From the NCBI GenBank assembly GCA_951812805.1, contig CATOSZ010000001.1:558001-622000 (forward strand): a stretch of 64,000 nucleotides of DNA, given 5' to 3'. The notes beneath the pieces were generated by a model, which made no database searches, had not been told where the DNA came from, and saw only the letters and a program-made list of their open reading frames with translations. Positions within the stretch are counted from its first letter, which is position 1, and each line of letters begins with the position of its first letter. This document shows, one piece after another, positions 1 through 64,000 of this stretch. A program made the position numbers and the translations under genes. Source of the DNA: an uncultured Alphaproteobacteria bacterium. GTDB taxonomy: Bacteria > Pseudomonadota > Alphaproteobacteria > GCA-2731375.

Positions 1-2527
1 TTCGAAGGCGTCCAGGTCCGTCACGACAAGCTCCGGCAGGCCGATGGCGTGCAGCAGGCTGGCGCCGTTGCGCGATTGCGGTGTTTCGCCGGCGATGCTC
101 AATACCGGCAGGCCGACTTGCAGGGCGTCGACCGTGGTGACGCCGCCGCCGTGATAGAGATTGTCGAGGGCGAGATCGGCGAGCCGCAGGCGGGCCAGGT
201 GTTCGCCATGCGGCCAGTTGGGGGCGATGATTAGGCGACCCGGATCAATGCCGCGGGCTGCCGCCTCGCGCCGCAGGTTCTCGACGCTGCGCACCGTGCC
301 GCCCTTCAGCCAGTAGACGCTGCCCGGCAGGCGTTTCAACAGCCGCATGACCCGCGCGAACATGCGTGGCTCGTGCTTGTAGTGCTTGTTGAAGTTGGCG
401 AAGACGATGGCGTCCTCGGGCAGGCCGAGTTCGGCGCGGGAATAGCGCCGCTCCGAGATATCGGCCGGCCGGGCCGCCATGAAACTGTCGGGCAGCTGGA
501 CCAGCGCCTCGGTGAAATGCGCCTCGGCACCGGGGGAGAGCTGGCGGGGGTCGGTGATCAGATAGTCGATGTAAGGCGCGCCGACGGTCGCGGAATAGCC
601 GAGATAATGCGCCGAAATCGGTGCCGGCCGGTAGGCGAAGAGTTCCAGCCGCGTGCCGCGGGTATGTCCGGCGAGGTCGACCAGGATGTCGATCTCGCGA
701 TCTTCGATCAGTTTCGCGGCCGCATCGTGCGGCAGGGCGGCGATGTCGTCGAAGCTGTCGAAGGCCTGGCGGAAATACGCCGTCATCGCGTCCGGCCGCC
801 CGCCGGGAAGCGCGAAGCCATGCAGGGAAAAGCGTGTCGTATCATGATGCTCGACGATGCCCTGGAAGGCGACGGCGACGGAATGACCGCGGAAATCCGG
901 CGAGACATAGCCGATCCTGAGCTTGTCGCCACGGCTGCGCCGGGCCGGGCGGGAACGAGGGTGGGGGCGGGGGGCGATGCCGGCGACGTCGGCCAGGCGG
1001 GTCGAGATCCGCTCCGCCACCCGGCGGCGCAGGTCGAGGGGGATGTCGACCGGCAGGCTTTGCAGCGCGAAGGGCGTGAAGGAGACCTTGCCGCCTTTGG
1101 CGAGTTGGGTTTCGGTGATCCGCTGTACGGTGGCGAGCAGGGCGTCCAGGTTTTCCCAGTCGCACTGTTGCATCTGCGCGTGCAGCAGATAGGGATAGAT
1201 ATCGCGACAACCGGGATCGAGCATCAGGCCCTGGCGCAGCACGGTAATCGACTCGTCCCATCGCTCCAGCGTTTGCAACAGGCCGCCGAGGTTGAAGTAC
1301 ACCTCGGCCCGCCCCGGATGCTCTTCCAGGTACCGGGCATAGGCCCGGGCGGCCTCGCCCGGGCGGCCGAGCTGCTGAAGGGATATGGCCTTGTTGTTGA
1401 GGGCGTCGCCGAAGCCCGCATCGACCGCCAGCGCGGCGTCGAAATGTCCGAGTGCCGCCGCATGGTCGTTGCGTTCCTGTGCGACGACGCCGAGACCGTT
1501 CAGCACTTCGACCCGCGCCGGCCCTTCGCGCAGGATCTCGGCGAAGGCCGTCTCCGCCTGATCGAGCCGGCCGAGCGCGCGGAGCGCGTGGGCTCGGTTG
1601 TAGCGTGCGACATAAAGATCGGGGCGGACCTCCAGGGCTGCCGAGAAGCTGTTCACGGCGGCCTCCCGCTGGTCGAGGGCGGCCAGGCAGTTGCCGCGGG
1701 TGACCAGGGCCTCGACCATGCCGGGGCAGGCCGCCAGCAGGATGTCGAGATGGGCGAGCGCCGCGTCGTGCCGGCCGAGGTCGTGCAGCGCGCCGGCGAG
1801 GGCATGGCGGGGCTCCGCCCGGGCGGGATCGAGGGCATGGGCGCGTTCGAAGCGGGGCAGCGCGTCGCCCGCCCGGCCCACCAGCGTCAAGGCGCGGCCG
1901 GCGAGGTAGTGATCGACGATCTCCTCGCCGCCGAGGGCATCGCTCTCTTCGGTAAGGGCGAGCGCCGCTTCCCCGTCGCCGCGTTCCAGCAGATGTTGGG
2001 TGAGGTCGCGACGCGCCGGCAGGTGGCCGGGAGCCAAGGCCAGGGCGTGGTCGAGCAGGCGCCGTTCCTCCGGGCGGTCGTCGCGGACGCGGGCGAGGCG
2101 GGCCTGCTCGACGACGACGTCCACCCGTCCGGGATGCGCCGTGGCAAGCGCGGCGAGGCGCGACGCCGCGGTATCGAGCGAGCCGGCCTCGCGCTCGAGG
2201 ATGGAAAGGTTGAGGGCGATGTCCGCATCCTCCGGCAGCAGCTCGACCGCCGTGCGGGCATGGAAGAGGGCCTCGTCACGGCGTTCCAGGCGATGGAGAA
2301 GGGCCGCCAGGTTGGCATGTGCCGGGCCGAAGAAGGGATCGATGTCGATCGCCCGGGCATAGCCGGCAAGGGCGTCGTCAACGCGGCCCTGCGACAAATG
2401 CAGCAGTGCCAGGTTCGCCGCCGCCGTCGCCAGCGCGGGATCCATGTCGAGCGCGCGGCGATAGGCCGCCTCCGCCGCCGCCGCGTCGCCGCGATGCTGG
2501 TGCAGGTTTGCGAGATTGGCATGCAGG
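1..2527 (-). pseudogene. TPR / O-GlcNAc transferase-like (GT41, SPINDLY type) gene, 5' end lost to the IS
   Basis: The leftward frame stays open from the IS junction to the window edge, 842 codons, with no stop. Its first half is a run of about a dozen tetratricopeptide units (patterns such as ANLALLHL, YNRAHALRALGRLDQAETAF). From about position 1130 leftward it becomes the GT41 catalytic domain, with DILVDLAGHT, YRPAPISAHYLGY and FANFNKHYKHEP. The family transfers a sugar, usually N-acetylglucosamine, to protein Ser/Thr; bacterial members also act on surface or flagellar proteins. The C-terminus lies beyond the window. The N-terminus is replaced by IS sequence: a TGA sits just inside the IS in this frame, so no native start remains. 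Some product could still arise from an internal start. The family call is firm; the substrate is unknown. Confidence 0.8.
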
Positions 2528-2583
2528 TGTCAATCAGCATTTAATTCTGACCCCCTATCGGCGTGCAAAATTGACCCCCCCCC
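2528..2583. repeat. Left terminal repeats of IS21-family copy 1
   Basis: Two tandem versions of the transposase-binding repeat lie here: GCATTTAATTCTGACCCC, then GCGTGCAAAATTGACCCC. The tip TGTCAATCAGCAT pairs with the right end. A run of nine C closes the second repeat; copy 2 has eight. Confidence 0.75.
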
Positions 2584-2596
2584 TTGCTTCGACGGA

Positions 2597-2703
2597 GGTT
2601 GTCCCGGTAGTCCACGGGAGGGCCCCGCGCGGCTTCGTGTAGCGCTTTGCGTTACGCGGAGCGAAGCCGCGTGGGAGGGGCCTGTGGGCCCACCGGGACA
2701 ACC
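2597..2703. repeat. 107-bp imperfect palindrome inside the IS (copy 1)
   Basis: The outer arms GGTTGTCCCGGT and ACCGGGACAACC are perfectly complementary. The inner arms CGCGGCTTCG and CGAAGCCGCG are also complementary, around a loop that can itself pair (GTAGCG with CGTTAC through a G-U). The middle of the stem is mismatched. It lies between the IS21 left end and the IS256-like remnant. It could be a REP-like or MITE-like insertion, or a structured RNA. An identical copy lies at 61454-61560. Confidence 0.7.
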
Positions 2704-2815
2704 GGGCCGGCGGCGGAACGTGGGGATCAGGTGGGGTTCTTGAAGTGGCAATGAGCTTTTGAAGTAGTGTCCAGACTGTTCTGCAAGTTTGTCATGGCTG
2801 CCGATGAGGGCCACC

Positions 2816-2863
2816 GGCATGCCTGGCGCGGAGATTTCGATTGCTCGGAGCGCCAGGCATGCC
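2816..2863. repeat. Perfect 14-bp inverted repeat next to the IS256-like remnant
   Basis: GGCATGCCTGGCGC at 2816-2829 is exactly complementary to GCGCCAGGCATGCC at 2850-2863, with a 20-base loop. It lies just beyond the stop codon of the IS256-like transposase fragment, so it may be that element's terminator or end structure. A smaller stem, AGCCGCC/GGCGGCT at 2865-2882, overlaps the fragment's stop codon. Confidence 0.6.
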
Positions 2864-2872
2864 GAGCCGCCG

Positions 2873-3031
2873 TCAGGCGGCTTTCTGGATGCGTTCGCTT
2901 TTGCTCTCCTTGAGATGGATCATGTTGAGCTAGCGGTTGGCATCCAGCCAGTCCTCATGGATTTCGATCGCGAGAGCCCGGACCAGCCGGAGGCAGCTCA
3001 TCCACCCCATCGGCCCGGACTTGTGCCCCAG
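2873..3031 (-). pseudogene. C-terminal remnant of an IS256-like (mutator) transposase
   Basis: The leftward frame reads CLRLVRALAIEIHEDWLDAN, then R, an in-frame TAG at 2930-2932, then LNMIHLKESKSERIQKAA and a TGA. This resembles the extreme C-terminus of IS256-family transposases, where the interrupted position is normally a Tyr in a YLNM motif. The upstream frame is closed at about 3032, so only the tail survives. It is carried as passenger DNA between the IS21 left end and istB, in both IS copies. The family assignment is from memory of the motif, hence moderate confidence. Confidence 0.5.
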
Positions 3032-3096
3032 CTACGAAACCCCTTTTGCAGAACAATCTGTACAGGACCCGTTTTGATTTGCCCGCCTTTGCGATG

Positions 3097-3145
3097 AAAG
3101 CCCCCAGGCTGATTGGCTCCATATAGCGGATCAGCCTGGGGCTTT
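3097..3145 (-). terminator. Hairpin terminator downstream of istB (copy 1)
   Basis: AAAGCCCCCAGGCTGAT at 3097-3113 pairs with ATCAGCCTGGGGCTTT at 3130-3145, with a single bulged base. Read leftward, the stem is followed by T-rich bases. It starts 14 bases past the istB stop and would end istAB transcription. Confidence 0.65.
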
Positions 3146-3158
3146 GCTTACAGGGCGG

Positions 3159-3890
3159 CTACTTTTGTCGTCGCTGTTTGCTTTGTGCGAAGCGGTAAGA
3201 CATGTTGCCTGTTTCGATGATTGCGCAGTGATGCGTTACACGATCCAGCAACGCGGTTGTCATTTTTGCATCTCCGAAGACGGAGACCCATTCCCCGAAC
3301 TCCAGATTGGTGGTGATGATGACGCTGGTCTTCTCATAGAGTTTGCTGATCAGGTGGAACAAGAGCGCACCGCCGGATTTGGGGAATGGGATATAGCCCA
3401 GTTCGTCGATGATGACGCAATCCATGGCCGTCAGTTGCCGGATGATCTTGCCGGCGTTGCCTTCGGCCTGTTCCTTGATCAGCGCATTGATCAGATCGAC
3501 GGCGTTGAAGAAACGGACCTTCTTTCCCTGATTGATCAACAGCGTCCCCAGAGCAATGGCGATGTGGGTTTTGCCCGTACCGGTTCCGCCCACCAGAATG
3601 AGGTTGTGGGCCTCCTGGGTGAACTGCCCTGAGCAGAAGGGGTCGATTTGCGCTTGGGTGACGGCGGCTAGGCCGTAATCGAAAGTGGCGAAGTCCTTAT
3701 GGTGGGGGAACTTCGAGGCCCGCATTTGGTGCTGGATAGAGCGCACCCGGCGCTCTACAGTCTCGGCGTCGATCAGTTGCTTTATCGCAGTGGTCAGACT
3801 TGGCGGCTTGCGCGCGGCCAGCAAAGCTTCGGCGCAAGCCGCCATTCCATACAGCCTCAGGGCGATCAGTTGGTCTATCAAAGCTTTCAT
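3159..3890 (-). CDS. istB: IS21-family helper ATPase IstB (copy 1)
   Basis: A 243-residue AAA+ ATPase of the IstB/DnaC type, which assembles on target DNA and stimulates the IstA transposase. Walker A is GGTGTGKTH at residues 101-109, and Walker B lies in CVIIDELGY at about 158-166. I place the start at ATG 3890: GGAGG lies seven bases upstream and the ATGA overlaps the istA stop by four bases, the usual coupling. A GTG at 3914 extends the frame by eight residues but lacks such a site. The predicted protein is identical to that of copy 2. Confidence 0.9.
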
Positions 3891-5413
3891 GCGACGGCCT
3901 CCCCGGCAACGCACAGCGTCTCATAGCGCTTGCAGTCCGCTTCGGGCCGCAAGGTCAGTTGCGGATAGGCGTGGCTCTCGCCCCATGGCGCGATGACCGG
4001 CTCCACCAGTTGGTTGATCAGATTGATGATGGCCGGAAGGCGCAGCGTGTTCTGCTCCACGGCCAGTTCACAGGCTATCTCGACCACCTCGATCCCGTGA
4101 TCCTGGGCCAGCAGGAGCAGATCGACAAACTCCCGGTCCCCGCCTTTGCCGGCCATGTAATGCGCCCTGACCCGGTGCATCGCCTCAGGCAATTGCCAAC
4201 CCACAAAGGGCGCGCCATCTCTCAGCGCGCCGGGCTTGCGGTCGAGTAGGGGCAGGTAATGCCAGGGCTCGAAATAGCTGGCGTTGCGGGTAAAGCGGCG
4301 CTTGTGCTCGGCAATCACATTCTGCCCTGACACAACCACGATCCGGTCCGCATAGGCGCGCAGAGAGACAAGCTCCCCGGCGAACCGGGAGGGGACGCTA
4401 TAGCGATTGGTGGCATATTGGACCAGACAGGTAGAGCGGACACGAGCGGCCTTCTCAACATAGCCGTCAAAAGCCCGGCCCAGGGGACGCAGTTCGGCGC
4501 ACTCGTCTGCGAACACGTCCGAGATCTTGCGATCCGATTGTTCGGGGTGGGCGCGATTCGCCAATTCCTCGCAGCGCAGACGCAACCAGCCGTTCAGCGC
4601 ATCCAGATCGTCAAAGGCGGGCTTGGGCGCAAACAGCTGTCCCCGCAGGAACCCAACCTGGTTCTCAATCTGACCCTTCTCCCACCCCGCCGCGGGTGTG
4701 CAAGCAACCGGTTCCATCACATAGTGGTTCATCAACGCCAGAAAGCGCGGATGGAACACACGGTCCTTAGAGCGCGAAACATAGGTTACCATCGTCTTGG
4801 GGTTGTCGATGATCACCCGGCGCGGTACGCCGCCATAGAAAGACATCGCCCGTGCAAAGGCGTCCAGCACCATCTCCTGAGATTCGCTGGGATAGGCAAC
4901 AACAAAGGGCTTGCGGCTATGACATAGGCGGAAGTGGGCAACCTTTACCTTCTGCTCGACACCGCCCAGGACAGCGTATTCCGTGCTCCAGTCAAACTGG
5001 AGCGCGTCACCTGCCGTAAAGTGCAACGGAATGAACGCATCCCCCGATCCGGCGCCAGAACGCTTCAGGTCGCGGACAAACCTCTGAACCGTCGAGTAGG
5101 ATCCGCTATAGCCTTCCGACACAAGCTGCTCATAAAGCTTCTTGGCCGTCCGGCGCTCACGGCGCGGGCGCCCCAGGTCCTGCTCAAAGAGCGCCCGAAG
5201 CCGGCTGGCGAAGCCATCGCTAAGCTTACGCCGGACGGGTGAAACGCGCCGCTGATAGCTCGGTGGATCGCCGTCCTTCAGATACTTCTTAATCGTGTTC
5301 CGCGACAAACCAGTCTGACGAGATACAGATCGGATACTCCGACCCTCCCGTAATATCCAACGTCGGATCTTCAATACGCTTTCCATCAATACCACCTGCT
5401 CTTTCCTCCGCAC
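3887..5413 (-). CDS. istA: IS21-family transposase IstA (copy 1)
   Basis: A DDE transposase of about 500 residues that cuts and joins the IS ends. Near the N-terminus is a helix-turn-helix ([16 protein letters not shown]). The catalytic acids are visible, numbered from ATG 5386: D132 in FDWST, D194 in VIIDNPKT, and the E in EKGQIEN near 241. The longest frame begins with GTG at 5413; ATG at 5386 ([10 protein letters not shown]) is the more family-like start. The GTG and part of GGAGG lie in a small hairpin (CCGCAC/GTGCGG, 5408-5425), which could restrain translation. The stop overlaps the istB start by four bases. Confidence 0.9.
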
Positions 5414-5439
5414 TGTTCCGTGCGGATGCTAGCGTTCCA

Positions 5440-5502
5440 GGTGGGTCAATTCTTACCGCTCATAACCCACCAAAGTGGGTCAGTTTTGCATGCCGATTCA
5501 CA
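5440..5502. repeat. Right terminal repeats of IS21-family copy 1
   Basis: Read inward from 5502 the tip is TGTGAATCGGCATGCAAAAC followed by TGACCCAC. A second repeat at 5440-5459 contains AATTGACCCACC. These mirror the two repeats at the left end and define the right boundary, beyond which the adhesin-like gene resumes. Confidence 0.75.
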
Positions 5503-6285
5503 GTCCTCGGGCACGAATTCGATGACCAGGCGGGTCTTGGTTTCGTTCGCCGCGTCGACCGCGCCCAGATGCTGATTGGGCAAGGCATCCTCGAAACCAC
5601 CGTCGAACTGCCCGAAAATGACCGTCGTCGCGCTCGTCGGCTGATCCGTCGGCAGCCCCACGGGTTCCACGATCGAGCGGGCGCTGACCACCTGGAAGCT
5701 GCCGCCGGCGTCATCGGTGAACTCTTCGTCGTCGTCACCGAGCGCAAAGGGGAAGCCCGGCAGATTGCCGAGCAGGTCGAGCGCATCGTCGCCAGGTCCG
5801 ATATCGCCGCTGGCATAGGGCGAGAACGAGGCGTTGCCGTTGCCGCCGCCGCCCGGACCTACAGCCGTGTCCACCGCGTTGGGATCGAAGTCGGGGATCT
5901 CGTCGATGATCAGCTCCGGCCGCATCACCGTGCCGCCCGCAAGCGTCAGGACGGGCGGAAGCTCCCCTCCCTCCTGCTGGCTGGCCGCGACGAAGAAGTC
6001 AATGAGCGTAATCTCTGAACCGCTCGGCAGGCGAAGAACCAAGCTGCCGCCATCCTGGACATATTCGACCTCACCGGGTGCGACGTCTTCCGGCAGGATG
6101 AAATTGTCGCCGGGATCGACGGTGATCTGCTGATCCTCGTCCGTTACCTGTACCTCTGCGCCGAGCGCCGCCTGGCCGACGAGGACGTCCGCGCCCTCCG
6201 TACCCGAGAGGACGGTGTCGTCCACCTCGCTCTCGACCATGGTCGTCGTCTCGGTAATGCCGGTGGTGTCGATGGAGTCAGCCAT
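5503..6285 (-). pseudogene. N-terminal fragment of a large acidic surface/adhesin-like protein, cut by the IS
   Basis: About 260 residues remain before the frame runs into the IS, where it adds 19 foreign codons and stops at 5446. The fragment is very acidic and Gly-rich. It has no classical signal peptide, and contains GTEGADVLVG, GGSLVLRLPSGSEITLIDFF and glycine-rich linkers. This pattern resembles the N-terminal retention or prefix modules of giant type I-secreted RTX/BapA-like adhesins, whose repeats and C-terminal secretion signal would follow. I chose ATG 6285 (GGGAG seven bases upstream) over the adjacent ATG 6288. The adhesin reading is an inference from composition and motif style. 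Confidence 0.5.
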
Positions 6286-6681
6286 CATGTCGCTCCCGCA
6301 GGTCCCAGGCGCCCAAACGCGCGAGGGGAATTTGCCTAAAATTGTCGAGATCGGATGTGCGCGCCGTCACCGTCGTGCCTCTTTTTCTTCCGATCCCAAG
6401 CCAAAAACCGCAATATTTACGCCGTGAGATCCCTGGCGGAGCTCACAGCCTGCAACGTAACTCCCTCGATCGCGGCTGAAATCACCCAAATGAGTACAAA
6501 TTCGCGCCGGGCTGCGCCGTGAGCCGGGATCCAGTTTTGATTTTTTACTTCATCTCTACCCTTTTTATCAATAAATTCAGATCAGTATGGGGTTATCTTT
6601 ATCTTGAATCGAGGTTATTTTGCCACAGCACGATCCGCGACCTCTTGTCCCGGCGACGTGAATCGCGACACACTCGCGCCC
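6286..6681. other. Divergent intergenic region, relatively AT-rich
   Basis: About 400 bases separate the truncated adhesin-like gene (leftward) from the Sel1 lipoprotein gene (rightward). The stretch 6530-6620 is clearly richer in A and T than its surroundings and is the likely site of regulatory signals. I found no promoter pair with good spacing and no conserved ORF. A TTG at 6604 opens the Sel1 frame further upstream but would put the lipobox too far from the start. Confidence 0.4.
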
Positions 6682-7809
6682 ATGCTGCCTTTCGTCGCGC
6701 CTCGCCTTGCTTCGATTTTGCCGCTGGCGGCCCTGCTGCTCGTCCTGACGGCATGTCTGGGCGACGACGACGCGCCACCGGTCCAAACGGCCTGGATGCC
6801 GGACCCCGCGCCGGCGCCCAAGGCGAAGGTTCGCGATTTCGACATGGCGCTGCGTCATCTGAACGGCGAGGGTGTGACCCGCGATCCGCAAGCCGCTTAT
6901 GAGCTGCTGCGCCGGGAAGCGGATCGCGGGCACCCCGACGCGGCCTTCATGATCGGCCGTTTACGCCAGGAAGGGTTGGGAATCACCCGGGACGAGAACC
7001 TCGCCCGCGATTGGTACGAGCGCGCCGCCCGGGCCGGTCACATCGAAGCCCAACTCCTCATAGGTCGCGCCTACTACCGGGGCGAGGGCCGCCCGCTCAA
7101 CCCGGAGAAAGCCGTCGAATGGTTCCGCCGCGCCGCGGAGCGCGGCAATGCCGAGGCGCAATACCTGCTCGCCATCGCCCTGCATCTCGGCCGCGGCGTG
7201 CCGCGCAACGAGATCAAGGCGGTCCGCTGGCTGGAAGCCGCGGCCGAACAGAATCACCTGCAGGCGCTCTACCTGGCGGGAGACGCCTACAGCGACGGCT
7301 GGCATGGCGAGCGGGATCCGGCCTGGGCGGCACGCTGGTATGGCCGGGCCGCCGGCCTGGGCCTGGCCCGCGCGCAGTACAAGCTGGCGCTGTTCCATTA
7401 TGGCGGCCTGGGCATACCGCGTGATCTCGTCCAGGCCCATCACTGGGTCAGCCTGGCCTCGCGTTCGGGCGCCAAGGGGGCGGCGGGCCTCACCGCGCGG
7501 ATCGAAGCGGACATGAGCGAGGAGGAAAAGCTCCGGGCCGAAGTCCTCGCCACCCAATGGCGCGCCTGGCCACTCCCGACGGAGAGCGGCGACGACATGG
7601 CGATCGACGATCCGCCGTCGGTCTTTTTCGCCCAATTGGCGTTGGCGGCGCTGAATTTCCCACCGGGCGCCTTCGACGGCCGGCTCGGCGGCGGCACGCG
7701 GCGTGCGCTTGCCCAATATCGCCGCGCCCGTGGGCTGGGCGATGCGACGACCCTGACGCCCCGTCTGCTCCGCCGCTTGCGCGACGAGCGACCGCGGCCA
7801 AAACGTTAG
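6682..7809 (+). CDS. Sel1-repeat lipoprotein with a peptidoglycan-binding-like tail
   Basis: A 375-residue envelope protein. The first 25 residues form a lipoprotein signal with lipobox LTAC, so Cys25 would be lipidated. About six Sel1-like repeats follow (for example WYERAARAGHIEAQLLIGRAYY and WFRRAAERGNAEAQYLLAIA, each cut short here), an alpha-solenoid used for protein-protein contacts. The last 75 residues resemble a peptidoglycan-binding domain (FDGRLGGGTRRALAQYRRARG). Sel1 lipoproteins often scaffold envelope or signalling complexes. I chose ATG 6682 because it places the signal peptide at the N-terminus; its ribosome-binding site is weak. The partner is unknown. Confidence 0.8.
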   Translation: MLPFVAPRLASILPLAALLLVLTACLGDDDAPPVQTAWMPDPAPAPKAKVRDFDMALRHLNGEGVTRDPQAAYELLRREADRGHPDAAFMIGRLRQEGLGITRDENLARDWYERAARAGHIEAQLLIGRAYYRGEGRPLNPEKAVEWFRRAAERGNAEAQYLLAIALHLGRGVPRNEIKAVRWLEAAAEQNHLQALYLAGDAYSDGWHGERDPAWAARWYGRAAGLGLARAQYKLALFHYGGLGIPRDLVQAHHWVSLASRSGAKGAAGLTARIEADMSEEEKLRAEVLATQWRAWPLPTESGDDMAIDDPPSVFFAQLALAALNFPPGAFDGRLGGGTRRALAQYRRARGLGDATTLTPRLLRRLRDERPRPKR

Positions 7810-7842
7810 AGCCTGAATTGCCTTGAAGGGGAGAGAGCGACG

Positions 7843-9033
7843 ATGAGCGAGTTGGATCTGAGCCCGGCCGCCGCGCTGCCGGACGACGGGACGGCCGGTT
7901 GCCTGGTCGGCCGGGCCTGGGCGCCGGGAACGCCCGCCGGGCCGGTGCCGGTACGCGTCGACGACGACGGCGTGTGGGACGTCTCCACCCTTGCCCCGAC
8001 GCTGTCCGGCCTGTTGTCGCTCGACGACGTCGCGGGCCGGGTCCGCGCCGCCACGGGCCCCCGGCTCGGCGGTCTCGAAGAGATGCTGTCGGCCAGCCGG
8101 CACGATCGCCGCGACCCCGCCACCGCCCATCTGCTGGCACCCTCGGATCTCCAAGCGCTGAAGGCCTGCGGCGTCACCTTCGTCTCCAGCATGTTGGAAC
8201 GGGTGATCGAGGAGCAGGCGAAAGGCGATCAGAATCGCGCCCTCGACATCCGCGCCGAGATCGCCGGCGAAATCGGCGACAATTTGCGCGATGTCGTGCC
8301 CGGCTCGGACAATGCGGCGCGGGTCAAGCAGGTCCTGCAGCAGCGCGGCCTCTGGTCGCCCTATCTCGAGGTCGGTATCGGCGCCGACGCGGAGATCTTC
8401 ACCAAGGCGCAGCCGCTGGCCGCCGTCGGCACCGGGGCGGAAATCGGCATCCTGCCGGCCTCCACCTGGAACAATCCCGAGCCGGAGGTGGTCCTGGCCA
8501 TCGCGCCCGACGGGCGCATCGTCGGCGCCACGCTCGGCAACGACGTGAACCTGCGCGATTTCGAGGGGCGCAGCGCCCTCCTCCTCGGCAAGGCCAAGGA
8601 CAATCGCGCCTCCTGCGCCATCGGCCCCTTCATCCGCCTGTTCGACGACACGTTTTCCCTCGACGACGTCCGGGCGATGGAAATCGCGCTGCGGGTCGAG
8701 GGCGAGGACGGCTTCACGCTCGACGGCGCTTCCTCGCTCTCGGAAATCAGCCGCGACGTCGCCGACCTGGCGGGCCAGGCGATCGGCGCCCACAACCAGT
8801 TTCCCGACGGCCTGTTGCTCTTTACCGGCACCATGTTCGCGCCGACCAAGGATCGCGACGCCGCCGGGCAAGGCTTCACCCATCACCTGGGCGACGTGGT
8901 GACGATTTCCTCGTCCACGCTCGGGGCGCTCAGCAACCGGATCAACCACACGGACAAGATCCCGCCCTGGCGCCACGGGGCCGGCTGGCTGATGGCGAAC
9001 CTTGCGGCCCGCGGGCTCCTCACCGGCGGATAG
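7843..9033 (+). CDS. Fumarylacetoacetate hydrolase (FAH)-family protein
   Basis: A 396-residue member of the FAH superfamily, metal-dependent enzymes that hydrolyse or decarboxylate 2-oxo acids. The C-terminal FAH fold is visible from about residue 170: VGIGADAEIFTKAQP, NPEPEVVLAI, GNDVNLRDFEG and LLLGKAKDNRAS; the E and D residues there are the usual metal ligands. The N-terminal 100 residues are a variable lid. A clear ribosome-binding site (GGGGAGAG) precedes ATG 7843. Long forms of this kind often occur in sugar-acid pathways acting on 2-keto-3-deoxy acids, but nothing nearby fixes the substrate. It follows the Sel1 gene by 33 bases and could be co-transcribed. Confidence 0.8.
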   Translation: MSELDLSPAAALPDDGTAGCLVGRAWAPGTPAGPVPVRVDDDGVWDVSTLAPTLSGLLSLDDVAGRVRAATGPRLGGLEEMLSASRHDRRDPATAHLLAPSDLQALKACGVTFVSSMLERVIEEQAKGDQNRALDIRAEIAGEIGDNLRDVVPGSDNAARVKQVLQQRGLWSPYLEVGIGADAEIFTKAQPLAAVGTGAEIGILPASTWNNPEPEVVLAIAPDGRIVGATLGNDVNLRDFEGRSALLLGKAKDNRASCAIGPFIRLFDDTFSLDDVRAMEIALRVEGEDGFTLDGASSLSEISRDVADLAGQAIGAHNQFPDGLLLFTGTMFAPTKDRDAAGQGFTHHLGDVVTISSSTLGALSNRINHTDKIPPWRHGAGWLMANLAARGLLTGG

Positions 9034-9142
9034 CCGTGAACCTCTCCTACGAGCCCTTGAACCGTCGATGGAACTGCTGGACCTCGACGACGGCGACCGG
9101 CTCGTCGCGAGCCGTAAACCGGATTGATGATCGAGGATAAGT

Positions 9143-9216
9143 TGGAGGCGCGGACCGGATTCGAACCGGTGTACACGGATTTGCAATCCGCTGGATAACC
9201 ACTCTCCCACCGCGCC
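9143..9216 (-). tRNA. tRNA-Cys (anticodon GCA)
   Basis: The leftward strand folds as a full cloverleaf. The acceptor stem is GGCGCGG/CCGCGCC, the anticodon loop TTGCAAA carries GCA, and the T-arm contains GGTTCGAATCC. The discriminator base is U, the cysteine identity element, and CCA is encoded. No integrase or repeat suggests use as an attachment site. Confidence 0.95.
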
Positions 9217-9387
9217 GGGGGTTCGGCCGGTGTCCGGCCGGAACCGGGCTTACTTAATCCTTGCCGGAGCCAGGGTCAACGCGCATTCCCCACCTGAGAG
9301 AGGGGAGCGGTCGGGGATCTTGCCCAAGGCGCAACGCTTCCAACGGCGCGCCCGGAATATCCCGCGCGATCCCCGGCTTCGGCGCCG

Positions 9388-9416
9388 TTGTGTCCGGCGC
9401 GGCTGCGCCCTATAAG
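9388..9416 (+). promoter_or_regulatory. Sigma-70-type promoter of the methyltransferase gene
   Basis: TTGTGT at 9388-9393 and TATAAG at 9411-9416 are separated by exactly 17 bases. Transcription would begin near 9423, about 29 bases before the GTG start. The same TTG-17-TATAAG layout appears before valS. Confidence 0.5.
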
Positions 9417-9451
9417 GATCGGCGATACCTTCGGGGTGGAGGGAGACCCGC

Positions 9452-10105
9452 GTGGAAGCGAGCGGAACTCGGCGCAGAGCCATGGTCGACGGGCAGATCC
9501 TGCCCAACAACGTCACGGACGAGGGTGTGACGGAGGCGTTTCTCGACGTCCCGCGCGAGCCCTTCGTGCCGGGCGCCTTGCGCGCCGTCGCCTATGTGGA
9601 CGAGGACCTGCAGGTCGCACCGGGCCGCTGCCTGTTGGCGCCGGTCGTCTTGGCCCGCCTGCTGCAGGCCGCGGCGATCGGGCCGGAAGACGCGGTGCTC
9701 GACGTCGGCTGCGCCAGCGGCTATTCGAGCGCGGTGATCGCGCGCCTGGCCAGCGCCGTGGTGGCATTGGAATGCGACGAAGCACTGGCGGCCTGGGCCA
9801 ACAAGGCCCTGGCGGAACTCGGCGTCGACAATGCCGCCGTGGTCGAAGGCGCGCTCGAGGACGGCTGTGCCGACCAGGCCCCCTACGACGTCATCGTCGT
9901 CAACGGTGCCTGCGCCGGCGATCCGGGGCCCCTCGCCCAGCAGTTGGCCGACGGCGGCCGCATGGTCCTGGTCGAACGTAGCGGTGAAGTCGGACGGGCA
10001 TGCCTCTACCGGCTGCAGGACGGCGTCGTCGCGCGCACGGAGCTTTTCGATGCCCAGGTCCCTGTGCTGCCGGGCCTGGAGGCCGTGGCGAAATTCCAGT
10101 TCTAG
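9452..10105 (+). CDS. Protein-L-isoaspartate O-methyltransferase-family protein
   Basis: A 217-residue SAM-dependent methyltransferase of the PCMT group, which uses S-adenosylmethionine to methylate isoaspartyl residues in damaged proteins. The alphaproteobacterial N-terminal pattern is present (RRAMVDGQILPNNVTD), then PREPFVPG and the SAM-binding loop VLDVGCASGYSSAVIA. GTG 9452 is chosen because GGAGGGAG lies eight bases upstream and it restores the short leader seen in relatives; ATG 9482 would remove it. It precedes a tolC-family gene, a common alphaproteobacterial arrangement. The usual GTGSGY signature is altered to GCASGY, so the true substrate could differ. Confidence 0.8.
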   Translation: MEASGTRRRAMVDGQILPNNVTDEGVTEAFLDVPREPFVPGALRAVAYVDEDLQVAPGRCLLAPVVLARLLQAAAIGPEDAVLDVGCASGYSSAVIARLASAVVALECDEALAAWANKALAELGVDNAAVVEGALEDGCADQAPYDVIVVNGACAGDPGPLAQQLADGGRMVLVERSGEVGRACLYRLQDGVVARTELFDAQVPVLPGLEAVAKFQF

Positions 10106-10137
10106 CCCGCGGCGCCGGCGTCTATTCGACATGCGGT

Positions 10138-10166
10138 TTGCCCGAGCCCCGGGCCCGCACTAGTGT
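10138..10166 (+). promoter_or_regulatory. Possible promoter of the tolC-family gene
   Basis: TTGCCC at 10138-10143 and TAGTGT at 10161-10166 are 17 bases apart, between the methyltransferase stop and the tolC-family start. The -10 matches consensus at only about half its positions, so this is a weak call. Confidence 0.25.
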
Positions 10167-10233
10167 TCATCATTGTTGGGCCCAGGCCATGCCGCGCCCC
10201 GAGGCGGGACCGGAAAGCAGGCGAGGAGACGGA

Positions 10234-11586
10234 ATGCGGATGCGTGCGATACGAGGTCTTGCGACGATGGGCGTCGCCGCGCTTCTCGGCCTTGGCGGCG
10301 GTGCGACACGGGCGGCGGACACGCTCTCGGAAGCGCTCGCCAGCGCCTACCTGAGCAACCCCGACCTCGGCGCCGTCCGCGCCGAGTTGCGCGGCACGGA
10401 CGAGGGGGTGCCCCAGGCGCTCTCCGGCTGGCGGCCGACGGTGCAGATCGACGCCACCGCCGGCTATGAACGCGCGGACAGCTCGACCATCAATGCGCAG
10501 AACCTGCGGCAGGGGACGGGAACGCTTTCCGTGGTGCAACCGCTGTATCGGGGCGGGCGCACGGTCGCCGGGACCTCGCAGGCGGAGAACGAGGTGCTGG
10601 CCAACCGGGCCCGCCTGCGCTCCTCCGAGCAGACGGTGCTGCTGGATGCGGTCACCGCCTATATGGACGTGCTGCGCGACCGCGCCAGTGTCGCTCTCAA
10701 CCTCAACAACGAGCAGGTCCTCCGCCGCCAGCTGGAGGCGACCCGCGACCGCTTCGAAGTGGGCGAGGTGACCCGCACCGACGTCGCCCAGGCGGAAGCC
10801 CGGCTCGCCAGGACCGTCGCCGAGCGGATCTCGGCCGAGGGCAGCCTCGCCGTGTCCGATGCCACCTACGAGCGGGTCATCGGCGCCAAGCCGGGCGACC
10901 TGGAAGCCGCTCCGCCGTTGCCGGCGCTGCCCGAAAGTCTGCCGGATGCGATGGCCATCACGCTTGCCGAGAACCCCGACCTGGAAAGCGCCGCGCACGC
11001 CGAGAATTCGGCCCGCGAGGCCGTGAAGGTCGCCTTCGGCGACGTCCTGCCGGAGGCCTCGCTCACGGGCGCGACGGAAACCTCGCTCGAGGACGTGGAA
11101 TCGACCTCGGTCTCCCTGCTGGCCCAGGTCACCATCCCGCTTTACCAGGCCGGCGCCGTCCACGCCCAGGTCCGCCAGGCCAAGGAACTGCGCAACCAGC
11201 GCCGCATCGAGGTCGAACAGGCGCGCCGCAGTGTGGTCGAAACGGTGACGCAGTCCTGGGAACAGCTGGTCACCGCGCGGTCCAACATCCGCGCGCGCCA
11301 GCAGGAAGTCCGGGCCAACGAAATCGCCTTGGAGGGTGTTCGCCAGGAGGCCGCCGTCGGCAGCCGCACCACCCTCGACGTGCTGGACGCGGAGCAGGAA
11401 CTGCTGGATGCCCGGGTCGCGCTGGTGGTCGCGGAGCGGGACGAATACGTCGCCGGGTTCGCGCTGTATTCGGCCATCGGGCGGCTGTCCGTGGCCCACC
11501 TGAGCGTCCCGGTCACAGCTTACGATCCGACGTCGCATTACAATCAGGTTCGCGACAAATACTGGGGCTGGGAAGTCAAAGAGTAA
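10234..11586 (+). CDS. TolC-family outer membrane efflux/secretion channel
   Basis: A 450-residue outer membrane factor that forms the trimeric exit duct for type I secretion systems and RND or MFS efflux pumps. A signal peptide (MRMRAIRGLATMGVAALLGL through ATRA) is followed by DTLSEALASAYLSNPDL and the paired coiled-coil repeats of the family. Each half ends in motifs such as GEVTRTDVAQAEARL and VGSRTTLDVLDAEQELLDA. ATG 10234 has AGGAG seven bases upstream; longer in-frame starts are spurious. No membrane-fusion or ABC partner is adjacent. The acidic adhesin-like fragment at 5503 would be a natural type I substrate, but that link is speculation. Confidence 0.9.
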   Translation: MRMRAIRGLATMGVAALLGLGGGATRAADTLSEALASAYLSNPDLGAVRAELRGTDEGVPQALSGWRPTVQIDATAGYERADSSTINAQNLRQGTGTLSVVQPLYRGGRTVAGTSQAENEVLANRARLRSSEQTVLLDAVTAYMDVLRDRASVALNLNNEQVLRRQLEATRDRFEVGEVTRTDVAQAEARLARTVAERISAEGSLAVSDATYERVIGAKPGDLEAAPPLPALPESLPDAMAITLAENPDLESAAHAENSAREAVKVAFGDVLPEASLTGATETSLEDVESTSVSLLAQVTIPLYQAGAVHAQVRQAKELRNQRRIEVEQARRSVVETVTQSWEQLVTARSNIRARQQEVRANEIALEGVRQEAAVGSRTTLDVLDAEQELLDARVALVVAERDEYVAGFALYSAIGRLSVAHLSVPVTAYDPTSHYNQVRDKYWGWEVKE

Positions 11587-11607
11587 ACACGAGCCGTTCT
11601 GGTCTTG

Positions 11608-11615
11608 TTAACCAT
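11608..11615 (+). promoter_or_regulatory. CtrA half-site-like motif upstream of popZ
   Basis: TTAACCAT matches the half-site used by the alphaproteobacterial cell-cycle regulator CtrA. It overlaps a weak promoter, TTGTTA at 11605 and TTATCG at 11628, 17 bases apart. It lies about 55 bases before the popZ start. The eight-base match alone is weak evidence. Confidence 0.35.
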
Positions 11616-11669
11616 CATCGGCTAGCGTTATCGGCCAGGACGCATTGAATGCAACGGCTGGCCGAGCCC

Positions 11670-12293
11670 ATGAGCGACGCAAATAGCGAAGACGAACCGA
11701 CAATGGAGGAGATCCTGGCGTCCATACGCCGGATCATCTCGGACGAAGACGCACCCGAGGCGGCGGAAGAGGCGGCGTCCGACGAGCCTCCCGTCGAGGC
11801 TCCGCGCGAGGTCGAGGCCACCGAACCCCCGGCCGAAGACGGCGGCGACGTGCTGGAGCTGACGAGCGTCGTCAACGACGATGGCTCCGTCACCGATCTC
11901 GACGAGCCGGAAGACCTCGAGCCGGAGTCGGAAACAGAACCGGAGCCCGAGCCGGAACCGGTCATGGAGCTGGTCACCGAGCCGGAGCCCGAGCCGGAAG
12001 CGCCTCCCGCGCCGCCACCGGCACCTGCGCCCATGCCGGAACCTGACATGCCCGGCATCGTTTCCGACCCTCCGGCGGGACTGGCGGCGGGATCCCTGTC
12101 GGAGCTCGCGGGCGCGGTGGCCGAGGCCCGCGGCGTGCGCATGGGCGATTCCGCCAAGACCCTGGAAGAGCTGGTCAAGGAGTTGCTGCGGCCGATGCTG
12201 AAGGACTGGCTCGATGAAAACTTGCCGCTCCTCACCCAACGGCTGGTCGAACGGGAGATCCATCGGATCTCCGGCCGCGCCGAGGAGGATTGA
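11670..12293 (+). CDS. popZ: Polar organising protein PopZ (DUF2497)
   Basis: A 207-residue PopZ. In Caulobacter it forms a polar matrix that anchors the chromosome origin through ParB and recruits cell-cycle regulators. The N-terminal partner-binding helix is EPTMEEILASIRRIISDED. The middle is a long Pro/Glu/Asp-rich disordered linker (repeats of EPEPEP). The conserved oligomerisation helices end the protein (TLEELVKELLRPMLKDWLDE and LVEREIHRI). I chose ATG 11670 (MSDANSEDEP) because orthologues start the same way; an upstream in-frame ATG at 11649 adds seven residues. It lies directly before valS, a familiar alphaproteobacterial order. Confidence 0.88.
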   Translation: MSDANSEDEPTMEEILASIRRIISDEDAPEAAEEAASDEPPVEAPREVEATEPPAEDGGDVLELTSVVNDDGSVTDLDEPEDLEPESETEPEPEPEPVMELVTEPEPEPEAPPAPPPAPAPMPEPDMPGIVSDPPAGLAAGSLSELAGAVAEARGVRMGDSAKTLEELVKELLRPMLKDWLDENLPLLTQRLVEREIHRISGRAEED

Positions 12294-12318
12294 GGCGCCA
12301 GGGCCAGCCGGCTATAAG
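12290..12318 (+). promoter_or_regulatory. Sigma-70-type promoter of valS
   Basis: TTGAGG at 12290-12295 and TATAAG at 12313-12318 are 17 bases apart. The -35 element overlaps the popZ stop codon. The predicted start near 12325 leaves about 50 bases of leader before ATG 12377. Confidence 0.5.
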
Positions 12319-12376
12319 CTCGCCTGCGACCGGCGGCGCCAACTTCGGTGCTGCCTGGAGGTGGAAGGCGACGGCT

Positions 12377-15028
12377 ATGCTGGACAAGAACTACGATCCG
12401 AGCGCGGTGGAAGGCTCGATCTTCGAGGCCTGGATGAAGGACGGCGGCTTTTCCCGGGGCGCCAACCCCGAGGGCGCGCCCTATACGATCGTCATCCCGC
12501 CCCCGAACGTCACCGGCAGCCTGCATATGGGCCACGCCCTCAACAACACGTTGCAGGACATCACCGTCAGGCTGGAGCGGATGCGCGGGCGCGACGTGCT
12601 CTGGCAGCCCGGCACCGACCATGCCGGCATCGCCACGCAGATGGTGGTCGAGCGGATGCTGGAGGCCGAGGGCAAGACCCGCATGGATCTCGGCCGCGCC
12701 GCCTTCATCGACAAGGTCTGGAAATGGAAGGAAGAGAGCGGCGGCACCATCATCGGCCAGCTCCACCGCCTCGGCGCGTCCTGCGACTGGAGCCGCGAGC
12801 GCTTCACCATGGACGACGGCTTGAGCCAGGCGGTGCGCAAGGTCTTCGTCGACCTCTACAAACAGGGCCTGCTCTATAAGGACCAGCGCCTGGTGAACTG
12901 GGACCCGAAGCTGAAAACGGCGATCTCCGACCTGGAGGTGCAGCCGACCGACGTGGACGGCAAGCTCTGGCATTTCCGCTACCCGATCGAGGGCGAGGAG
13001 GGCCGCCACATCGTGGTGGCGACGACCCGGCCGGAAACGATGTTGGGCGATACCGGCGTCGCCGTACACCCGGAGGACGCGCGCTACGCCGATCTGGTCG
13101 GCAAGCATGCCATCCTGCCGTTGGTCGGCCGACGCTTGCGAATCGTAGCCGACGACTATGCCGATCCCGAGCAGGGCTCGGGCGCGGTGAAGATGACGCC
13201 GGCACACGACTTCAACGACTTCGAAGTCGGCCGCCGCCACGATCTGGAGATGATCAATATCTTCGACGCCGATGCCCGGCTGAACGACGAGGTGCCGGAG
13301 GCCTACCGGGGCCTCGACCGCTTCGCCGCGCGCGAGCGGGTGGTCGCGGACCTGGAGGCCGGCGGCTACCTGGAGAAGGTCGAGCCCCATCCCCACAAGG
13401 TGCCCTACGGCGACCGCGGCGGCGTGCCGATCGAGCCCTGGCTCACCGAACAATGGTACGTCGACGCCGAGACCCTGGCCAAGCCGGCGATTGAAGCGGT
13501 GGAGAGCGGGCGCACCAAGTTCGTGCCCGCCAACTGGGACCGCACCTATTACGACTGGATGCGCAACATCCAGCCCTGGTGCGTTTCCCGCCAGCTCTGG
13601 TGGGGCCATCAGATCCCGGCCTGGTACGGCCCCGACGGCGAGATTTTCGTCGAGATGACGGAAGCGGCGGCGCAGGCCGCTGCCGACGCGCACTATGGCC
13701 GCGCGGTCGCGCTGGAGCGGGACCCCGACGTGCTCGATACCTGGTTTTCCAGCGCGCTCTGGGCGTTCTCGACGCTCGGCTGGCCGGAGGAGACGCCGGA
13801 ACTCGCCCGCCACTATCCGACCAATCTGCTGGTCACCGGCTTCGACATCATCTTCTTCTGGGTCGCCCGGATGATGATGATGGGCCTGCACTTCATGGAC
13901 GAGGTGCCCTTCGACACGGTCTACATCCACGCCCTGGTGCGCGACGAGCACGGCCAGAAGATGTCGAAGTCCAAGGGCAACGTGATGGACCCCCTGGTGC
14001 TGATCGACGAATACGGCGCCGACGCCATGCGGTTTACGCTCGCCGCACTCGCCGCCCAGGGCCGGGACGTGAAACTCTCGACCGGGCGGATCGAGGGCTA
14101 TCGCAACTTCGCCACCAAGCTTTGGAACGCCGCCCGCTTCGTCGAGATGAACGAGGGCGCGGTGCCGGCCGGCTTCGATCCGGCAGGCGTCGAGGACACG
14201 GTGAACCGCTGGATCGTCTCGGAAGTGGCGGGGGCCAAGGCAGCGGTGGAACGTGCCCTCGACGGCTATCGTTACAACGAGGCGGCCGACGCGATCTATC
14301 ACTTCGTCTGGCATACCTACTGCGACTGGTACCTGGAATTCATCAAGCTGCCGCTCGCCGGCAACGATGCCGCCCGGGCGGGCGAGGCGCGGGCGACGGC
14401 GGCCTGGGCGCTGGAGCAGATCCTGATCCAGCTGCATCCCTTCATGCCCTTCATCACGGAGGAAATCTGGGGCCGCCTGGCGCCGCGCGAGACGATGCTG
14501 CTGCGCACGCCCTGGCCTGAGTATGACGACGCGCTGGCGAACGAAGCCGCCAAGGCGGAGATGGACTGGGTCATTCGCCTGGTGTCCGAGACCCGCTCGC
14601 TGCGCGCCGAAATGCGGGTGCCACCCGCCACCCGCCTGCCCCTGTTGCTGCGCGGTGCCGACGCCGAGAGTGCCGGGCGCCTCGAGGCCCATCGCCAGGC
14701 GATATTGCGCCTGGCTCGCCTGGAAACGGCCGAGGTCGTGACCGGCGAGGCGCCGAAGGGCGCGGTGCAGTTCGTCCTCGACGAGGCGACGGCGATGCTG
14801 CCGCTGGCCGACGCGATCGACCTCGACGGCGAGCGCGAACGGCTGCGCGGCGAGATCGCCGACGTCGAGCAGTACATCGGCAAACTGGATGCCAAGCTTT
14901 CCAACGAGAAGTTCACCAGCCGGGCGCCGGAAAATGTCGTCGAAGCGGAGCGGGAGCGCCGGGTCGAAGCGGCGGGCCGGCGCGACAAGCTGGCGGAGGC
15001 GCTGGCGCGCATCGACGACGCGGCATGA
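12377..15028 (+). CDS. valS: Valyl-tRNA synthetase
   Basis: An 883-residue class I aminoacyl-tRNA synthetase that charges tRNA-Val with valine and edits misactivated threonine. The HIGH motif appears as HMGH at residues 50-53 and KMSKS at 528-532. Between them lies the CP1 editing domain (TTRPETMLGDTGVAVHPED). The C-terminus ends in the ValS coiled coil (ERERLRGEIADVEQYIGKLD, then SNEKFTSRAPENVVEAERER). Length is in the normal range. ATG 12377 (MLDKNYDP) follows a GGAGG-like site and matches family starts; the frame extends upstream to 12290 without support. Its last four bases overlap the next gene. Confidence 0.97.
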   Translation: MLDKNYDPSAVEGSIFEAWMKDGGFSRGANPEGAPYTIVIPPPNVTGSLHMGHALNNTLQDITVRLERMRGRDVLWQPGTDHAGIATQMVVERMLEAEGKTRMDLGRAAFIDKVWKWKEESGGTIIGQLHRLGASCDWSRERFTMDDGLSQAVRKVFVDLYKQGLLYKDQRLVNWDPKLKTAISDLEVQPTDVDGKLWHFRYPIEGEEGRHIVVATTRPETMLGDTGVAVHPEDARYADLVGKHAILPLVGRRLRIVADDYADPEQGSGAVKMTPAHDFNDFEVGRRHDLEMINIFDADARLNDEVPEAYRGLDRFAARERVVADLEAGGYLEKVEPHPHKVPYGDRGGVPIEPWLTEQWYVDAETLAKPAIEAVESGRTKFVPANWDRTYYDWMRNIQPWCVSRQLWWGHQIPAWYGPDGEIFVEMTEAAAQAAADAHYGRAVALERDPDVLDTWFSSALWAFSTLGWPEETPELARHYPTNLLVTGFDIIFFWVARMMMMGLHFMDEVPFDTVYIHALVRDEHGQKMSKSKGNVMDPLVLIDEYGADAMRFTLAALAAQGRDVKLSTGRIEGYRNFATKLWNAARFVEMNEGAVPAGFDPAGVEDTVNRWIVSEVAGAKAAVERALDGYRYNEAADAIYHFVWHTYCDWYLEFIKLPLAGNDAARAGEARATAAWALEQILIQLHPFMPFITEEIWGRLAPRETMLLRTPWPEYDDALANEAAKAEMDWVIRLVSETRSLRAEMRVPPATRLPLLLRGADAESAGRLEAHRQAILRLARLETAEVVTGEAPKGAVQFVLDEATAMLPLADAIDLDGERERLRGEIADVEQYIGKLDAKLSNEKFTSRAPENVVEAERERRVEAAGRRDKLAEALARIDDAA

Positions 15029-16041
15029 AACTCACCCTCTTCATCAATCCCGAGCATCCGGCCGACGCCGATCTCGCCCGGGCCCTCGCCGAGCATGGCG
15101 AACAGGTCCGCCTCGCGCGCGAGCTCGGCTACGACGGGGTCGCCATCGGCCATCATCTCTCCTATGCCGGCGCGGCCTGGTTCCCGCCGCTGGCGACGCT
15201 CGCCCGCCTGGCGCCGGAGGCCGACGGCATGGGCCTCGCCACCTGCATGCTGCTGCTGCCCCTGCTGCACCCGGTCCATGTGGCGGAGCAGGCCGCCTTT
15301 CTCGACGTCGCCAGCGGCGGCCGCCTGACGCTCGGCATCGCGCCCGGCTGGATGGAGGACGAGAACGCCATCCTCGGCCTCTCGCACCGCCGCCGCCTCG
15401 GACGTTTTCGGGAAAGCCACGACATCATCCGCCGCCTGTGGACGGAAGAGCATGTCGATGCCGCCGGCCCGAACTACACGCTCGAACGGGCACAACTGGC
15501 CTTGCGGCCGCTGAAGAGTCCGCGGCCGGCCTTCTGGTTCGGCGGCAGCGTCCCCGCCGCCGTCGCCCGTGCGGCCCGCCTGTCGGAACCCGAGCTCGGC
15601 GACAGCTGGGTCGCCTCCTCCCACCTGACGGAGCGCACGATCGTCGAGCAGGCGCAACTCTACCGCCAAAGCCTGACGGACCTGGGCAAGCCGTTCCCGG
15701 CGGAATTTCCGGTCCTGCGCAACATCGTCGTCGGCCCGGACCGCGAGACGGCGATCCGCGACGCCGCACCGTTCCTGCAGGCGAGCTATGAGATCTTCGG
15801 CAACTGGGGCCTGTTCACCGACGTGGTCGGTGCCGGCAAGGCGCAACTGGACCTCGCCGAATTGCTGGAAGGCCGCGTCATCATCGGTTCGCCGGAAGAC
15901 TGCGCGGCGGAACTGTCCGCACTGGCTGAAGCAACCGGCGCCACCCGGCTGATCGCCCGGGTCCAATGGCTCGGCATGGATCAACGCCTGGTGCTGCGGA
16001 CCATCGAACTGCTGGCGAACGAGGTCGTTCCCCGGATCTAG
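15025..16041 (+). CDS. LLM-class (luciferase-like) flavin-dependent oxidoreductase
   Basis: A 338-residue TIM-barrel protein of the bacterial luciferase superfamily, whose members use FMNH2 or F420. Motifs include ARELGYDGVAIGHHLSY, VHVAEQAAFLDVASGGRLTL, GIAPGW and WFGGSVPAAVARAARL. The ATG overlaps the valS stop as ATGA, so it is translationally coupled to valS. That pairing has no obvious metabolic logic. Because the window encodes a complete F420 pathway, F420 is a plausible cofactor, but the sequence does not settle FMN versus F420. The substrate is unknown. Confidence 0.8.
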   Translation: MKLTLFINPEHPADADLARALAEHGEQVRLARELGYDGVAIGHHLSYAGAAWFPPLATLARLAPEADGMGLATCMLLLPLLHPVHVAEQAAFLDVASGGRLTLGIAPGWMEDENAILGLSHRRRLGRFRESHDIIRRLWTEEHVDAAGPNYTLERAQLALRPLKSPRPAFWFGGSVPAAVARAARLSEPELGDSWVASSHLTERTIVEQAQLYRQSLTDLGKPFPAEFPVLRNIVVGPDRETAIRDAAPFLQASYEIFGNWGLFTDVVGAGKAQLDLAELLEGRVIIGSPEDCAAELSALAEATGATRLIARVQWLGMDQRLVLRTIELLANEVVPRI

Positions 16042-16114
16042 CCGCTTCGGTTGTTTGCGCTCGCGCCGGTCTTTATCTTGCCCGCGAGCGCCGCGGCGGG
16101 CGGTGGCGTAGAGG

Positions 16115-17551
16115 ATGGCGCAAATCTTGGGCGAAGACATCTGGAACTGGGAGCTGACACGGCTGGCCGACGCCATCCGTCGGCGCGACATCACCGCCGT
16201 CGAGGCGGTCGAAATGGCGATCCGGCGGGTCGAGCGGTTGCAGCCCCGCCTCAACTGCTTCATCACCTTCGAGCCGGAAGAGGCGCTGGCGCGCGCGGGC
16301 GCCATCGACGACCGCATAGCCCGCAGAGAGACGGTTGGCCCTCTCGCCGGCGTGCCGCTCGCCCACAAGGACATGTTCTACCGGGCCGGCCGGATTTCGA
16401 GCTGCGGCAGCGCGCTGCGCCGTGAGTTCCGGCCCGGCTATACGGCGAACGTCCTCCAACGGTTGGAGGCGGCGGGCGCCGTCACGCTCGGCACCCTCAA
16501 CATGTCGGAGTTCGCCAACGGGCCGGCCGGCCACAATGTCCATTTCGGCGACTGTCGCAATCCCTGGAACCCGGCGCATGTCACCGGCGGCTCCTCCTCC
16601 GGGTCCGGTTCGGCGGTGGCGGGCCGGCTGGTCTGGGGCGCGCTCGGCTCGGACACCGGCGGCTCGATCCGCATTCCCGCCGCGCTCTGCGGTCTCGCCG
16701 GCCTGAAGCCGACGCCGGGGCGGATCAGCCGCCACGGCGGCATGCCGCTCTCCTTCTCGACGGACTGTTTTGGCCCCCTCACCCGCTCGGTGCGCGATTG
16801 CGCGGTGTTGACCCAAATCATCGCCGGTGACGATCCCGACGATCCCACGACCAGCGACCGCCCGGTGCCGGACTATCCAGCGGCCTGCCGGGCGGATGTC
16901 GCCGGCCTGCGCCTCGGTGTGCCGCGGGATCACGGCGGCCTCGAGGTCGACCCGGCGGTGGAGCGTGCGATGGCGGCGAGCCTGGCGGTCTACCGCGACC
17001 TCGGCGTCGAGCTGGTCGAGGTCGACATCCCCGACCAGCCGGAGATGAGCCATCTCGCCAATCTGGTCTCGCGTTCCGAGGCGGCGGTGCGCCACCGGGC
17101 CTGGCTGCGCGAGCGCCCGGGCGATTATTCCGACCAGGTGGCGCGGCGCATGCGCCTGGGCCTGCATGTGCCGGCGACGCACTACATCGAAGCGCTGAAC
17201 GCCCGCGGGCGCCATCTGGCCGAGTTCGTCGCCGCAGTGCTCGACAAATGCGACGCGCTGCATCTGCCGACCGTCGCCGTGCCCGCGCCGACGATCGCCG
17301 AAAGCGACATCGGCTCCGGCCAGGCGCTGCCGGCCCTGCTGTTGAAGCTGACCGGCTTTACCCGGCCAATGAACTACCTCGGCCTGCCGGCCCTGAGCGT
17401 GCCGGCCGGTTTCGTCGACGCGCTGCCCGTTGCCTTCCAGCTGATCGGACGCCCGTTCGCCGAAGCGATGCTGTTCCGCCTCGGCGCCGCGCACCAGCGC
17501 GCCACGGACTGGCACGAGCGGGTGCCATCGCTCGCCGCCGACGCGGCCTGA
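16115..17551 (+). CDS. Amidase-signature-family amidase
   Basis: A 478-residue amidase-signature hydrolase that cleaves a carboxamide through a Ser-cisSer-Lys triad. The triad is intact: K85 in AHKDMF, the cis-Ser within GGSSSGSGS near residues 158-165, and nucleophile S184 in SDTGGSIRIPAA. Similarity runs to GatA and to aryl or acyl amidases, but no gatB or gatC neighbours exist, so it is unlikely to be the tRNA amidotransferase subunit. It ends 18 bases before the exporter gene and probably shares its transcript. The substrate is unknown. Confidence 0.85.
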   Translation: MAQILGEDIWNWELTRLADAIRRRDITAVEAVEMAIRRVERLQPRLNCFITFEPEEALARAGAIDDRIARRETVGPLAGVPLAHKDMFYRAGRISSCGSALRREFRPGYTANVLQRLEAAGAVTLGTLNMSEFANGPAGHNVHFGDCRNPWNPAHVTGGSSSGSGSAVAGRLVWGALGSDTGGSIRIPAALCGLAGLKPTPGRISRHGGMPLSFSTDCFGPLTRSVRDCAVLTQIIAGDDPDDPTTSDRPVPDYPAACRADVAGLRLGVPRDHGGLEVDPAVERAMAASLAVYRDLGVELVEVDIPDQPEMSHLANLVSRSEAAVRHRAWLRERPGDYSDQVARRMRLGLHVPATHYIEALNARGRHLAEFVAAVLDKCDALHLPTVAVPAPTIAESDIGSGQALPALLLKLTGFTRPMNYLGLPALSVPAGFVDALPVAFQLIGRPFAEAMLFRLGAAHQRATDWHERVPSLAADAA

Positions 17552-17569
17552 CGGGGGCCGGCGCAACGC

Positions 17570-19096
17570 ATGACCGCCGTCGAGGGTCCAGGGATCGAGA
17601 TCGGCTCGATCCGGAAATGGCTGATCCTGGTTTCCGTCACTCTGGCGACCACGCTCTATTCGACGACGGTGCTCGTGGTCTCGGTGATCCTGCCGCAGAT
17701 GCAGGGTTCCATGTCGGCGACGCAGGACCAGATCTCCTGGGTCGTCACCTTCAATATCCTCGCCACCGCCGTGGTCACGCCGATGACCGGCTGGCTGGAA
17801 GCCAAGTTCGGCCGCCGGCGGGTGATGATCGTCGGCCTGGCGCTGTTCACCCTGTCGACACTGGCCTGCGGGCTGGCGAATGGACTGCTGCCGCTCGTGC
17901 TTTTTCGCATCGCGCAGGGTGCGACCGGGGCGCCCTTGATCCCACTCGGCCAGGCCATCGTGCTCGACTCCTTCTCGCGCCACCAGCATCGCCTCGCCAC
18001 CTCGGTCTTCGGCATGGGCGTGGTGATCGGGCCGATCCTCGGCCCGACGCTGGGCGGCTACCTGGCCGAGATCTACAACTGGCGCTGGGCCTTCTTCATG
18101 CTGGCACCGATCGGCGCGCTCGCCTTCGTCATGTTGATCGTGATGATCCCGGAGAAAGCCCGCCGGCCGGGCGTACGACTCGATTGGACCGGCTTTCTCT
18201 CACTCTCCCTGAGCCTGGTCTGCCTGCAGCTGATGCTCGACCGGGGCGAGCGGCACGATTGGTTCAATTCGGCGGAGATCGTCATCGAGGCGTGCCTGGC
18301 GGTGATCTTCCTGCACATCTTCATCGTCCACTCACTCACCGCCAAGCACCCCTTCCTCAATCCCAGATTGCTGTTGAACTGGAACTACAGTCTCGGCCTG
18401 ATCCTGGTGCTGATCTACGGCATGTTGAACTTCACGCCGATCATTCTCATGCCGCCGATGCTGCAGAAGCTGATGGGCTACCCGGATTCGATCATCGGCA
18501 CCCTGCTGGCCGCCCGCGGCGCCGGCGCCACCATCGGCTTCTTCCTCGCCATGTGGGTCGGCAAGCTCGACCCGCGCATCGGCATGGGCCTCGGCTTCGT
18601 CGGCCAGGCGATCTCGGGCCTCTATATGGCCAGCTTCGACGTCAACGTGACCGTCGTCGACGTCGCCGCCAACAGCTTCATCCAGGGAATCTGCGTCGGC
18701 ATGATTTGGGTACCGCTGACGGTGGCGACCTTCGCCCGGGTCCGCTCGGAGGATCTCGCCGAGTGCTCGGCCGTCTATCACTTGCTGCGCAACCTCGGCA
18801 GTTCGATCTTCATATCCCTGTCGGTCACCACAGTGATCCGCACGGCGAACGTCAACTATGCCGAACTCTCCGAACGGATTACGCCCTTCAACGAGGTCCT
18901 CGCCTATTCCGGCCTGCTGGGGGCGTGGAACGTCGAGTCCGTGCGCGGTCTGGCGGCGGTCAGCGGCGAGATCGAGCGCCAGGCGCTGATGATCGGCTAC
19001 ATCAACGCCTTCGGCCTCTATACGCTCGCCTCCCTCGGCGTGCTGCTCCTGGTCATTCTGGTCCGGGGCCGGCCGCCGACCAGCGTCCCCTCCTGA
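17570..19096 (+). CDS. DHA2-family MFS multidrug exporter (EmrB/QacA type)
   Basis: A 508-residue inner-membrane proton antiporter with about 14 hydrophobic segments, the DHA2 topology. Family motifs include GWLEAKFGRRRVMIVGLALF (motif A) and VIGPILGPTLGGYLAE (motif C). Members expel hydrophobic drugs or bile salts, often with an EmrA adaptor and a TolC channel. No emrA lies beside it; a TolC-family gene is 6 kb upstream. Co-transcription with the amidase suggests that substrate and product traffic may be linked, an inference only. Confidence 0.88.
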   Translation: MTAVEGPGIEIGSIRKWLILVSVTLATTLYSTTVLVVSVILPQMQGSMSATQDQISWVVTFNILATAVVTPMTGWLEAKFGRRRVMIVGLALFTLSTLACGLANGLLPLVLFRIAQGATGAPLIPLGQAIVLDSFSRHQHRLATSVFGMGVVIGPILGPTLGGYLAEIYNWRWAFFMLAPIGALAFVMLIVMIPEKARRPGVRLDWTGFLSLSLSLVCLQLMLDRGERHDWFNSAEIVIEACLAVIFLHIFIVHSLTAKHPFLNPRLLLNWNYSLGLILVLIYGMLNFTPIILMPPMLQKLMGYPDSIIGTLLAARGAGATIGFFLAMWVGKLDPRIGMGLGFVGQAISGLYMASFDVNVTVVDVAANSFIQGICVGMIWVPLTVATFARVRSEDLAECSAVYHLLRNLGSSIFISLSVTTVIRTANVNYAELSERITPFNEVLAYSGLLGAWNVESVRGLAAVSGEIERQALMIGYINAFGLYTLASLGVLLLVILVRGRPPTSVPS

Positions 19097-19189
19097 GGTC
19101 CGCTTCTCCGTTGGGCAGAATTTGCCGGGGTGGAGGGCAAGGATAGCGTACACAGCGTGACCGCCGCTGAAATCATAGCCTTTTTGTGC

Positions 19190-19206
19190 CTGGCACGAAA
19201 TCTGCA
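19190..19206 (+). promoter_or_regulatory. Sigma-54 (-24/-12) promoter-like element
   Basis: CTGGCACGAAATCTGCA matches the RpoN consensus (YTGGCACG, four bases, TTGCW) at all but one position. The invariant GG and GC are separated by exactly ten bases. Transcription would begin near 19217, leaving about 40 bases before ATG 19258. RpoN promoters need an enhancer-binding activator; I did not recognise its site. Confidence 0.6.
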
Positions 19207-19257
19207 CCACGGTTCCAAAGCGACGTGGATCGACGTCGAAGCAACGGGAGCCGTATC

Positions 19258-19818
19258 ATGAAGATCGAAGGAGTCGCCGGCCAAGCCGCCCATGCCCAGG
19301 CGCTGGGCCGCGAACAAACCCCGGCGCGGCCGCAAGACGGCGGCGGCAAAGACGGCGGGCCGAGCGTCATCGTCGATATCACCGACGCGGCCGATCAGCC
19401 GATGGGGACGCGCGGGCGCAGCGCCATGTCGCCTGCCCACCGGGCCCGCGAGCTGATGGAAAGCTACCGGGCCATGGGGGCGGAGATGGGCGATCTTCGC
19501 TTCGGACAGATCGTCTCGCGCATCGCCCGTGACCTGGATGCCAGCGAACTCTTCATCCTGCCCGAGCCGCCGGCCGATGAAACGCCCACAGGCGCCCCAC
19601 CCGTCGTAGAGGTCGAGGCGGAGGGTGGCGACGAAGGCGGCGAGACGCCCGCCCCGCTCGCCACCGAGCCCGCACCGATACCGACGGCGCCGACGGCGCC
19701 GGAGATCGATCCCGACCTGGCCATCGCCGCGGCGCTGCTGGAGGATGTGGTCGTGGCGCCGACGGTACCCAACCTGGTCGTCGAGCCCGTGCCGCCGGCC
19801 GAGGACGAGACCGCCTGA
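19258..19818 (+). CDS. Unknown acidic protein behind a sigma-54-like promoter
   Basis: A 186-residue protein I do not recognise. The N-terminal 60 residues are polar and Gly/Gln-rich (MKIEGVAGQAAHAQALGR). A compact helical block follows (SPAHRARELMESYRAMGAEM, DLRFGQIVSRIARDLDASEL). The C-terminal 75 residues are Pro/Glu/Ala-rich and probably disordered. There is no signal peptide or membrane segment. GGGAG seven bases upstream supports ATG 19258. The RpoN-type promoter hints at a flagellar, nitrogen or stress regulon; small helical, disordered proteins of this style occur among alphaproteobacterial flagellar genes. That link is inference. Confidence 0.6.
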   Translation: MKIEGVAGQAAHAQALGREQTPARPQDGGGKDGGPSVIVDITDAADQPMGTRGRSAMSPAHRARELMESYRAMGAEMGDLRFGQIVSRIARDLDASELFILPEPPADETPTGAPPVVEVEAEGGDEGGETPAPLATEPAPIPTAPTAPEIDPDLAIAAALLEDVVVAPTVPNLVVEPVPPAEDETA

Positions 19819-19838
19819 TTGCGGGGCCGCGGCCCGGA

Positions 19839-20981
19839 TCAGCTCCCGGGTCCGGCATCCGGCCGTCTTGCCGCATCACTCGCCCGGACCACCGGCGGGG
19901 CGGCAGGCGGCAGGCGACCCGGTTGGAAGGGCGCAAGATCGACGGACGTTGCCGCCCCCTCCAGCACGAGGTCGGCCATCGCCTCGCCACTCGCCGGGGC
20001 GTTGAGAATGCCCCAGACGTTGTGCCCCGTGGCGACATAGGCCCCCTCGATGCCGGCGACCCGACCCAACAGGGGCAGGCCGTCGCGGGTCACCGGCCGG
20101 TAACAGGCCTGGAAGGCGCGGGCCGGCGCCGCCGCCATCTCCGGCGCGAAGGTCGCAACCATCTCGCGCAGCCGGCCTTCCGCCGCGGCCTCGACACCGA
20201 CATCGCCGGGGTCGATCGGCAGATCGCCTTCACCCGGCAGGCCGCAGACGTAGGTCGTGCCGTCGGGGCGGGGAAAGACCTCGGGCGCGTGGACCTCGCC
20301 GTTCGCCACCTCGCATTCGACGAACAGAGCCTCGGCCGGCTCGGGCGTCCACTCGAAGACCAGGCTATGGCCCTTCAGACCGCCCACCGCCGGCAGCGGC
20401 AGCCAGCCGCAGGCGAGGATGGACCAGGGGCCCATGGCGACGACGACGGCATCCGCCTCGAGGACCGCGCCGTCGACCACGGCGCCGGTGAGGGCGGAAT
20501 CGTCCGGGGACCGAGACAGCCCCTCGACCGTTCCCCTCCGCAATTCCACGCCGTGCCGTTCCGCCGCCGCCATCAGGCCCCGGGTGAACTTGGCCGGATG
20601 CACCTGGGCCGTGCTGGCCGTATCGCCCAACCGGCCGTGCGCCGCCGCGCCGGGCGAAAGCCACGCGGGCCCTTCGGCGCTCCGATGGCGGGCCATGTCC
20701 CGCCGGGCACTGGCAACGACGCCCCAGGTGTCGAGCCGACGATAGTCCCACTCACCCAGCCCGGACGCCGCCAACTCGCCATGCAGATCAAAGCTTCGCC
20801 GGGCCAGCGGTGCCAGCGCGCTGCCCTCACACCAGTCCCGCGCCAGGAAACCGCCCGACTTGCCGGAGGCGGCACAGGCCACGCCCTCGCGCTCGACGAC
20901 CACGACCTCGGCGCCGGCCGCGGCGGCGTAATAGGCCGTCGCCGCACCGATCGCGCCGGCGCCGCAAATCAGGATGCGCAT
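19839..20981 (-). CDS. FAD-dependent oxidoreductase, D-amino acid/glycine oxidase family
   Basis: A 380-residue DAO-family flavoprotein. The dinucleotide-binding loop is at the N-terminus (ILICGAGAIGAATAYYAAAA, then GAEVVVVE), and SGKSGGFLA follows. The C-terminal FAD-contact region reads CYRPVTRDGLPLLG and YVATGHNVWGI. Relatives oxidise amines of amino acids, such as glycine, sarcosine or D-amino acids, to imines with FADH2 as intermediate. No dehydrogenase partner subunits are adjacent. It follows TIGR02302 by eight bases in the same direction and probably ends that transcript. The substrate is not predictable here. Confidence 0.82.
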   Translation of the reverse strand: MRILICGAGAIGAATAYYAAAAGAEVVVVEREGVACAASGKSGGFLARDWCEGSALAPLARRSFDLHGELAASGLGEWDYRRLDTWGVVASARRDMARHRSAEGPAWLSPGAAAHGRLGDTASTAQVHPAKFTRGLMAAAERHGVELRRGTVEGLSRSPDDSALTGAVVDGAVLEADAVVVAMGPWSILACGWLPLPAVGGLKGHSLVFEWTPEPAEALFVECEVANGEVHAPEVFPRPDGTTYVCGLPGEGDLPIDPGDVGVEAAAEGRLREMVATFAPEMAAAPARAFQACYRPVTRDGLPLLGRVAGIEGAYVATGHNVWGILNAPASGEAMADLVLEGAATSVDLAPFQPGRLPPAAPPVVRASDAARRPDAGPGS

Positions 20982-20989
20982 GACCCCTC

Positions 20990-23452
20990 CTAAAACTGGT
21001 CGAGCAGGCGGTCGATGTATTGGCGTTCCAGACGGGGGCGATCGCGCTCGCCGGCCCGGCGGCGCAACTCGTCCAGAATCTGTCGGGTGCGTTGCAGGTC
21101 GGCCTTCTCGGGAATGCGCACCGTGCTGGTGTCCATGCCACCGCGGGCCGAAGGACGCCCGAGCGGGTCTTCCTCGCCGCCGCCCAACATCGTTTCGTCG
21201 CCCTGGCCGGAGCCGAGCTGGCGGGCCAGCTCCTGCGCCAGGCCGCGCATGCCCTCCGCCATCTGGTCGATCGCCTGGCCCTGGCTTTCGCTCGCCGGTC
21301 CCGGCTGGCCGCCGCCGAGCGCTTCGCGGGCATCGCGCATCGCGCGCTCCGCCCGGCCGAGCGCGCCCGGGATCTCCCCCAGGCCCTCACCCAGCCGGCG
21401 CATGATCTCGCCGAGGCGACGGCGGAGCGCTTCCTGCCCCCCCGCCATGTCCGAGAGCGCGGGATCGTTCCCCTGCCCGCGGCCCGGCATCGGCTGGCCT
21501 TGCCGGCCCTGCCCCCCCGGACGCGGCCGGCCCTGCTGGCCGGGACGCTGGTTCTGCCCGTTCTGGGGCGAGCGACGGAAGGTCTCGTCCAGCAGCTTCT
21601 GCTGGTCGCGCATCAGATCGCCAAGCTCGCGGATCGCCTTGTCGGCGCCGCGCATTTCCGGCGGCATCTGCATCATGCGGCCGGCCTGCAGGTTCTCCAG
21701 CATCTGCTGCAACTGCGCCAGCATCTCGCGCGCCGCGTCCTTGGCCCCGAGCTTGGCGAGCTCGCGCGCCCGCTCCAACATCTTCTGGATATCCTGGCCT
21801 TCCATGACCTGGGCATCGGGGTCGAAGGGCATCGCCTCCATGCCCTGCTCGGCCATCCGTTGCGCCTGCTCCGCCAGCGCTTGCAGATACTTCTGCATCG
21901 CCTCCTGCAGCTGGTCCATCAGCTGGTCCAGCTCCGCGTCGGAGGCATCGTTGGCGAGCGCGTCCATCAGCTGCTTCTGCAACTCGCGCATCTCCCGCTC
22001 CGCCATCGACAGCCGTCCCTCCTCGACCTTCAAGGCCAGATCCCAGAGCAACTTGGTGACGTCGACGATCGCCTCGGGCGAGGGATTGCGCCGCAGCCGC
22101 GAAGAGGCGATCCGCAGGCCCATGAAGACGACCACGTCGTCGCGGTAGGAGTCGGGCGCGATGGAAATCGAGCTCAACGCCAGGGCGACGACGCCCTTGC
22201 GTTCCGGCATGGCGAAGAGGGTCTTGCGCTGCTCGATGATGGCGCGGGCGACCGGGTGGTTGAACTGGCGTTCCGGCAACCGCGTCCGGTGTGCCTCGCC
22301 CTGCCCTTCCTGGCCCTGGACGTCGACGACCACGGGGGTGAGCATGACCTCGCGCCCCGCCCAGGGATGCGGCGCCATGTCGTGGAAACTGCGATCGCGC
22401 GCATGCTTCGTGCCGAGCGTGCTCAACGGCAGGGCCTGAATGACCAGATCGTTCTCCGGTCCGCCAACGAGCCGGATTTCCAGGCGCGCCTCGGCCAGGC
22501 CGTAGTCGTCGCGGGCCTCGACGTCGATCGCGAGGCTGCCGCGCGGCGTCGCGGCCGGGTCGGCGGCGAATTCGATCTTCGGCGCTTCGTCGGGGATGGT
22601 TTCGACCGTCCAGGCGGCGATTTCCACGCCGCCCTGATGAACCGCCAACCGTGCAACGGTCTCGATGCCATGCTTCAATTCATGGTTCAGCGCGTCGATC
22701 GCCCGGAACGGCACGACCGCTTCGTCGACCCGCAGCTCGGCCGCACCGCTGCCGCCATAGACCCGGGCCAGGATCTCACTCCCCGTCGGAATCCCGGGTG
22801 CTTCCTCCCCCTCGATGGCGGCACCGAGCTGGAAGGGCGGCAGCCCGGTATAGGCGGGGGGATTGATCCAGGCCTCGACCTCGGCGGCGATTCTCACCGG
22901 CGCATCGAAGTTCGGCTGCATCGCCAGCGCGAGGCGCCGCGGACCGTCCTGCCAGCCAATCGAGAGTGCCACCACCGCCAGCAGGAACACGGCGGCGCGC
23001 AGGCCGTAGCTGTCCTTGTCGCCGACACCCGGCCGCGGCCAGCCCACGCGAACCCGACCCAAGCCGGCGAGCGTGCGCGCCATGTGTCTTTGCCAAAGTG
23101 CACGGGCCGCGAGATCGCCGCCGCCGATCGCCAGCTGGTCCTCGAGCGTCGTCAACGGGCGGTGGCGGAAGCCGCTCGCCGTCTCCAGCCGTCGTTTCGA
23201 CGCGCGCTCGTCCGGCAGGCTCAACCGCGGCAACGCATGGCGGACGGCGAAGGCGAGGGCGAGGGCGAACGCGGCCAGCAGGCCGACATGCCACCAACCG
23301 CCGAGCGCTGTCGGCACCTCCATCAGCGCCAAGGCCAGAAACACCGTGAGGATCGCCGCCGCCGGCCAGAACGGCGGCCAGGTGCGCTCCCACAACAGGG
23401 CGATCCAGGCGAGCCTGCGTCGCCGTTCCAGGGATGTTTCGAAACCGCTCAT
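20990..23452 (-). CDS. TIGR02302-family membrane protein of unknown function
   Basis: An 820-residue protein of the TIGR02302 family, widespread in Alphaproteobacteria and functionally uncharacterised. Two N-terminal membrane helices (PPFWPAAAILTVFLALALME and VGLLAAFALALAFAV) and a third near residue 180 are followed by a large domain with beta-rich segments. A long Gln/Met-rich helical region follows (repeats such as LDQLMDQLQEAMQKYLQALA), then a Gly/Gln/Pro-rich linker (GQNQRPGQQGRPRPGGQGR). ATG 23452 overlaps the lysA stop by four bases (ATGA), so it is coupled to lysA. The linkage to lysA-argH is conserved in my memory of alphaproteobacterial genomes. Confidence 0.85.
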   Translation of the reverse strand: MSGFETSLERRRRLAWIALLWERTWPPFWPAAAILTVFLALALMEVPTALGGWWHVGLLAAFALALAFAVRHALPRLSLPDERASKRRLETASGFRHRPLTTLEDQLAIGGGDLAARALWQRHMARTLAGLGRVRVGWPRPGVGDKDSYGLRAAVFLLAVVALSIGWQDGPRRLALAMQPNFDAPVRIAAEVEAWINPPAYTGLPPFQLGAAIEGEEAPGIPTGSEILARVYGGSGAAELRVDEAVVPFRAIDALNHELKHGIETVARLAVHQGGVEIAAWTVETIPDEAPKIEFAADPAATPRGSLAIDVEARDDYGLAEARLEIRLVGGPENDLVIQALPLSTLGTKHARDRSFHDMAPHPWAGREVMLTPVVVDVQGQEGQGEAHRTRLPERQFNHPVARAIIEQRKTLFAMPERKGVVALALSSISIAPDSYRDDVVVFMGLRIASSRLRRNPSPEAIVDVTKLLWDLALKVEEGRLSMAEREMRELQKQLMDALANDASDAELDQLMDQLQEAMQKYLQALAEQAQRMAEQGMEAMPFDPDAQVMEGQDIQKMLERARELAKLGAKDAAREMLAQLQQMLENLQAGRMMQMPPEMRGADKAIRELGDLMRDQQKLLDETFRRSPQNGQNQRPGQQGRPRPGGQGRQGQPMPGRGQGNDPALSDMAGGQEALRRRLGEIMRRLGEGLGEIPGALGRAERAMRDAREALGGGQPGPASESQGQAIDQMAEGMRGLAQELARQLGSGQGDETMLGGGEEDPLGRPSARGGMDTSTVRIPEKADLQRTRQILDELRRRAGERDRPRLERQYIDRLLDQF

Positions 23453-24723
23453 GCCGTGTCTCCACCGGCGAGCCAGGGCGGCATGACCTCGTCCGCCCAC
23501 ATCGCCTCCAGCCGCTGGCGCGGGCGGACGACGGCGAAATGATCGCCGCGGACCAGGACCTCCGGCGCATGGGGCCGGCTGTTGTAGTTCGACGCCATGA
23601 CACGAGCATACGCGCCCGCGCTGCGGAACGCGATCACATCGTCGGGAGCGAACGGCGGCGCCTGACGCTCTAACGCGAGATAATCGCCGGTCTCACAGAC
23701 CGGGCCGACGAAGTCCGCCTCGCCCATCACCGCGCCGGGCGCGGGTTCGAGCAGCGGCACGACATCGTGCCAGGCATCATAGAGCGTCGGGCGGATGAGA
23801 TCGTTCATCGCCGCGTCGCAGATGACGAAGCGCCGCCCCTCGTCCTTGACGAAGACGACGCGGGCGAGCAGCACGCCCGCGTTGCCGACGAGGCTGCGCC
23901 CCGGCTCCGTCACCATGGGCAAGCCCAGGTCGCCCAAAGTCTCCCGCGCCACCCGGGCATAGTCGGCGGCACTCGGCACGTCTTCGCCCGCATAATCGAT
24001 ACCGAGCCCGCCGCCGAGGTCGAGCCGCCGCAGCGTCACCCCGTCGGCCAGCAGGACGCGCGCCAGCTCGCCCATCCGGGTGAAGGCCGCGCGGTAAGGC
24101 GCCAGGCTGGTAAGCTGGGAACCGATATGGACCGCGATGCCCTCGGCGTCGATGCCCGGCAGCTCGCCGGCCAGGCTGTAGATCTCCCGCGCGCGTTCCC
24201 AGGGGATACCGAACTTGTCCTTCTTGCGGCCGGTGGAGATCTTCTCGTGCGTCGCCGCATCGACGTCGGGATTGATTCGAACGGCGACCGGCGCGCGGCG
24301 TCCCATCGCGCTCGCCACCTCGTTCAACGCGCGCAGCTCCGGCTCGCTCTCGACGTTGAACTCCAGGATCCCGGCCTCCAGGCCCTGGGCCATTTCCTCG
24401 CGCGTCTTGCCGACGCCGGCGAAGATGATGCGATCCCCCGTGAGGCCGGCGGCCCGCGCCTGCGCCAGCTCCCCGCCCGACACCACGTCGACCCCGGCGC
24501 CGAGCGCGGCGAAGGTCCGAATGACGGCGAGGTTGGAATTCGCTTTCATCGCATAGCAGACCAGCACGTCCATGCCGGCGAAGGCGTCGGCATAGGCGCG
24601 GTAGGCGGCTTCCATCGCACCGGTGGAATAGACGAAGGCCGGTGTGCCGACCTCCTGCGCGATGCGCGACAGTGGGACGTCCTCGACATGCAGCGCGCCG
24701 GACCTGTAGGTGAAGGCTTCCAT
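23449..24723 (-). CDS. lysA: Diaminopimelate decarboxylase
   Basis: A 424-residue PLP enzyme for the last step of lysine synthesis, decarboxylating meso-diaminopimelate. K60 in CYAMKANSN is the pyridoxal lysine. The fold-type III barrel shows GVDVVSGGEL, HIGSQLTSL and LDLGGGLGIDY, and the second domain supplies EPGRSLVGNAG and GPVCETGDYLA. The start codon overlaps the argH stop by one base (TGATG) and the stop overlaps TIGR02302, so three proteins are translationally chained. Confidence 0.97.
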   Translation of the reverse strand: MEAFTYRSGALHVEDVPLSRIAQEVGTPAFVYSTGAMEAAYRAYADAFAGMDVLVCYAMKANSNLAVIRTFAALGAGVDVVSGGELAQARAAGLTGDRIIFAGVGKTREEMAQGLEAGILEFNVESEPELRALNEVASAMGRRAPVAVRINPDVDAATHEKISTGRKKDKFGIPWERAREIYSLAGELPGIDAEGIAVHIGSQLTSLAPYRAAFTRMGELARVLLADGVTLRRLDLGGGLGIDYAGEDVPSAADYARVARETLGDLGLPMVTEPGRSLVGNAGVLLARVVFVKDEGRRFVICDAAMNDLIRPTLYDAWHDVVPLLEPAPGAVMGEADFVGPVCETGDYLALERQAPPFAPDDVIAFRSAGAYARVMASNYNSRPHAPEVLVRGDHFAVVRPRQRLEAMWADEVMPPWLAGGDTA

Positions 24724-26168
24724 CAGCCCGCCTCCCCTTCCCCGGCCAACCGGGAACGCCAGCGGGCGACCTCGGCCCTGACGTTGTCGGGCGCGGTGCC
24801 GCCCTCGCTGGTTCGGCTGGCGACCGAATCCGCGACCCGCAGCACGCCCAGCACCGCCTCGTTCAGCCGCGGCTCGATCTCGCGGAGCGCTGCGAGCGGC
24901 AGGGCCGCCAGCTCGACGCCGCGCTGATCGGCGAGCGCCACGATCCGTCCGGTCACATGGTGCGCCTCGCGGAACGGCAGGCCGAGGGTGCGGACCATCC
25001 AGTCCGCCAGGTCCGTCGCCGTCGCATGGCCGGCCCCGGCGAGCGCGGCCATCGCCGCGCGGTTCACGGTCATGTCGCCGACCATGCCGCGCATCGCCGG
25101 CACGGTCAGCGCCAGGGTGTCGCGGGCTTCGAAGACCGGCTCCTTGTCCTCCTGCATGTCCTTCGAATAGGTCAGCGGCAGGCCCTTCATCATCACCAGC
25201 AGTGCGTTGAGATCGCCGATCACCCGCCCGGTCTTGCCGCGCACCAGCTCCGCCGCGTCCGGGTTGCGCTTCTGCGGCATGATCGAGGAGCCGGTGGAAA
25301 ACGCGTCCGACATCGCAACGAACGAGAACGGCGCAGACGACCAGATCACCAGCTCCTCGGCCAGGCGCGAAAGGTGCACCGAGAGGATCGAGGCGACGGC
25401 GAGATACTCGAGCGCGAAGTCGCGGGCCGAGACCGCGTCGAGGGAGTTGGCCGCCGGCCGCGCGAAACCAAGCGCCGCCGCGGTCGCCCGCCGGTCGATC
25501 GGGAACGAGGTGCCGGCGAGCGCGGCGGCGCCGAGCGGGCTTTCGTTCAGGCGGGCGCGGCAATCGCGGGCCCGGTTGCGGTCGCGGGCGAACATCTCCA
25601 CATAGGCCAGGAGATGATGACCAAGCGTGACGGGTTGGGCCGATTGCAAATGCGTGAAACCGGGCATCAAGGTATCGGCCTCGGCCTCGGCGCGCTCGAC
25701 CAGGGCGGCGAGAAGATCGGCCAGGTCACCGTCCAGCTCGTCCAGCGCGGCCCGCACCCAGAGGCGGAAGTCGGTCGCCACCTGGTCGTTGCGCGAGCGC
25801 GCGGTGTGCAGGCGGCCGGCGGCGGGACCGATCAGCTCGGCCAGCCGCGCCTCCACATGCATGTGGATGTCCTCGCGCGCCGGGGTGAACTCGAACGCGC
25901 CGGCTTCGATTTCGGCCTCGATGCGATCAAGCCCCTTCAGAATCTCGTGACCGTCGGCGGCCTCGATGATTCCCTGGGCGACCAGCATGTTACAATGCGC
26001 CCGGCTGCCGGCCAGGTCCTGGACGTAGAGCCGTTTGTCGAAATCGATGGAGGCGTTGATCCGCTCCATGATATCGGCGAAACCACCGGAGAAGCGGCCG
26101 CCCCACAGGCGTTCCGTGTTGCCGCCGGGCGGGCTTTGGGCGTCTCCGTCTCGGGCGTCCTCGGTCAT
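24723..26168 (-). CDS. argH: Argininosuccinate lyase
   Basis: A 481-residue member of the fumarase/aspartase superfamily that splits argininosuccinate into arginine and fumarate. Family signatures: LWGGRFSGG near the N-terminus, [17 protein letters not shown], the catalytic His in [13 protein letters not shown], and the fumarate-lyase loop [19 protein letters not shown] 26168 follows GGAG at eight bases; a GTG at 26186 is in frame but unsupported. It opens the argH-lysA-TIGR02302 transcript and is divergent from tlpA. Confidence 0.97.
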
Positions 26169-26212
26169 CGAAGGCACTCCACTCACTCAAGGTCAGACTA
26201 GGGTTCCAGAAT

Positions 26213-26842
26213 ATGGCGATTTTTCGACGCACGCGCATCCGACAATCGTTCCTGGCCGACGCGACACGGGTCCTCGTCCTCGCCTTGGGGCTCAGCGCCG
26301 GTGCCGGCCTCGCCACCGGGACCTCCCAGGCGGAGCCACTCGCGGCGCTGGCGACCGGGGCGATGGCCAACTTTATCGTTTCCGAGGCGCCCGAACCAGT
26401 GCCGGAAATCCGCTTCTTCGACGAGAAGGGCACGAAGATCACGCTCGGCGATTTCAAGGGCCGCGTGGTGCTGTTGAACTTCTGGGCGACCTGGTGCGCC
26501 CCTTGCCGGCGCGAAATGCCGGACCTCGCCGAGTTACAGCGCGAGTTCGGCCCCGACGGCCTCGACGTGGTCGCCGTCTCGGGCGACCGCCAGGGCCCAG
26601 CGGTGGTACAGCCCTTTTACGACGAGATCGGCGTCAAGGACCTCGTCGTCTACAACGACCGCACGATGAAGGCGCAACGCGCCTTCCGCGTCTACGGCCT
26701 GCCGACAACGATGCTGATCGACCGCGAGGGCCGCGAAATCGGCCGCCTCCTCGGCCCCGCCGAATGGGCCAGCGCCGACGCCAAGGCCCTGCTCGCAAAC
26801 GCCCTCGGCAAGACGGAAGCGAAGAAGAAGGCGGCGAACTAG
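26213..26842 (+). CDS. TlpA/ResA-type thioredoxin-like thiol reductase
   Basis: A 209-residue periplasmic thioredoxin-fold protein. A hydrophobic N-terminal segment (about residues 17-40) would export or anchor it. The active site is WCAPC with Cys95 and Cys98, in LLNFWATWCAPCRREMPDL. The cis-Pro loop is VYGLPTTMLIDREG. TlpA proteins reduce disulfides in cytochrome c or cytochrome oxidase assembly. The gene is divergent from argH, an arrangement common in Alphaproteobacteria. A strong hairpin immediately follows its stop. Confidence 0.88.
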   Translation: MAIFRRTRIRQSFLADATRVLVLALGLSAGAGLATGTSQAEPLAALATGAMANFIVSEAPEPVPEIRFFDEKGTKITLGDFKGRVVLLNFWATWCAPCRREMPDLAELQREFGPDGLDVVAVSGDRQGPAVVQPFYDEIGVKDLVVYNDRTMKAQRAFRVYGLPTTMLIDREGREIGRLLGPAEWASADAKALLANALGKTEAKKKAAN

Positions 26843-26865
26843 GGGCGACGGCGTAGCGTCGCCCC
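26842..26865 (+). terminator. Hairpin at the end of tlpA
   Basis: GGGGCGACG at 26842-26850 pairs perfectly with CGTCGCCCC at 26857-26865 around a six-base loop. It begins at the last base of the tlpA stop codon and lies between convergent genes. The T-tract after it is poor, so it may act as a block or stabiliser as much as a terminator. Confidence 0.5.
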
Positions 26866-26888
26866 CATCTTCGACCTCGCGTTCCCGG

Positions 26889-27866
26889 CTACTGGCGCTT
26901 GATGAAGAAGCGTTCGCCGCCGCCTTCGATGAACAGCTGTGGGTCGGTCTTGTCGCGGACCTGGGCGCCGGTGTGGGCGAACTTGCCGCCCTTCATTTCA
27001 TATTTGTAGACGCCGTGCACCTTGCCATCGAGGGTGATGGTGATCTCGTAGCTGCCGTCCTCGACGTATTCGGAGGCCGGCACGCTGCCCTTCTTCGAGC
27101 GGGGGTTGAGGTCGTAGCGGATGTACCAGGGCTTGAGCTGCAGCGGATTGGCTTCATTCAGGCCCGGCCAGAAGGACAGCACCTCGCCGTTCCGCTTGAT
27201 CACCATGTTGGTCTGGGGATTGCCCCACTTGCCCGGCTCCGCCTCCTCGTCGCGCAGCCAGACGGAGAACTGGGCGGCGGCACGGCGGTTGCGGGGGATG
27301 TAGATGTAGCCGAAGTCCGCCCACGGTCCGTCCAGGTACCATTTGCTGTCGGGGGTGTAGGCATCCGCACCCGCCGCCACGCGGACGGAGAAGGGGAACT
27401 TTTAGAACGGCTTACCTTCCAGGAAGAACTCCAGGTAGTAGTCGCCGTCCTCCAGCTCGTACTTCTCCGTATCAGCCGGATGCATCATCCAGAACGGTCG
27501 CTTCAGCTTCTGGCCGCTGTAGAACTGGGTGTTGACCACCGCGCCGTCGGCCTTCTTCACCTGGTGCGCGAGGCGGGCGCCGGTGGCGGTGTTGTAGGCG
27601 TAACTGTGCTTCGGATCGTTGTATTCCGGGAAGAACAGCGCGCGAAGCCGGCCGTTCATCTGGATGCGACCTTCCTTCCAGACGACCTGATTCTGGATCG
27701 CGCTCATCAGGTCGGAATAGAGCGGCGCGGGCGGCGGAAACTTCGGGTTGTATTTGAGGGTCTTGCCGGAACTGAGCTCGGCACTCTCGGCCGGGATCAG
27801 CGCCTGGGCGAGCATCAGGCCGGCCCCGACAGCCAGCGCCATCCCGCTTCTCAGATATGAACGCAT
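26889..27866 (-). pseudogene. Secreted protein of unknown function, interrupted by an in-frame TAA
   Basis: One reading frame runs from ATG 27866 (GGAGG seven bases upstream) to 26889, broken only by TAA at 27402-27404. The first 155 codons encode a signal peptide (SGMALAVGAGLMLAQALIP) and a beta-rich lobe ending DGDYYLEFFLEGKPF. After the stop the frame continues KFPFSVRVAAGADAYTPDSK for 171 codons, with a second lobe that ends in the related pattern DGSYEITITLDGK. The two lobes look like an internal duplication. No new ribosome-binding site precedes the second half. The simplest reading is a Tyr-to-stop mutation or a sequence error; readthrough is possible. Function unknown; it is divergent from the propeller gene. 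Confidence 0.7.
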
Positions 27867-28074
27867 CGTTTCGCCTCCTCGAATTGCCACACATTACTCA
27901 GGCCCGGAGCGCTCGTCCCCGCGTGGTGCCCCCGGGTCCCGACAAATGGTAACCGGTCGCCGCCGACTCTCAAACCGAAACCGCAATGACCGGTATTCCG
28001 TTTGCCAGCCCCGGCGCCTTTTGGCACCATCGACGCGAAGATCGCGTCACAACGTCGATGGGGTGGGTTAAGAC

Positions 28075-31000
28075 ATGCGGGTACCTCTGATCGCGGCCGT
28101 CGTCGCCGGTCTGTTTGCACTGGCGGTGAACGTCGAGGCCTTCGCCCAGGGCGACGAACACTGGTCGCGCCAATTCACGAAGCCGCGCGCGCCGACGGCG
28201 ATGGGTCCCGGTACGGGCATGAGCATGGGCAACGGCAAGCCGCTGATCCTCAACGCCAAATGGCACGACGGCAAGTTGTGGATGGCGGGCGCCTGGCTCG
28301 CCGGCGCCAACCCGACGAAGCCGACCCGGCGCGATCCCAACACCTATTGGAACCTGTGGACCTGGTCGCCGGAAGAGGGCTGGCACGCGTTCGCCCATTT
28401 CGGCAAGAAAGGCGGTGCCGGCCCGGACGGGCGGATCTACGACATGGTCTGGCTGCCGGACGGCCGCATGGTCGTCGGCGGCGCCTTCAGGCGCGTCGAC
28501 AACCTGGGCGGCACCATGTACCACCGGGTGAACGGCCTGGCGATCTACGATCCGAACGAGCCGACGGCCAACAAGTGGCGCCCGCTCGGCAGCTTTCAGT
28601 ACAACGGCACGGTCTACAAAGGCCATATCCAGGCGCTGGCCTACGACCCGAAGTCGAACGATCTGTTCATGGGCGGCAACTTCGGCGGGGTCTACGGCGC
28701 CAACAGCCGCCATGTCCACCGCTACGACTTCGACACCGGCACGGTCGAGCCGATGACGCCGGGCGTCATCAGCCCCAAGACCTTCGTGCGCAAGATCCGT
28801 GTCGACACCTCGACCACGCCGTCGACGGTCTATGTCGCCGGCAAATTCCATTATACCGGCGGCGAAGGGCTGGAACCGCGGGTCTCCAAGAGCAAGGCGC
28901 GCTATTCGACGGGCTTCGCCGCCTGGCGGGAGGACGTCGGCTGGATCACCTTCCCGAAGAACGGCGCCGAGCATAAGGAGAACATTCTCCAGCGCGCCGC
29001 CGACTTCAAAAACTTCGACTCGGTCAACGTGCTCGACTTCCTGCTCGACGGCGAGGACATCTGGATCGTCGGCGCCTTCTCCCAGGGCAAGGGCAGCGGC
29101 GAGACCTTGCGCGGCATCGCCAAGTGGGACGCCGAGGCCGAAAAATGGATCGATCCCACGGGCAAGGGCGGCATCGGCCGCGAGGCCTTCGCGATTGGCA
29201 AGACCGAGGACGGCAAGATCTATATCGCCGGCGCCTTCGGCGGCAAAGGCAAGAGCAACGGCGACTTCGACGGCTTCAAGAACGGCGAGGCCGCCGCCAT
29301 GGTCGCGGTGCACGATCCCGCGACGGGAAACTGGAACCAGGTCGGTTCCGGCCTGTTGAGCCTGCCCTTCCCGGAGGCCCGCCTGGCGACCAACGGCAAC
29401 GACGTCTATGTCGTCGGCGACTTCCACTATATCGGCAAGGACAACGACAAGCAGAAAGAGTTCGAGAGCTTCTTCATCGCCCGCTGGAACGAGCATATCG
29501 ACTTCTCGAAGACACCGGCCAAGGTCGCGGCCAAACCGGCGCCGCCGGCCGCGGTGCCGGTGCCGACCAAGCCCATCGCGACCGGCAACGCGCATTGGTC
29601 GCGCGGCTTTCCCAAGCCGCCGCGCCGGCGCCGGCCGGACGAACCGGCGCACTCGGGTGCGACCGGCATGGACGTCGGCACCGGCACGCCGGAGATCCGC
29701 GGCCTCGCGAAACTGGACGACAAGCTCTATTTCGTCGGCGCCTGGGCGGCGGTGCCGAACAGCCGCTGGTTCGTCTGGAGCTGGCACAAGGACGAGGGCT
29801 GGGAACCGCTCGCCTGGGACGAGCGCGGCAAGGGCCAGGGCCCGGCCGCCATGCCGAACGGCATCGTCGCGCGGGACGGCAAGCTATGGGTGCATGGCGG
29901 CCTGCCGAAGTACAAGGGCATCGCGATCTGGGATCCCAAGGCCAAGAGCTGGTCCGCCTTCGAGGGCAAACGCGACGGCAAGACGGTCAAGGGCCACGCC
30001 ATGCAACAGGGCGGCGGCACCATCTACGACCTCGCCTGGAACGACAAGACCGGCGATTTCTATATCGTCGGCGCCTCGGGCCTGCAGAACCCCGACTACC
30101 AGTATCCGGGCGACGTCGCGCCGATCATCCGCGTCGACAAGGCCGGCGCCTATCACACCATGGGGCACGACATTAAGCCCGAGGACGCGAAGAAGCCGGT
30201 CAAACGCTTCGTCACCATGCACATCGACGAAAACCAGGACCCGCCCGCGATCTATATCGGCGGCACCTTCAACTTCAACGGTCCGGCGCCGACCAAGACC
30301 AAGGATCAGGTCTACAACGTCGCCCGCTGGGACGACGACAAGCAGGACTGGGGCCCAATCGGCAAGGGGGTGCCGCCGAAATGGGTCGAACGCGACCGCT
30401 TCCCCGAGGGCTATCCGGGCCTGCCGGCGCGGCCGACCGACTATGTCGGCTTCCTCGAGCCGCTGTTTCCCCGGGTCCACGCGCTGATTACCGACAAGGC
30501 CGGCAACCTCTATGCCGGCGGCACCATCGCCGTGCTGGATTCCAAGACCCTGCCGGTCGCCAAGCGGGTCGAGAGCTTCGGCATCGCCAAGTGGGACAAG
30601 GGAAGCGATACCTGGGTGGGCGTCGCCAAGACCGACGGCTTCAGCCGCGACATCATCGAGATGAGCTGGCTGGACGAGAGCGAAAGCAAGTTGCTGGTCA
30701 CCGGCGGCTTCGAATATGGCAACGACTGGACGCCGCTGAATGGGGTGGCCATCGTCGAGATCGCCACGGGCGAGGTCGAGCCGCTCGGCGGCGGCCTGAT
30801 GCTGTCGACCCGCGACCAGACCGTGGCGCCGATGATCCGCCATGTGAAGGACGGCGACGACATCTATTTCGCAGGCCTGTTCGACCATGCCGGCATCAAC
30901 GCCAATTCGCTGCTGGCGACCCCAGTGCAGAGTTCCTTCGTCGCCCTCTACAACGCGACCAAGGACTTCTCGAAGGACGTGCAGAAGACCGGCGGGCGGG

Positions 31001-31335
31001 TGACCAGCCGGCCCAAGGCCCGCAGCCGCCCACGCGCCGGCGGGGCCGCCAAGCCCGCTTCCACCGGCACCCCCACGACCGGCGGCGCGACCGGCAGCGC
31101 GGCCAGCGGCGGCGGCGGACTCAGCAAGAGCCTCGCCTACAAGGTGCGCACCGCGGAGGAGGACCTGGCGAAGATCGAGGCCGCGCTCGCCTCCGGCAAG
31201 ACGGGCGCCGTCAAGTCGAAGTTGCGCAGCGTCGAACGTGTGCTGAAAGGGCTGAAGCGCAACAAGGCGGCAAGCGCCCATCCGCGCGTCCTGGACGTCG
31301 TCAAACGCTACGAGGCGGCCAAGGGCAAGCTCTGA
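28075..31335 (+). CDS. Large secreted protein, two predicted seven-bladed beta-propellers and a helical tail
   Basis: A 1086-residue protein with a signal peptide (MRVPLIAAVVAGLFALAVNV through AFAQ). It contains two related halves. The first starts DEHWSRQFTKP near residue 27, the second NAHWSRGFPKP near 505. Each half has seven spaced copies of a hydrophobic-Gly-x-Phe blade motif: MAGAW, VVGGAF, FMGGNF, VAGKF, IVGAF, IAGAF, VVGDF; then FVGAW, VHGGL, IVGAS, IGGTF, AGGTI, VTGGF, FAGLF. That fits two seven-bladed propellers, similar in style to kelch or Rax2-like repeats. A Pro/Ala/Gly linker leads to a Lys-rich helical domain from about 1014. No enzyme motif or membrane anchor is visible. Probably extracytoplasmic binding; partner unknown. 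Confidence 0.7.
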   Translation: MRVPLIAAVVAGLFALAVNVEAFAQGDEHWSRQFTKPRAPTAMGPGTGMSMGNGKPLILNAKWHDGKLWMAGAWLAGANPTKPTRRDPNTYWNLWTWSPEEGWHAFAHFGKKGGAGPDGRIYDMVWLPDGRMVVGGAFRRVDNLGGTMYHRVNGLAIYDPNEPTANKWRPLGSFQYNGTVYKGHIQALAYDPKSNDLFMGGNFGGVYGANSRHVHRYDFDTGTVEPMTPGVISPKTFVRKIRVDTSTTPSTVYVAGKFHYTGGEGLEPRVSKSKARYSTGFAAWREDVGWITFPKNGAEHKENILQRAADFKNFDSVNVLDFLLDGEDIWIVGAFSQGKGSGETLRGIAKWDAEAEKWIDPTGKGGIGREAFAIGKTEDGKIYIAGAFGGKGKSNGDFDGFKNGEAAAMVAVHDPATGNWNQVGSGLLSLPFPEARLATNGNDVYVVGDFHYIGKDNDKQKEFESFFIARWNEHIDFSKTPAKVAAKPAPPAAVPVPTKPIATGNAHWSRGFPKPPRRRRPDEPAHSGATGMDVGTGTPEIRGLAKLDDKLYFVGAWAAVPNSRWFVWSWHKDEGWEPLAWDERGKGQGPAAMPNGIVARDGKLWVHGGLPKYKGIAIWDPKAKSWSAFEGKRDGKTVKGHAMQQGGGTIYDLAWNDKTGDFYIVGASGLQNPDYQYPGDVAPIIRVDKAGAYHTMGHDIKPEDAKKPVKRFVTMHIDENQDPPAIYIGGTFNFNGPAPTKTKDQVYNVARWDDDKQDWGPIGKGVPPKWVERDRFPEGYPGLPARPTDYVGFLEPLFPRVHALITDKAGNLYAGGTIAVLDSKTLPVAKRVESFGIAKWDKGSDTWVGVAKTDGFSRDIIEMSWLDESESKLLVTGGFEYGNDWTPLNGVAIVEIATGEVEPLGGGLMLSTRDQTVAPMIRHVKDGDDIYFAGLFDHAGINANSLLATPVQSSFVALYNATKDFSKDVQKTGGRVTSRPKARSRPRAGGAAKPASTGTPTTGGATGSAASGGGGLSKSLAYKVRTAEEDLAKIEAALASGKTGAVKSKLRSVERVLKGLKRNKAASAHPRVLDVVKRYEAAKGKL

Positions 31336-31369
31336 GGCAGCGGAGCGGGGCTTGGTATAGAGTGCCGCC

Positions 31370-33355
31370 ATGTCCGAGTTCATCCATCTGGCGGCCCCGC
31401 TCGACGGCGCGCGCCTCAAGCTCAAGAACCGCGTGGCCCATCCGGCGATCCTCACGCTGCTGGTGCAGGGCCAGGCGGTGGGCGGCGCCTTTCTCGACTA
31501 TCACCTGAACCGGGCGCGCGGCGGGGCCGCGATGATCGTGGTCGAGCCGGTGAACGCGCTTGCCTGGCACCGCCGCCGGCAGGTGCAGCTGAACGCCTAT
31601 GACGATTCCGCGCTTCCCGGGCTGGCGCGCCTGGCGGACGGGGTCCGCGCGGAGGACTGCCGGTTGCTGGCGCAGATCCAGGACCGCGGCCGGGGCAACT
31701 ATTCCCGCGCCCGCCCCGACATCACCTTCGGCGCCAGTGCGCTGCCCGACGACGAGAGCGGCGCGGTGCCCTATCCGCTGTCGGGCGACGAGATCGCCGA
31801 AATGATCGCTGGCTTCGCCGCGACCGCCCGACGGCTGGAGAGCGCGGGCTTCGACGGGGTCGAGCTGTCCTCGGCACACGGCCATCTTTTCCACCAGTTC
31901 CTTTCCCCCCACAGCAACCGGCGCGAGGACCGCTACGGCGGCGATTTCGAGGGCCGGACCCGCCTGCTGCGCGAGTTGATCCAGGCGATCCGCGCCGCCT
32001 GCGGTCCCGGGTTCGTCCTCGGCCTGAAGCTGCCGGCCGACGACGGTGTCGCGGGCGGCATCGACCTCGCGGAATCCGAACGCGTCACCCGGGCGCTCGC
32101 CGATCCGGACGTCGTCGACTACATCGCGTTTGCCTGGGGCAGCCAGTCGAACAGCCTGCATTGGCACATTCCCGACGGCCATCGCCCGCGCATGACCTAT
32201 GCCCCGCAGATCGCGCGCCTGCGCGACGCCACCGCCGGCATCCCGGTAATGGCGCTCGGCCGGATCGTCGATCCGAACGAGGCGGAGGCGGTGCTGGCCG
32301 GCGGCCAGGCCGACCTGGTCGGCGTCGGCCGGGCGATGATCACCGACCCGGCCTGGACCCGAAAGGCGCTTGCCGGCCGGGGTTACGACATCCGCCCCTG
32401 CGTCTCCTGCAATACCTGCTGGGGCTCCGTCGCCACACCGACGATGATCGCCTGCGACAACAACCCGGCCCTCGCCACGCCCGGCGAAATCGACGGCGTG
32501 CCCGCCCGCGCCGGCGCCCGGCGCCGCGTCGTCGTGGTCGGCGGCGGCGTCGCCGGGCTGGAGGCGGCCTGGGTCGCCGCCGCGCGCGGTCACGAGGTCA
32601 TGCTGTTCGCCGCCGGCCGCGAGCCGGGCGGCCGGGCCCGCCTGGCCGCCGCCCTGCCGGGCGCCGAAGCGCTCGCCGGCGTCTTCGACTACCAGGCCGC
32701 CGAGGCCGCGCGGTTGGGGGTCCGTATCGAGACCGGCATATTGGCGACGGCGGCGGACGTCCTCGCCTTCGCCCCCGACGAGGTGATCCTCGCCAGCGGC
32801 GCCCGCATGGCCTGGCCGACGGATCTGTTGGGCGAGGCCGAGTCCCTCGAAGGAATCCCCGACCTGCCCGCGGCGATGGCGGAGCTGCTGCCCCGCCCCG
32901 GCCGCCATGCCGGCACCGCGGTCGTCGTCGACGAGGACCACGGCGCCTTCGTCTACAACGCGGTCGACTGGCTGGCCGCCCACTTCGAGCGGGTCGTGCT
33001 GCTGACCAGCCGCGATACCGTCGCCCGCCACGAACACCGCGTCGGCCGTCAGGGCATTCTCGAACGCCTGCTGCAAGCCGGCGTCGACATGCGAACCTTC
33101 CGGCTGCCGGACCTCCGCGCCGAGGAATTGGAAGAAGGCCTCGTCGGCCACCGCCCGGCCATGGTCGACGGCCCCCGCGGCGTGATCGAAGACGTCGGCC
33201 TCCTCACCTACGCCGCCCACCGCACCCCGCGCCTCGACCTCCTCGATCCCTTACGCCAAGCCGGCCTCACCCCACGCCTCATCGGCGACGCCCGGGCCCC
33301 GCGCACCCTGCTGCACGCGACCCGCGAAGGCCACGCCGCGGGGCTTGAAGTCTGA
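31370..33355 (+). CDS. Old-yellow-enzyme-type flavoprotein with Fe-S cluster and FAD domain (TMADH/dienoyl-CoA reductase family)
   Basis: A 661-residue three-part oxidoreductase. Residues 1-340 form the FMN-binding barrel (ELSSAHGHLFHQFLSPHSNR, EDRYGGDFEGR). Next comes a 4Fe-4S motif, CVSCNTC then eleven residues then C, the C-x2-C-x2-C-x11-C spacing of trimethylamine dehydrogenase rather than the dienoyl-CoA reductase spacing. The C-terminal half has a dinucleotide loop VVVVGGGVAGLEAAWVAAA. Relatives oxidise methylated amines or reduce enones. The gene starts 34 bases after the propeller gene and may share its transcript. The spacing suggests an amine-dehydrogenase-like enzyme, but the substrate is not established. 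Confidence 0.82.
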   Translation: MSEFIHLAAPLDGARLKLKNRVAHPAILTLLVQGQAVGGAFLDYHLNRARGGAAMIVVEPVNALAWHRRRQVQLNAYDDSALPGLARLADGVRAEDCRLLAQIQDRGRGNYSRARPDITFGASALPDDESGAVPYPLSGDEIAEMIAGFAATARRLESAGFDGVELSSAHGHLFHQFLSPHSNRREDRYGGDFEGRTRLLRELIQAIRAACGPGFVLGLKLPADDGVAGGIDLAESERVTRALADPDVVDYIAFAWGSQSNSLHWHIPDGHRPRMTYAPQIARLRDATAGIPVMALGRIVDPNEAEAVLAGGQADLVGVGRAMITDPAWTRKALAGRGYDIRPCVSCNTCWGSVATPTMIACDNNPALATPGEIDGVPARAGARRRVVVVGGGVAGLEAAWVAAARGHEVMLFAAGREPGGRARLAAALPGAEALAGVFDYQAAEAARLGVRIETGILATAADVLAFAPDEVILASGARMAWPTDLLGEAESLEGIPDLPAAMAELLPRPGRHAGTAVVVDEDHGAFVYNAVDWLAAHFERVVLLTSRDTVARHEHRVGRQGILERLLQAGVDMRTFRLPDLRAEELEEGLVGHRPAMVDGPRGVIEDVGLLTYAAHRTPRLDLLDPLRQAGLTPRLIGDARAPRTLLHATREGHAAGLEV

Positions 33356-33389
33356 AGACGCAAGGCGTGATACGAAGCGTCCGAACCCC

Positions 33390-33404
33390 GTGAAAGCAGA
33401 CGAA
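33390..33404 (+). repeat. 15-bp direct repeat, left copy flanking the islet
   Basis: GTGAAAGCAGACGAA is repeated exactly at 35184-35198. The 12 bases before it are also related (CGTCCGAACCCC versus CGTCCCAATCTA). The pair brackets the ISAs1-family element and the orphan ORF. Confidence 0.5.
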
Positions 33405-33466
33405 CCAGGCCTCGGGCGCCGCGCCGGCTTTTAGTCATAAAGCAACGGTCGCATTTGACGTGTAGG

Positions 33467-33476
33467 GACGGGGCCT
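33467..33476 (+). repeat. Target-site duplication of the ISAs1-family element, left
   Basis: GACGGGGCCT directly precedes the left IS tip (TCAGGGCAATCGCATTT). The identical ten bases follow the right tip at 34687-34696. Ten bases fits the ISAs1 family. Confidence 0.8.
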
Positions 33477-34686
33477 TCAGGGCAATCGCATTTCAGAATT
33501 TGCCGAGGAGTGACAGGAGATAGTCGTTGTTCCAAGCGGCGATTTTGAACTTGGCGCGCAGCGAGTCTTTTCGTGGATCCTTTCGCATGACATTGAGCGC
33601 CATGTGGCGCAGGACGGCGAGATTGTGCGGTCCATTGTCCTTGCGGGTTCTGTCTTGGTCTTCGTTCATTTGGACATCGAGGCACCAGTGCAGGCGGTTT
33701 TCGACCCCCCAGTGCGCCCGGGCAACGGGATTGAAGCGCTCGGCGTCGAGCGGCTGGCTGAGCAGGTAGTAGGCGGTTTCGCTCGACGTCTTCTCCGCGC
33801 ACTCGCGGGTCCGGGTGACTTTGGCGACCGCCTTCAGGCCCGGCCAATGATGGCGCTCTTGCAGCCACTCGACGTGGCTGGAGACGAGAGCGGCACGGGT
33901 CTCGATGCGGCCATGATCGCCATCGACCGTGGTGTCGGTGGTGGTCGCTTCGGCTTTCGGATCGTCGAGGAAGGTTCTCACGTCGTCATGCAGCGTGCCT
34001 TGATTGCCCTTCAACGCCAGGGCGTAGTCACCCCCCTGCTCGATAATCTGGCTGGCGATGGCGCGCTGGCAATTGAGGGCGTCCACGGTCACGATCGTCC
34101 CCTCGAGGCTCAATAGTTTCAACAGCTTCGGCACGGCGGTGATCTCGTTGGACTTGGCGTCGGTGGCGACTTGCCCCAACACCAGCCGCTGATCACAGCC
34201 CCAGGCCGAGACCATATGCAGCGCCGACGTGCCGCTCGCCTTGTCGTAGGATCGCCGCACCACCTTGCCGTCGATCGCAATGACCCCTTGGCAGGTCTCG
34301 GAAAAGCGCGCCATGAAGCGCTGGAAGCAGGCGCCGAACGCCTCCGGATCCAGCAACCGGAACACCCGGCTGAAGGTGTCGTGGCTCGGCACGCCATGTT
34401 CGAGTACGAGAAATTCCCGCAGGAACGCCTCCTTTTCACGCGCGAAGATCGCCATGTCGACCGCCGTCTGACCGCCCGAGAGGACCGTGCACAGGGCGAT
34501 CGTCAAGATCTCCAGCAGATCGTGACGCCCGGCATTGCCAGTCCGCGGATCCTCGAGACCCTCAAAGCACTCCAGAAAGCCTTCCATCGCAACCTCCACC
34601 CGTGAAAAGACCGGGTAGAATCGATTCGCGCCAATACCTCAAGATCAAACACGCACGTCAAGGCAATTCCAAATGCGATTCCCCTG
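33477..34686 (-). mobile_element. ISAs1-family insertion sequence, complete
   Basis: About 1210 bp with one leftward transposase gene. The ends are imperfect inverted repeats: CAGGGCAATCGCATTT at the left, CAGGGGAATCGCATTT read inward from the right. A perfect 10-bp target duplication flanks it, so the element arrived by simple transposition and has not since been rearranged. It sits between the flavoprotein gene and a less GC-rich orphan ORF. Confidence 0.85.
33493..34587 (-). CDS. ISAs1-family transposase
   Basis: A 364-residue DDE transposase. Residues near the N-terminus (LEDPRTGNAGRHDLLEILTI) match the DDE_Tnp_1-associated domain. Catalytic-region motifs are VIAIDGKVVRRSYD, IVTVDALNCQ, YALALKGNQGTLH and ARAHWGVENRLHWCLDVQMN. 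Length is normal and the frame is intact, so the element could be active. ATG 34587 is preferred because GGAGG lies five bases upstream; a GTG at 34599 adds four residues. Confidence 0.92.
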   Translation of the reverse strand: MEGFLECFEGLEDPRTGNAGRHDLLEILTIALCTVLSGGQTAVDMAIFAREKEAFLREFLVLEHGVPSHDTFSRVFRLLDPEAFGACFQRFMARFSETCQGVIAIDGKVVRRSYDKASGTSALHMVSAWGCDQRLVLGQVATDAKSNEITAVPKLLKLLSLEGTIVTVDALNCQRAIASQIIEQGGDYALALKGNQGTLHDDVRTFLDDPKAEATTTDTTVDGDHGRIETRAALVSSHVEWLQERHHWPGLKAVAKVTRTRECAEKTSSETAYYLLSQPLDAERFNPVARAHWGVENRLHWCLDVQMNEDQDRTRKDNGPHNLAVLRHMALNVMRKDPRKDSLRAKFKIAAWNNDYLLSLLGKF

Positions 34687-34696
34687 GACGGGGCCT
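34687..34696 (+). repeat. Target-site duplication of the ISAs1-family element, right
   Basis: GACGGGGCCT follows the right tip CCCCTG and matches the ten bases at 33467-33476 exactly. Confidence 0.8.
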
Positions 34697-34732
34697 CAGT
34701 ACTTTGGACAACAGGCACAGTGAGACTATAGA

Positions 34733-35113
34733 ATGGATAAGGTTATCTCGGAAATTTCGGCGATGCTCGATTTGTTTTATGAACATGTTCCCGACAGAGA
34801 CTCGAATCGTATTGTCCGGGAGTATTGCAGTGACAAGAATGTCTGGCCAAAAGCGCATGGTCTGTTTCGCACTCTGCGAAATAAGAATCTGACCGCGATA
34901 CAACGAAAAGACACTACCGCCGAGGCGCAGTATTGTTTCGAAGAGGTTTGTGCGGAGACGCTCTACAACCTAACCCAACCGATGGACCCATTCGATCCGC
35001 ATGCGCCGTACTGGGTCATAAAGAACGCATTGAATTTGGCCAATTGTCTGAATATTTCGTGGGAACAGGTTGTCCATATAGTCGCTCGCGCTGGATCATC
35101 AACTGCTAGTTAG
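34733..35113 (+). CDS. Orphan hypothetical protein in less GC-rich DNA
   Basis: A 126-residue protein with no family I recognise. It is predicted to be soluble and mostly helical (VISEISAMLDLFYEHV, AQYCFEEVCAETLYNLTQ, WVIKNALNLANCLNISWEQV). There is no signal peptide or membrane segment. Its codon use and base composition are clearly less GC-rich than neighbouring genes, pointing to horizontal origin. TTGGAC at 34704 and TATAGA at 34727, 17 bases apart, could be a promoter. It would start inside the ORF, in which case translation might begin at Met11 (34763). No ribosome-binding site is obvious, so reality as a gene is moderately likely. Confidence 0.5.
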   Translation: MDKVISEISAMLDLFYEHVPDRDSNRIVREYCSDKNVWPKAHGLFRTLRNKNLTAIQRKDTTAEAQYCFEEVCAETLYNLTQPMDPFDPHAPYWVIKNALNLANCLNISWEQVVHIVARAGSSTAS

Positions 35114-35183
35114 TAATTCATACGAAGTTCGTTTTCGGGTCAAACCCGGAAGTCACCATGAAGACCCGGTTCGTCCCAATCTA

Positions 35184-35198
35184 GTGAAAGCAGACGAA
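35184..35198 (+). repeat. 15-bp direct repeat, right copy flanking the islet
   Basis: GTGAAAGCAGACGAA, identical to 33390-33404, about 1.8 kb to the right of it. Confidence 0.5.
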
Positions 35199-35228
35199 TG
35201 AGTTGACGGAGTGTGACAAAGCAGGTTG

Positions 35229-35304
35229 TTAGCATCGGTGAGCCAGCGACTCTTTAACTTATATTCTAGCGCCTGACACAATTACCAATTTTGTCAGATG
35301 CTAA
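35229..35304. repeat. Nested inverted repeats
   Basis: An outer pair, TTAGCATC (35229-35236) and GATGCTAA (35297-35304), encloses an inner near-perfect palindrome. The inner arms are CTGACACAATT (35273-35283) and AATTTTGTCAG (35287-35297), with a three-base loop and one mismatch. It could be an operator, a terminator of the phzF-like transcript or a mobile-element end. Confidence 0.45.
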
Positions 35305-35444
35305 TGAATCTGCCGTTGCTCTGGAGCCGCGGCACGAGGCCATCCGACAAGCCACGACCGACATCGACCGCCGACAGAACGATGCCCCCGCGATTCCGGC
35401 GGCGGTAACCGCGTCGGAGGCTAACCGAGACGCGCGCGAAGAAG

Positions 35445-36224
35445 CTACAAGAAGAGCTGGCCCTGCATGTACTTGACGGCCGAGCACAATAGCCAGACCC
35501 GGTCGCCATGCAGCTCGCAATCGATCGTTGCACCGCGTGGCGAGAGCTGTTGCGCCGTCAGCCGCGTTTTACCGAGGCGTTCAGCCCAGTAAGGGACGAG
35601 CGAACAGTGGGCCGATCCGGTGAAGCCGGTATCCTCGCCCTCGCCTTGTTTCGGTGCGAACCAGCGCGAGACGAAGTCGACGCCGGCGCCAGGCGCGGTC
35701 ACAATCGCCGCGCGAAGCGGTAGTTCGGCGAGGGCAGCCAGATCCGGTTCGAAGTCAGCGACGTCTTTCTCCGCCGGAAAGACCGCGATCAGATCCGTTG
35801 CGCCGCGCACGTCCAACGGCTCGCGACCGAACGCCCGTTTCAGGGCCGCGGGCAGATCGTGCGGCGTCGGCACAAGGGCGGGAAGGTCGAGCACATAGCG
35901 ATCGTTCCGCCGTCTCACGCGAAGCTCGCCGGCCTCGACGTCGAACTGCGACTCTTCCGATTGATCGCCCAGTTCGTTGCCGATCACGAAGGCCGCGGCG
36001 AGCGTGCCGTGACCACAAATCCCATCGATTTCCGTCGTCGGGGTGAACCACCGAAGGCGATAGCGACCGGCGGCGCCAACGAAGAACGCGCAGGTCAATC
36101 GGCTCTCGGTCGCGATCCGTTGCAGCAGCGCGTCGTCGAGCCATTCGTTTAAAGGGCATACCGCCGCTGGATTTCCGGAGAACGGGCCCGATGCAAACGC
36201 ATTGATCTGGAATATCGGCTGCAT
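35445..36224 (-). CDS. PhzF-family isomerase-like protein with an altered active site
   Basis: A 259-residue PhzF/diaminopimelate-epimerase-fold protein. The N-terminal lobe (INAFASGPFSGNPAAVCPL) and the ICGHGTLAAAFV loop are typical. The residue matching the catalytic general acid/base Glu45 of phenazine PhzF (SETAF context) is Cys45 here, in ESRLTCAFF. The enzyme may therefore use different chemistry; diaminopimelate epimerases of the same fold use cysteines. ATG 36224 is preceded in frame by a GTG at 36227. It lies 24 bases downstream of aspS in the same direction. No phenazine genes are nearby. Confidence 0.8.
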   Translation of the reverse strand: MQPIFQINAFASGPFSGNPAAVCPLNEWLDDALLQRIATESRLTCAFFVGAAGRYRLRWFTPTTEIDGICGHGTLAAAFVIGNELGDQSEESQFDVEAGELRVRRRNDRYVLDLPALVPTPHDLPAALKRAFGREPLDVRGATDLIAVFPAEKDVADFEPDLAALAELPLRAAIVTAPGAGVDFVSRWFAPKQGEGEDTGFTGSAHCSLVPYWAERLGKTRLTAQQLSPRGATIDCELHGDRVWLLCSAVKYMQGQLFL

Positions 36225-36251
36225 CACGGATTGGGCGCCTCCCGGCGAAAC

Positions 36252-38045
36252 TCAGTCCTTCTTCTCTTCCGCCTTCGCGGGTGGGGGCACGACGCGGAGG
36301 TGCAGCTCGCGCAGCTGCGCGGGCGTCGCCTCGGCAGGCGCCCCCATCATCAGGTCCTGGGCCTGCTGGTTCATTGGGAAGAGGATGACCTCGCGGATGT
36401 TCGGCTCCTCCGCCAAGAGCATGACGATGCGGTCGATGCCGGGGGCCAGGCCGCCGTGCGGCGGGGCGCCGTATTTGAGGGCGTTCAGCATGCCGGAGAA
36501 GCGCGCTTCGACCTCCTCGGCCGCGTAGCCGGCGATCTCGAAGGCCTTGATCATGATCTCCGGCACATGGTTCCGGATCGCGCCGGAGGAGAGCTCCACC
36601 CCGTTGCAGACGATGTCGTACTGATAGCCGAGGATCGACAGCGGATCCTCCGCCGCAAGCGCGGCGAGGCCGCCCTGCGGCATCGAGAACGGGTTGTGGG
36701 AGAAGTCGATCTTCCGTTCCCGCTCGTCGTATTCGTACATCGGGAAGTCGACGATCCAGCAGAAGCGGAAGTCACCCTCCTCGATCAGCTCCAGATCCTG
36801 GCCGAGCTTGATTCGCGCCTTGCCGGCGAGGACGGCGGCACCGTGCGCGGTATCGCAGGCGAAGAACACCCCGTCGCCGTCGCCGACGCCCGCCAGTTCC
36901 TTCAACCGGGCGAGGCGGGCCTCGTCCAGGCGGTTGGCGATCGGGCCGCGCCCGGCGCCGTCGGCGAGGCTGATCCAGCCCATGCCGGCGGCACCCTCGC
37001 TGCGAGCCCAGTCGTTCATCTTGTCGAAGAAGCTGCGCGCCTGCCCGGCCGCGCCCGGCGCCGGAATGGCGCGCACGACCGAGCCCGCCGCCACCGCCTT
37101 GGCGAAAAGCTGGAAGTCCGAGCCCTCGAAGACCTCGGAGACGTCGGAAATCAGGATCGGGTTGCGTAGGTCCGGCTTGTCGGTGCCGTATTTCAGCATC
37201 GCCTCGGCATAGGCGATGCGCGGGAACGGTAGCGGTGTGACCGGCTTGTCGGAGAACTCCTCGAAGACGCCGTGGATGACCGGCTCGACGGCGTTGAAGA
37301 CGTCCTCCTGCTCGACGAAGCTCATCTCCAGGTCGAGCTGGTAGAATTCGCCGGGGCTGCGATCGGCCCTGGCGTCCTCGTCGCGGAAGCAGGGCGCGAT
37401 CTGGAAGTAGCGGTCGAAGCCCGCCATCATCACCAGCTGCTTGAACTGCTGGGGGGCCTGCGGCAGGGCGTAGAATTCGCCGGGGTGCAGGCGGCTCGGC
37501 ACCAGGAAATCGCGCGCGCCCTCGGGCGAGGAGGCGGTCAGGATCGGTGTCTGGAACTCGGTGAAGCCCTGTGTTTCCATGCGCCGGCGGATCGAGGAGA
37601 TCACCTTGGCCCGCAGCTGGATGTTCTGGTGCAGCTTCTCGCGCCGAAGATCGACGAAGCGATAGCGAAGCCGCGTCTCCTCGGGATAGATCGCGTCGCC
37701 GAAGACCTGCAGCGGCAATTCGGCGGCGACGGAGAGCACCTCGAACGTCTCGATCCGGATCTCCACCTCGCCGGTGTCGAGGGCGGCGTTCACGGTCTCC
37801 TCGCTGCGGCGCACCACAGGGCCCTCGATGCGCACGACGCTTTCGGGGCTGATCCGCTCGGCGGCGGCGAAATGGGCGCCGTCCGGCTCGATCACGCATT
37901 GGGTGACGCCGTAATGGTCGCGAACGTCGAGGAACAGCAGGCCGCCGTGATCACGCTTGCGATGCACCCAGCCGCTCAGCCGCGCCCTCTCGCCGACGTG
38001 CTCGGCGCGCAATTCGCCACAGGTATGGCTTCGGTAGGCATGCAT
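36252..38045 (-). CDS. aspS: Aspartyl-tRNA synthetase
   Basis: A 597-residue class II synthetase that charges tRNA-Asp. It has the N-terminal OB-fold anticodon domain ([20 protein letters not shown]), motif 2 ([17 protein letters not shown]), the large bacterial GAD insertion, and motif 3 ([15 protein letters not shown]). Full bacterial length. ATG 38045 ([13 protein letters not shown]) matches family starts; the longer frame to 38183 is a read-through of GC-rich leader. Bacterial AspRS may also charge tRNA-Asn in species lacking AsnRS; that cannot be judged here. Confidence 0.97.
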
Positions 38046-38209
38046 CGTCCGTCGTCTCCAGAGCTCTCGAATCGCCACGGGCGCGCTTGGACCGACGCAG
38101 CGGCCGGCCGGCCCGGGCGGGCGCAAGAGGCCCGGAACCGTGGGCTTTGTCAAGCCGAACGGCGGGCAGGCGACAGGACGCATGAATATGCGCTATAGCG
38201 GGCCCCGAC

Positions 38210-39364
38210 ATGACAATCATTACCCAGAATGACGAGCTGGCGGCGCTTTGCGATTCGCTGAAAGACGCCAGCTACATCACCGTCGATACCGAGTTCATGC
38301 GCGAGCGGACCTTCTGGCCGATCCTCTGCCTGGTGCAGCTGGCCGGCGACGACGGCGCCCATGCGGTCGACCCGCTGGCCGAGGGCCTGGACCTGACGCC
38401 GCTGTTGGAGCTGATGAACGATTCCAGCGTTCTGAAGGTCTTCCATGCCGCCCGCCAGGACCTGGAGATCTTCCATCGCATGACCGGCCAGGTGCCGGCG
38501 CCGCTGTTCGACAGCCAGCTTGCGGCGATGGTCACCGGCTATGGCGACAACGTCGGTTACGAAACCCTGGTCAACAAACTCGCCAAGGCCTCGATCGACA
38601 AGACCTCGCAGTTCACCGACTGGTCGCGCCGACCGTTGAGCCAAAAGCAGATCGACTATGCCCTGGCCGACGTCATCCATCTGCGCCCGATCTACGAAAA
38701 GCTCTCGGCGCAGCTGGCGGAGAACGGGCGCGCCGCCTGGCTGGAGGAGGAGATGGCGATCCTCGCCGATCCCGCGACCTATGTGGTCCACCCCGAGGAC
38801 GCCTGGCGGCGCTTGAAGATCCGCAATCGCAAGCCGCGCTATCTCGGCGTGCTCGTGGCGCTGGCGGAATGGCGCGAACGCGAGGCGCAGGAACGGGACT
38901 CGACCCGCAACCGGATCCTGCGCGACGAGGCGATCCAGGAACTGGCGGCGGAACAGCCGACGGACGACCACGGCCTCGGCCGCCTGCGCACCATCGGCCG
39001 CGACGTGCGCAAGGGCCCGAAGGGCCAGGCCATCCTGAACGCGGTGCGCCGGGGTCTGGCACTGCCGGAATCGGAGCTACCGCAACTCGGGGCCCCGCAG
39101 CGGCTGCCGCGCGACATCGGTCCGGTGGTCGATCTGTTGAAGGTTCTGCTGAAGTTTCGCGCCGAGCATCACGGCGTCGCTCCGCGTCTGATCGCCACCG
39201 TGGACGAGTTGGAGCGTATTGCCGGCACGGACGATACGGACCTCGCCGCCCTCAACGGCTGGCGGCGTGAGGTCTTCGGCGAAGCCGCCCTTGCCCTCAA
39301 GCGGGGGGAGCTGTCGCTCGCCGTGAAAAACCGTCGTATCGAGGTCCATCAACTCAAGCCGTAA
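38210..39364 (+). CDS. rnd: Ribonuclease D
   Basis: A 384-residue 3'-5' exoribonuclease for tRNA 3'-end maturation. DEDD residues are visible: D26 and E28 in VDTEFMRE, D in FHAARQDLEIFH, and D in YALADVIHL. Two HRDC-like helical regions follow. It is divergent from aspS and overlaps the convergent ppx gene by 11 bases at the 3' ends. TATAGC about 20 bases upstream of ATG may be its -10. Confidence 0.93.
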   Translation: MTIITQNDELAALCDSLKDASYITVDTEFMRERTFWPILCLVQLAGDDGAHAVDPLAEGLDLTPLLELMNDSSVLKVFHAARQDLEIFHRMTGQVPAPLFDSQLAAMVTGYGDNVGYETLVNKLAKASIDKTSQFTDWSRRPLSQKQIDYALADVIHLRPIYEKLSAQLAENGRAAWLEEEMAILADPATYVVHPEDAWRRLKIRNRKPRYLGVLVALAEWREREAQERDSTRNRILRDEAIQELAAEQPTDDHGLGRLRTIGRDVRKGPKGQAILNAVRRGLALPESELPQLGAPQRLPRDIGPVVDLLKVLLKFRAEHHGVAPRLIATVDELERIAGTDDTDLAALNGWRREVFGEAALALKRGELSLAVKNRRIEVHQLKP

Positions 39365-40832
39365 CGGTGAGCTCCGGCGTCAATGAAAAGGCGCGGGCGA
39401 GCGCCTCGAACCGGCGCAGCACCAGATCACCGACCAGGGCCCGGCGGGCTTCCGGCACGACCAGCTCCAACCGCGCCTCGGTGCGGGAGAGGACGACGCC
39501 TTCCAGCAATGCGGCGATGCCGCCGGTAAAGGTGAGGCCGAGGCGCAACGCCTGACCGACCCGGCGCGCGGCGCGGGCCTGTTCGTCGTCGACCAGCGGG
39601 CGAAGCGTGGCCACCGCCGGCCCCTCGGCCCGGCCGGTATGGCGCGCATGCGCCATCAGGGCGAGGCGTGCACGCTCGTTGTGGTCGATGGCGATGAAGG
39701 GGCCGCGCGCGGTGTCCAGCAGGGCCTGCTCGGCCCGGTAATCGGGATGGGTCATCCAGGCCCCGTCGGCCAGCAGCGCCGCCGCGTGGCGCAGGCGCCG
39801 ACAGGCCGGCGTGTCGTCGTGGAACAGCGTGTCGGTCCATCTGGCCAGCGCCGGCCCGATCTCGGGAAAGCGGGCCCGGTTGCGGGCCAGGCGGGCGCAA
39901 CCGACCAGAAGCGGGTCGGCGGCGCGCTCGGTGGCATCCAGCCGCTCCAGCAGCACGCCCTCGCGCAGGCCGAAGGCGGAAAAGGCCACCGCCTCGACGC
40001 GGCTCGCCTCGATCGCCGCGGCGAGAACCCGTGCGGCGTAGGGCAAGGTCGCGCGGCGGTCGGCGGAGATCCCCTTCAGCAGCCGCGTGCTGTCGCCGGA
40101 GAGGCCCGCGGTCAGAACCGCTGTCTCCCGCATTTCCGCCGCGCCGACCCGGTAGCCGTGCAGAATCCGCAGGGGATGGTCGCGCTGCAACATGTGCAGA
40201 TGGCCGAGCGCCCGCCAGGCGCCACCGACGGCATAGAGGGTACGACCCCGCTCCGCGGCCAGCCAGTCGACCTCGGCCAGCCGCGCCTCGACTTCGCCCC
40301 GCGCCTCCCGGTCCCGGACCCGGCCGAGACGCAGCGTGCCGAGCGGCAGCGTCGTCGCGCGCCGGCCCGCCGCGTCGAGGGCCACCAATTCCAAACTACC
40401 GCCGCCGAGATCGCCCATCAGGCCGTCCGCCCCCGGCGCCGCCAGGGCCACCCCCTGGGCCGACAGCCGCGCCTCCTCCGCCCCGCTCAAGACCTGGACG
40501 TCGAGGTCGCACTCACGCGCCACCGCGGCGACGAAGTCGGCACCGTCGGCGGCATCGCGCACCGCGGCGGTGGCCACGACGTCGACATGGGCGACGTCCA
40601 TTTCGTCGGCGAGCGCGGCGAAACGAATCAGGGCCGCCTTGGCGGTGACGACGCCTTCGACGTCGAGCCGGCCGGTTTCGTTCAGGGCCCGGCCGAGCCG
40701 GCAGGGGCTGCGCTCGTTGAAGATCGGCACCGGCGCACGGGAAAGCGCGTCGTAGACCACCATGCGGATCGAGTTGGAGCCGACGTCGATGACGGCGGCC
40801 GGGCGTGCGTCACCACCGTCGGCCACGGCCAT
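39354..40832 (-). CDS. ppx: Exopolyphosphatase / guanosine pentaphosphatase (Ppx/GppA)
   Basis: A 492-residue actin-fold phosphatase that removes terminal phosphate from polyphosphate or converts pppGpp to ppGpp. Motifs: VIDVGSNSIRMVVYD (phosphate 1), VVATAAVRDAADGADFV, LMGDLGGGSLEL, and a C-terminal HD-like helical region. The rnd-ppx-aspS neighbourhood is common in Alphaproteobacteria, usually with ppk beside ppx. Here ppk is absent from this window and the place upstream is taken by a DUF2147 gene ending five bases before the start. Confidence 0.93.
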   Translation of the reverse strand: MAVADGGDARPAAVIDVGSNSIRMVVYDALSRAPVPIFNERSPCRLGRALNETGRLDVEGVVTAKAALIRFAALADEMDVAHVDVVATAAVRDAADGADFVAAVARECDLDVQVLSGAEEARLSAQGVALAAPGADGLMGDLGGGSLELVALDAAGRRATTLPLGTLRLGRVRDREARGEVEARLAEVDWLAAERGRTLYAVGGAWRALGHLHMLQRDHPLRILHGYRVGAAEMRETAVLTAGLSGDSTRLLKGISADRRATLPYAARVLAAAIEASRVEAVAFSAFGLREGVLLERLDATERAADPLLVGCARLARNRARFPEIGPALARWTDTLFHDDTPACRRLRHAAALLADGAWMTHPDYRAEQALLDTARGPFIAIDHNERARLALMAHARHTGRAEGPAVATLRPLVDDEQARAARRVGQALRLGLTFTGGIAALLEGVVLSRTEARLELVVPEARRALVGDLVLRRFEALARAFSLTPELTVTA

Positions 40833-40837
40833 GTCCG

Positions 40838-41308
40838 CTAATCTTTCCCAGCGGTGGGCGCATCGGCGACACGGCGCCAGACCTGCGTCTTGCCGAACAG
40901 ACGAAGGCCGATAAAACCGCGCACGAGCAGCTCATCGGCGTTCCGCCGTTTCAATATCGCCGAATAGCGCTGGCCGTCGCGCGGGTTATAGATCCAACCG
41001 CCGGACCATTCCTCGTTCGCGTCGTCGGCAGCGAAGTCGCCCATCAGCTCGAGGCCGACGATGGTGCGCTGACGCAGCCGGGAATCATCGTTGTTGCGGT
41101 CGCGCTTCGGCTCGCCCCGCTCGTCGACCGGAGTGCGCAGCCAGACGATCTGGCCGCAGCGCCGATCCTCACCGCAGGGCCGGATCTCGATATGCGACTT
41201 GCCGTTGCCGGTTTCCCAGCGGCCGGTCACGTCCGCCGGCATGGCCCGTGCGCCCATGGCCAGCAACAAGCAAACCGCGAACGCCGAAGCAAAACGCACG
41301 CCCATCAT
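40838..41308 (-). CDS. DUF2147-family secreted protein
   Basis: A 156-residue protein with a signal peptide (MMGVRFASAFAVCLLLAMGA, cleavage after ARA near residue 22) and the DUF2147 lipocalin-like beta domain (DVTGRWETGNGKSHIEIRPC, two Cys in PCGEDRRCGQIVWL). The family is periplasmic, of unknown role. ATG 41308 follows GGAGGTGG; the longer frame is unsupported. It lies between hdaA and ppx in the same direction. Confidence 0.85.
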   Translation of the reverse strand: MMGVRFASAFAVCLLLAMGARAMPADVTGRWETGNGKSHIEIRPCGEDRRCGQIVWLRTPVDERGEPKRDRNNDDSRLRQRTIVGLELMGDFAADDANEEWSGGWIYNPRDGQRYSAILKRRNADELLVRGFIGLRLFGKTQVWRRVADAPTAGKD

Positions 41309-41345
41309 CACCGTTCCACCTCCTGGAAGGTACTGATTTCCACCG

Positions 41346-42068
41346 TCACTCCCTGCCGTGCGCCGGATCCGAACGGTCGGCCGCCGCCTCGCCATCTCCC
41401 TCGATATAGTCTGCGAGGACCCGCTTCGCCAAGGGCACCGTGATCGCGCGCGCCTGGCTGAGTGAAAGCCGGTCCAGATCATCGACCAGGCGCACGGCCG
41501 CAGCGAAGCTCCGCTCCATCCTGAGCGCGAGATAGGCGATCACGCGGGGCTCGACCCGGAGCTGGCGGTCGCTGAACTGTTTGGAAAGGACGGCGGCCAG
41601 CAGATCGTCGTCGGGAAGCGCGATTCGCGCCTGCGGGCAGGCCACGAGACGGGAGGCCAGGTCCGGCAAACCGAGAGGCCATTCCGCAGGTGGACGCCTG
41701 GCGGTGAGCAACAGCGTCTCGCCGGCTTCCCGCGCCGCGTTCACGAGATGGAAGAGCCGTCGCTCGATCGCCGGATCGCCGGCGCCGCGCTCGGCGTCTT
41801 CCACCAGCAGGGGCGTCTCGGGCGCCAGGGCGCCCTTCCAATCGTGCTCTGCGGGATCGAAGACCCCCGCACCGGCGCGCAGGCGCCAGGCGGCGGCCAG
41901 ATGGCTCTTGCCGCACGCGGCGGGCCCCAGCAGCAACAGCACGCCGCCCGGCCAGTCCGGCCAGCGGTCGATCCAGGCCGCCGCGTCCCGGTTGCAGGGG
42001 GCGACGAAAAAGGCGTCACGCGAGAGGGTCGGCAGAAGCGGCAGATCGAAGGCGAGCTGCCCGCTCAC
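41346..42068 (-). CDS. hdaA: DnaA-related regulatory protein HdaA
   Basis: A 240-residue DnaA-like AAA+ protein without the DnaA DNA-binding domain. HdaA, with the sliding clamp, promotes DnaA-ATP hydrolysis to prevent re-initiation. The N-terminal QLAFDLP is the clamp-binding motif. A degenerate Walker A is GPAACGKSHLAAAW, and Walker B is LLVEDAERG. GTG 42068 overlaps the perM stop (GTGA), and the clamp motif placed right at the N-terminus supports it. Confidence 0.9.
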   Translation of the reverse strand: MSGQLAFDLPLLPTLSRDAFFVAPCNRDAAAWIDRWPDWPGGVLLLLGPAACGKSHLAAAWRLRAGAGVFDPAEHDWKGALAPETPLLVEDAERGAGDPAIERRLFHLVNAAREAGETLLLTARRPPAEWPLGLPDLASRLVACPQARIALPDDDLLAAVLSKQFSDRQLRVEPRVIAYLALRMERSFAAAVRLVDDLDRLSLSQARAITVPLAKRVLADYIEGDGEAAADRSDPAHGRE

Positions 42069-43186
42069 GGCCCGTCCCCCGGCGAAGGTGGCGGGTCTGA
42101 CGGGGACTCGGGGGGAGGCTCGGCCTCCTCGTCGCCGAGGAACAGCTCGCTCTCCAGATAGCGGGCATGGGCGAAGCGGACCAGAACCCCGCCCGCCGCG
42201 GTGACGGGTACGGCCAGCAGCACGCCGACGAAGCCGAAGAGGGCGCCGCCCGCCAGCAGGCCGAACATGACCCACACCGGGTGCAGGCCGACCCGGTCGC
42301 CCAACAGGCGGGGGGTGAGGACGTTGCCCTCCAACACCTGCCCGACGAGGAAGACCCCCGCGACCAGGCCGATCGAGACGAAGTCGCCGGAAAACTGCAT
42401 CACCGCCTGGGTCATCGACAGCACCAGGCCGACCAGGGCGCCGACGAAGGGAATGAAGGAAATCAGACCGGCGATGATGCCGATCAACAGGCCGAAATCG
42501 AGGCCGACGAGCGAGAGGGCGATCGCGTAGAAGGCGCCGAGGACCAGGCAAACGGAGCCCTGGCCCCGCACGAAGCCGCCCAACACCTCGTCGACGTCGT
42601 GGCCGATGACGCGGATCACTTCCGCGTGGCGGCGCGGCAGCCAGGCATCGATCCGGGCCACCATCAGATCCCAGTCGCGCAGCAGGTAGAAGGCGACGAT
42701 GGGCGTGATGAACAACAGCGAGAGCAGGTTGATGACGGCGAGACCACCGGCCAGCAGCTTCTTCGCGAAACCGACACCGATGCCGAAGATGTCGCCGGCG
42801 GCGTCCTCCACCGCCTGGCGCACCTTGCCGCCGCCCGTTTCGAAGCCCAGCCCGGCCAGCATGTCTTCGAGCAGCGGCAAGGTCGATTCGCGGAACACTT
42901 CGATATACCGGGGCAGCAACTCGATGAGGCCGAACACCTGGCGGTAGATGATCGGCACGAGCAACAGCAGGGCCATCGCGGCCAGGAGAAAGAAGACCAC
43001 CAGCATGATCGCCGTGGCGCTCCAGCGCGGCATGCGCCGTTCCAGCTTGTCGGTGATGGGATCGAGGAAGTAGGCCACCGCCATGCCCGCCACGAACGGC
43101 AGCATGATGCCGCGCAGCAGGAAAACCAGCAGCCCCACCGCAACAAGGCCGATCGACCAATAGACGATTTGCCGAGTCGCGCTCAC
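42065..43186 (-). CDS. AI-2E/PerM-family membrane transporter
   Basis: A 373-residue inner-membrane protein of the AI-2E transporter (PerM/UPF0118) family. About eight hydrophobic helices include IVYWSIGLVAVGLLVFLL and GLLIGIIAGLISFIPFVGAL; the latter holds the conserved FIPFVG motif. An acidic, Pro-rich C-terminus follows. GTG 43186 overlaps the pgsA-like stop by four bases; the longer frame to 43477 is antisense noise over that gene. Members export AI-2 or act as proton antiporters; the role here is unknown. Confidence 0.88.
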   Translation of the reverse strand: MSATRQIVYWSIGLVAVGLLVFLLRGIMLPFVAGMAVAYFLDPITDKLERRMPRWSATAIMLVVFFLLAAMALLLLVPIIYRQVFGLIELLPRYIEVFRESTLPLLEDMLAGLGFETGGGKVRQAVEDAAGDIFGIGVGFAKKLLAGGLAVINLLSLLFITPIVAFYLLRDWDLMVARIDAWLPRRHAEVIRVIGHDVDEVLGGFVRGQGSVCLVLGAFYAIALSLVGLDFGLLIGIIAGLISFIPFVGALVGLVLSMTQAVMQFSGDFVSIGLVAGVFLVGQVLEGNVLTPRLLGDRVGLHPVWVMFGLLAGGALFGFVGVLLAVPVTAAGGVLVRFAHARYLESELFLGDEEAEPPPESPSDPPPSPGDGP

Positions 43187-43731
43187 CTCAGCTCTCCACT
43201 CTCGCCGCCGCGTGCCCACGATAGCAGATAGCCGGCGCCGGAGATCACCGTCGTCGCACCCACGACGACTTCGAAGCCGGTGAGCCAGGCGTGCCACTGA
43301 ACCGGGCCAAAGCCGAGGTCGGCCAGAACCAGCGCCGCGAGCAGGATCTGCAGCAAGGTGTTCCACTTCGAGATCCGAGAGGGTGGCAATTGCCGCGCGC
43401 CGGTCTCCAGCATGAACAGGAGAACCGCACCGCCGATCAGCAGCACATCGCGGCTTACCACCAGGATGACCAGCCAAAGCGCCAACTGGCCGTCCACCCC
43501 GAGCGCTACATAGATCGCGACCAGAAGGACCTTGTCCGCAATGGGATCGAGATAGGCGCCCAGTTCCGTAGCGACGTCCAGACGCTTGGCCAGATAGCCG
43601 TCGACCGCGTCGGAAATGCCCGCGAGTACGAAAATGGCGAAAGCGGCGATCCAGGCTTCGCGCAAGATCAGCCAGACGATGAACGGTACGCTCAACAGCC
43701 GGGCGAGCGAGATAATGTTCGGCAGGGTCAC
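43183..43731 (-). CDS. CDP-alcohol phosphatidyltransferase (PgsA-like)
   Basis: A 182-residue integral membrane enzyme that transfers a phosphatidyl group from CDP-diacylglycerol to an alcohol. The family signature is complete: DAVDGYLAKR then GAYLDPIADK (D-x2-D-G-x2-A-K-R, G-x3-D-x3-D). The most likely acceptor is glycerol 3-phosphate. The GTG start at 43731 overlaps the DUF2066 stop, and VTLPNIISLARLL is a typical N-terminus. It sits in the DUF2066-pgsA-perM-hdaA chain seen in other Alphaproteobacteria. Confidence 0.88.
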   Translation of the reverse strand: MTLPNIISLARLLSVPFIVWLILREAWIAAFAIFVLAGISDAVDGYLAKRLDVATELGAYLDPIADKVLLVAIYVALGVDGQLALWLVILVVSRDVLLIGGAVLLFMLETGARQLPPSRISKWNTLLQILLAALVLADLGFGPVQWHAWLTGFEVVVGATTVISGAGYLLSWARGGESGELR

Positions 43732-44870
43732 TCGCGTGCCCGTGCCCCGTCCGTGGCCCACAGGGTCCAGAACGCGTCGTCGTCGCGGGTCAGCGTCAAT
43801 CCGTCCTGCGCCAGGCTGACGCCCAGGCGATCGGGCGTGCCGAGATAATGCAGCTCGACCTGCGCGCCGGTCTTCGAGATGGCCAACAGGTCGAAGCGCT
43901 TGATCATCGCGTTCCGCTCCAAGCTGTCGCGAACGGCGACCCATTGTGCGAGGGAGGTAATCGGGACATGCGCGCTCAACCGATACTCCTCGTCGAAGCG
44001 CAGCAGCGTCTCCTGTTTCCAGGCCTCTTCCAGATCCGCGGCGATGACGGCGACGACGCGGGCCATCATCGCCGCTTCGTCTTCGCCCTTCACCGGGGCG
44101 AAGGGACGGACCTCGACGTCCCGGCGCAACGCGCCGTGCCAGGCCAGGGTAACGTTGATCGGGCGCACCGCACCGCCCGACGCCTTGCCGCCACGCCGCG
44201 CAATGGCGACGAGTTGGGTTCCGACGCCATGGCGGGCGCTGATGGCGGCAAGCGCCCCGGCGTCGCCGGCAACGGCGCGGCGGGCGTCGATGGTCGTGAT
44301 GTCCTCCAGGTCGCCGATCGGCGGCAGCAGCGGCAGCATCGCGCCACGGTCCCGCTCGTGCAGGGCCCAGGCCTCGAGCCAAGGGTTGTCCTCGTCGAAC
44401 AGGCGGGGCGAATCGCCCGCCTCCAGCACCGGCAGGACCAGGACCGGGCGGGCCCGGGTCTCGGTGAACGGGATGGCGGCGCCTCTCAATACCTCCCGAA
44501 TCGCCTGGGGCTTGAAACTGACCGTGAGGTCCGCGAGGTAACGGGTGGCCGAGGTCCGCTCATCCCCGACTTCGAGCGCGCCGACCATCTCGACGATCCC
44601 GGATAATTCCCGTTTTGGGAGGTTCGGCGCGTCGGCCCGCGAGGTCAGGCGGCGCAGAATCCGCCGGAACGCCTCGACCTGCCCGCGGGCTAGTGCAACG
44701 TCGCGCGCCTTGGCCGCGGTCTCCGCCTCCGCATCGACCGGCAGGCCGACGACCGTGAAGATATCGCTGTCGCCGCGCGCCGAGGCCGGCCCGCCGGCGA
44801 GCACGACGACGAGCATCGCCCAGGCCACCAGGCCGCGCCGCCACCCTGAGTGTTGAAATGTCGCCATCAT
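43728..44870 (-). CDS. DUF2066-domain secreted protein
   Basis: A 380-residue protein with a signal peptide (RGLVAWAMLVVVLAGGPASA) and the DUF2066 domain. It opens FTVVGLPVDAEAETAAKARD and contains VEAFRRILRRLTSR and VLVLPVLEAGDSPRLFDEDN. The family is probably periplasmic and uncharacterised. It is divergent from purM. The first codons are ATGATG with no clear ribosome-binding site, so the start could be 44870 or 44867. Confidence 0.85.
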   Translation of the reverse strand: MMATFQHSGWRRGLVAWAMLVVVLAGGPASARGDSDIFTVVGLPVDAEAETAAKARDVALARGQVEAFRRILRRLTSRADAPNLPKRELSGIVEMVGALEVGDERTSATRYLADLTVSFKPQAIREVLRGAAIPFTETRARPVLVLPVLEAGDSPRLFDEDNPWLEAWALHERDRGAMLPLLPPIGDLEDITTIDARRAVAGDAGALAAISARHGVGTQLVAIARRGGKASGGAVRPINVTLAWHGALRRDVEVRPFAPVKGEDEAAMMARVVAVIAADLEEAWKQETLLRFDEEYRLSAHVPITSLAQWVAVRDSLERNAMIKRFDLLAISKTGAQVELHYLGTPDRLGVSLAQDGLTLTRDDDAFWTLWATDGARARE

Positions 44871-44938
44871 CCGTTCATCTTGCCGCCGTGATCGGCCTCG
44901 TGGCCCGTGACCTGGATATATAGACCAGCGGGGACGCC

Positions 44939-45994
44939 ATCAAAAGTTACACCTACAAGGACGCGGGCGTGGACACCGCGGCCGGCGCCACAGCGGTCGA
45001 TGCCTACAAGCCGCTCGCCGCCGGCACCCGCCGCCCCGGGGTCATGGGCGGCATCGGCGCCTTCGCCGGCCTGTTCGATCCCCGCGCGGCCGGGTTTCGC
45101 GATCCCATCCTGGTCGCCGCGACCGATGGTGTCGGCACCAAGCTGATGCTGGCGATCGAGGCCGGACGGCACGAGACGGTCGGCATCGACCTGGTCGCGA
45201 TGTGCGTCAACGATCTCATCGTCGCCGGTGCCGAGCCCTTGATGTTCCTCGACTATTTCGCCACCGCCAGGCTCGATCCGGCGCATGCGCGCTCCGTCGT
45301 CGCCGGCATCGCACGGGGTTGCGAAATCGCCGGCTGTGCCCTTGTCGGCGGTGAGACGGCCGAAATGCCGGGCCTGTACCGGGAGGGCGATTACGACCTC
45401 GCCGGCTTCGCGGTCGGCGCCGTCGAGCGTGACGATCCCCTCTTCGGCGAAGGCGTCCAGGCCGGCGACGCATTGATCGGCCTCGCCTCCAGCGGTCTGC
45501 ATTCGAACGGCTTTTCCCTGGTCCGGCGGCTGCTGGCCGATCGGGGAGCGGCCCTCGACGCGCCCGCCCCCTTCGCGCCCGGGATCAGCCTGGGGGAGGC
45601 CTTGCTGACGCCGACCCGGATCTACGTCGATGCCGTGCTGGCCGCGATCCGCGAGGGCCTGTTCAACGGCCTCTCGCACATCACCGGAGGCGGCTTTGCC
45701 GAGAACGTGCCCCGCATGCTGCCGGACGGTCTTGCCGCCAGGATCGACGCTGCGAGCTGGTCGCCGCCCGCGGTCTTCACCTGGCTCGCCGAGACGGGGC
45801 CCATCACGCCCGAGGAAATGTCCCGCACCTTCAACTGCGGCATCGGCATGATCGCCGCCGTCCGCCCGGCGCGGGTCGACGAGGCCTTGGCCTTTCTGTC
45901 GGCCCGGGGCGAACAGGCCTGGCGCATCGGCGAGGTTGCGAACGCCGGGTCGGCCGAGGCGCCGGTCCGGATCGACGGGCTGGCCTTCCGATGA
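44939..45994 (+). CDS. purM: Phosphoribosylformylglycinamidine cyclo-ligase
   Basis: The AIR synthetase of purine biosynthesis, closing the imidazole ring with ATP. The body is standard ([65 protein letters not shown]). The family-invariant N-terminal YKDAGVD is encoded at 44954-44974, but the first in-frame ATG, GTG or TTG is GTG 44969, inside that motif. The frame is open back to 44924 with no conventional start. I propose ATC 44939 ([12 protein letters not shown]), after GCGGGG, as a rare start or a miscalled ATG; GTG 44969 would give a truncated 341-residue protein. The stop overlaps purN. Confidence 0.88.
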
Positions 45995-46647
45995 GCCGGC
46001 GTCGCCTCGGCGTGCTGATTTCGGGGCGCGGCTCCAACCTCGCCGCCCTGATCGACACGGCCGCCGCCGCCGACTATCCGGCCGAGATCGCCGTCGTCGT
46101 CTCCAATAATCCCGACGCCCCGGGGCTCGAGCGCGCCCGCGCCGCGGGCATCGAGGGCGTCGTGGTGAACCATCGGGGTCATGCCCGGCGGGAGGATTTC
46201 GAAGCCCTCCTCCATACGGCCCTGACCGCGCACCGGGTCGAGCTGATCTGCCTGGCGGGCTTCATGCGTCTGCTGACACCGTCGTTCTTCGACCTCTGGA
46301 GCGGACGGATCATCAATATCCACCCCTCGCTGCTGCCGGCCTTCAAGGGCCTGGATACGCATGCCCGCGCGCTCGACGCGGGCGTGCGCGTCGCCGGCTG
46401 CACCGCGCACTATGTGGTACCGGAGATGGACGAGGGGCCGATCATCGCGCAGGCGGCCGTCGCCGTCGCCCCGGACGACGACGCCGAAAGCCTGGCCGCC
46501 CGTGTGCTGGCGGCCGAACACCGGCTCTATCCCCACGCGGTTCGGCTGATCGCCTCGGGCCGGGCGCGCCTGGTCGACGGGCGCATCGAGCGGGACGGCG
46601 ATGGCGCGCCGCCGCCGGTCCTGTTCAACCCGCCGCTGGAAGGCTAG
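45991..46647 (+). CDS. purN: Phosphoribosylglycinamide formyltransferase
   Basis: A 218-residue enzyme that formylates GAR using 10-formyltetrahydrofolate. Motifs: [17 protein letters not shown], the catalytic Asn-His in [14 protein letters not shown], and [11 protein letters not shown]. The start overlaps purM (ATGA), coupling two purine steps. The 3' end overlaps the convergent ndk gene by four bases. Confidence 0.95.
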
Positions 46648-47066
46648 CCGACGATGTCGACCTCGGAGAAGAAATAGGCGATTTCGATCGCCGCGTTTTC
46701 GACCGAGTCGGAGCCGTGCGTCGAATTGGCCTCGATGCTTTCGGCGAAATCCTTGCGGATCGTGCCGTCGGCCGCTTCGGCCGGGTTGGTCGCGCCCATC
46801 ACCTCGCGATAATGCGCAACGGCCCCCTCGCCTTCCAGCACCTGGACGACCACGGGACCCGACGTCATGAACTCGCAGAGGGAACCGAAGAACGGCCGCT
46901 CGCGATGCACGGCGTAAAAGCCCTCGGCCATGGACCGGGTCAGGCGCAGACGCCGTTGGGCGACGATGGCGAGGCCGGCCGCTTCGAGGCGCTGGTTGAT
47001 GGCGCCGGTGAGGTTCCGCCGCGTCGCGTCGGGTTTGAGTATGGAAAGCGTCCGCTCGATCGCCAT
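46644..47066 (-). CDS. ndk: Nucleoside diphosphate kinase
   Basis: A 140-residue enzyme that equilibrates NTP pools through a phosphohistidine. The catalytic His is H117 in NSTHGSDS; the N-terminus [15 protein letters not shown] is canonical. It lies convergent with purN and divergent from the enoyl-CoA hydratase gene, with an apparent promoter 40 to 70 bases upstream. Confidence 0.97.
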
Positions 47067-47086
47067 GATGTGCTAAACTCCCAGTA

Positions 47087-47115
47087 TTGCACCGCGAAAT
47101 CGCCGCGCTTATATC
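47087..47115 (+). promoter_or_regulatory. Promoter candidate of the enoyl-CoA hydratase operon
   Basis: TTGCAC at 47087 and TATATC at 47110 are 17 bases apart on the plus strand. The -10 overlaps the -10 of the opposing ndk promoter candidate. A second possible -10, CTATAG, lies at about 47142. Confidence 0.35.
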
Positions 47116-47136
47116 GGCTCCCCCCGCCGGCCGCAA
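47108..47136 (-). promoter_or_regulatory. Promoter candidate of ndk
   Basis: On the minus strand TTGCGG (47136-47131) and TATAAG (47113-47108) are 17 bases apart. Transcription would start near 47101 and reach ndk after about 35 bases. Confidence 0.4.
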
Positions 47137-47203
47137 CCGCGCTATAGTGTCGCTGGGCCGCACGCGATATATAGACGAACAACGACCTGAACGGAGTGGC
47201 GAA

Positions 47204-48007
47204 ATGAGCACGTCGGCCTCGGCCGAAGCGGCGCCGGAGATTCTGACCATCGGCGACGCGGACGGCATTCGAACCCTGACGATGAACCGGCCCCGGGCCT
47301 ACAACAGCCTGTCGAGTGAACTGATGAGCGCGCTGGAAGCCGCGCTCGACGCCGCCGAAACCGACCCCCGGGCCCGCGTCTTGGTGATCGAAGGCACCGG
47401 CCCCGGCTTCTCCGCCGGCCATGACCTGAAGGAAGTCCTGGCGATGGAGGGGGCGGATCAGCACGAAGCGCTGATGGCGCACTGCAGCCGTTTCATGGTC
47501 CGCGTGGCCCGGTTCCCCAAACCCATCATCGCCAAGGTGCACGGCATGGCCAGCGCGGCGGGCTGCCAGCTGGTCGCCAGCTGCGACCTGGCGATCGCCG
47601 CCTCCAACGCCCGCTTTTCGACGCCCGGCGTGAATATCGGCCTGTTTTGTCACACCCCGCTGGTGGCGCTGACCCGCAACGTCGGGCGCAAGCACGCGAT
47701 GGAGATGCTGCTGACCGGCGACGCCATCGATGCCGAGACCGCCGTCCGCTTTGGCCTGATCAACAGCCATGCGCCGGCCGACGAGCTTGATGCGGCGGTG
47801 ACGGCTCTGGCCGCCCGTATCGCGTCCAAGTCCAGTCATGTGATGGCGCTCGGCAAGGCGCTCTTCCACAAGCAGCTGGAGCTGGACCTGAACGAGGCCT
47901 ACGGCGCGGCATCGCGCGCCATGGTCGACAATCTGAAGGCCGACGACGCGGCCGAGGGGATCGGCGCCTTCGTCGAGAAGCGCGCCCCCGAATGGCACGA
48001 TTCCTGA
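47204..48007 (+). CDS. Enoyl-CoA hydratase/isomerase-family protein
   Basis: A 267-residue crotonase-fold protein. The oxyanion-hole segments are present: FSAGHDLKEV and SAAGCQLVASCDLAIA. The substrate may be a trans-enoyl-CoA in beta-oxidation, but the usual catalytic Glu positions read differently here (NVGRKHAMEM near the second). A related activity such as isomerase or hydrolase is therefore possible. ATG 47204 follows GGAG; longer in-frame starts are unsupported. It begins a three-gene run with the CoA-binding protein and metY. Confidence 0.85.
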   Translation: MSTSASAEAAPEILTIGDADGIRTLTMNRPRAYNSLSSELMSALEAALDAAETDPRARVLVIEGTGPGFSAGHDLKEVLAMEGADQHEALMAHCSRFMVRVARFPKPIIAKVHGMASAAGCQLVASCDLAIAASNARFSTPGVNIGLFCHTPLVALTRNVGRKHAMEMLLTGDAIDAETAVRFGLINSHAPADELDAAVTALAARIASKSSHVMALGKALFHKQLELDLNEAYGAASRAMVDNLKADDAAEGIGAFVEKRAPEWHDS

Positions 48008-48026
48008 CAATCGAGGAGGCACGAGC

Positions 48027-48539
48027 ATGAGCGTTGATCTGGCCGAGGACCTGGCGCCGCTGGCGTATCCGGAGGATTTGATCCGTTCCATCCTGCGAAA
48101 TACCCGGACCATCGCCATGGTCGGCGCGTCGGGCCATTGGAACCGTCCGAGCTTCTTCGCCATGAAGTATCTGCAGAAGAAGAACTACCGGGTGATCCCG
48201 ATCAACCCGAAGGAAGCGGGCAACACGATCCTCGGCGAGATGGCCTATGCCAGTCTGTCGGAGGTGCCCGTCGAAATCGACATGGTGCAATGCTTCCGTG
48301 GGCCGGGCGCGATCCCCGGCATCGTCGAGGAGGCCAAGACTCTCTCGCCGTTGCCGAAGGTGCTGTGGATGCAGCTCGGCGTGCGCAACGACGAGGCGGG
48401 CCTGGAGGCCGAAGCGGCCGGCATGACGGTGGTGATGGATCGCTGCCCGAAGATCGAATATGGCCGGCTCGGCGGTGAAATCGGCTGGCTTGGCGTCAAT
48501 ACCGGCGTCATCTCCAGCCGCCGGTTCAAGCGTATCTGA
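48027..48539 (+). CDS. CoA-binding-domain protein (YccU-like)
   Basis: A 170-residue Rossmann-fold CoA-binding protein. Motifs: TIAMVGASGHWNRPSFF, YRVIPINPKEAGNTILGE, and CPKIEYGRLGGEIGWLG at the end. The family binds CoA or nucleotides; its role is unknown. GGAGG precedes ATG. It sits 19 bases after the hydratase and 14 before metY, an arrangement often seen with metY. Confidence 0.87.
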   Translation: MSVDLAEDLAPLAYPEDLIRSILRNTRTIAMVGASGHWNRPSFFAMKYLQKKNYRVIPINPKEAGNTILGEMAYASLSEVPVEIDMVQCFRGPGAIPGIVEEAKTLSPLPKVLWMQLGVRNDEAGLEAEAAGMTVVMDRCPKIEYGRLGGEIGWLGVNTGVISSRRFKRI

Positions 48540-48553
48540 GGAGAAAGCCTATC

Positions 48554-49831
48554 ATGAGCGAGCACGGCTTCGAGACCCTGGCCATTCACGCGGGCGCAGC
48601 GCCGGAGCCGACGACCGGCGCCCGGGCCCTGCCGATCTACCAGACGACGTCCTATGTCTTCGAGGATGCGGACGAAGCCGCGGCCCTGTTCAACCTGCAG
48701 ACCTTCGGCAATATCTATTCGCGCCTGACCAACCCGACCGTCTCGGCGCTGGAGGAACGGGTTGCGACCCTGGAGGGGGGCACCGCCGGTGTCGCCGTCG
48801 CCTCCGGCCACGCGGCGCAGTTCATCGCGCTGCACACCTTGATGTCGGTCGGCGATGAATTCATTGCCGCCAACAAGCTTTATGGCGGCTCGATCACCCA
48901 GTTCTCGACGACCTTCGCGAAGATGGGCCTGACCTGCCATTTCGTCGATTCCTCGGACCCGGAGAATTTCGCCCGCGCCCTCACACCGAAGGTGAAGGCG
49001 ATTTTCGTCGAAAGCCTGGCGAACCCCGGCGGCGTCGTCACCGATCTCGAGCCGGTGGCCAGAATCGCCGCCGACGCGGGCGTGCCGCTGATCGTCGACA
49101 ATACGCTCGCCACCCCCTACCTCTGCCGCCCCTTCGAGTGGGGCGCCGACATCGTGCTGCATTCGGCGACCAAGTTCCTCGGCGGGCACGGCAATTCGGT
49201 GGGCGGCCTGATCATCGACGGCGGCAAGTTCAATTGGGCGGCCGAGCCCGGCAAGTACCCGGCCCTGACCGAGCCCTCGCCCGGCTATCACGGCCTGCGC
49301 TTCTACGAGACGTTCGGCGATTTCGGCTTCGCCATCTCCTGCCGCGCCGTGGGCCTGCGCGATCTCGGCCCCTCGCTCGCCCCCTTCAACGCCTTCCTGA
49401 TCGCCACCGGCATCGAGACCTTGCCGCTACGCATGCAACGCCAGTGCGAGAGCGCGCTGGAGGTAGCCCGTTTCCTCGACGGCCATCCGGCCATCGAATG
49501 GGTTTCCTACGCCGGCCTCGAAAACGATCCGCACTACGACCTCGCGCGCAAGTACATGCCCAAGGGGGCTGGTGCGGTCTTTACCGTCGGCCTGAAAGCC
49601 GGCTTCGAGGGCGGCGTGAAACTGGTCGAGGGGGTGGAGATCTTCTCGCATCTCGCCAACATCGGCGATGCCAAGAGCCTGGTGCTGCATCCCGCGTCGA
49701 CCACCCACCGCCAGCTGACCCCGGAACAGGCCGCCGCGGCCGGCGCCGGGCCGGAGGTGGTCCGCATCTCCGTCGGGCTGGAGACGGTCGAAGACTTGAT
49801 ACGCGATCTGGACCAGGCGCTGAGCGAGTGA
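48554..49831 (+). CDS. metY: O-acetylhomoserine sulfhydrylase / aminocarboxypropyltransferase
   Basis: A 425-residue PLP enzyme that makes homocysteine from O-acetylhomoserine and sulfide. The Schiff-base lysine is K207 in HSATKFLGGHGN. Other motifs are YQTTSYVFEDADEAAALF, YSRLTNPT and the C-terminal SLVLHPASTTHRQLT. No SAM riboswitch was found upstream; the gene is embedded in an operon. Confidence 0.95.
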   Translation: MSEHGFETLAIHAGAAPEPTTGARALPIYQTTSYVFEDADEAAALFNLQTFGNIYSRLTNPTVSALEERVATLEGGTAGVAVASGHAAQFIALHTLMSVGDEFIAANKLYGGSITQFSTTFAKMGLTCHFVDSSDPENFARALTPKVKAIFVESLANPGGVVTDLEPVARIAADAGVPLIVDNTLATPYLCRPFEWGADIVLHSATKFLGGHGNSVGGLIIDGGKFNWAAEPGKYPALTEPSPGYHGLRFYETFGDFGFAISCRAVGLRDLGPSLAPFNAFLIATGIETLPLRMQRQCESALEVARFLDGHPAIEWVSYAGLENDPHYDLARKYMPKGAGAVFTVGLKAGFEGGVKLVEGVEIFSHLANIGDAKSLVLHPASTTHRQLTPEQAAAAGAGPEVVRISVGLETVEDLIRDLDQALSE

Positions 49832-49873
49832 GGGCACGGTCTTTCGACCGAAGCAGGAGGAAGCGAGCCCATC

Positions 49874-51076
49874 ATGTCGGATGATCACGCCAACCGCTGG
49901 CCGGACGCGATGCGCGCCCTGACCGACGGCGGCGTGCAGACGCGAGACGCCGTCTTCCGCTCCGCCATCGAGGCCATGTCGATCCAGCTCGACCCGGATG
50001 TTGCCGCCATCGGCATCCTGGACAATGCCGGGTTCATCGAGACGCCGGTCTTGATGCTGAACGGCGTCATCACCGAACCGGTCCGCTATCCCATTGCGGG
50101 GACACCCTGTTACGAGGTCGTCTACAACAAGGACTATTGCCACTATGACGACGTGGCGGCGAAGTTTCCCGACGATCCCCTGCTGGTCGAACTCGGGGCC
50201 GAAACCTATTTCGGCCATCTGATTCGGACGCCCGACGGCGTACCTCGCGGCCATATCTTCGTTCTCTACAGGGAACTGCAGTCGACGGTCGAGGATACCG
50301 GCGCCTTCCTCGCCCTGCTCGCGCGCTGGTGTGCCCGCGAGCTGGCCTACCTCAACCTGATCGAAGAGGCCAAGGCGGCACAGGACATCGGCCGCGACCT
50401 GCTGGCCATGGTCAACCACGAGATCCGCACACCGCTCAACGCCATCATCGGGTTCTCGGAATTGCTGCGCTCGCCGGATCTGTCGCCGGACCTGGAAACC
50501 ACGCGAAGCTACGGCTCCATGATCCATGACAGTGGCCGCATGCTGCTATGGACCCTGGACCGGGTGATTTTCACCAACACCATGGCGAACGACGAGGCGC
50601 TGGATCTCGACGGTCTCATCGACGTGGAAGGACTTTGCGAAAGATTGCGGGAAGCCTTTCTCGACCGCGCCCCGGCGGCCGCATCCATCGACGTCAGGAT
50701 CGGTGAGGGCGCGCAACAAATCACCGGCGACGAGGACGGTCTGCGCCGGGCCTTGGAAGAACTGCTCGACAACGCCCTCAAGCATACGAGCAAGGATGGG
50801 CATATCGAGCTCGCCTTCACGGTCGAAGGACCGACGCGGGTGCGTATCTCGGTCACCGACGACGGGCCGGGCATCCCGGCGGACGAAGTGTCTCGCCTGC
50901 TGCTGCCCTTCCAGCAGCGCGAGACCGGCTATACCCGCCATGAAGGCGGGGCCGGCCTCGGCCTTCATCTCGTCCGCCGCGTCGTCACGGCGCACAAGAG
51001 CAATATCGAGATTCGGGATGCGGAGGGCGGCGGCACCGTCGTCTCGTTCACCCTGCCACGTCACGCCACCGCATGA
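49874..51076 (+). CDS. Orphan sensor histidine kinase (GAF-like sensor, HisKA, HATPase)
   Basis: A 400-residue cytosolic kinase with no membrane segment. Residues 1-165 form a GAF-like sensor domain (GTPCYEVVYNKDYCHYDDVA). The phospho-acceptor is H182 in LAMVNHEIRTPLNAIIGFSE. The ATPase domain has an N-box (ELLDNALKHT), G1 (VTDDGPGIP) and G2 (GGAGLGLHLVRRV). No response regulator is adjacent. Its 3' end lies 10 bases from the convergent fbiC, so the context gives no signal specificity. Confidence 0.9.
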   Translation: MSDDHANRWPDAMRALTDGGVQTRDAVFRSAIEAMSIQLDPDVAAIGILDNAGFIETPVLMLNGVITEPVRYPIAGTPCYEVVYNKDYCHYDDVAAKFPDDPLLVELGAETYFGHLIRTPDGVPRGHIFVLYRELQSTVEDTGAFLALLARWCARELAYLNLIEEAKAAQDIGRDLLAMVNHEIRTPLNAIIGFSELLRSPDLSPDLETTRSYGSMIHDSGRMLLWTLDRVIFTNTMANDEALDLDGLIDVEGLCERLREAFLDRAPAAASIDVRIGEGAQQITGDEDGLRRALEELLDNALKHTSKDGHIELAFTVEGPTRVRISVTDDGPGIPADEVSRLLLPFQQRETGYTRHEGGAGLGLHLVRRVVTAHKSNIEIRDAEGGGTVVSFTLPRHATA

Positions 51077-51086
51077 CGGAACGCGC

Positions 51087-53534
51087 TCAGTCGGCCGCGT
51101 CCACCTCGGCCGCGCGAACCATCGCCTCGTAGCGGCCCCGGCCCTTGCGCGCGAGCGGCGTGTTCTCGATTTCGGAGAGCGGCGGCGCCCCGAAGGAGGT
51201 GACGATCTGGCGATTGGGCGGGCGGAGATAGTCCGTCGTGCGTTGCATCGGCATACGGTCGAGGCCGCGGATCAACGCCTCCATCCGCTCGGGCGGCAAT
51301 TCCTGGCCGAACGAGGCGCCGGCGGCCCGCGTGATCGTCTCGTTCATCAGGGTTCCGCCGAGGTCGTTGGCGCCCGCGGCAAGGCAAGCCGCGACCCCTT
51401 TCGGGCCCATCTTCACCCAGCTGGTCTGGATATTGGGGATCAGCGGATGCAGCGCCAGGCGGGCGACCGCATGCATCAGGATCGCCTCGCGGAAGGTCGG
51501 TCCGCGCCGGGCCCGGCCCTTCAGATAGATCGGCGCTTCCATGGCGACGAAGGGCAGCGGCACCAACTCGGTAAAGCCCCCGGTCTCGCGTTGCAGCGCG
51601 CGTATGCGCAGCAAATGGCGCGCCCAATGGATCGGCCGCTCGACGTGGCCGTACATGATCGTCGCGGTCGAGCGATAGCCGAGGCCGTGCGCCTCCCGCA
51701 TCACCTGCAGCCATTGCTCGGTGTTGACCTTGTCGGGACAGATGATGGCGCGCACCTCGTCGTCGAGGATTTCCGCCGCCGTTCCCGGCAAGGTGCCGAG
51801 GCCCGCCGCCTTCAGCCGTTCGAGATAGGGCGCCAGCTCGAGCCCCAGGGTCTCCGCCCCCTGCCAGACCTCGAGCGGGGTGAAGGCGTGTACGTGCATC
51901 TCCGGCACCGCCTGCTTCACCGCGTGCAGGATCTCCAGGTAGGTCTCCCCCGTATAGTCGGGGTGAATGCCGCCCTGCATGCAGACCTCGGTCGCGCCCC
52001 GCTCCCAGGCTTCCACGACCCGGCGCTGGATTTCCTCCAGGCTCAGATCATAGGGCCGGCCGCGCAGGTCCTCCGAAAGTTTGCCCTTGGAGAAGGCGCA
52101 GAACTGACAGCGGTAGTAGCAGACGTTGGTGTAGTTGATGTTGCGGTTGACGACATAGGAGACGACATCGCCGTTGACCTCGCGCCGCAGCGCATCGGCC
52201 GCCGCCGTCACCTCCACCACCTCGGCGCCGCGCGCCCGGAACAGGCGGACGATGTCCGCTTCCGAAAGCTCGGCCCCGTCGCGCGCCGACGCGATGATCG
52301 CCGCCAGCTCCCCGCTCGGCCGCGCCAGCGCCGGCGCCTCGAGGGAGGTCGGCTCGGTCGGCTCGCCCGGCGACCAGGGGTCGGTACGGGCCAGGCCGTC
52401 GGCGTCGGAGGCTTGCAGGACCCTAGTCTCGATTTCGGGAACCAGCCAGCGCTCGGCGTCGTCGATATATTCGGGATAGATCGCCAGGCGCGGCGCCAGA
52501 ATCTTGTCGCCCGCCGCCGTCTCCCGCTCCAGCACCGCCAGATGCGGCCAGGGTGCCTCCGGGTTCACATGATCCGGGGTCACCGGCGACACGCCGCCCC
52601 AATCGTTGATGCCGGCCTGCAGTAGCCGGTCGAGGCCGCCCGGGCTGAGGTTCGGCGGCGCCTGCACGCTCATCTCCGGCCCATAGATGAGGCGGGCGAC
52701 GGCGATGGTCCAGGCGAGGTCCTCCAGGTCCGGTTCCGGCGCCGCGGCCATGCGGGTGCCGGGCTTGGCACGGAAGTTCTGGATGATGATTTCCTGGATA
52801 TGGCCATGCCGGCGGTGCGTGGCGCGCAGGGCCAGCAGCGCCTCGATCCGCTCCCGCCGGGTTTCACCGATGCCGATCAGGATGCCGCTGGTATAGGGCA
52901 CCGCCGCCACGCCCGCCGCCTCGATTCCGGCGAGGCGCACGGACGGCTCCTTGTCGGGCGAGCCGTGGTGCGCCATCCCCTTGGCCATCAGCCGCATCGA
53001 CGCACTCTCCAGCATCATGCCCTGACTGACGGAAACTTCTTTAAGTTCCGCTGCTTGTGCCGCATCCGTAATACCCGGGTTTAAGTGCGGCAGCAGCGAG
53101 GTTTCCGTGAGCACCAGTCTGGCCATGGCTGCCAGATAGTCGAGCGTGCTGTCATAGCCGAGCGTGTCCAACTCCTCCCGCACGAACCGGTAACGCAATT
53201 CCGGCTTGTCGCCCAGGGTGAAGAGCGCCTCGTGGCAGCCGGCCGCTTCGCCCGCGCGGGCGATCTCCAGCACCTCGTCGGGGGTGAGGAAGGCCCGTTC
53301 CCCCTTCCGCGGCGGATGGGCAAAGGTGCAATAGTGACAGACGTCCCGGCAAAGCTGGGTCAACGGAATGAAGACCTTGCGGGAATAGGTCACGACGCGG
53401 CCGAAGCCCTGATCGCGCCAGTCCCCTGCGAGGGAGGCGAGCGCGTCCACGTCCGTCACGTCGGCGAGCGCGAGGGCCGCCTCGTCATCCAGCGGCTCGG
53501 CCGGCCGGCCTTGCAGGTCACGGAGGTCCATCAT
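51087..53534 (-). CDS. fbiC: FO synthase, fused CofG-CofH (FbiC)
   Basis: An 815-residue double radical-SAM enzyme. It builds the deazaflavin FO from tyrosine and 5-amino-6-ribitylaminouracil, the chromophore of coenzyme F420. The N-terminal CofG half binds a 4Fe-4S cluster through C62, C66 and C69 (CRDVCHYC). The C-terminal CofH half does so through about C472, C476 and C479 (CYYRCQFC). The CofG-then-CofH order matches actinobacterial FbiC. Additional motifs are YTSGILIGIGETRRERIEAL and MQGGIHPDYTGE. It is last in the F420 operon, three bases after cofC. Confidence 0.95.
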   Translation of the reverse strand: MMDLRDLQGRPAEPLDDEAALALADVTDVDALASLAGDWRDQGFGRVVTYSRKVFIPLTQLCRDVCHYCTFAHPPRKGERAFLTPDEVLEIARAGEAAGCHEALFTLGDKPELRYRFVREELDTLGYDSTLDYLAAMARLVLTETSLLPHLNPGITDAAQAAELKEVSVSQGMMLESASMRLMAKGMAHHGSPDKEPSVRLAGIEAAGVAAVPYTSGILIGIGETRRERIEALLALRATHRRHGHIQEIIIQNFRAKPGTRMAAAPEPDLEDLAWTIAVARLIYGPEMSVQAPPNLSPGGLDRLLQAGINDWGGVSPVTPDHVNPEAPWPHLAVLERETAAGDKILAPRLAIYPEYIDDAERWLVPEIETRVLQASDADGLARTDPWSPGEPTEPTSLEAPALARPSGELAAIIASARDGAELSEADIVRLFRARGAEVVEVTAAADALRREVNGDVVSYVVNRNINYTNVCYYRCQFCAFSKGKLSEDLRGRPYDLSLEEIQRRVVEAWERGATEVCMQGGIHPDYTGETYLEILHAVKQAVPEMHVHAFTPLEVWQGAETLGLELAPYLERLKAAGLGTLPGTAAEILDDEVRAIICPDKVNTEQWLQVMREAHGLGYRSTATIMYGHVERPIHWARHLLRIRALQRETGGFTELVPLPFVAMEAPIYLKGRARRGPTFREAILMHAVARLALHPLIPNIQTSWVKMGPKGVAACLAAGANDLGGTLMNETITRAAGASFGQELPPERMEALIRGLDRMPMQRTTDYLRPPNRQIVTSFGAPPLSEIENTPLARKGRGRYEAMVRAAEVDAAD

Positions 53535-53537
53535 CGC

Positions 53538-54230
53538 TCACCCACCCCCGGCCGAAGCCTGTCCGCCCGGCGCTTCCGCCTCGGCCAGCAGCCGCTCGGC
53601 GATGCCGCTCTCGCGCAGATAGCGCTGCGCCTGAGTAGCACCGGCCCGGCGCGCCAGGGCCAGCAGATCCTCCGGCGTGTCTATATCCAGCCCGATACCG
53701 GGCAATTCCAGGATTCGCGGCTCCAGCCCCAGGGCGCGCGCGGCGGCCAGGTGCGGGCGGAAGCTGTCGTCGCCGAAACGCAACGGCATGACGTCCGGCG
53801 GCGAGCAGACGACGCAGTTGGAGCCCATCTCGTCCCGGCTCGGCACGATGGTGAAGGCCGGCGCGGGTCCATGCGCCGCCAGCACGGTCTCGATCTCCGC
53901 CGAGGTCAGCAAGGGCAGATCGCCCGGCACCTGCAGCAACCCCCGGGCGCCGTCGGCGGCGAGGACGGCGGCGGCGCGGGCGACCGCGGCGGTATGGCCG
54001 CGATTCTCCGGCTCCTCGATCACGCGCAATTCAAAGCGTCGGGCCAGTTCCTTGGCCTCCTCGTCCCGGGTCAGCAGCGCCACCCCGTCCAGGCCGCGCG
54101 CGCCGCGAAGCGCGCTCAATACGTCGCGCAGCATGGCGCGATAGAGATCGCGCCGCGCGTCGGGCGCAAGCGCGCTCGCCAGGCGCTGCTTAACGCCGCC
54201 CATGTCCTTAACGGGGACAACCGCCCACAT
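53538..54230 (-). CDS. cofC: 2-phospho-L-lactate (or PEP/3-phosphoglycerate) guanylyltransferase
   Basis: A 230-residue nucleotidyltransferase of the CofC/FbiD family that activates a phospho-acid with GTP for F420 side-chain synthesis. Motifs: MWAVVPVKDMGGVKQRLA, GLLQVPGDLPLLTSAEIE and GLDIDTPEDLLAL. The acid varies by lineage: 2-phospholactate in methanogens, phosphoenolpyruvate in mycobacteria, 3-phosphoglycerate in Paraburkholderia. The sequence alone does not tell which. ATG 54230 is 72 bases after the cofD stop. Confidence 0.9.
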   Translation of the reverse strand: MWAVVPVKDMGGVKQRLASALAPDARRDLYRAMLRDVLSALRGARGLDGVALLTRDEEAKELARRFELRVIEEPENRGHTAAVARAAAVLAADGARGLLQVPGDLPLLTSAEIETVLAAHGPAPAFTIVPSRDEMGSNCVVCSPPDVMPLRFGDDSFRPHLAAARALGLEPRILELPGIGLDIDTPEDLLALARRAGATQAQRYLRESGIAERLLAEAEAPGGQASAGGG

Positions 54231-54271
54231 GCCGCATTCCCCATTCCAAGGGCCGCCGAAACTGTTGGGGG

Positions 54272-54300
54272 AACCTAGAAACCTTCGTGAACCGGGTCAA
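54272..54300 (-). promoter_or_regulatory. Possible internal promoter before cofC
   Basis: On the minus strand TTGACC (54300-54295) and TAGGTT (54277-54272) are 17 bases apart, in the 72-base gap between cofD and cofC. The -35 is good and the -10 is poor. It could give extra cofC-fbiC transcription. Confidence 0.3.
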
Positions 54301-54302
54301 AT

Positions 54303-55265
54303 CTATTCCGCGCCCCGGCAGCGTCCGGCAAGCCAGAGCACGACCTCGCCGAGCGCGGCCTTGTCCGCGTCGCTCCGCATCACCGTCTGCGCGACGGCCA
54401 CCTTGAGGCCACCGGCCCGCAGCTCGTCGGCCGCCTCGCGGTCCGCCTCGTCGATCACCAGGCCGTCCAGCAGATCGCCATAATGCGCCGCGATGCCCTG
54501 AACCGAGACGGGCCGGCCGAGTTCGCGCATCATTTTCGCCGTCGGCCCCTTGATCGCCGTGCCGCCGACGATCGGCGATACCGCGACGATCGGCGCGCCG
54601 GCGCCCCGCAACGCATCGCGCAGGCCCGGGATCGCCAGGATCGGATCGATGGAGATATAGGGGTTCGACGGACAGACGACGATCGCCTCGAGCATGCCGC
54701 CGGCCAGAACCTCCGCCAACGCCGGCGACGGCAGGGCGGCCGCGGCGCCGTCGAAGGTAAAGCCTGTCACCACGGGCGCCGCCCGTCGCTCGACGAAGTA
54801 GCGCTGGAAGGGCAATGGGCCCTCCGGCGTCTCCACGATGGTACGGAGCGGCGCGTCGGTCGCCGGCAGGATATGGGCCGCGATGCCGAGGCGGCGGCAG
54901 ATGTCGCCGGTGATCGCACTCAGGCTCTCGCCCGAGGCGAGGCGGTGAGCGCGGGCGATGTGCAGCGCCAGGTCCTTGTCGCCGAGCTGGAACCAGGTCT
55001 CACCGCCGAACGCGTCGAGCGCCGCGAGAAAGTTCCAGCTTTCGCCGGCCCGGCCCCAGCCCTTCTCCCGGTCCGACAGGCCGGAAAGCGTATAGGTGAG
55101 GGTGTCGAGATCGGGACAGATGGTCAGGCCCAAATGCTCGAAATCGTCGCCCGGATTGGCGGCGATCATCAACCGTTCCGGCGCCATCGCATGGGTAAGG
55201 CCGAGCGCCAGCTTGGCCCCGCCGATCCCGCCGGACAGCGCCAGCACCCGGATCGGCGCGCTCAT
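54303..55265 (-). CDS. cofD: 2-phospho-L-lactate transferase (F420 biosynthesis)
   Basis: A 320-residue CofD/FbiA enzyme that moves the phospho-acid from its GDP-activated form to FO, making F420-0 or dehydro-F420-0. Motifs: [35 protein letters not shown] and [14 protein letters not shown]. The start overlaps the cofE stop by four bases, so the two are coupled. Confidence 0.95.
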
Positions 55266-56026
55266 CGGAACATGTCGTGTTCGAGGGGCCGCACAAGATC
55301 GGCGGCCGTGCCCTCAGGCGCACTCCAGCTCAGGCCACGCAGGCGAACCACCGGCCGGCCCTGCCCGCCCTGCCCCTGCAACAGCGAGGCGGCCGAGGCG
55401 ACCTCGTCGGCGAGCCCGGTCTGCGTGACCAGCAGCGGGCGGCCGAAGAGGTCGGGGGCGCCGCGTTCATCCACCACGCCGGGCAAACCAGCGGCGCCGA
55501 TGGCGATGCCGACGATGCCGACGCGCCAGGCCCGACCGACGCTGTCGGAAATGACGATGGCGACGTCGACGCCGGCCTGTCTTCGCAATTCCGCACGTAG
55601 CCGCGCCGCGCTGGCGTCGGGATCGAGGGGCAACAGCAGCACGAACTCCTTGCCGCCGTCGGCCGAAATGTTGGAGGCGTCGATGCCGGCGTTCGCCATC
55701 ACCATGCCGAGGCGATGCTGCACGATGATCAGGCCAGGCCGGGCCCGCAGGACCTCGCCGGATTCGTCGAGGATCAGCTGGACGACCCGGGGATCCTTCT
55801 CCGTCTCCGCCGCCAGGCTTTCGGCCCGCGGCGTCGGCTCGACATCGGCCAGGCGGACCAACCGCCCCTCCGTCTTGGAGACGATCTTTTGCGCCACCAC
55901 CAGAACGTCGCCATCCGCCAGCGTATCGCCGGAGGCGGCGGCGGCATCCAGGATCAGCGCGCAGAGGTCGTCACCCTCCGCCACCATCGGGATGCCGTCG
56001 AGCGGCAGCAGATCGAGGCCACGCAT
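55262..56026 (-). CDS. cofE: Coenzyme F420-0:L-glutamate ligase
   Basis: A 254-residue CofE ligase that adds glutamates to F420-0 using GTP. Motifs: GDVLVVAQKIVSKTEGRLV, QHRLGMVMANAGIDASN and VVISDSVGRAWRVG. It is only the ligase domain. The C-terminal nitroreductase-like FMN domain of actinobacterial FbiB, which reduces dehydro-F420-0, is absent. Start and stop are closely coupled to npdG (13-base gap) and cofD (4-base overlap). Confidence 0.95.
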   Translation of the reverse strand: MRGLDLLPLDGIPMVAEGDDLCALILDAAAASGDTLADGDVLVVAQKIVSKTEGRLVRLADVEPTPRAESLAAETEKDPRVVQLILDESGEVLRARPGLIIVQHRLGMVMANAGIDASNISADGGKEFVLLLPLDPDASAARLRAELRRQAGVDVAIVISDSVGRAWRVGIVGIAIGAAGLPGVVDERGAPDLFGRPLLVTQTGLADEVASAASLLQGQGGQGRPVVRLRGLSWSAPEGTAADLVRPLEHDMFR

Positions 56027-56039
56027 CGCCCGGGGCCTC

Positions 56040-56732
56040 TCAGGCCTTGCCTTCGTCGGGATCCTTGGTCGGCGTGCCGGTAATGCGGATGCCGGCTCCC
56101 TCGATGCCGTAGCGGGCGTTGAGGAAGATCAGCACGCTGGTCAGCGCCTCCGCCACCGCCGCGTTGTCGAGGCCGCCGACATGCCAGCCGCGCATGCCCG
56201 CCGCCTCGACCAGGCCCAGCACCGTGCGCCGGGCCGCGGCATCGTCGCCGGCGACCAGCACGTCGCAATCGATCTCGTGGTCGGGATCGGAGAGATGGTC
56301 GGCCGCCACGTTCTGGAAGGCGGAGACGACACGCACCCCCTCCCCCAGCAGGTTCTGCGCGGCGCGGCCGGCCGAGCCCTCGGGCGGCATCTGCACACGC
56401 ATGACCCGGGGCGGGACCAGCGGCACCGTGACGTCGATCAGGATCTTGCCCTGCACCGCTTCGCGCACACTCTCCAGCGTCGGCTGCTGGTGCGCGAAGG
56501 GCACCGTCAGCGCGACGATATCGGCCGCCGCCGCAGCCTCGGGATTGACCATGCCGCGCAGTCGTTCGATCGGGGCGCGGTCCTTGAAGCGTTCGACCGC
56601 CTCCAGCGCCTTGTCCGCGGTGCGGCTGCCGATGACGACGTCATGCCCGGCCCGCGCCCAGCGGATCGCCAGCCCCTCGCCGAGATTGCCGGTACCGCCG
56701 AGCACGGCGAGGATGGGTTTGCTCTCGGTCAT
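56040..56732 (-). CDS. npdG: NADPH-dependent F420 reductase
   Basis: A 230-residue Rossmann-fold enzyme that passes hydride between NADPH and F420 (Fno type). It has the nucleotide loop VLGGTGNLGEGLAIRWARAG then HDVVIGSR, VALTVPFAHQQPTLE, and a C-terminal GLDNAAVAEALTSVLIFLN. In bacteria NpdG recharges F420H2 for reductases. Its place in the operon supports that role. Confidence 0.93.
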   Translation of the reverse strand: MTESKPILAVLGGTGNLGEGLAIRWARAGHDVVIGSRTADKALEAVERFKDRAPIERLRGMVNPEAAAAADIVALTVPFAHQQPTLESVREAVQGKILIDVTVPLVPPRVMRVQMPPEGSAGRAAQNLLGEGVRVVSAFQNVAADHLSDPDHEIDCDVLVAGDDAAARRTVLGLVEAAGMRGWHVGGLDNAAVAEALTSVLIFLNARYGIEGAGIRITGTPTKDPDEGKA

Positions 56733-56782
56733 GGTTCTCTTTCACCTCTTTCCAACAATGCGCCGCCGTCCGTCCGACGCCC

Positions 56783-57823
56783 TCAGGCCGCGCGAGCCTT
56801 GAAAGGCGTCTCGATCGGCCTCAATGCCTGCAGCAATTCGCGATGCACGCCGATGTCCGTGCCGTCTGGCAGGTCCAGGCGAATGGTGTCGCAGACGCCG
56901 CCGAACAGTTTCTCGATCTCGCCGGCGATGTCGTCGTGCCGGCCGATCGCGGTGAACAGGGCGACGACGTCGTCGGACACCTCCGCCGCCATCTTGTCCC
57001 ATTCGCCCGCCCGGCTCATGTGATGCAGCTTCTCGCCCAGCTCCTCCTCGCCATGCACGGCAAAGACCGGATGATAGGTCCGGGTCGAGCCGTAGAAGGC
57101 GATGCGGTAGCGCGCCCATTCCACCCGTTCCTGCACCTGGTCGGGGGTCGCACCCGTCGCGATGAAGCCGCCGCCGACGATCTCGAAATCCTCGCGGCGG
57201 CGCCCACTCTTGGCCATGCCGTCGCCGAGGTGGCCGAGGATGACCTCCTCCGTGTACTTGCTCGTGTTGAAGGAGTGCAGGCGCACCCCGTCGCAATGGC
57301 GCCCGGCGACGCGCAACATGGCGGGCCCGACGGCGGCGATCAGCACGGGCGGCGGCGCAAAGCCGAGCTTGCCCGGCGTGAACTCCGGCGTCATCAACGA
57401 GAAATCATAGCTCTCGCCATGGAAGTCGAGGCGCTCCCCCTCCTCCCAGGCGCGCCAGATCGCGCGCAGGGACTGGACATACTCCGCCATGCGCGGGGCG
57501 GCGGGCGTCCAGGGGGTGGAGAATCGCCGCTCGTTGTGTCCCTTCACTTGGCTGCCGAGGCCGAGTTGGAAGCGCCCGCCGGACTGCTGGTGCACCCACC
57601 AGGACTGGTAGGCGACGACCATGGGCGAACGGGGAAAGGCGACAACGATGCCGGTGGCGAGTTCGACCCGCTCCGTCGCCAGTGCCGCGATCGGCAGGGG
57701 CAGGAACGGATCCCAGGCCAGCTCGTTGGTGACGATTCCGTCGTAGCCGGCCGCTTCCGCGAGCTCGGCCGCAGGTGCGACGGCACGCCAATCCTGCATC
57801 GGGATGGTGGTGACGAGACGCAT
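56783..57823 (-). CDS. LLM-class F420-dependent oxidoreductase
   Basis: A 346-residue luciferase-like TIM barrel. Motifs: AELAEAAGYDGIVTNELAWD, GGRFQLGLGSQVKGHNERRF and PPVLIAAVGPAMLRVAGRHC. Its overall pattern matches the TIGR03617-type F420-dependent group. ATG 57823 follows GGAG at eight bases; the frame extends to 57856 without support. As first gene of the F420 operon it is the most likely local user of F420H2. The substrate is unknown. Confidence 0.87.
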   Translation of the reverse strand: MRLVTTIPMQDWRAVAPAAELAEAAGYDGIVTNELAWDPFLPLPIAALATERVELATGIVVAFPRSPMVVAYQSWWVHQQSGGRFQLGLGSQVKGHNERRFSTPWTPAAPRMAEYVQSLRAIWRAWEEGERLDFHGESYDFSLMTPEFTPGKLGFAPPPVLIAAVGPAMLRVAGRHCDGVRLHSFNTSKYTEEVILGHLGDGMAKSGRRREDFEIVGGGFIATGATPDQVQERVEWARYRIAFYGSTRTYHPVFAVHGEEELGEKLHHMSRAGEWDKMAAEVSDDVVALFTAIGRHDDIAGEIEKLFGGVCDTIRLDLPDGTDIGVHRELLQALRPIETPFKARAA

Positions 57824-57903
57824 GGGGTGACTCCTCCGCCCGCGCGGCGCTAGCATCGTTTCATGGGCGCGCCGTGGCGCGCGCCGGCACCATAAGGGCA
57901 GCC

Positions 57904-58191
57904 ATGGTCGAAGGTCAAAAGGACGACGAGGCCCACCGATTGCTGACCGGCGCGTTGCAGGTCTGGCGCCTGGAGGCCTCGGTTTCCGACGACGGCAACG
58001 GCGGATTCCTGGTCGCGATGGGCGAGATCACGGCCACGGTCCAGCGCTGCGACGACGGCGCTTGGCGCCTGACGGTGGGCGCGCGGGAAACCCGGCATGC
58101 CGGCGTTCCGGGCCTGCTTCGCGGCCTGCATGCCGCATTGGATCCAGAGTACAGGCCGATCCGCTTCCGGATCGCGCCTGGCACGGGGTAG
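57904..58191 (+). CDS. Small conserved-looking hypothetical protein
   Basis: A 95-residue soluble protein of unknown function. It begins MVEGQKDDEAHRLLTGALQV and forms a compact beta-rich unit (FLVAMGEITATVQRCDDGAW, RLTVGARETRHAGVPGLLRG). ATG 57904 follows GGGCAG; an in-frame start at 57874 adds ten residues. It is divergent from the F420 operon by 80 bases and 12 bases before the Ldh-like gene, so probably co-transcribed with it. Confidence 0.6.
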   Translation: MVEGQKDDEAHRLLTGALQVWRLEASVSDDGNGGFLVAMGEITATVQRCDDGAWRLTVGARETRHAGVPGLLRGLHAALDPEYRPIRFRIAPGTG

Positions 58192-58203
58192 GGGAGACAT
58201 GGA

Positions 58204-59187
58204 ATGCGTCTGAGCGTCGGAGAAGCCCGCGACCTGGTCGCGCGGGTCATGCAGGCCAAGGGACAAAGCGCGGAATACGCCGCCCTCACCGCCGATCACA
58301 TCGTCGATTGCGAGCTGCGCGGCCTCGCCTACGGCGGCCTCGCCCGCGTCGTTTCCATCGTCGAACGGCTGGACCGTACCGGGCCGCCCGCCCGCGCGAT
58401 CGAGGTCGGCCACGAAACCCCGGTCTCGGCCCGCATCGCCGGCAACGACAATATCGGCTATGTCGTCGGCCACCGGGCCACCGAGATCGCGATTCAGAAG
58501 GCGAAGGCGAGCGGGCTCTCCATCGTCGGCGCCGACGGCACCTGGTATACCGGCATGCTCTCCTACTATGCCGAGATGGCGGCGGCCGAGGGGCTGGTGT
58601 CCTCGATCGCCTCAAACACCACGGCCTGGGTCGCCCCGCACGGCGCGGTCGAGGCGCGCTTCGGCACCAATCCGATGTGCTTCGGCTTTCCCGCCGAGGG
58701 CGACCCGGTGATCTGGGATATCGGCACCTCCAACATCATCCATGCCGAGGTCATGCTGGCCCGCCGGCTCGGCCAGGAGATCGACGAGGGCCTGGCCTAC
58801 GACGGCGAAGGCCGGCCGACGCGCGATCCGGACGCGGCGCTCGGCGGCGCCTTCACCGCGTGGGGTGGGCACCGGGGCTCGGGCCTCGGCCATGTGGTGC
58901 AGCTGCTGGGTGCGCTCGCCGGCTCCGCGGTAGCACCACCGGACCTCGCCGATTTCGGCTTCGTCATCCAGTTGACCCGGCCGGACCTGCTCGGTGACGC
59001 CGCCGAATTCCACGCCAAGGTCACGGCCTATGCCGAATGGGTCCGCGCCGCGCGCCCGGTGCCCGACGGCGCGGCGGTGCGCATGCCCTTCGACCGTTCC
59101 GCCGCCGAACGACGGCGGCGATTGGCGGCCGACGTCATCGAAGTGCCCGATCTGGTGCACGCCCGCCTGGTCGAGGTCGCAGGTTGA
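58204..59187 (+). CDS. Ldh-family (malate/L-lactate dehydrogenase type 2) protein with altered active site
   Basis: A 327-residue member of the NAD(P)-dependent Ldh family. The fold signatures are clear (ELRGLAYGGLARVVSIVERL, AEMAAAEGLVSSIASNT, GTNPMCFGFPAE). Two conserved family histidines are missing. The usual SHG at positions 43-45 is YGG, and the usual NSTHYG reads DGTWYT, putting Trp at 114. Arg48 is kept. It may act on another substrate or have lost activity. GGGGAG precedes ATG 58204. Confidence 0.8.
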   Translation: MRLSVGEARDLVARVMQAKGQSAEYAALTADHIVDCELRGLAYGGLARVVSIVERLDRTGPPARAIEVGHETPVSARIAGNDNIGYVVGHRATEIAIQKAKASGLSIVGADGTWYTGMLSYYAEMAAAEGLVSSIASNTTAWVAPHGAVEARFGTNPMCFGFPAEGDPVIWDIGTSNIIHAEVMLARRLGQEIDEGLAYDGEGRPTRDPDAALGGAFTAWGGHRGSGLGHVVQLLGALAGSAVAPPDLADFGFVIQLTRPDLLGDAAEFHAKVTAYAEWVRAARPVPDGAAVRMPFDRSAAERRRRLAADVIEVPDLVHARLVEVAG

Positions 59188-59188
59188 G

Positions 59189-59872
59189 CTAAACCGGGCC
59201 CGCCGCCAGCAAGGCCAGCACGTCGTCGCAGGACCGGACGTCGGCGGTCAGCTGCATCATGTTGATCAGCGTCGCGTTGTGCTCCGCGTCCGTGCGGGTC
59301 GCCATGGCGTCCTGCACCATGATCGGCAGAAAGCCGAGCGCGGCGGCATCGCGGGCACTGGATTCGCAGCAGGCGTTGGTGAGCGTGCCGGTGATGACGA
59401 TGATGTCGCGGCCCTGGGCGCGCAGCCGGTCCTCCAAGTCGGAGGAGCCCTGGATGAAGGCGCTCGGCCGGGTCTTCACCACGCGGATGTCCTCGCCCGC
59501 CACGTCCATCTCGCGGTGGATCTCGTGTCCCGGCGCCCCGATCGCGGTGTCGGCGACGATCCGGTCGCACCATTCGGGCGTGCCGAAAGTCTCGTAGACC
59601 CGCTGGGTATGTTCGGCGGGAAAGATCGACTGGGTCCAGGCGACCAGACCGCCGGCCGCGCGCGTCGCCGCGGTCAGCCGGTTGATGTTGGGGATGATCG
59701 CGCGGGTCATCGGGATTTCCAGCGGCGAGAGCCCCGCCGCCACCCAGGCGTTCTGCATGTCGATCACGACGAGGGCGAGGCGCGCCGGATCCAGCCGCTC
59801 GACCGCGTGGCGGCGCCCACGGAAGCGAATGCAAGATTCGATGACCTCGGCGGGAATGTCGATTTCGTGCAT
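59189..59872 (-). CDS. Cysteine hydrolase of the isochorismatase family
   Basis: A 227-residue isochorismatase-fold hydrolase. The Asp-Lys-Cys triad is present: D in LVVIDMQNAWV, K in VVKTRPSAF, and C in ITGTLTNACCESSARDA. Members cleave amides, such as ureidoacrylate, nicotinamide or carbamates, or the vinyl ether of isochorismate. ATG 59872 is the start that places MHEIDIPAEV at the N-terminus. Co-directional with HpcH and GFA. Confidence 0.87.
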   Translation of the reverse strand: MHEIDIPAEVIESCIRFRGRRHAVERLDPARLALVVIDMQNAWVAAGLSPLEIPMTRAIIPNINRLTAATRAAGGLVAWTQSIFPAEHTQRVYETFGTPEWCDRIVADTAIGAPGHEIHREMDVAGEDIRVVKTRPSAFIQGSSDLEDRLRAQGRDIIVITGTLTNACCESSARDAAALGFLPIMVQDAMATRTDAEHNATLINMMQLTADVRSCDDVLALLAAGPV

Positions 59873-59882
59873 CGCCGCCGCC

Positions 59883-60677
59883 TCAGCCGTGAAACGGCGC
59901 CAGGGCCAGGGTCGCACCGGCCCTGAGATGATCGTACTCGGTCATCCGCGCCGGGCCGAAAATCTGGATGCCGCGGGCCTTCATCGCCTCGAACTCACCA
60001 TGGTCGCCGGGGCCCATCGCCGCCTCGACCGGCAGGCCGCGGGCGAGCGCCGCGTCGATCACGCCCTCCATCGCCGCCAGCAACGCGGGATCGTCCCAGC
60101 CGCCGGGCGTGCCCATGTCGGCGGCGAGGTCGCCCGGCCCGAAGACGACGGCGTCGACCCCGTCCACGTCCATAAGCGCCGCGGCGTTCTCCACCCCCAG
60201 CGCGGTTTCGATCTTCAGGACGATCTGCACCGCGGCGTTCGCATCGCCCCGGTAGCCGGCGCTGTCCTCGATCCAGTAGTTCGCGTTCGGCCCGTGCGCC
60301 AGCGCCCGCACGCCCAGCGGCGGATACTTGGCGAAGCGCACCAGGTCCTCGACCTGGGGAACCGTCTCGGCATGGCAGAGACAGAAGCCGAGCGCGCCCG
60401 CATCCAGCACCCGGCCGATCTCCGAACGGTCGACGCCCGGAATCGTGACGATGGGCGTCAACCCATTGTCCCGCGCCATGACCAGGAAATGGGTCAAAGT
60501 CTCGGGATTGTGCAGGATATGTTCGGTCTCGACGAAGAGGATGTCGAAGCCGAGCTGGGCGACGATCTTCACGACAGAGGGCCGCAGGCTCTCGAACACG
60601 TTGAAGGCCAGCACGGCGCCGCCCGCCGCGAGTTTCTCTTTCGCCGGGTTGCGTATCGCGGGGTGGGTCGAGGTCAT
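59883..60677 (-). CDS. HpcH/HpaI-family aldolase-like protein
   Basis: A 264-residue class II aldolase-type barrel. The metal-site region VLKIETALGVENAAALMDVD and the GPGDLAADMG loop are present, as is His53 in ETEHILHN. The Arg that normally binds the pyruvate carboxylate (VVRVP context) is Thr78 here, in PIVTIPGVDR. It may thus act on another substrate. ATG 60677 is preceded by GGGAGG at 11 bases; ATG 60704 overlaps the GFA stop and is an alternative. Confidence 0.8.
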   Translation of the reverse strand: MTSTHPAIRNPAKEKLAAGGAVLAFNVFESLRPSVVKIVAQLGFDILFVETEHILHNPETLTHFLVMARDNGLTPIVTIPGVDRSEIGRVLDAGALGFCLCHAETVPQVEDLVRFAKYPPLGVRALAHGPNANYWIEDSAGYRGDANAAVQIVLKIETALGVENAAALMDVDGVDAVVFGPGDLAADMGTPGGWDDPALLAAMEGVIDAALARGLPVEAAMGPGDHGEFEAMKARGIQIFGPARMTEYDHLRAGATLALAPFHG

Positions 60678-60700
60678 GATCGCCGAAGCCTCCCTGTCGG

Positions 60701-61162
60701 TCATCCGACGCGCGCGGCGAGGCGGGCGAGGCTCGCCGCCGGCCAGACGTCGTTGGGCTCGTAGTATTCCATGAAACACGGCACATCGCCCGGAAGCTCG
60801 ACCCAGGGCTGCTTGCTCTTCACGAAGATATGCGCCTGGGCGCGAACCCAGCCGGTGTCGTCCAGGGTCCCGGGACGGAGGTAGAGGATCCCGTGGCTTG
60901 GAATGGCACCATGGATCATCGTGCCGCAATCGACGCAGAAGCGGTTCTGCTTCAACGTCCCGTTGTCGCCAGCGATCTCGAAGGTGGCCAGTTGTCCCTG
61001 AGTGAGCCGGAGCTGTTCGGGCTCCAGGATCATGCTCATGCAGAAGGCCCCGCCGGCGCGGCGCTGGCATTGCGTGCAGTGGCAGGCATGGGTGAACAGC
61101 GGCTCGCCAGCCAACTCGTAGCGCACGGAAGCGCAGCTGCACCGTCCCGTACGGGTCGTCAT
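60701..61162 (-). CDS. GFA-family (glutathione-dependent formaldehyde-activating-like) zinc protein
   Basis: A 153-residue protein with the Cys-rich Mss4-like fold of the GFA family: CSCASVRYE, HACHCTQCQRRAGGAF and FCVDCGT hold the zinc ligands. Most members are not proven to bind formaldehyde-glutathione adducts. The end reads FMEYYEPND. ATG 61162 has GGAGGG six bases upstream; the ATG two codons earlier is too close to it. Confidence 0.85.
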   Translation of the reverse strand: MTTRTGRCSCASVRYELAGEPLFTHACHCTQCQRRAGGAFCMSMILEPEQLRLTQGQLATFEIAGDNGTLKQNRFCVDCGTMIHGAIPSHGILYLRPGTLDDTGWVRAQAHIFVKSKQPWVELPGDVPCFMEYYEPNDVWPAASLARLAARVG

Positions 61163-61453
61163 GATCATCCCTCCGGCTCGTTCCGGGTTTCAGCGTAGCG
61201 GAACCCAGGGCCGCCAGAAAGCGGGGCGGCGGAGATGGCGCCAGGACATGGGCCGGTGGCGAGGGGCGACGTCGGTGACGGCCGGAAACACGCGAGCCGT
61301 TCCTCGGGCATCTCGTCATGGCGTGCAGGATCCGTGCAGTATCTAAAGCACCTCGGATTCGCTAATCTCGATTCATATCCAAGACTGTCAATCAGCATTT
61401 AATTCTGACCCCCTATCGGCGTGCAAAATTGACCCCCCCCTTGCTTCGACGGA

Positions 61454-61560
61454 GGTTGTCCCGGTAGTCCACGGGAGGGCCCCGCGCGGCTTCGTGTAGC
61501 GCTTTGCGTTACGCGGAGCGAAGCCGCGTGGGAGGGGCCTGTGGGCCCACCGGGACAACC
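61454..61560. repeat. 107-bp imperfect palindrome inside the IS (copy 2)
   Basis: Identical to 2597-2703, with the same arms GGTTGTCCCGGT and ACCGGGACAACC. Its presence in both copies shows that it was part of the element before the copies spread. Confidence 0.7.
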
Positions 61561-61729
61561 GGGCCGGCGGCGGAACGTGGGGATCAGGTGGGGTTCTTGA
61601 AGTGGCAATGAGCTTTTGAAGTAGTGTCCAGACTGTTCTGCAAGTTTGTCATGGCTGCCGATGAGGGCCACCGGCATGCCTGGCGCGGAGATTTCGATTG
61701 CTCGGAGCGCCAGGCATGCCGAGCCGCCG

Positions 61730-61888
61730 TCAGGCGGCTTTCTGGATGCGTTCGCTTTTGCTCTCCTTGAGATGGATCATGTTGAGCTAGCGGTTGGCAT
61801 CCAGCCAGTCCTCATGGATTTCGATCGCGAGAGCCCGGACCAGCCGGAGGCAGCTCATCCACCCCATCGGCCCGGACTTGTGCCCCAG
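61730..61888 (-). pseudogene. IS256-like transposase C-terminal remnant (copy 2)
   Basis: Same fragment as at 2873-3031, including the internal TAG in the R-stop-LNM position. Confidence 0.5.
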
Positions 61889-61953
61889 CTACGAAACCCC
61901 TTTTGCAGAACAATCTGTACAGGACCCGTTTTGATTTGCCCGCCTTTGCGATG

Positions 61954-62002
61954 AAAGCCCCCAGGCTGATTGGCTCCATATAGCGGATCAGCCTGGGGCT
62001 TT
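61954..62002 (-). terminator. Hairpin terminator downstream of istB (copy 2)
   Basis: Same stem as at 3097-3145 (AAAGCCCCCAGGCTGAT with ATCAGCCTGGGGCTTT). Confidence 0.65.
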
Positions 62003-62015
62003 GCTTACAGGGCGG

Positions 62016-62747
62016 CTACTTTTGTCGTCGCTGTTTGCTTTGTGCGAAGCGGTAAGACATGTTGCCTGTTTCGATGATTGCGCAGTGATGCGTTACACGA
62101 TCCAGCAACGCGGTTGTCATTTTTGCATCTCCGAAGACGGAGACCCATTCCCCGAACTCCAGATTGGTGGTGATGATGACGCTGGTCTTCTCATAGAGTT
62201 TGCTGATCAGGTGGAACAAGAGCGCACCGCCGGATTTGGGGAATGGGATATAGCCCAGTTCGTCGATGATGACGCAATCCATGGCCGTCAGTTGCCGGAT
62301 GATCTTGCCGGCGTTGCCTTCGGCCTGTTCCTTGATCAGCGCATTGATCAGATCGACGGCGTTGAAGAAACGGACCTTCTTTCCCTGATTGATCAACAGC
62401 GTCCCCAGAGCAATGGCGATGTGGGTTTTGCCCGTACCGGTTCCGCCCACCAGAATGAGGTTGTGGGCCTCCTGGGTGAACTGCCCTGAGCAGAAGGGGT
62501 CGATTTGCGCTTGGGTGACGGCGGCTAGGCCGTAATCGAAAGTGGCGAAGTCCTTATGGTGGGGGAACTTCGAGGCCCGCATTTGGTGCTGGATAGAGCG
62601 CACCCGGCGCTCTACAGTCTCGGCGTCGATCAGTTGCTTTATCGCAGTGGTCAGACTTGGCGGCTTGCGCGCGGCCAGCAAAGCTTCGGCGCAAGCCGCC
62701 ATTCCATACAGCCTCAGGGCGATCAGTTGGTCTATCAAAGCTTTCAT
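62016..62747 (-). CDS. istB: IS21-family helper ATPase IstB (copy 2)
   Basis: The 243-residue product is identical to copy 1, with Walker [10 protein letters not shown] and Walker [12 protein letters not shown] 62747 has the same GGAGG and four-base overlap with istA. Confidence 0.9.
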
Positions 62748-64000
62748 GCGACGGCCTCCCCGGCAACGCACAGCGTCTCATAGCGCTTGCAGTCCGCTTC
62801 GGGCCGCAAGGTCAGTTGCGGATAGGCGTGGCTCTCGCCCCATGGCGCGATGACCGGCTCCACCAGTTGGTTGATCAGATTGATGATGGCCGGAAGGCGC
62901 AGCGTGTTCTGCTCCACGGCCAGTTCACAGGCTATCTCGACCACCTCGATCCCGTGATCCTGGGCCAGCAGGAGCAGATCGACAAACTCCCGGTCCCCGC
63001 CTTTGCCGGCCATGTAATGCGCCCTGACCCGGTGCATCGCCTCAGGCAATTGCCAACCCACAAAGGGCGCGCCATCTCTCAGCGCGCCGGGCTTGCGGTC
63101 GAGTAGGGGCAGGTAATGCCAGGGCTCGAAATAGCTGGCGTTGCGGGTAAAGCGGCGCTTGTGCTCGGCAATCACATTCTGCCCTGACACAACCACGATC
63201 CGGTCCGCATAGGCGCGCAGAGAGACAAGCTCCCCGGCGAACCGGGAGGGGACGCTATAGCGATTGGTGGCATATTGGACCAGACAGGTAGAGCGGACAC
63301 GAGCGGCCTTCTCAACATAGCCGTCAAAAGCCCGGCCCAGGGGACGCAGTTCGGCGCACTCGTCTGCGAACACGTCCGAGATCTTGCGATCCGATTGTTC
63401 GGGGTGGGCGCGATTCGCCAATTCCTCGCAGCGCAGACGCAACCAGCCGTTCAGCGCATCCAGATCGTCAAAGGCGGGCTTGGGCGCAAACAGCTGTCCC
63501 CGCAGGAACCCAACCTGGTTCTCAATCTGACCCTTCTCCCACCCCGCCGCGGGTGTGCAAGCAACCGGTTCCATCACATAGTGGTTCATCAACGCCAGAA
63601 AGCGCGGATGGAACACACGGTCCTTAGAGCGCGAAACATAGGTTACCATCGTCTTGGGGTTGTCGATGATCACCCGGCGCGGTACGCCGCCATAGAAAGA
63701 CATCGCCCGTGCAAAGGCGTCCAGCACCATCTCCTGAGATTCGCTGGGATAGGCAACAACAAAGGGCTTGCGGCTATGACATAGGCGGAAGTGGGCAACC
63801 TTTACCTTCTGCTCGACACCGCCCAGGACAGCGTATTCCGTGCTCCAGTCAAACTGGAGCGCGTCACCTGCCGTAAAGTGCAACGGAATGAACGCATCCC
63901 CCGATCCGGCGCCAGAACGCTTCAGGTCGCGGACAAACCTCTGAACCGTCGAGTAGGATCCGCTATAGCCTTCCGACACAAGCTGCTCATAAAGCTTCTT
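62744..64000 (-). CDS. istA: IS21-family transposase IstA (copy 2, 5' end beyond the window)
   Basis: The C-terminal 418 codons of istA, carrying the catalytic motifs [13 protein letters not shown] and EKGQIEN, identical in translation to copy 1. By alignment with copy 1 the start would fall at about 64243-64270. Confidence 0.88.

Follow-up and report, generated by a model that had tools for sequence, protein, structure and literature searches.

A single in-frame stop codon interrupts an otherwise open minus-strand reading frame in the 64-kb stretch of DNA analyzed here (the window), and it probably arose by a recent nonsense point mutation; the affected gene is accessory, occurs in a single copy and is predicted to encode an exported protein with two Ig-like beta-sandwich lobes. 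The frame runs from the ATG at 27866 to the TAG at 26891-26889 and comprises 324 sense codons, with the TAA at 27404-27402, after sense codon 154, as its sole interruption; the 325 codons thus hold one stop and no frameshift, as had been claimed in the original prediction. The gene is present in one copy in its own 7.42 Mb genome, its N-terminus reads by eye as a signal peptide, the coding signal extends on both sides of the stop, and its relatives are intact. Bacterial genes that are intact but for one in-frame stop are well known from the literature, and the case described here is ordinary, being either a gene of an unnamed family that has been interrupted or an erroneous base call. The interruption of one gene of an uncharacterized family of predicted exported two-lobe proteins in this genome matters little, except as a warning to annotators against recording the parts as separate genes. 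The coordinates are collected in Table 1.

Table 1. Features of the interrupted gene and its surroundings (positions in the window)
Feature	Position	Strand	Remarks
TlpA-like thioredoxin-fold neighbour	26213..26842	+	Pfam AhpC-TSA and Redoxin; in 15/15 family genomes
Whole interrupted gene	26889..27866	-	ATG 27866-27864, final TAG 26891-26889; translation with one internal stop
Second part, 170 codons	26892..27401	-	Last strand of the first lobe and second lobe
GTG, seven codons past the stop	27378..27380	-	No Shine-Dalgarno-like sequence ahead; unlikely restart site
In-frame TAA, codon 155	27402..27404	-	Column in relatives: Ser, Ser, Thr, Thr
First part, 154 codons	27405..27866	-	Signal peptide (by eye) and most of the first Ig-like lobe
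GAGGAGG, Shine-Dalgarno-like	27874..27880	-	Precedes the ATG at 27866
1086-aa protein, secreted-looking	28075..31335	+	Weak Kelch/beta-propeller matches; divergent from the interrupted gene

Both sides of the stop had been described as protein-like and lacking a second start signal, and the analysis agrees on each count. With twelve long ORFs of the window as the training set, codon scores were 0.46 per codon before the TAA and 0.59 after it, while the five remaining frames were all negative, and GC3 was 0.85 in the first part and 0.90 in the second. The first start-type codon downstream of the TAA is the GTG at seven codons, which has no Shine-Dalgarno-like sequence ahead of it, and the first ATG follows only at codon 65. 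On the opposite strand an ORF of 295 codons (26973-27860) runs antisense to the interrupted gene and is free of stops across the whole site; it was rejected as a real gene, its strand scoring below zero in all three frames, and is regarded as a shadow ORF. In a G+C-rich genome it is common for ORFs of one frame to abut, and the window as a whole, which served as control, contains five pairs of ORFs on the same strand and in the same frame that abut at a stop and carry a coding signal, each ORF of at least 80 codons. In the four pairs other than the one reported here an ATG lies 1 to 14 codons past the stop, and the reported pair alone has no near ATG. The halves of all four control pairs fall into different Pfam families (Sel1 repeats and FAA hydrolase; amidase and MFS transporter; Cys-Met metabolism PLP enzyme and histidine kinase; CofC and radical SAM), so that abutting frames by themselves are no proof of a split gene. 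The proof that this is a single split gene is homology, as all four full-length relatives found are one continuous gene.

These four relatives (L003 in genome G092, L004 in G352, and L008 and L009, which come from named metagenome-assembled alphaproteobacterial genomes) each consist of a single uninterrupted frame of 316 to 320 residues, the length of 317 for L004 being obtained with an inner ATG taken as the start. The alignment with these relatives therefore returned one continuous gene in every case, and not two separate genes. The window protein resembles this family in its length of about 320 residues, its signal-like N-terminus, its two related lobes and the motif FPF, which follows the stop column in the window protein and in its relatives; it differs in that the TAA is found only in the window copy, that identity is low on either side of the site (21-33% before the stop and 21-24% after it), and that the gene neighbours of all four relatives are other than those in the window. 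The columns that are invariant among the relatives are retained by the window protein in 10 of 15 cases before the stop and in 17 of 42 after it, and this lower retention in the second part is not significant (Fisher p = 0.13). At the stop column itself the relatives carry Ser (L003 and L008) or Thr (L004 and L009). None of the four has a stop there and none has Tyr, so the suggestion that a tyrosine codon had been lost finds no support. Since the relatives are remote, they establish that the ancestral gene was continuous and leave the exact residue lost unfixed. Their continuity (4/4) fits a nonsense mutation or a sequence error. Three further candidates (L005, L006, and L007) gave weak partial matches (E 0.0015 to 0.0044), two of them with an internal stop; they were not counted because at equal genome number they were not recovered by the profile at E 0.001.

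A relationship between the two lobes had also been predicted, and comparison of the first-lobe and second-lobe profiles by hhalign bears this out, with a score of 29.6 (E 0.0003), whereas none of 40 column shuffles scored above 20.0; in this alignment the strand pair at the stop pairs with the corresponding strand pair of lobe 2. A structure model built for L003 with a five-row alignment (mean pLDDT 69) consists of two lobes, both all-beta. In this model the stop aligns with S130, the fourth residue of strand 127-138, which is the final strand of lobe 1 and lies in a region of moderate model confidence (77 and 75 for the two blocks involved). As the stop falls inside the last strand of the first modeled beta-sandwich, the truncated protein would amount to an incomplete domain. 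Foldseek returned two matches at E ≤ 0.001, with TM-scores of at most 0.22, and the VIA-align matches listed include beta-sandwich domains of many unrelated proteins, with Z below 8; the fold matches are thus generic and do not point to a function. There is a weak resemblance to filamin-type Ig repeats, at the level of the fold only. It consists of a weak profile match between the strand pair at the site, with the pattern G-x-Y...PF, and two filamin-A repeats (2j3s). On the other side, E is 0.42 for the chain, single stretches are not significant, and no filamin chain is among the 50 structure matches listed.

The epidemiology of the gene is that of an accessory element. It occurs only in its own genome among the 15 of the taxonomic family or order and is missing from all 14 others, and the protein family was found in two of 96 relatives' genomes, its own included. 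A profile search of the class detected it in three of 385 genomes, again counting its own, and a profile search of 398 genomes of the phylum found it in its own genome only (1/398). The orders of G092 and G352 yielded no additional member (1/1 and 1/10, respectively), and a tblastn search against plasmid records gave no match. The first scan of the genome contigs found no relative, and neither scan of the contigs found a near copy. Searches of Pfam and of NCBIfam, the latter with the two window parts and L003 only, gave nothing over the cut-off. This is a rare family of predicted exported two-lobe proteins, with no Pfam match over the cut-off and scattered over remote alphaproteobacterial lineages. 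On one side the gene adjoins tlpA, and tlpA has argH as its neighbour both here and in 13 of the other 14 genomes of the family as fetched, the stretch from the remaining one (L086) ending at tlpA. On the other side the gene for the 1086-aa protein was found in one of the 15 family genomes, its own. As both this gene and the interrupted gene are absent from all 14 other genomes, they are accessory genes, which in this lineage have been inserted behind tlpA, and the absence of the interrupted gene from 14 of 14 genomes, when tlpA is present in 15 of 15, indicates that it is dispensable at the family level. The window also carries two copies of an IS21-type element (2601-5143 and 61458-64000), composed of IstB and a transposase with rve and Mu-transpos_C_2 domains. 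The copies are 100% identical over 2543 bases and share one orientation; each lies towards one end of the window, about 59 kb from the other, and the second continues past the window end.

In the scenario that we favour, a substitution would have created the stop codon in a dispensable single-copy gene. Ribosomes would terminate once 154 codons have been read, and the resulting fragment, though exported, would be missing lobe 2 entirely and the greater part of the strand that closes lobe 1; its probable fate would be degradation, and no useful amount of translation would reach the final 170 codons. The interrupted gene would then be a fresh null allele or pseudogene, too young to have acquired a second lesion. 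A stop would be created by 64 of the 1530 single changes that the second part can undergo, and if this part is neutral the absence of a second stop fits an age of the event below about 0.14 substitutions per site (the probability is 5% at 0.14). This age bound is a weak one and includes zero, the value that a base-call error would give. The gene matches what is described for interrupted CDSs and young bacterial pseudogenes in parts of PMC2277376 and PMC7918605 in having one in-frame stop, a frame otherwise intact and uninterrupted relatives, and is unlike them in that it is known from one strain. The fully coding-like second lobe is predicted alike by a very recent mutation, by an error and by functional readthrough.

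The main rival to a recent mutation is a sequencing or assembly error, i.e., the assembly could be wrong at the stop base, with one base miscalled and the gene intact in the living organism. We consider this distinctly less probable than a mutation, though it deserves to be taken seriously. It would account for both halves looking fully coding and for the reported pair being the only same-frame split in the window without a near ATG after the stop, and the stop site adjoins a short T run on the plus strand. The usual type of error at single-base runs is an indel, however, and any error here must be a substitution because both sides share one frame. Nor is there any indication that errors are frequent: the window contains no other unexplained same-frame split, and tlpA, the gene for the 1086-aa neighbour and the two release-factor genes of the genome are all free of internal stops. 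With regard to the three options that had been put forward for the stop, the continuity of the relatives agrees with mutation and with error, and the third, a readthrough site yielding a short and a long form, fares badly for the reasons given below.

That the short form is functional, with loss of the second lobe tolerated or even selected, is improbable. The start codon, the Shine-Dalgarno-like sequence and the signal-like N-terminus are all intact, but in the model the stop comes at the fourth residue of the strand that closes lobe 1 and leaves the domain unfinished. All four relatives have two lobes and none has one, and the second lobe is undecayed.

Programmed or tolerated readthrough of the UAA to give short and long forms is a still poorer candidate, and it is equally doubtful that a natural ochre readthrough confined to this lineage produces a short exported form ending in the first lobe together with a rare two-lobe form. 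Readthrough would agree with the intact downstream frame, but the conservation of the stop that programmed readthrough would lead one to expect is absent from all four relatives, which are remote (21-33% identical). The stop is neither UGA nor UAG and lies in no recoding context, the base right after the UAA being A. UAA is generally the least leaky stop. The short form would, moreover, end within a beta strand of the model. TAA terminates four of the 51 coding segments of the window, the interrupted gene included, and is thus an ordinary stop here; reassignment of TAA as a sense codon was rejected on account of the three other segments that it ends. Two genes with a PCRF release-factor domain are present in the genome, and no stop-reading anticodon was found among its 44 tRNA matches, although this set is incomplete in that Ile-GAU, Ala-UGC, and Glu-UUC are missing from it. 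Near-cognate reading of a stop requires no special tRNA. Were readthrough true it would be a rare UAA case, and nothing here points to it. In its favour, parts of PMC7918605 argue that prokaryotes frequently have in-frame stops that are read through, with a dN/dS of 0.74 around in-frame TAA. The paper also describes in-frame stops as widespread in the genes of bacteria and often still constrained, yet short-lived. That account fits a recent mutation at least as well as readthrough.

The least probable reading, two separate adjacent genes with the second restarting at the in-frame GTG near the stop, was discarded, since no Shine-Dalgarno-like sequence precedes this GTG, the second part has no signal peptide, and the four relatives are all fused. 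Elsewhere in the genome (L052:152-298 in G000:C2), a tRNA-Phe of low score (39.7 bits) lies directly against, or overlaps, a second tRNA of 74 bases, which was typed as Ser(CGA) and is too short for a usual tRNA-Ser; these may perhaps be tRNAs of a mobile element or decayed tRNAs.

Follow-up and report, generated by a model that had tools for sequence, protein, structure and literature searches.

The window (the whole 64,000-nucleotide stretch analyzed) carries on its forward strand, at 28075-31335, an open reading frame for a 1086-residue protein. That this is a real gene product, as originally called, is borne out by its host-like codon-position GC (0.61/0.48/0.91, similar to that of adjacent genes) and by conservation in its own frame. 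The conservation, at 47–57% identity across both propellers, extends to ten further genes in nine genomes; these and the window gene form the family described here. The features of the gene, with the evidence for each, are:

28075..31335, + strand: ORF, secreted double propeller protein, 1086 aa (ORF call and homologues)
28075..28149, + strand: predicted signal peptide, residues 1–25, VEAFA/Q-GDEHW (sequence and family alignment)
28150..29514, + strand: propeller 1, residues 26–480, seven predicted blades (AF2 and VIA-align)
28159..28170, + strand: HWSR motif of half 1, residues 29–32, putative closing strand of blade 7 (alignments; only three later strands in blade 7)
29515..29583, + strand: Pro/Ala-rich inter-propeller linker, residues 481–503 (sequence; mostly pLDDT <60)
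29584..30972, + strand: propeller 2, residues 504–966, seven predicted blades, HWSR at 29593-29604 (AF2 of this half alone, and VIA-align)
30973..31113, + strand: low-complexity basic/Gly/Thr/Ala linker, residues 967–1013 (sequence; pLDDT <50)
31114..31332, + strand: predicted basic helical tail, residues 1014–1086, in place of the homologues' Ig-like domain (alignment, AF2 and Pfam)

The claim that the protein is secreted is supported by the predicted signal peptide, MRVPLIAAVVAGLFALAVNVEAFA, which lies immediately N-terminal of the conserved GDEHWSRQF that starts the mature protein, and by a hydrophobic leader that ends just upstream of DEHWS in all complete homologues of the alignment.

The gene stands just beyond the end of a block that is conserved in relatives and runs from 20990 via lysA and argH to a TlpA-like gene (26213-26842). 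All 10 relative loci keep lysA-argH-TlpA, and in none of the 10 does a propeller gene adjoin it. An ISAs1-type transposase gene (DDE_Tnp_1_assoc and DDE_Tnp_1 domains) lies 2.2 kb downstream of the propeller gene, at 33493-34599 on the reverse strand.

A link between the propeller gene and its divergent neighbor at 26889-27890 on the reverse strand (first given as 26889-27866) had been hinted at, and the data refute it. The neighbor contains an in-frame TAA at 27402-27404 (FLEGKPF*KFPF). Genome G092 has an uninterrupted 320-residue relative (L080:4569-5531) that extends across this position, so that the window copy is either a putatively broken gene or one with a sequencing error. No relative of the neighbor turned up in the nine other genomes that carry the family, which rules it out as a conserved partner.

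Homologous halves and predicted propeller folds

The two halves of the protein were predicted to be homologous, which is confirmed by BLASTP (24.8% identity over 453 residues, E = 5e-20) and by HHalign of the half profiles (27% over 423 columns, E = 5.9e-48); residues 26–486 align end to end with residues 500–966. HWSR does open each half, at residues 29–32 and 507–510. The original prediction also had a hydrophobic-Gly-x-Phe motif seven times in each half. The position does recur seven times, but its Phe is often substituted in half 2, where W, L, S or I is found instead. Strict [AVILMF]-G-x-F occurs 6 times versus 1.8 in shuffles (maximum 8), and a relaxed form (G/Y/W allowed at position 1, Trp at position 4) 11 times versus 5.1 (maximum 13). 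The motif by itself is thus weak evidence, and the blade count comes from the predicted structure.

The full-length AF2 model, from 12 input sequences, is of modest confidence (mean pLDDT 66, pTM 0.55), and at this pTM the modeled placement of the propellers relative to each other is of low confidence. In each half it has six blades of four strands, and a seventh in which three main strands are seen. Half 2 modeled alone, from 21 input sequences (pLDDT 75, pTM 0.83), again forms seven blades. With VIA-align, residues 25–476 matched seven-bladed propellers, RACK1 among them (Z 24.6, rmsd 2.9, 281 residues); for half 2 the best rows were the propellers of the BT4673 sensor (Z 23.9, rmsd 3.4, 287 residues), level with many other propellers of seven blades. 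The prediction of two seven-bladed propellers is thus supported by seven modeled blades per half and by a Z near 24 to solved seven-bladed structures for both. Because the seventh blade is one strand short and the HWSR segment at the N-terminus of the same half fits the gap, we infer that each propeller may be closed by its own HWSR strand (velcro closure).

At 89 polar, charged or aromatic positions of the family alignment, all covering rows agree. These invariant positions show no bias to one face (27% in DA+BC versus 30% in AB+CD for the loops of half 1).

Relation to known propeller proteins

No bacterial family had been recognized for this layout at the outset, and indeed no Pfam or NCBIfam model covers the whole protein; however, its blades reach Kelch_6 (PF13964), and its layout is that of PorZ and of hybrid sensors. 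The Kelch_6 score (30.5 bits versus a gathering threshold of 25.3, E = 3e-7) applies to the whole protein, no single stretch being significant alone, and 10 of the 12 family rows match this model. The Rax2 C-terminal propeller model (PF12768) is below gathering in the window protein (20.5 versus 28.8 bits) and matches 11 of 12 rows across the family, with a best E of 5e-11. Also below their cut-offs in the window protein are Reg_prop (16.3 versus 20.4 bits), DUF5122 (PF17164; 14.7 versus 27) and delta-60 (TIGR02608; 12.6 versus 76.5). The family profile finds PDB kelch domains at E ~1e-3; unlike kelch propellers such as those of KEAP1 and the KLHL proteins, the window protein has two propellers, is secreted, has the conserved HWSR openings and has long BC and DA loops. 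We conclude that the family, though undescribed, is of a known kind: its blades are kelch-like, its layout is known and, in this genome, its C-terminus is a variant.

The best full-length Foldseek match is BT4663 (E = 4e-15). BT4663 and BT4673 are hybrid two-component systems whose periplasmic sensor domains have two propellers and Y_Y_Y, and share with the window protein two seven-bladed propellers (predicted models here). They differ from it in that no Y_Y_Y, histidine kinase or response-regulator domain was found in the window protein, and the family profile has no match to either at the sequence level. Disaccharides bind to BT4663 at the entry face of each of its propellers (PMC5121618).

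GH74 xyloglucanases, which likewise have two tandem seven-bladed propellers, are among the full-length Foldseek matches (6p2k, E = 8e-10; 3a0f; 7kn8), and the query TM-score of 6p2k, 0.27, is the highest among the matches listed. The protein might then be a GH74-like enzyme with a catalytic acidic pair in the cleft between its propellers and an extracellular polysaccharide as substrate, and many invariant Asp residues in both halves favor this. We consider it improbable, since the Asp-box (strict [ST]-x-D-x-G-x-x-[WFY]) of GH74 is absent from all family rows, there is no detectable sequence relation to GH74, identity to the PDB matches is at random level, and no BNR/Sortilin or glycosidase Pfam model is matched. 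It also speaks against such an enzyme that among the few neighbors examined no carbohydrate-use genes were recognized, and that no neighbor is conserved.

No catalytic motif had been seen at the outset, and the propeller protein matched no catalytic family in Pfam or NCBIfam. Propeller folds include many enzymes as well as binders; with so many invariant positions, catalytic residues are therefore possible in the window protein. Another proposal, which we rate as a long shot, is that the family represents a so far undescribed class of extracellular enzymes or receptors whose home is one Planctomycetota class and whose active site lies where the two kelch-like propellers meet; it would have spread between phyla by transfer and gained a new cell-attachment tail in this alphaproteobacterium.

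The replaced C-terminus

In every complete homologue the chain ends with a beta-rich domain of ~90 residues (..ITWYERR..YYVSVT..DGVEGGKxPVRIPV), whose resemblance to Pfam Ig_7 'CHU_C associated' is weak and stays under the gathering score (best E 4e-4). On the alignment, the window protein has this Ig-like domain swapped for a putative basic helical tail. Such a tail after a low-complexity linker had been predicted, with surface or cell-wall attachment as its possible use; both are present in the sequence, residues 967–1086 holding 27 K/R versus 8 D/E, but the helical model of the tail is poorly confident (AF2 pLDDT mostly 22–59). The tail matched nothing above cut-off in Pfam, and its matches in the planctomycete class were at background level only (best E 0.019). 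We rejected the idea that it is a frameshifted Ig-like domain, finding no convincing remnant of that domain in any frame of the window.

The C-terminus bears on the comparison with PorZ, a surface component that belongs to the type IX secretion system of Porphyromonas gingivalis and has two seven-bladed propellers in succession and then a beta-sandwich at its C-terminus, with the N-terminus of the chain closing propeller 2 (PMC5121618). The family is likewise exported and has the same domain order, two seven-bladed propellers and then a C-terminal beta domain. Unlike PorZ, the window protein has a helical tail instead of the beta-sandwich, and each of its halves has its own HWSR segment, the candidate closing strand. 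PorZ is absent among the matches listed by Foldseek and VIA-align and among the listed sequence matches, although its fold may still be similar.

The family could on these grounds be a PorZ-like component of surface or secretion machinery whose C-terminal beta domain is a sorting or anchoring signal; its loss would leave the window protein periplasmic or held by its basic tail. The shared domain order (PMC5121618) and the Ig_7 resemblance point that way. Against it, the Ig_7 matches stay below gathering, the domain is replaced in the window copy, and a sporadic spread over phyla is ill-suited to a machinery part, which makes this explanation quite unlikely.

Distribution, probable transfer and proposed role

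A GTDB scan gave four full-length homologues, in two Planctomycetota metagenome-assembled genomes (MAGs), one Limnochordia MAG and Desulfobotulus alkaliphilus. Whole-genome searches added genes in G529, G550 (a copy truncated at a contig end), G591, G602 (two copies) and G633; these genomes all belong to the same phylum set as the planctomycete G099. The family gene is carried by 5 of the 12 genomes of one Planctomycetota class and by two of the ~380 other sampled genomes of the phylum. It occurs in one of 398 Pseudomonadota genomes, the window's own, in one of 297 genomes of the phylum of Desulfobotulus, Desulfobotulus itself, and in none of 14 same-family relatives of the host. In the tree the window protein groups, on a long branch, with those of G099 and G633, at a support of 92/95 that falls slightly short of the strict threshold; the copies from Limnochordia and Desulfobotulus group with one G602 copy, G602a (92/98). 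Concentration in one planctomycete class with sporadic occurrence elsewhere suggests horizontal transfer of the family between phyla; on the simplest reading its direction would be out of that class.

Phages and plasmids searched by tblastn gave no match to the propeller protein, IMG/VR held no relative, and PHROG 5490 matches over residues 121–266 only. A phage or plasmid origin, considered as a candidate, was rejected on the tblastn and IMG/VR results.

Synteny around the family gene is common only to the close planctomycete relatives G099 and G633, whose proteins are ~90% identical. A conserved neighborhood was considered and rejected, kinase-like genes lying near several planctomycete copies in no fixed arrangement. 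In G633 (L019:5121-7766) and the syntenic G099, the family gene is followed on its own strand by two genes, one for a protein with a calpain-like cysteine protease domain and one for an SH3/DPBB protein. The D. alkaliphilus gene (L005:1-5425) adjoins a WYL regulator, confirmed by Pfam, and this locus also has genes that, from a look at their sequences, resemble a CRISPR Cas3-type helicase, which is probably coincidental. The two full-length copies in the planctomycete G602 (L020:3408-6629 and L021:8980-12249) are just 53% identical to each other. In another planctomycete, G591, the family gene is split by a ~1.4-kb insertion sequence (L023:10690-12090) with 18-bp inverted ends, CAAGCCCATTGACTTAAG, and a ~11-bp target duplication, GGCTACTACGT.

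The transferred gene might be of little benefit to this host, without a settled function, and its retention near a mobile element a matter of chance. It is missing from all the same-family relatives searched, it sits past the end of the conserved block, beside a broken gene and close to the ISAs1-type transposase, and one planctomycete copy has been disrupted by an insertion sequence. Yet the frame is intact over 3.2 kb, codon use is host-like (GC3 0.91) and the invariant family residues are retained despite the long branch, which together point to maintained selection and leave chance retention unlikely.

The reading we prefer, with a probability of about one half, is that the window gene was acquired horizontally, belongs to a small undescribed family and encodes a Sec-exported, non-catalytic extracytoplasmic binding protein with two kelch-like seven-bladed propellers and a C-terminal tether or spacer. 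The nearest layouts of known function support a binder, since BT4663/BT4673 and PorZ bind ligands or are surface components, and the window protein probably binds something outside the cell. The mature protein would work outside the cytoplasm, holding its ligand (a glycan, peptide or protein partner) on the propeller loops or in the cleft between propellers. The functional unit would be the propeller pair. The exchangeable C-terminal module, which in the family is Ig-like, would serve only as a tether or spacer, and the basic helical tail of the window protein could hold the protein to an anionic envelope. Export, the duplication, both propeller folds, the family with its distribution and the change of C-terminus are shown in or predicted from the sequences; binding, ligand and tethering we draw from the disaccharide binding of BT4663 and from PorZ as a surface component.

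We found no published paper on this double-propeller family, which is coherent and well conserved and has no name or known function. In its probable transfer between phyla both propellers stayed together and the C-terminal module was exchanged, which makes the propeller pair look like the functional part. The ten homologous genes make the conserved surface and the ligand directly testable.
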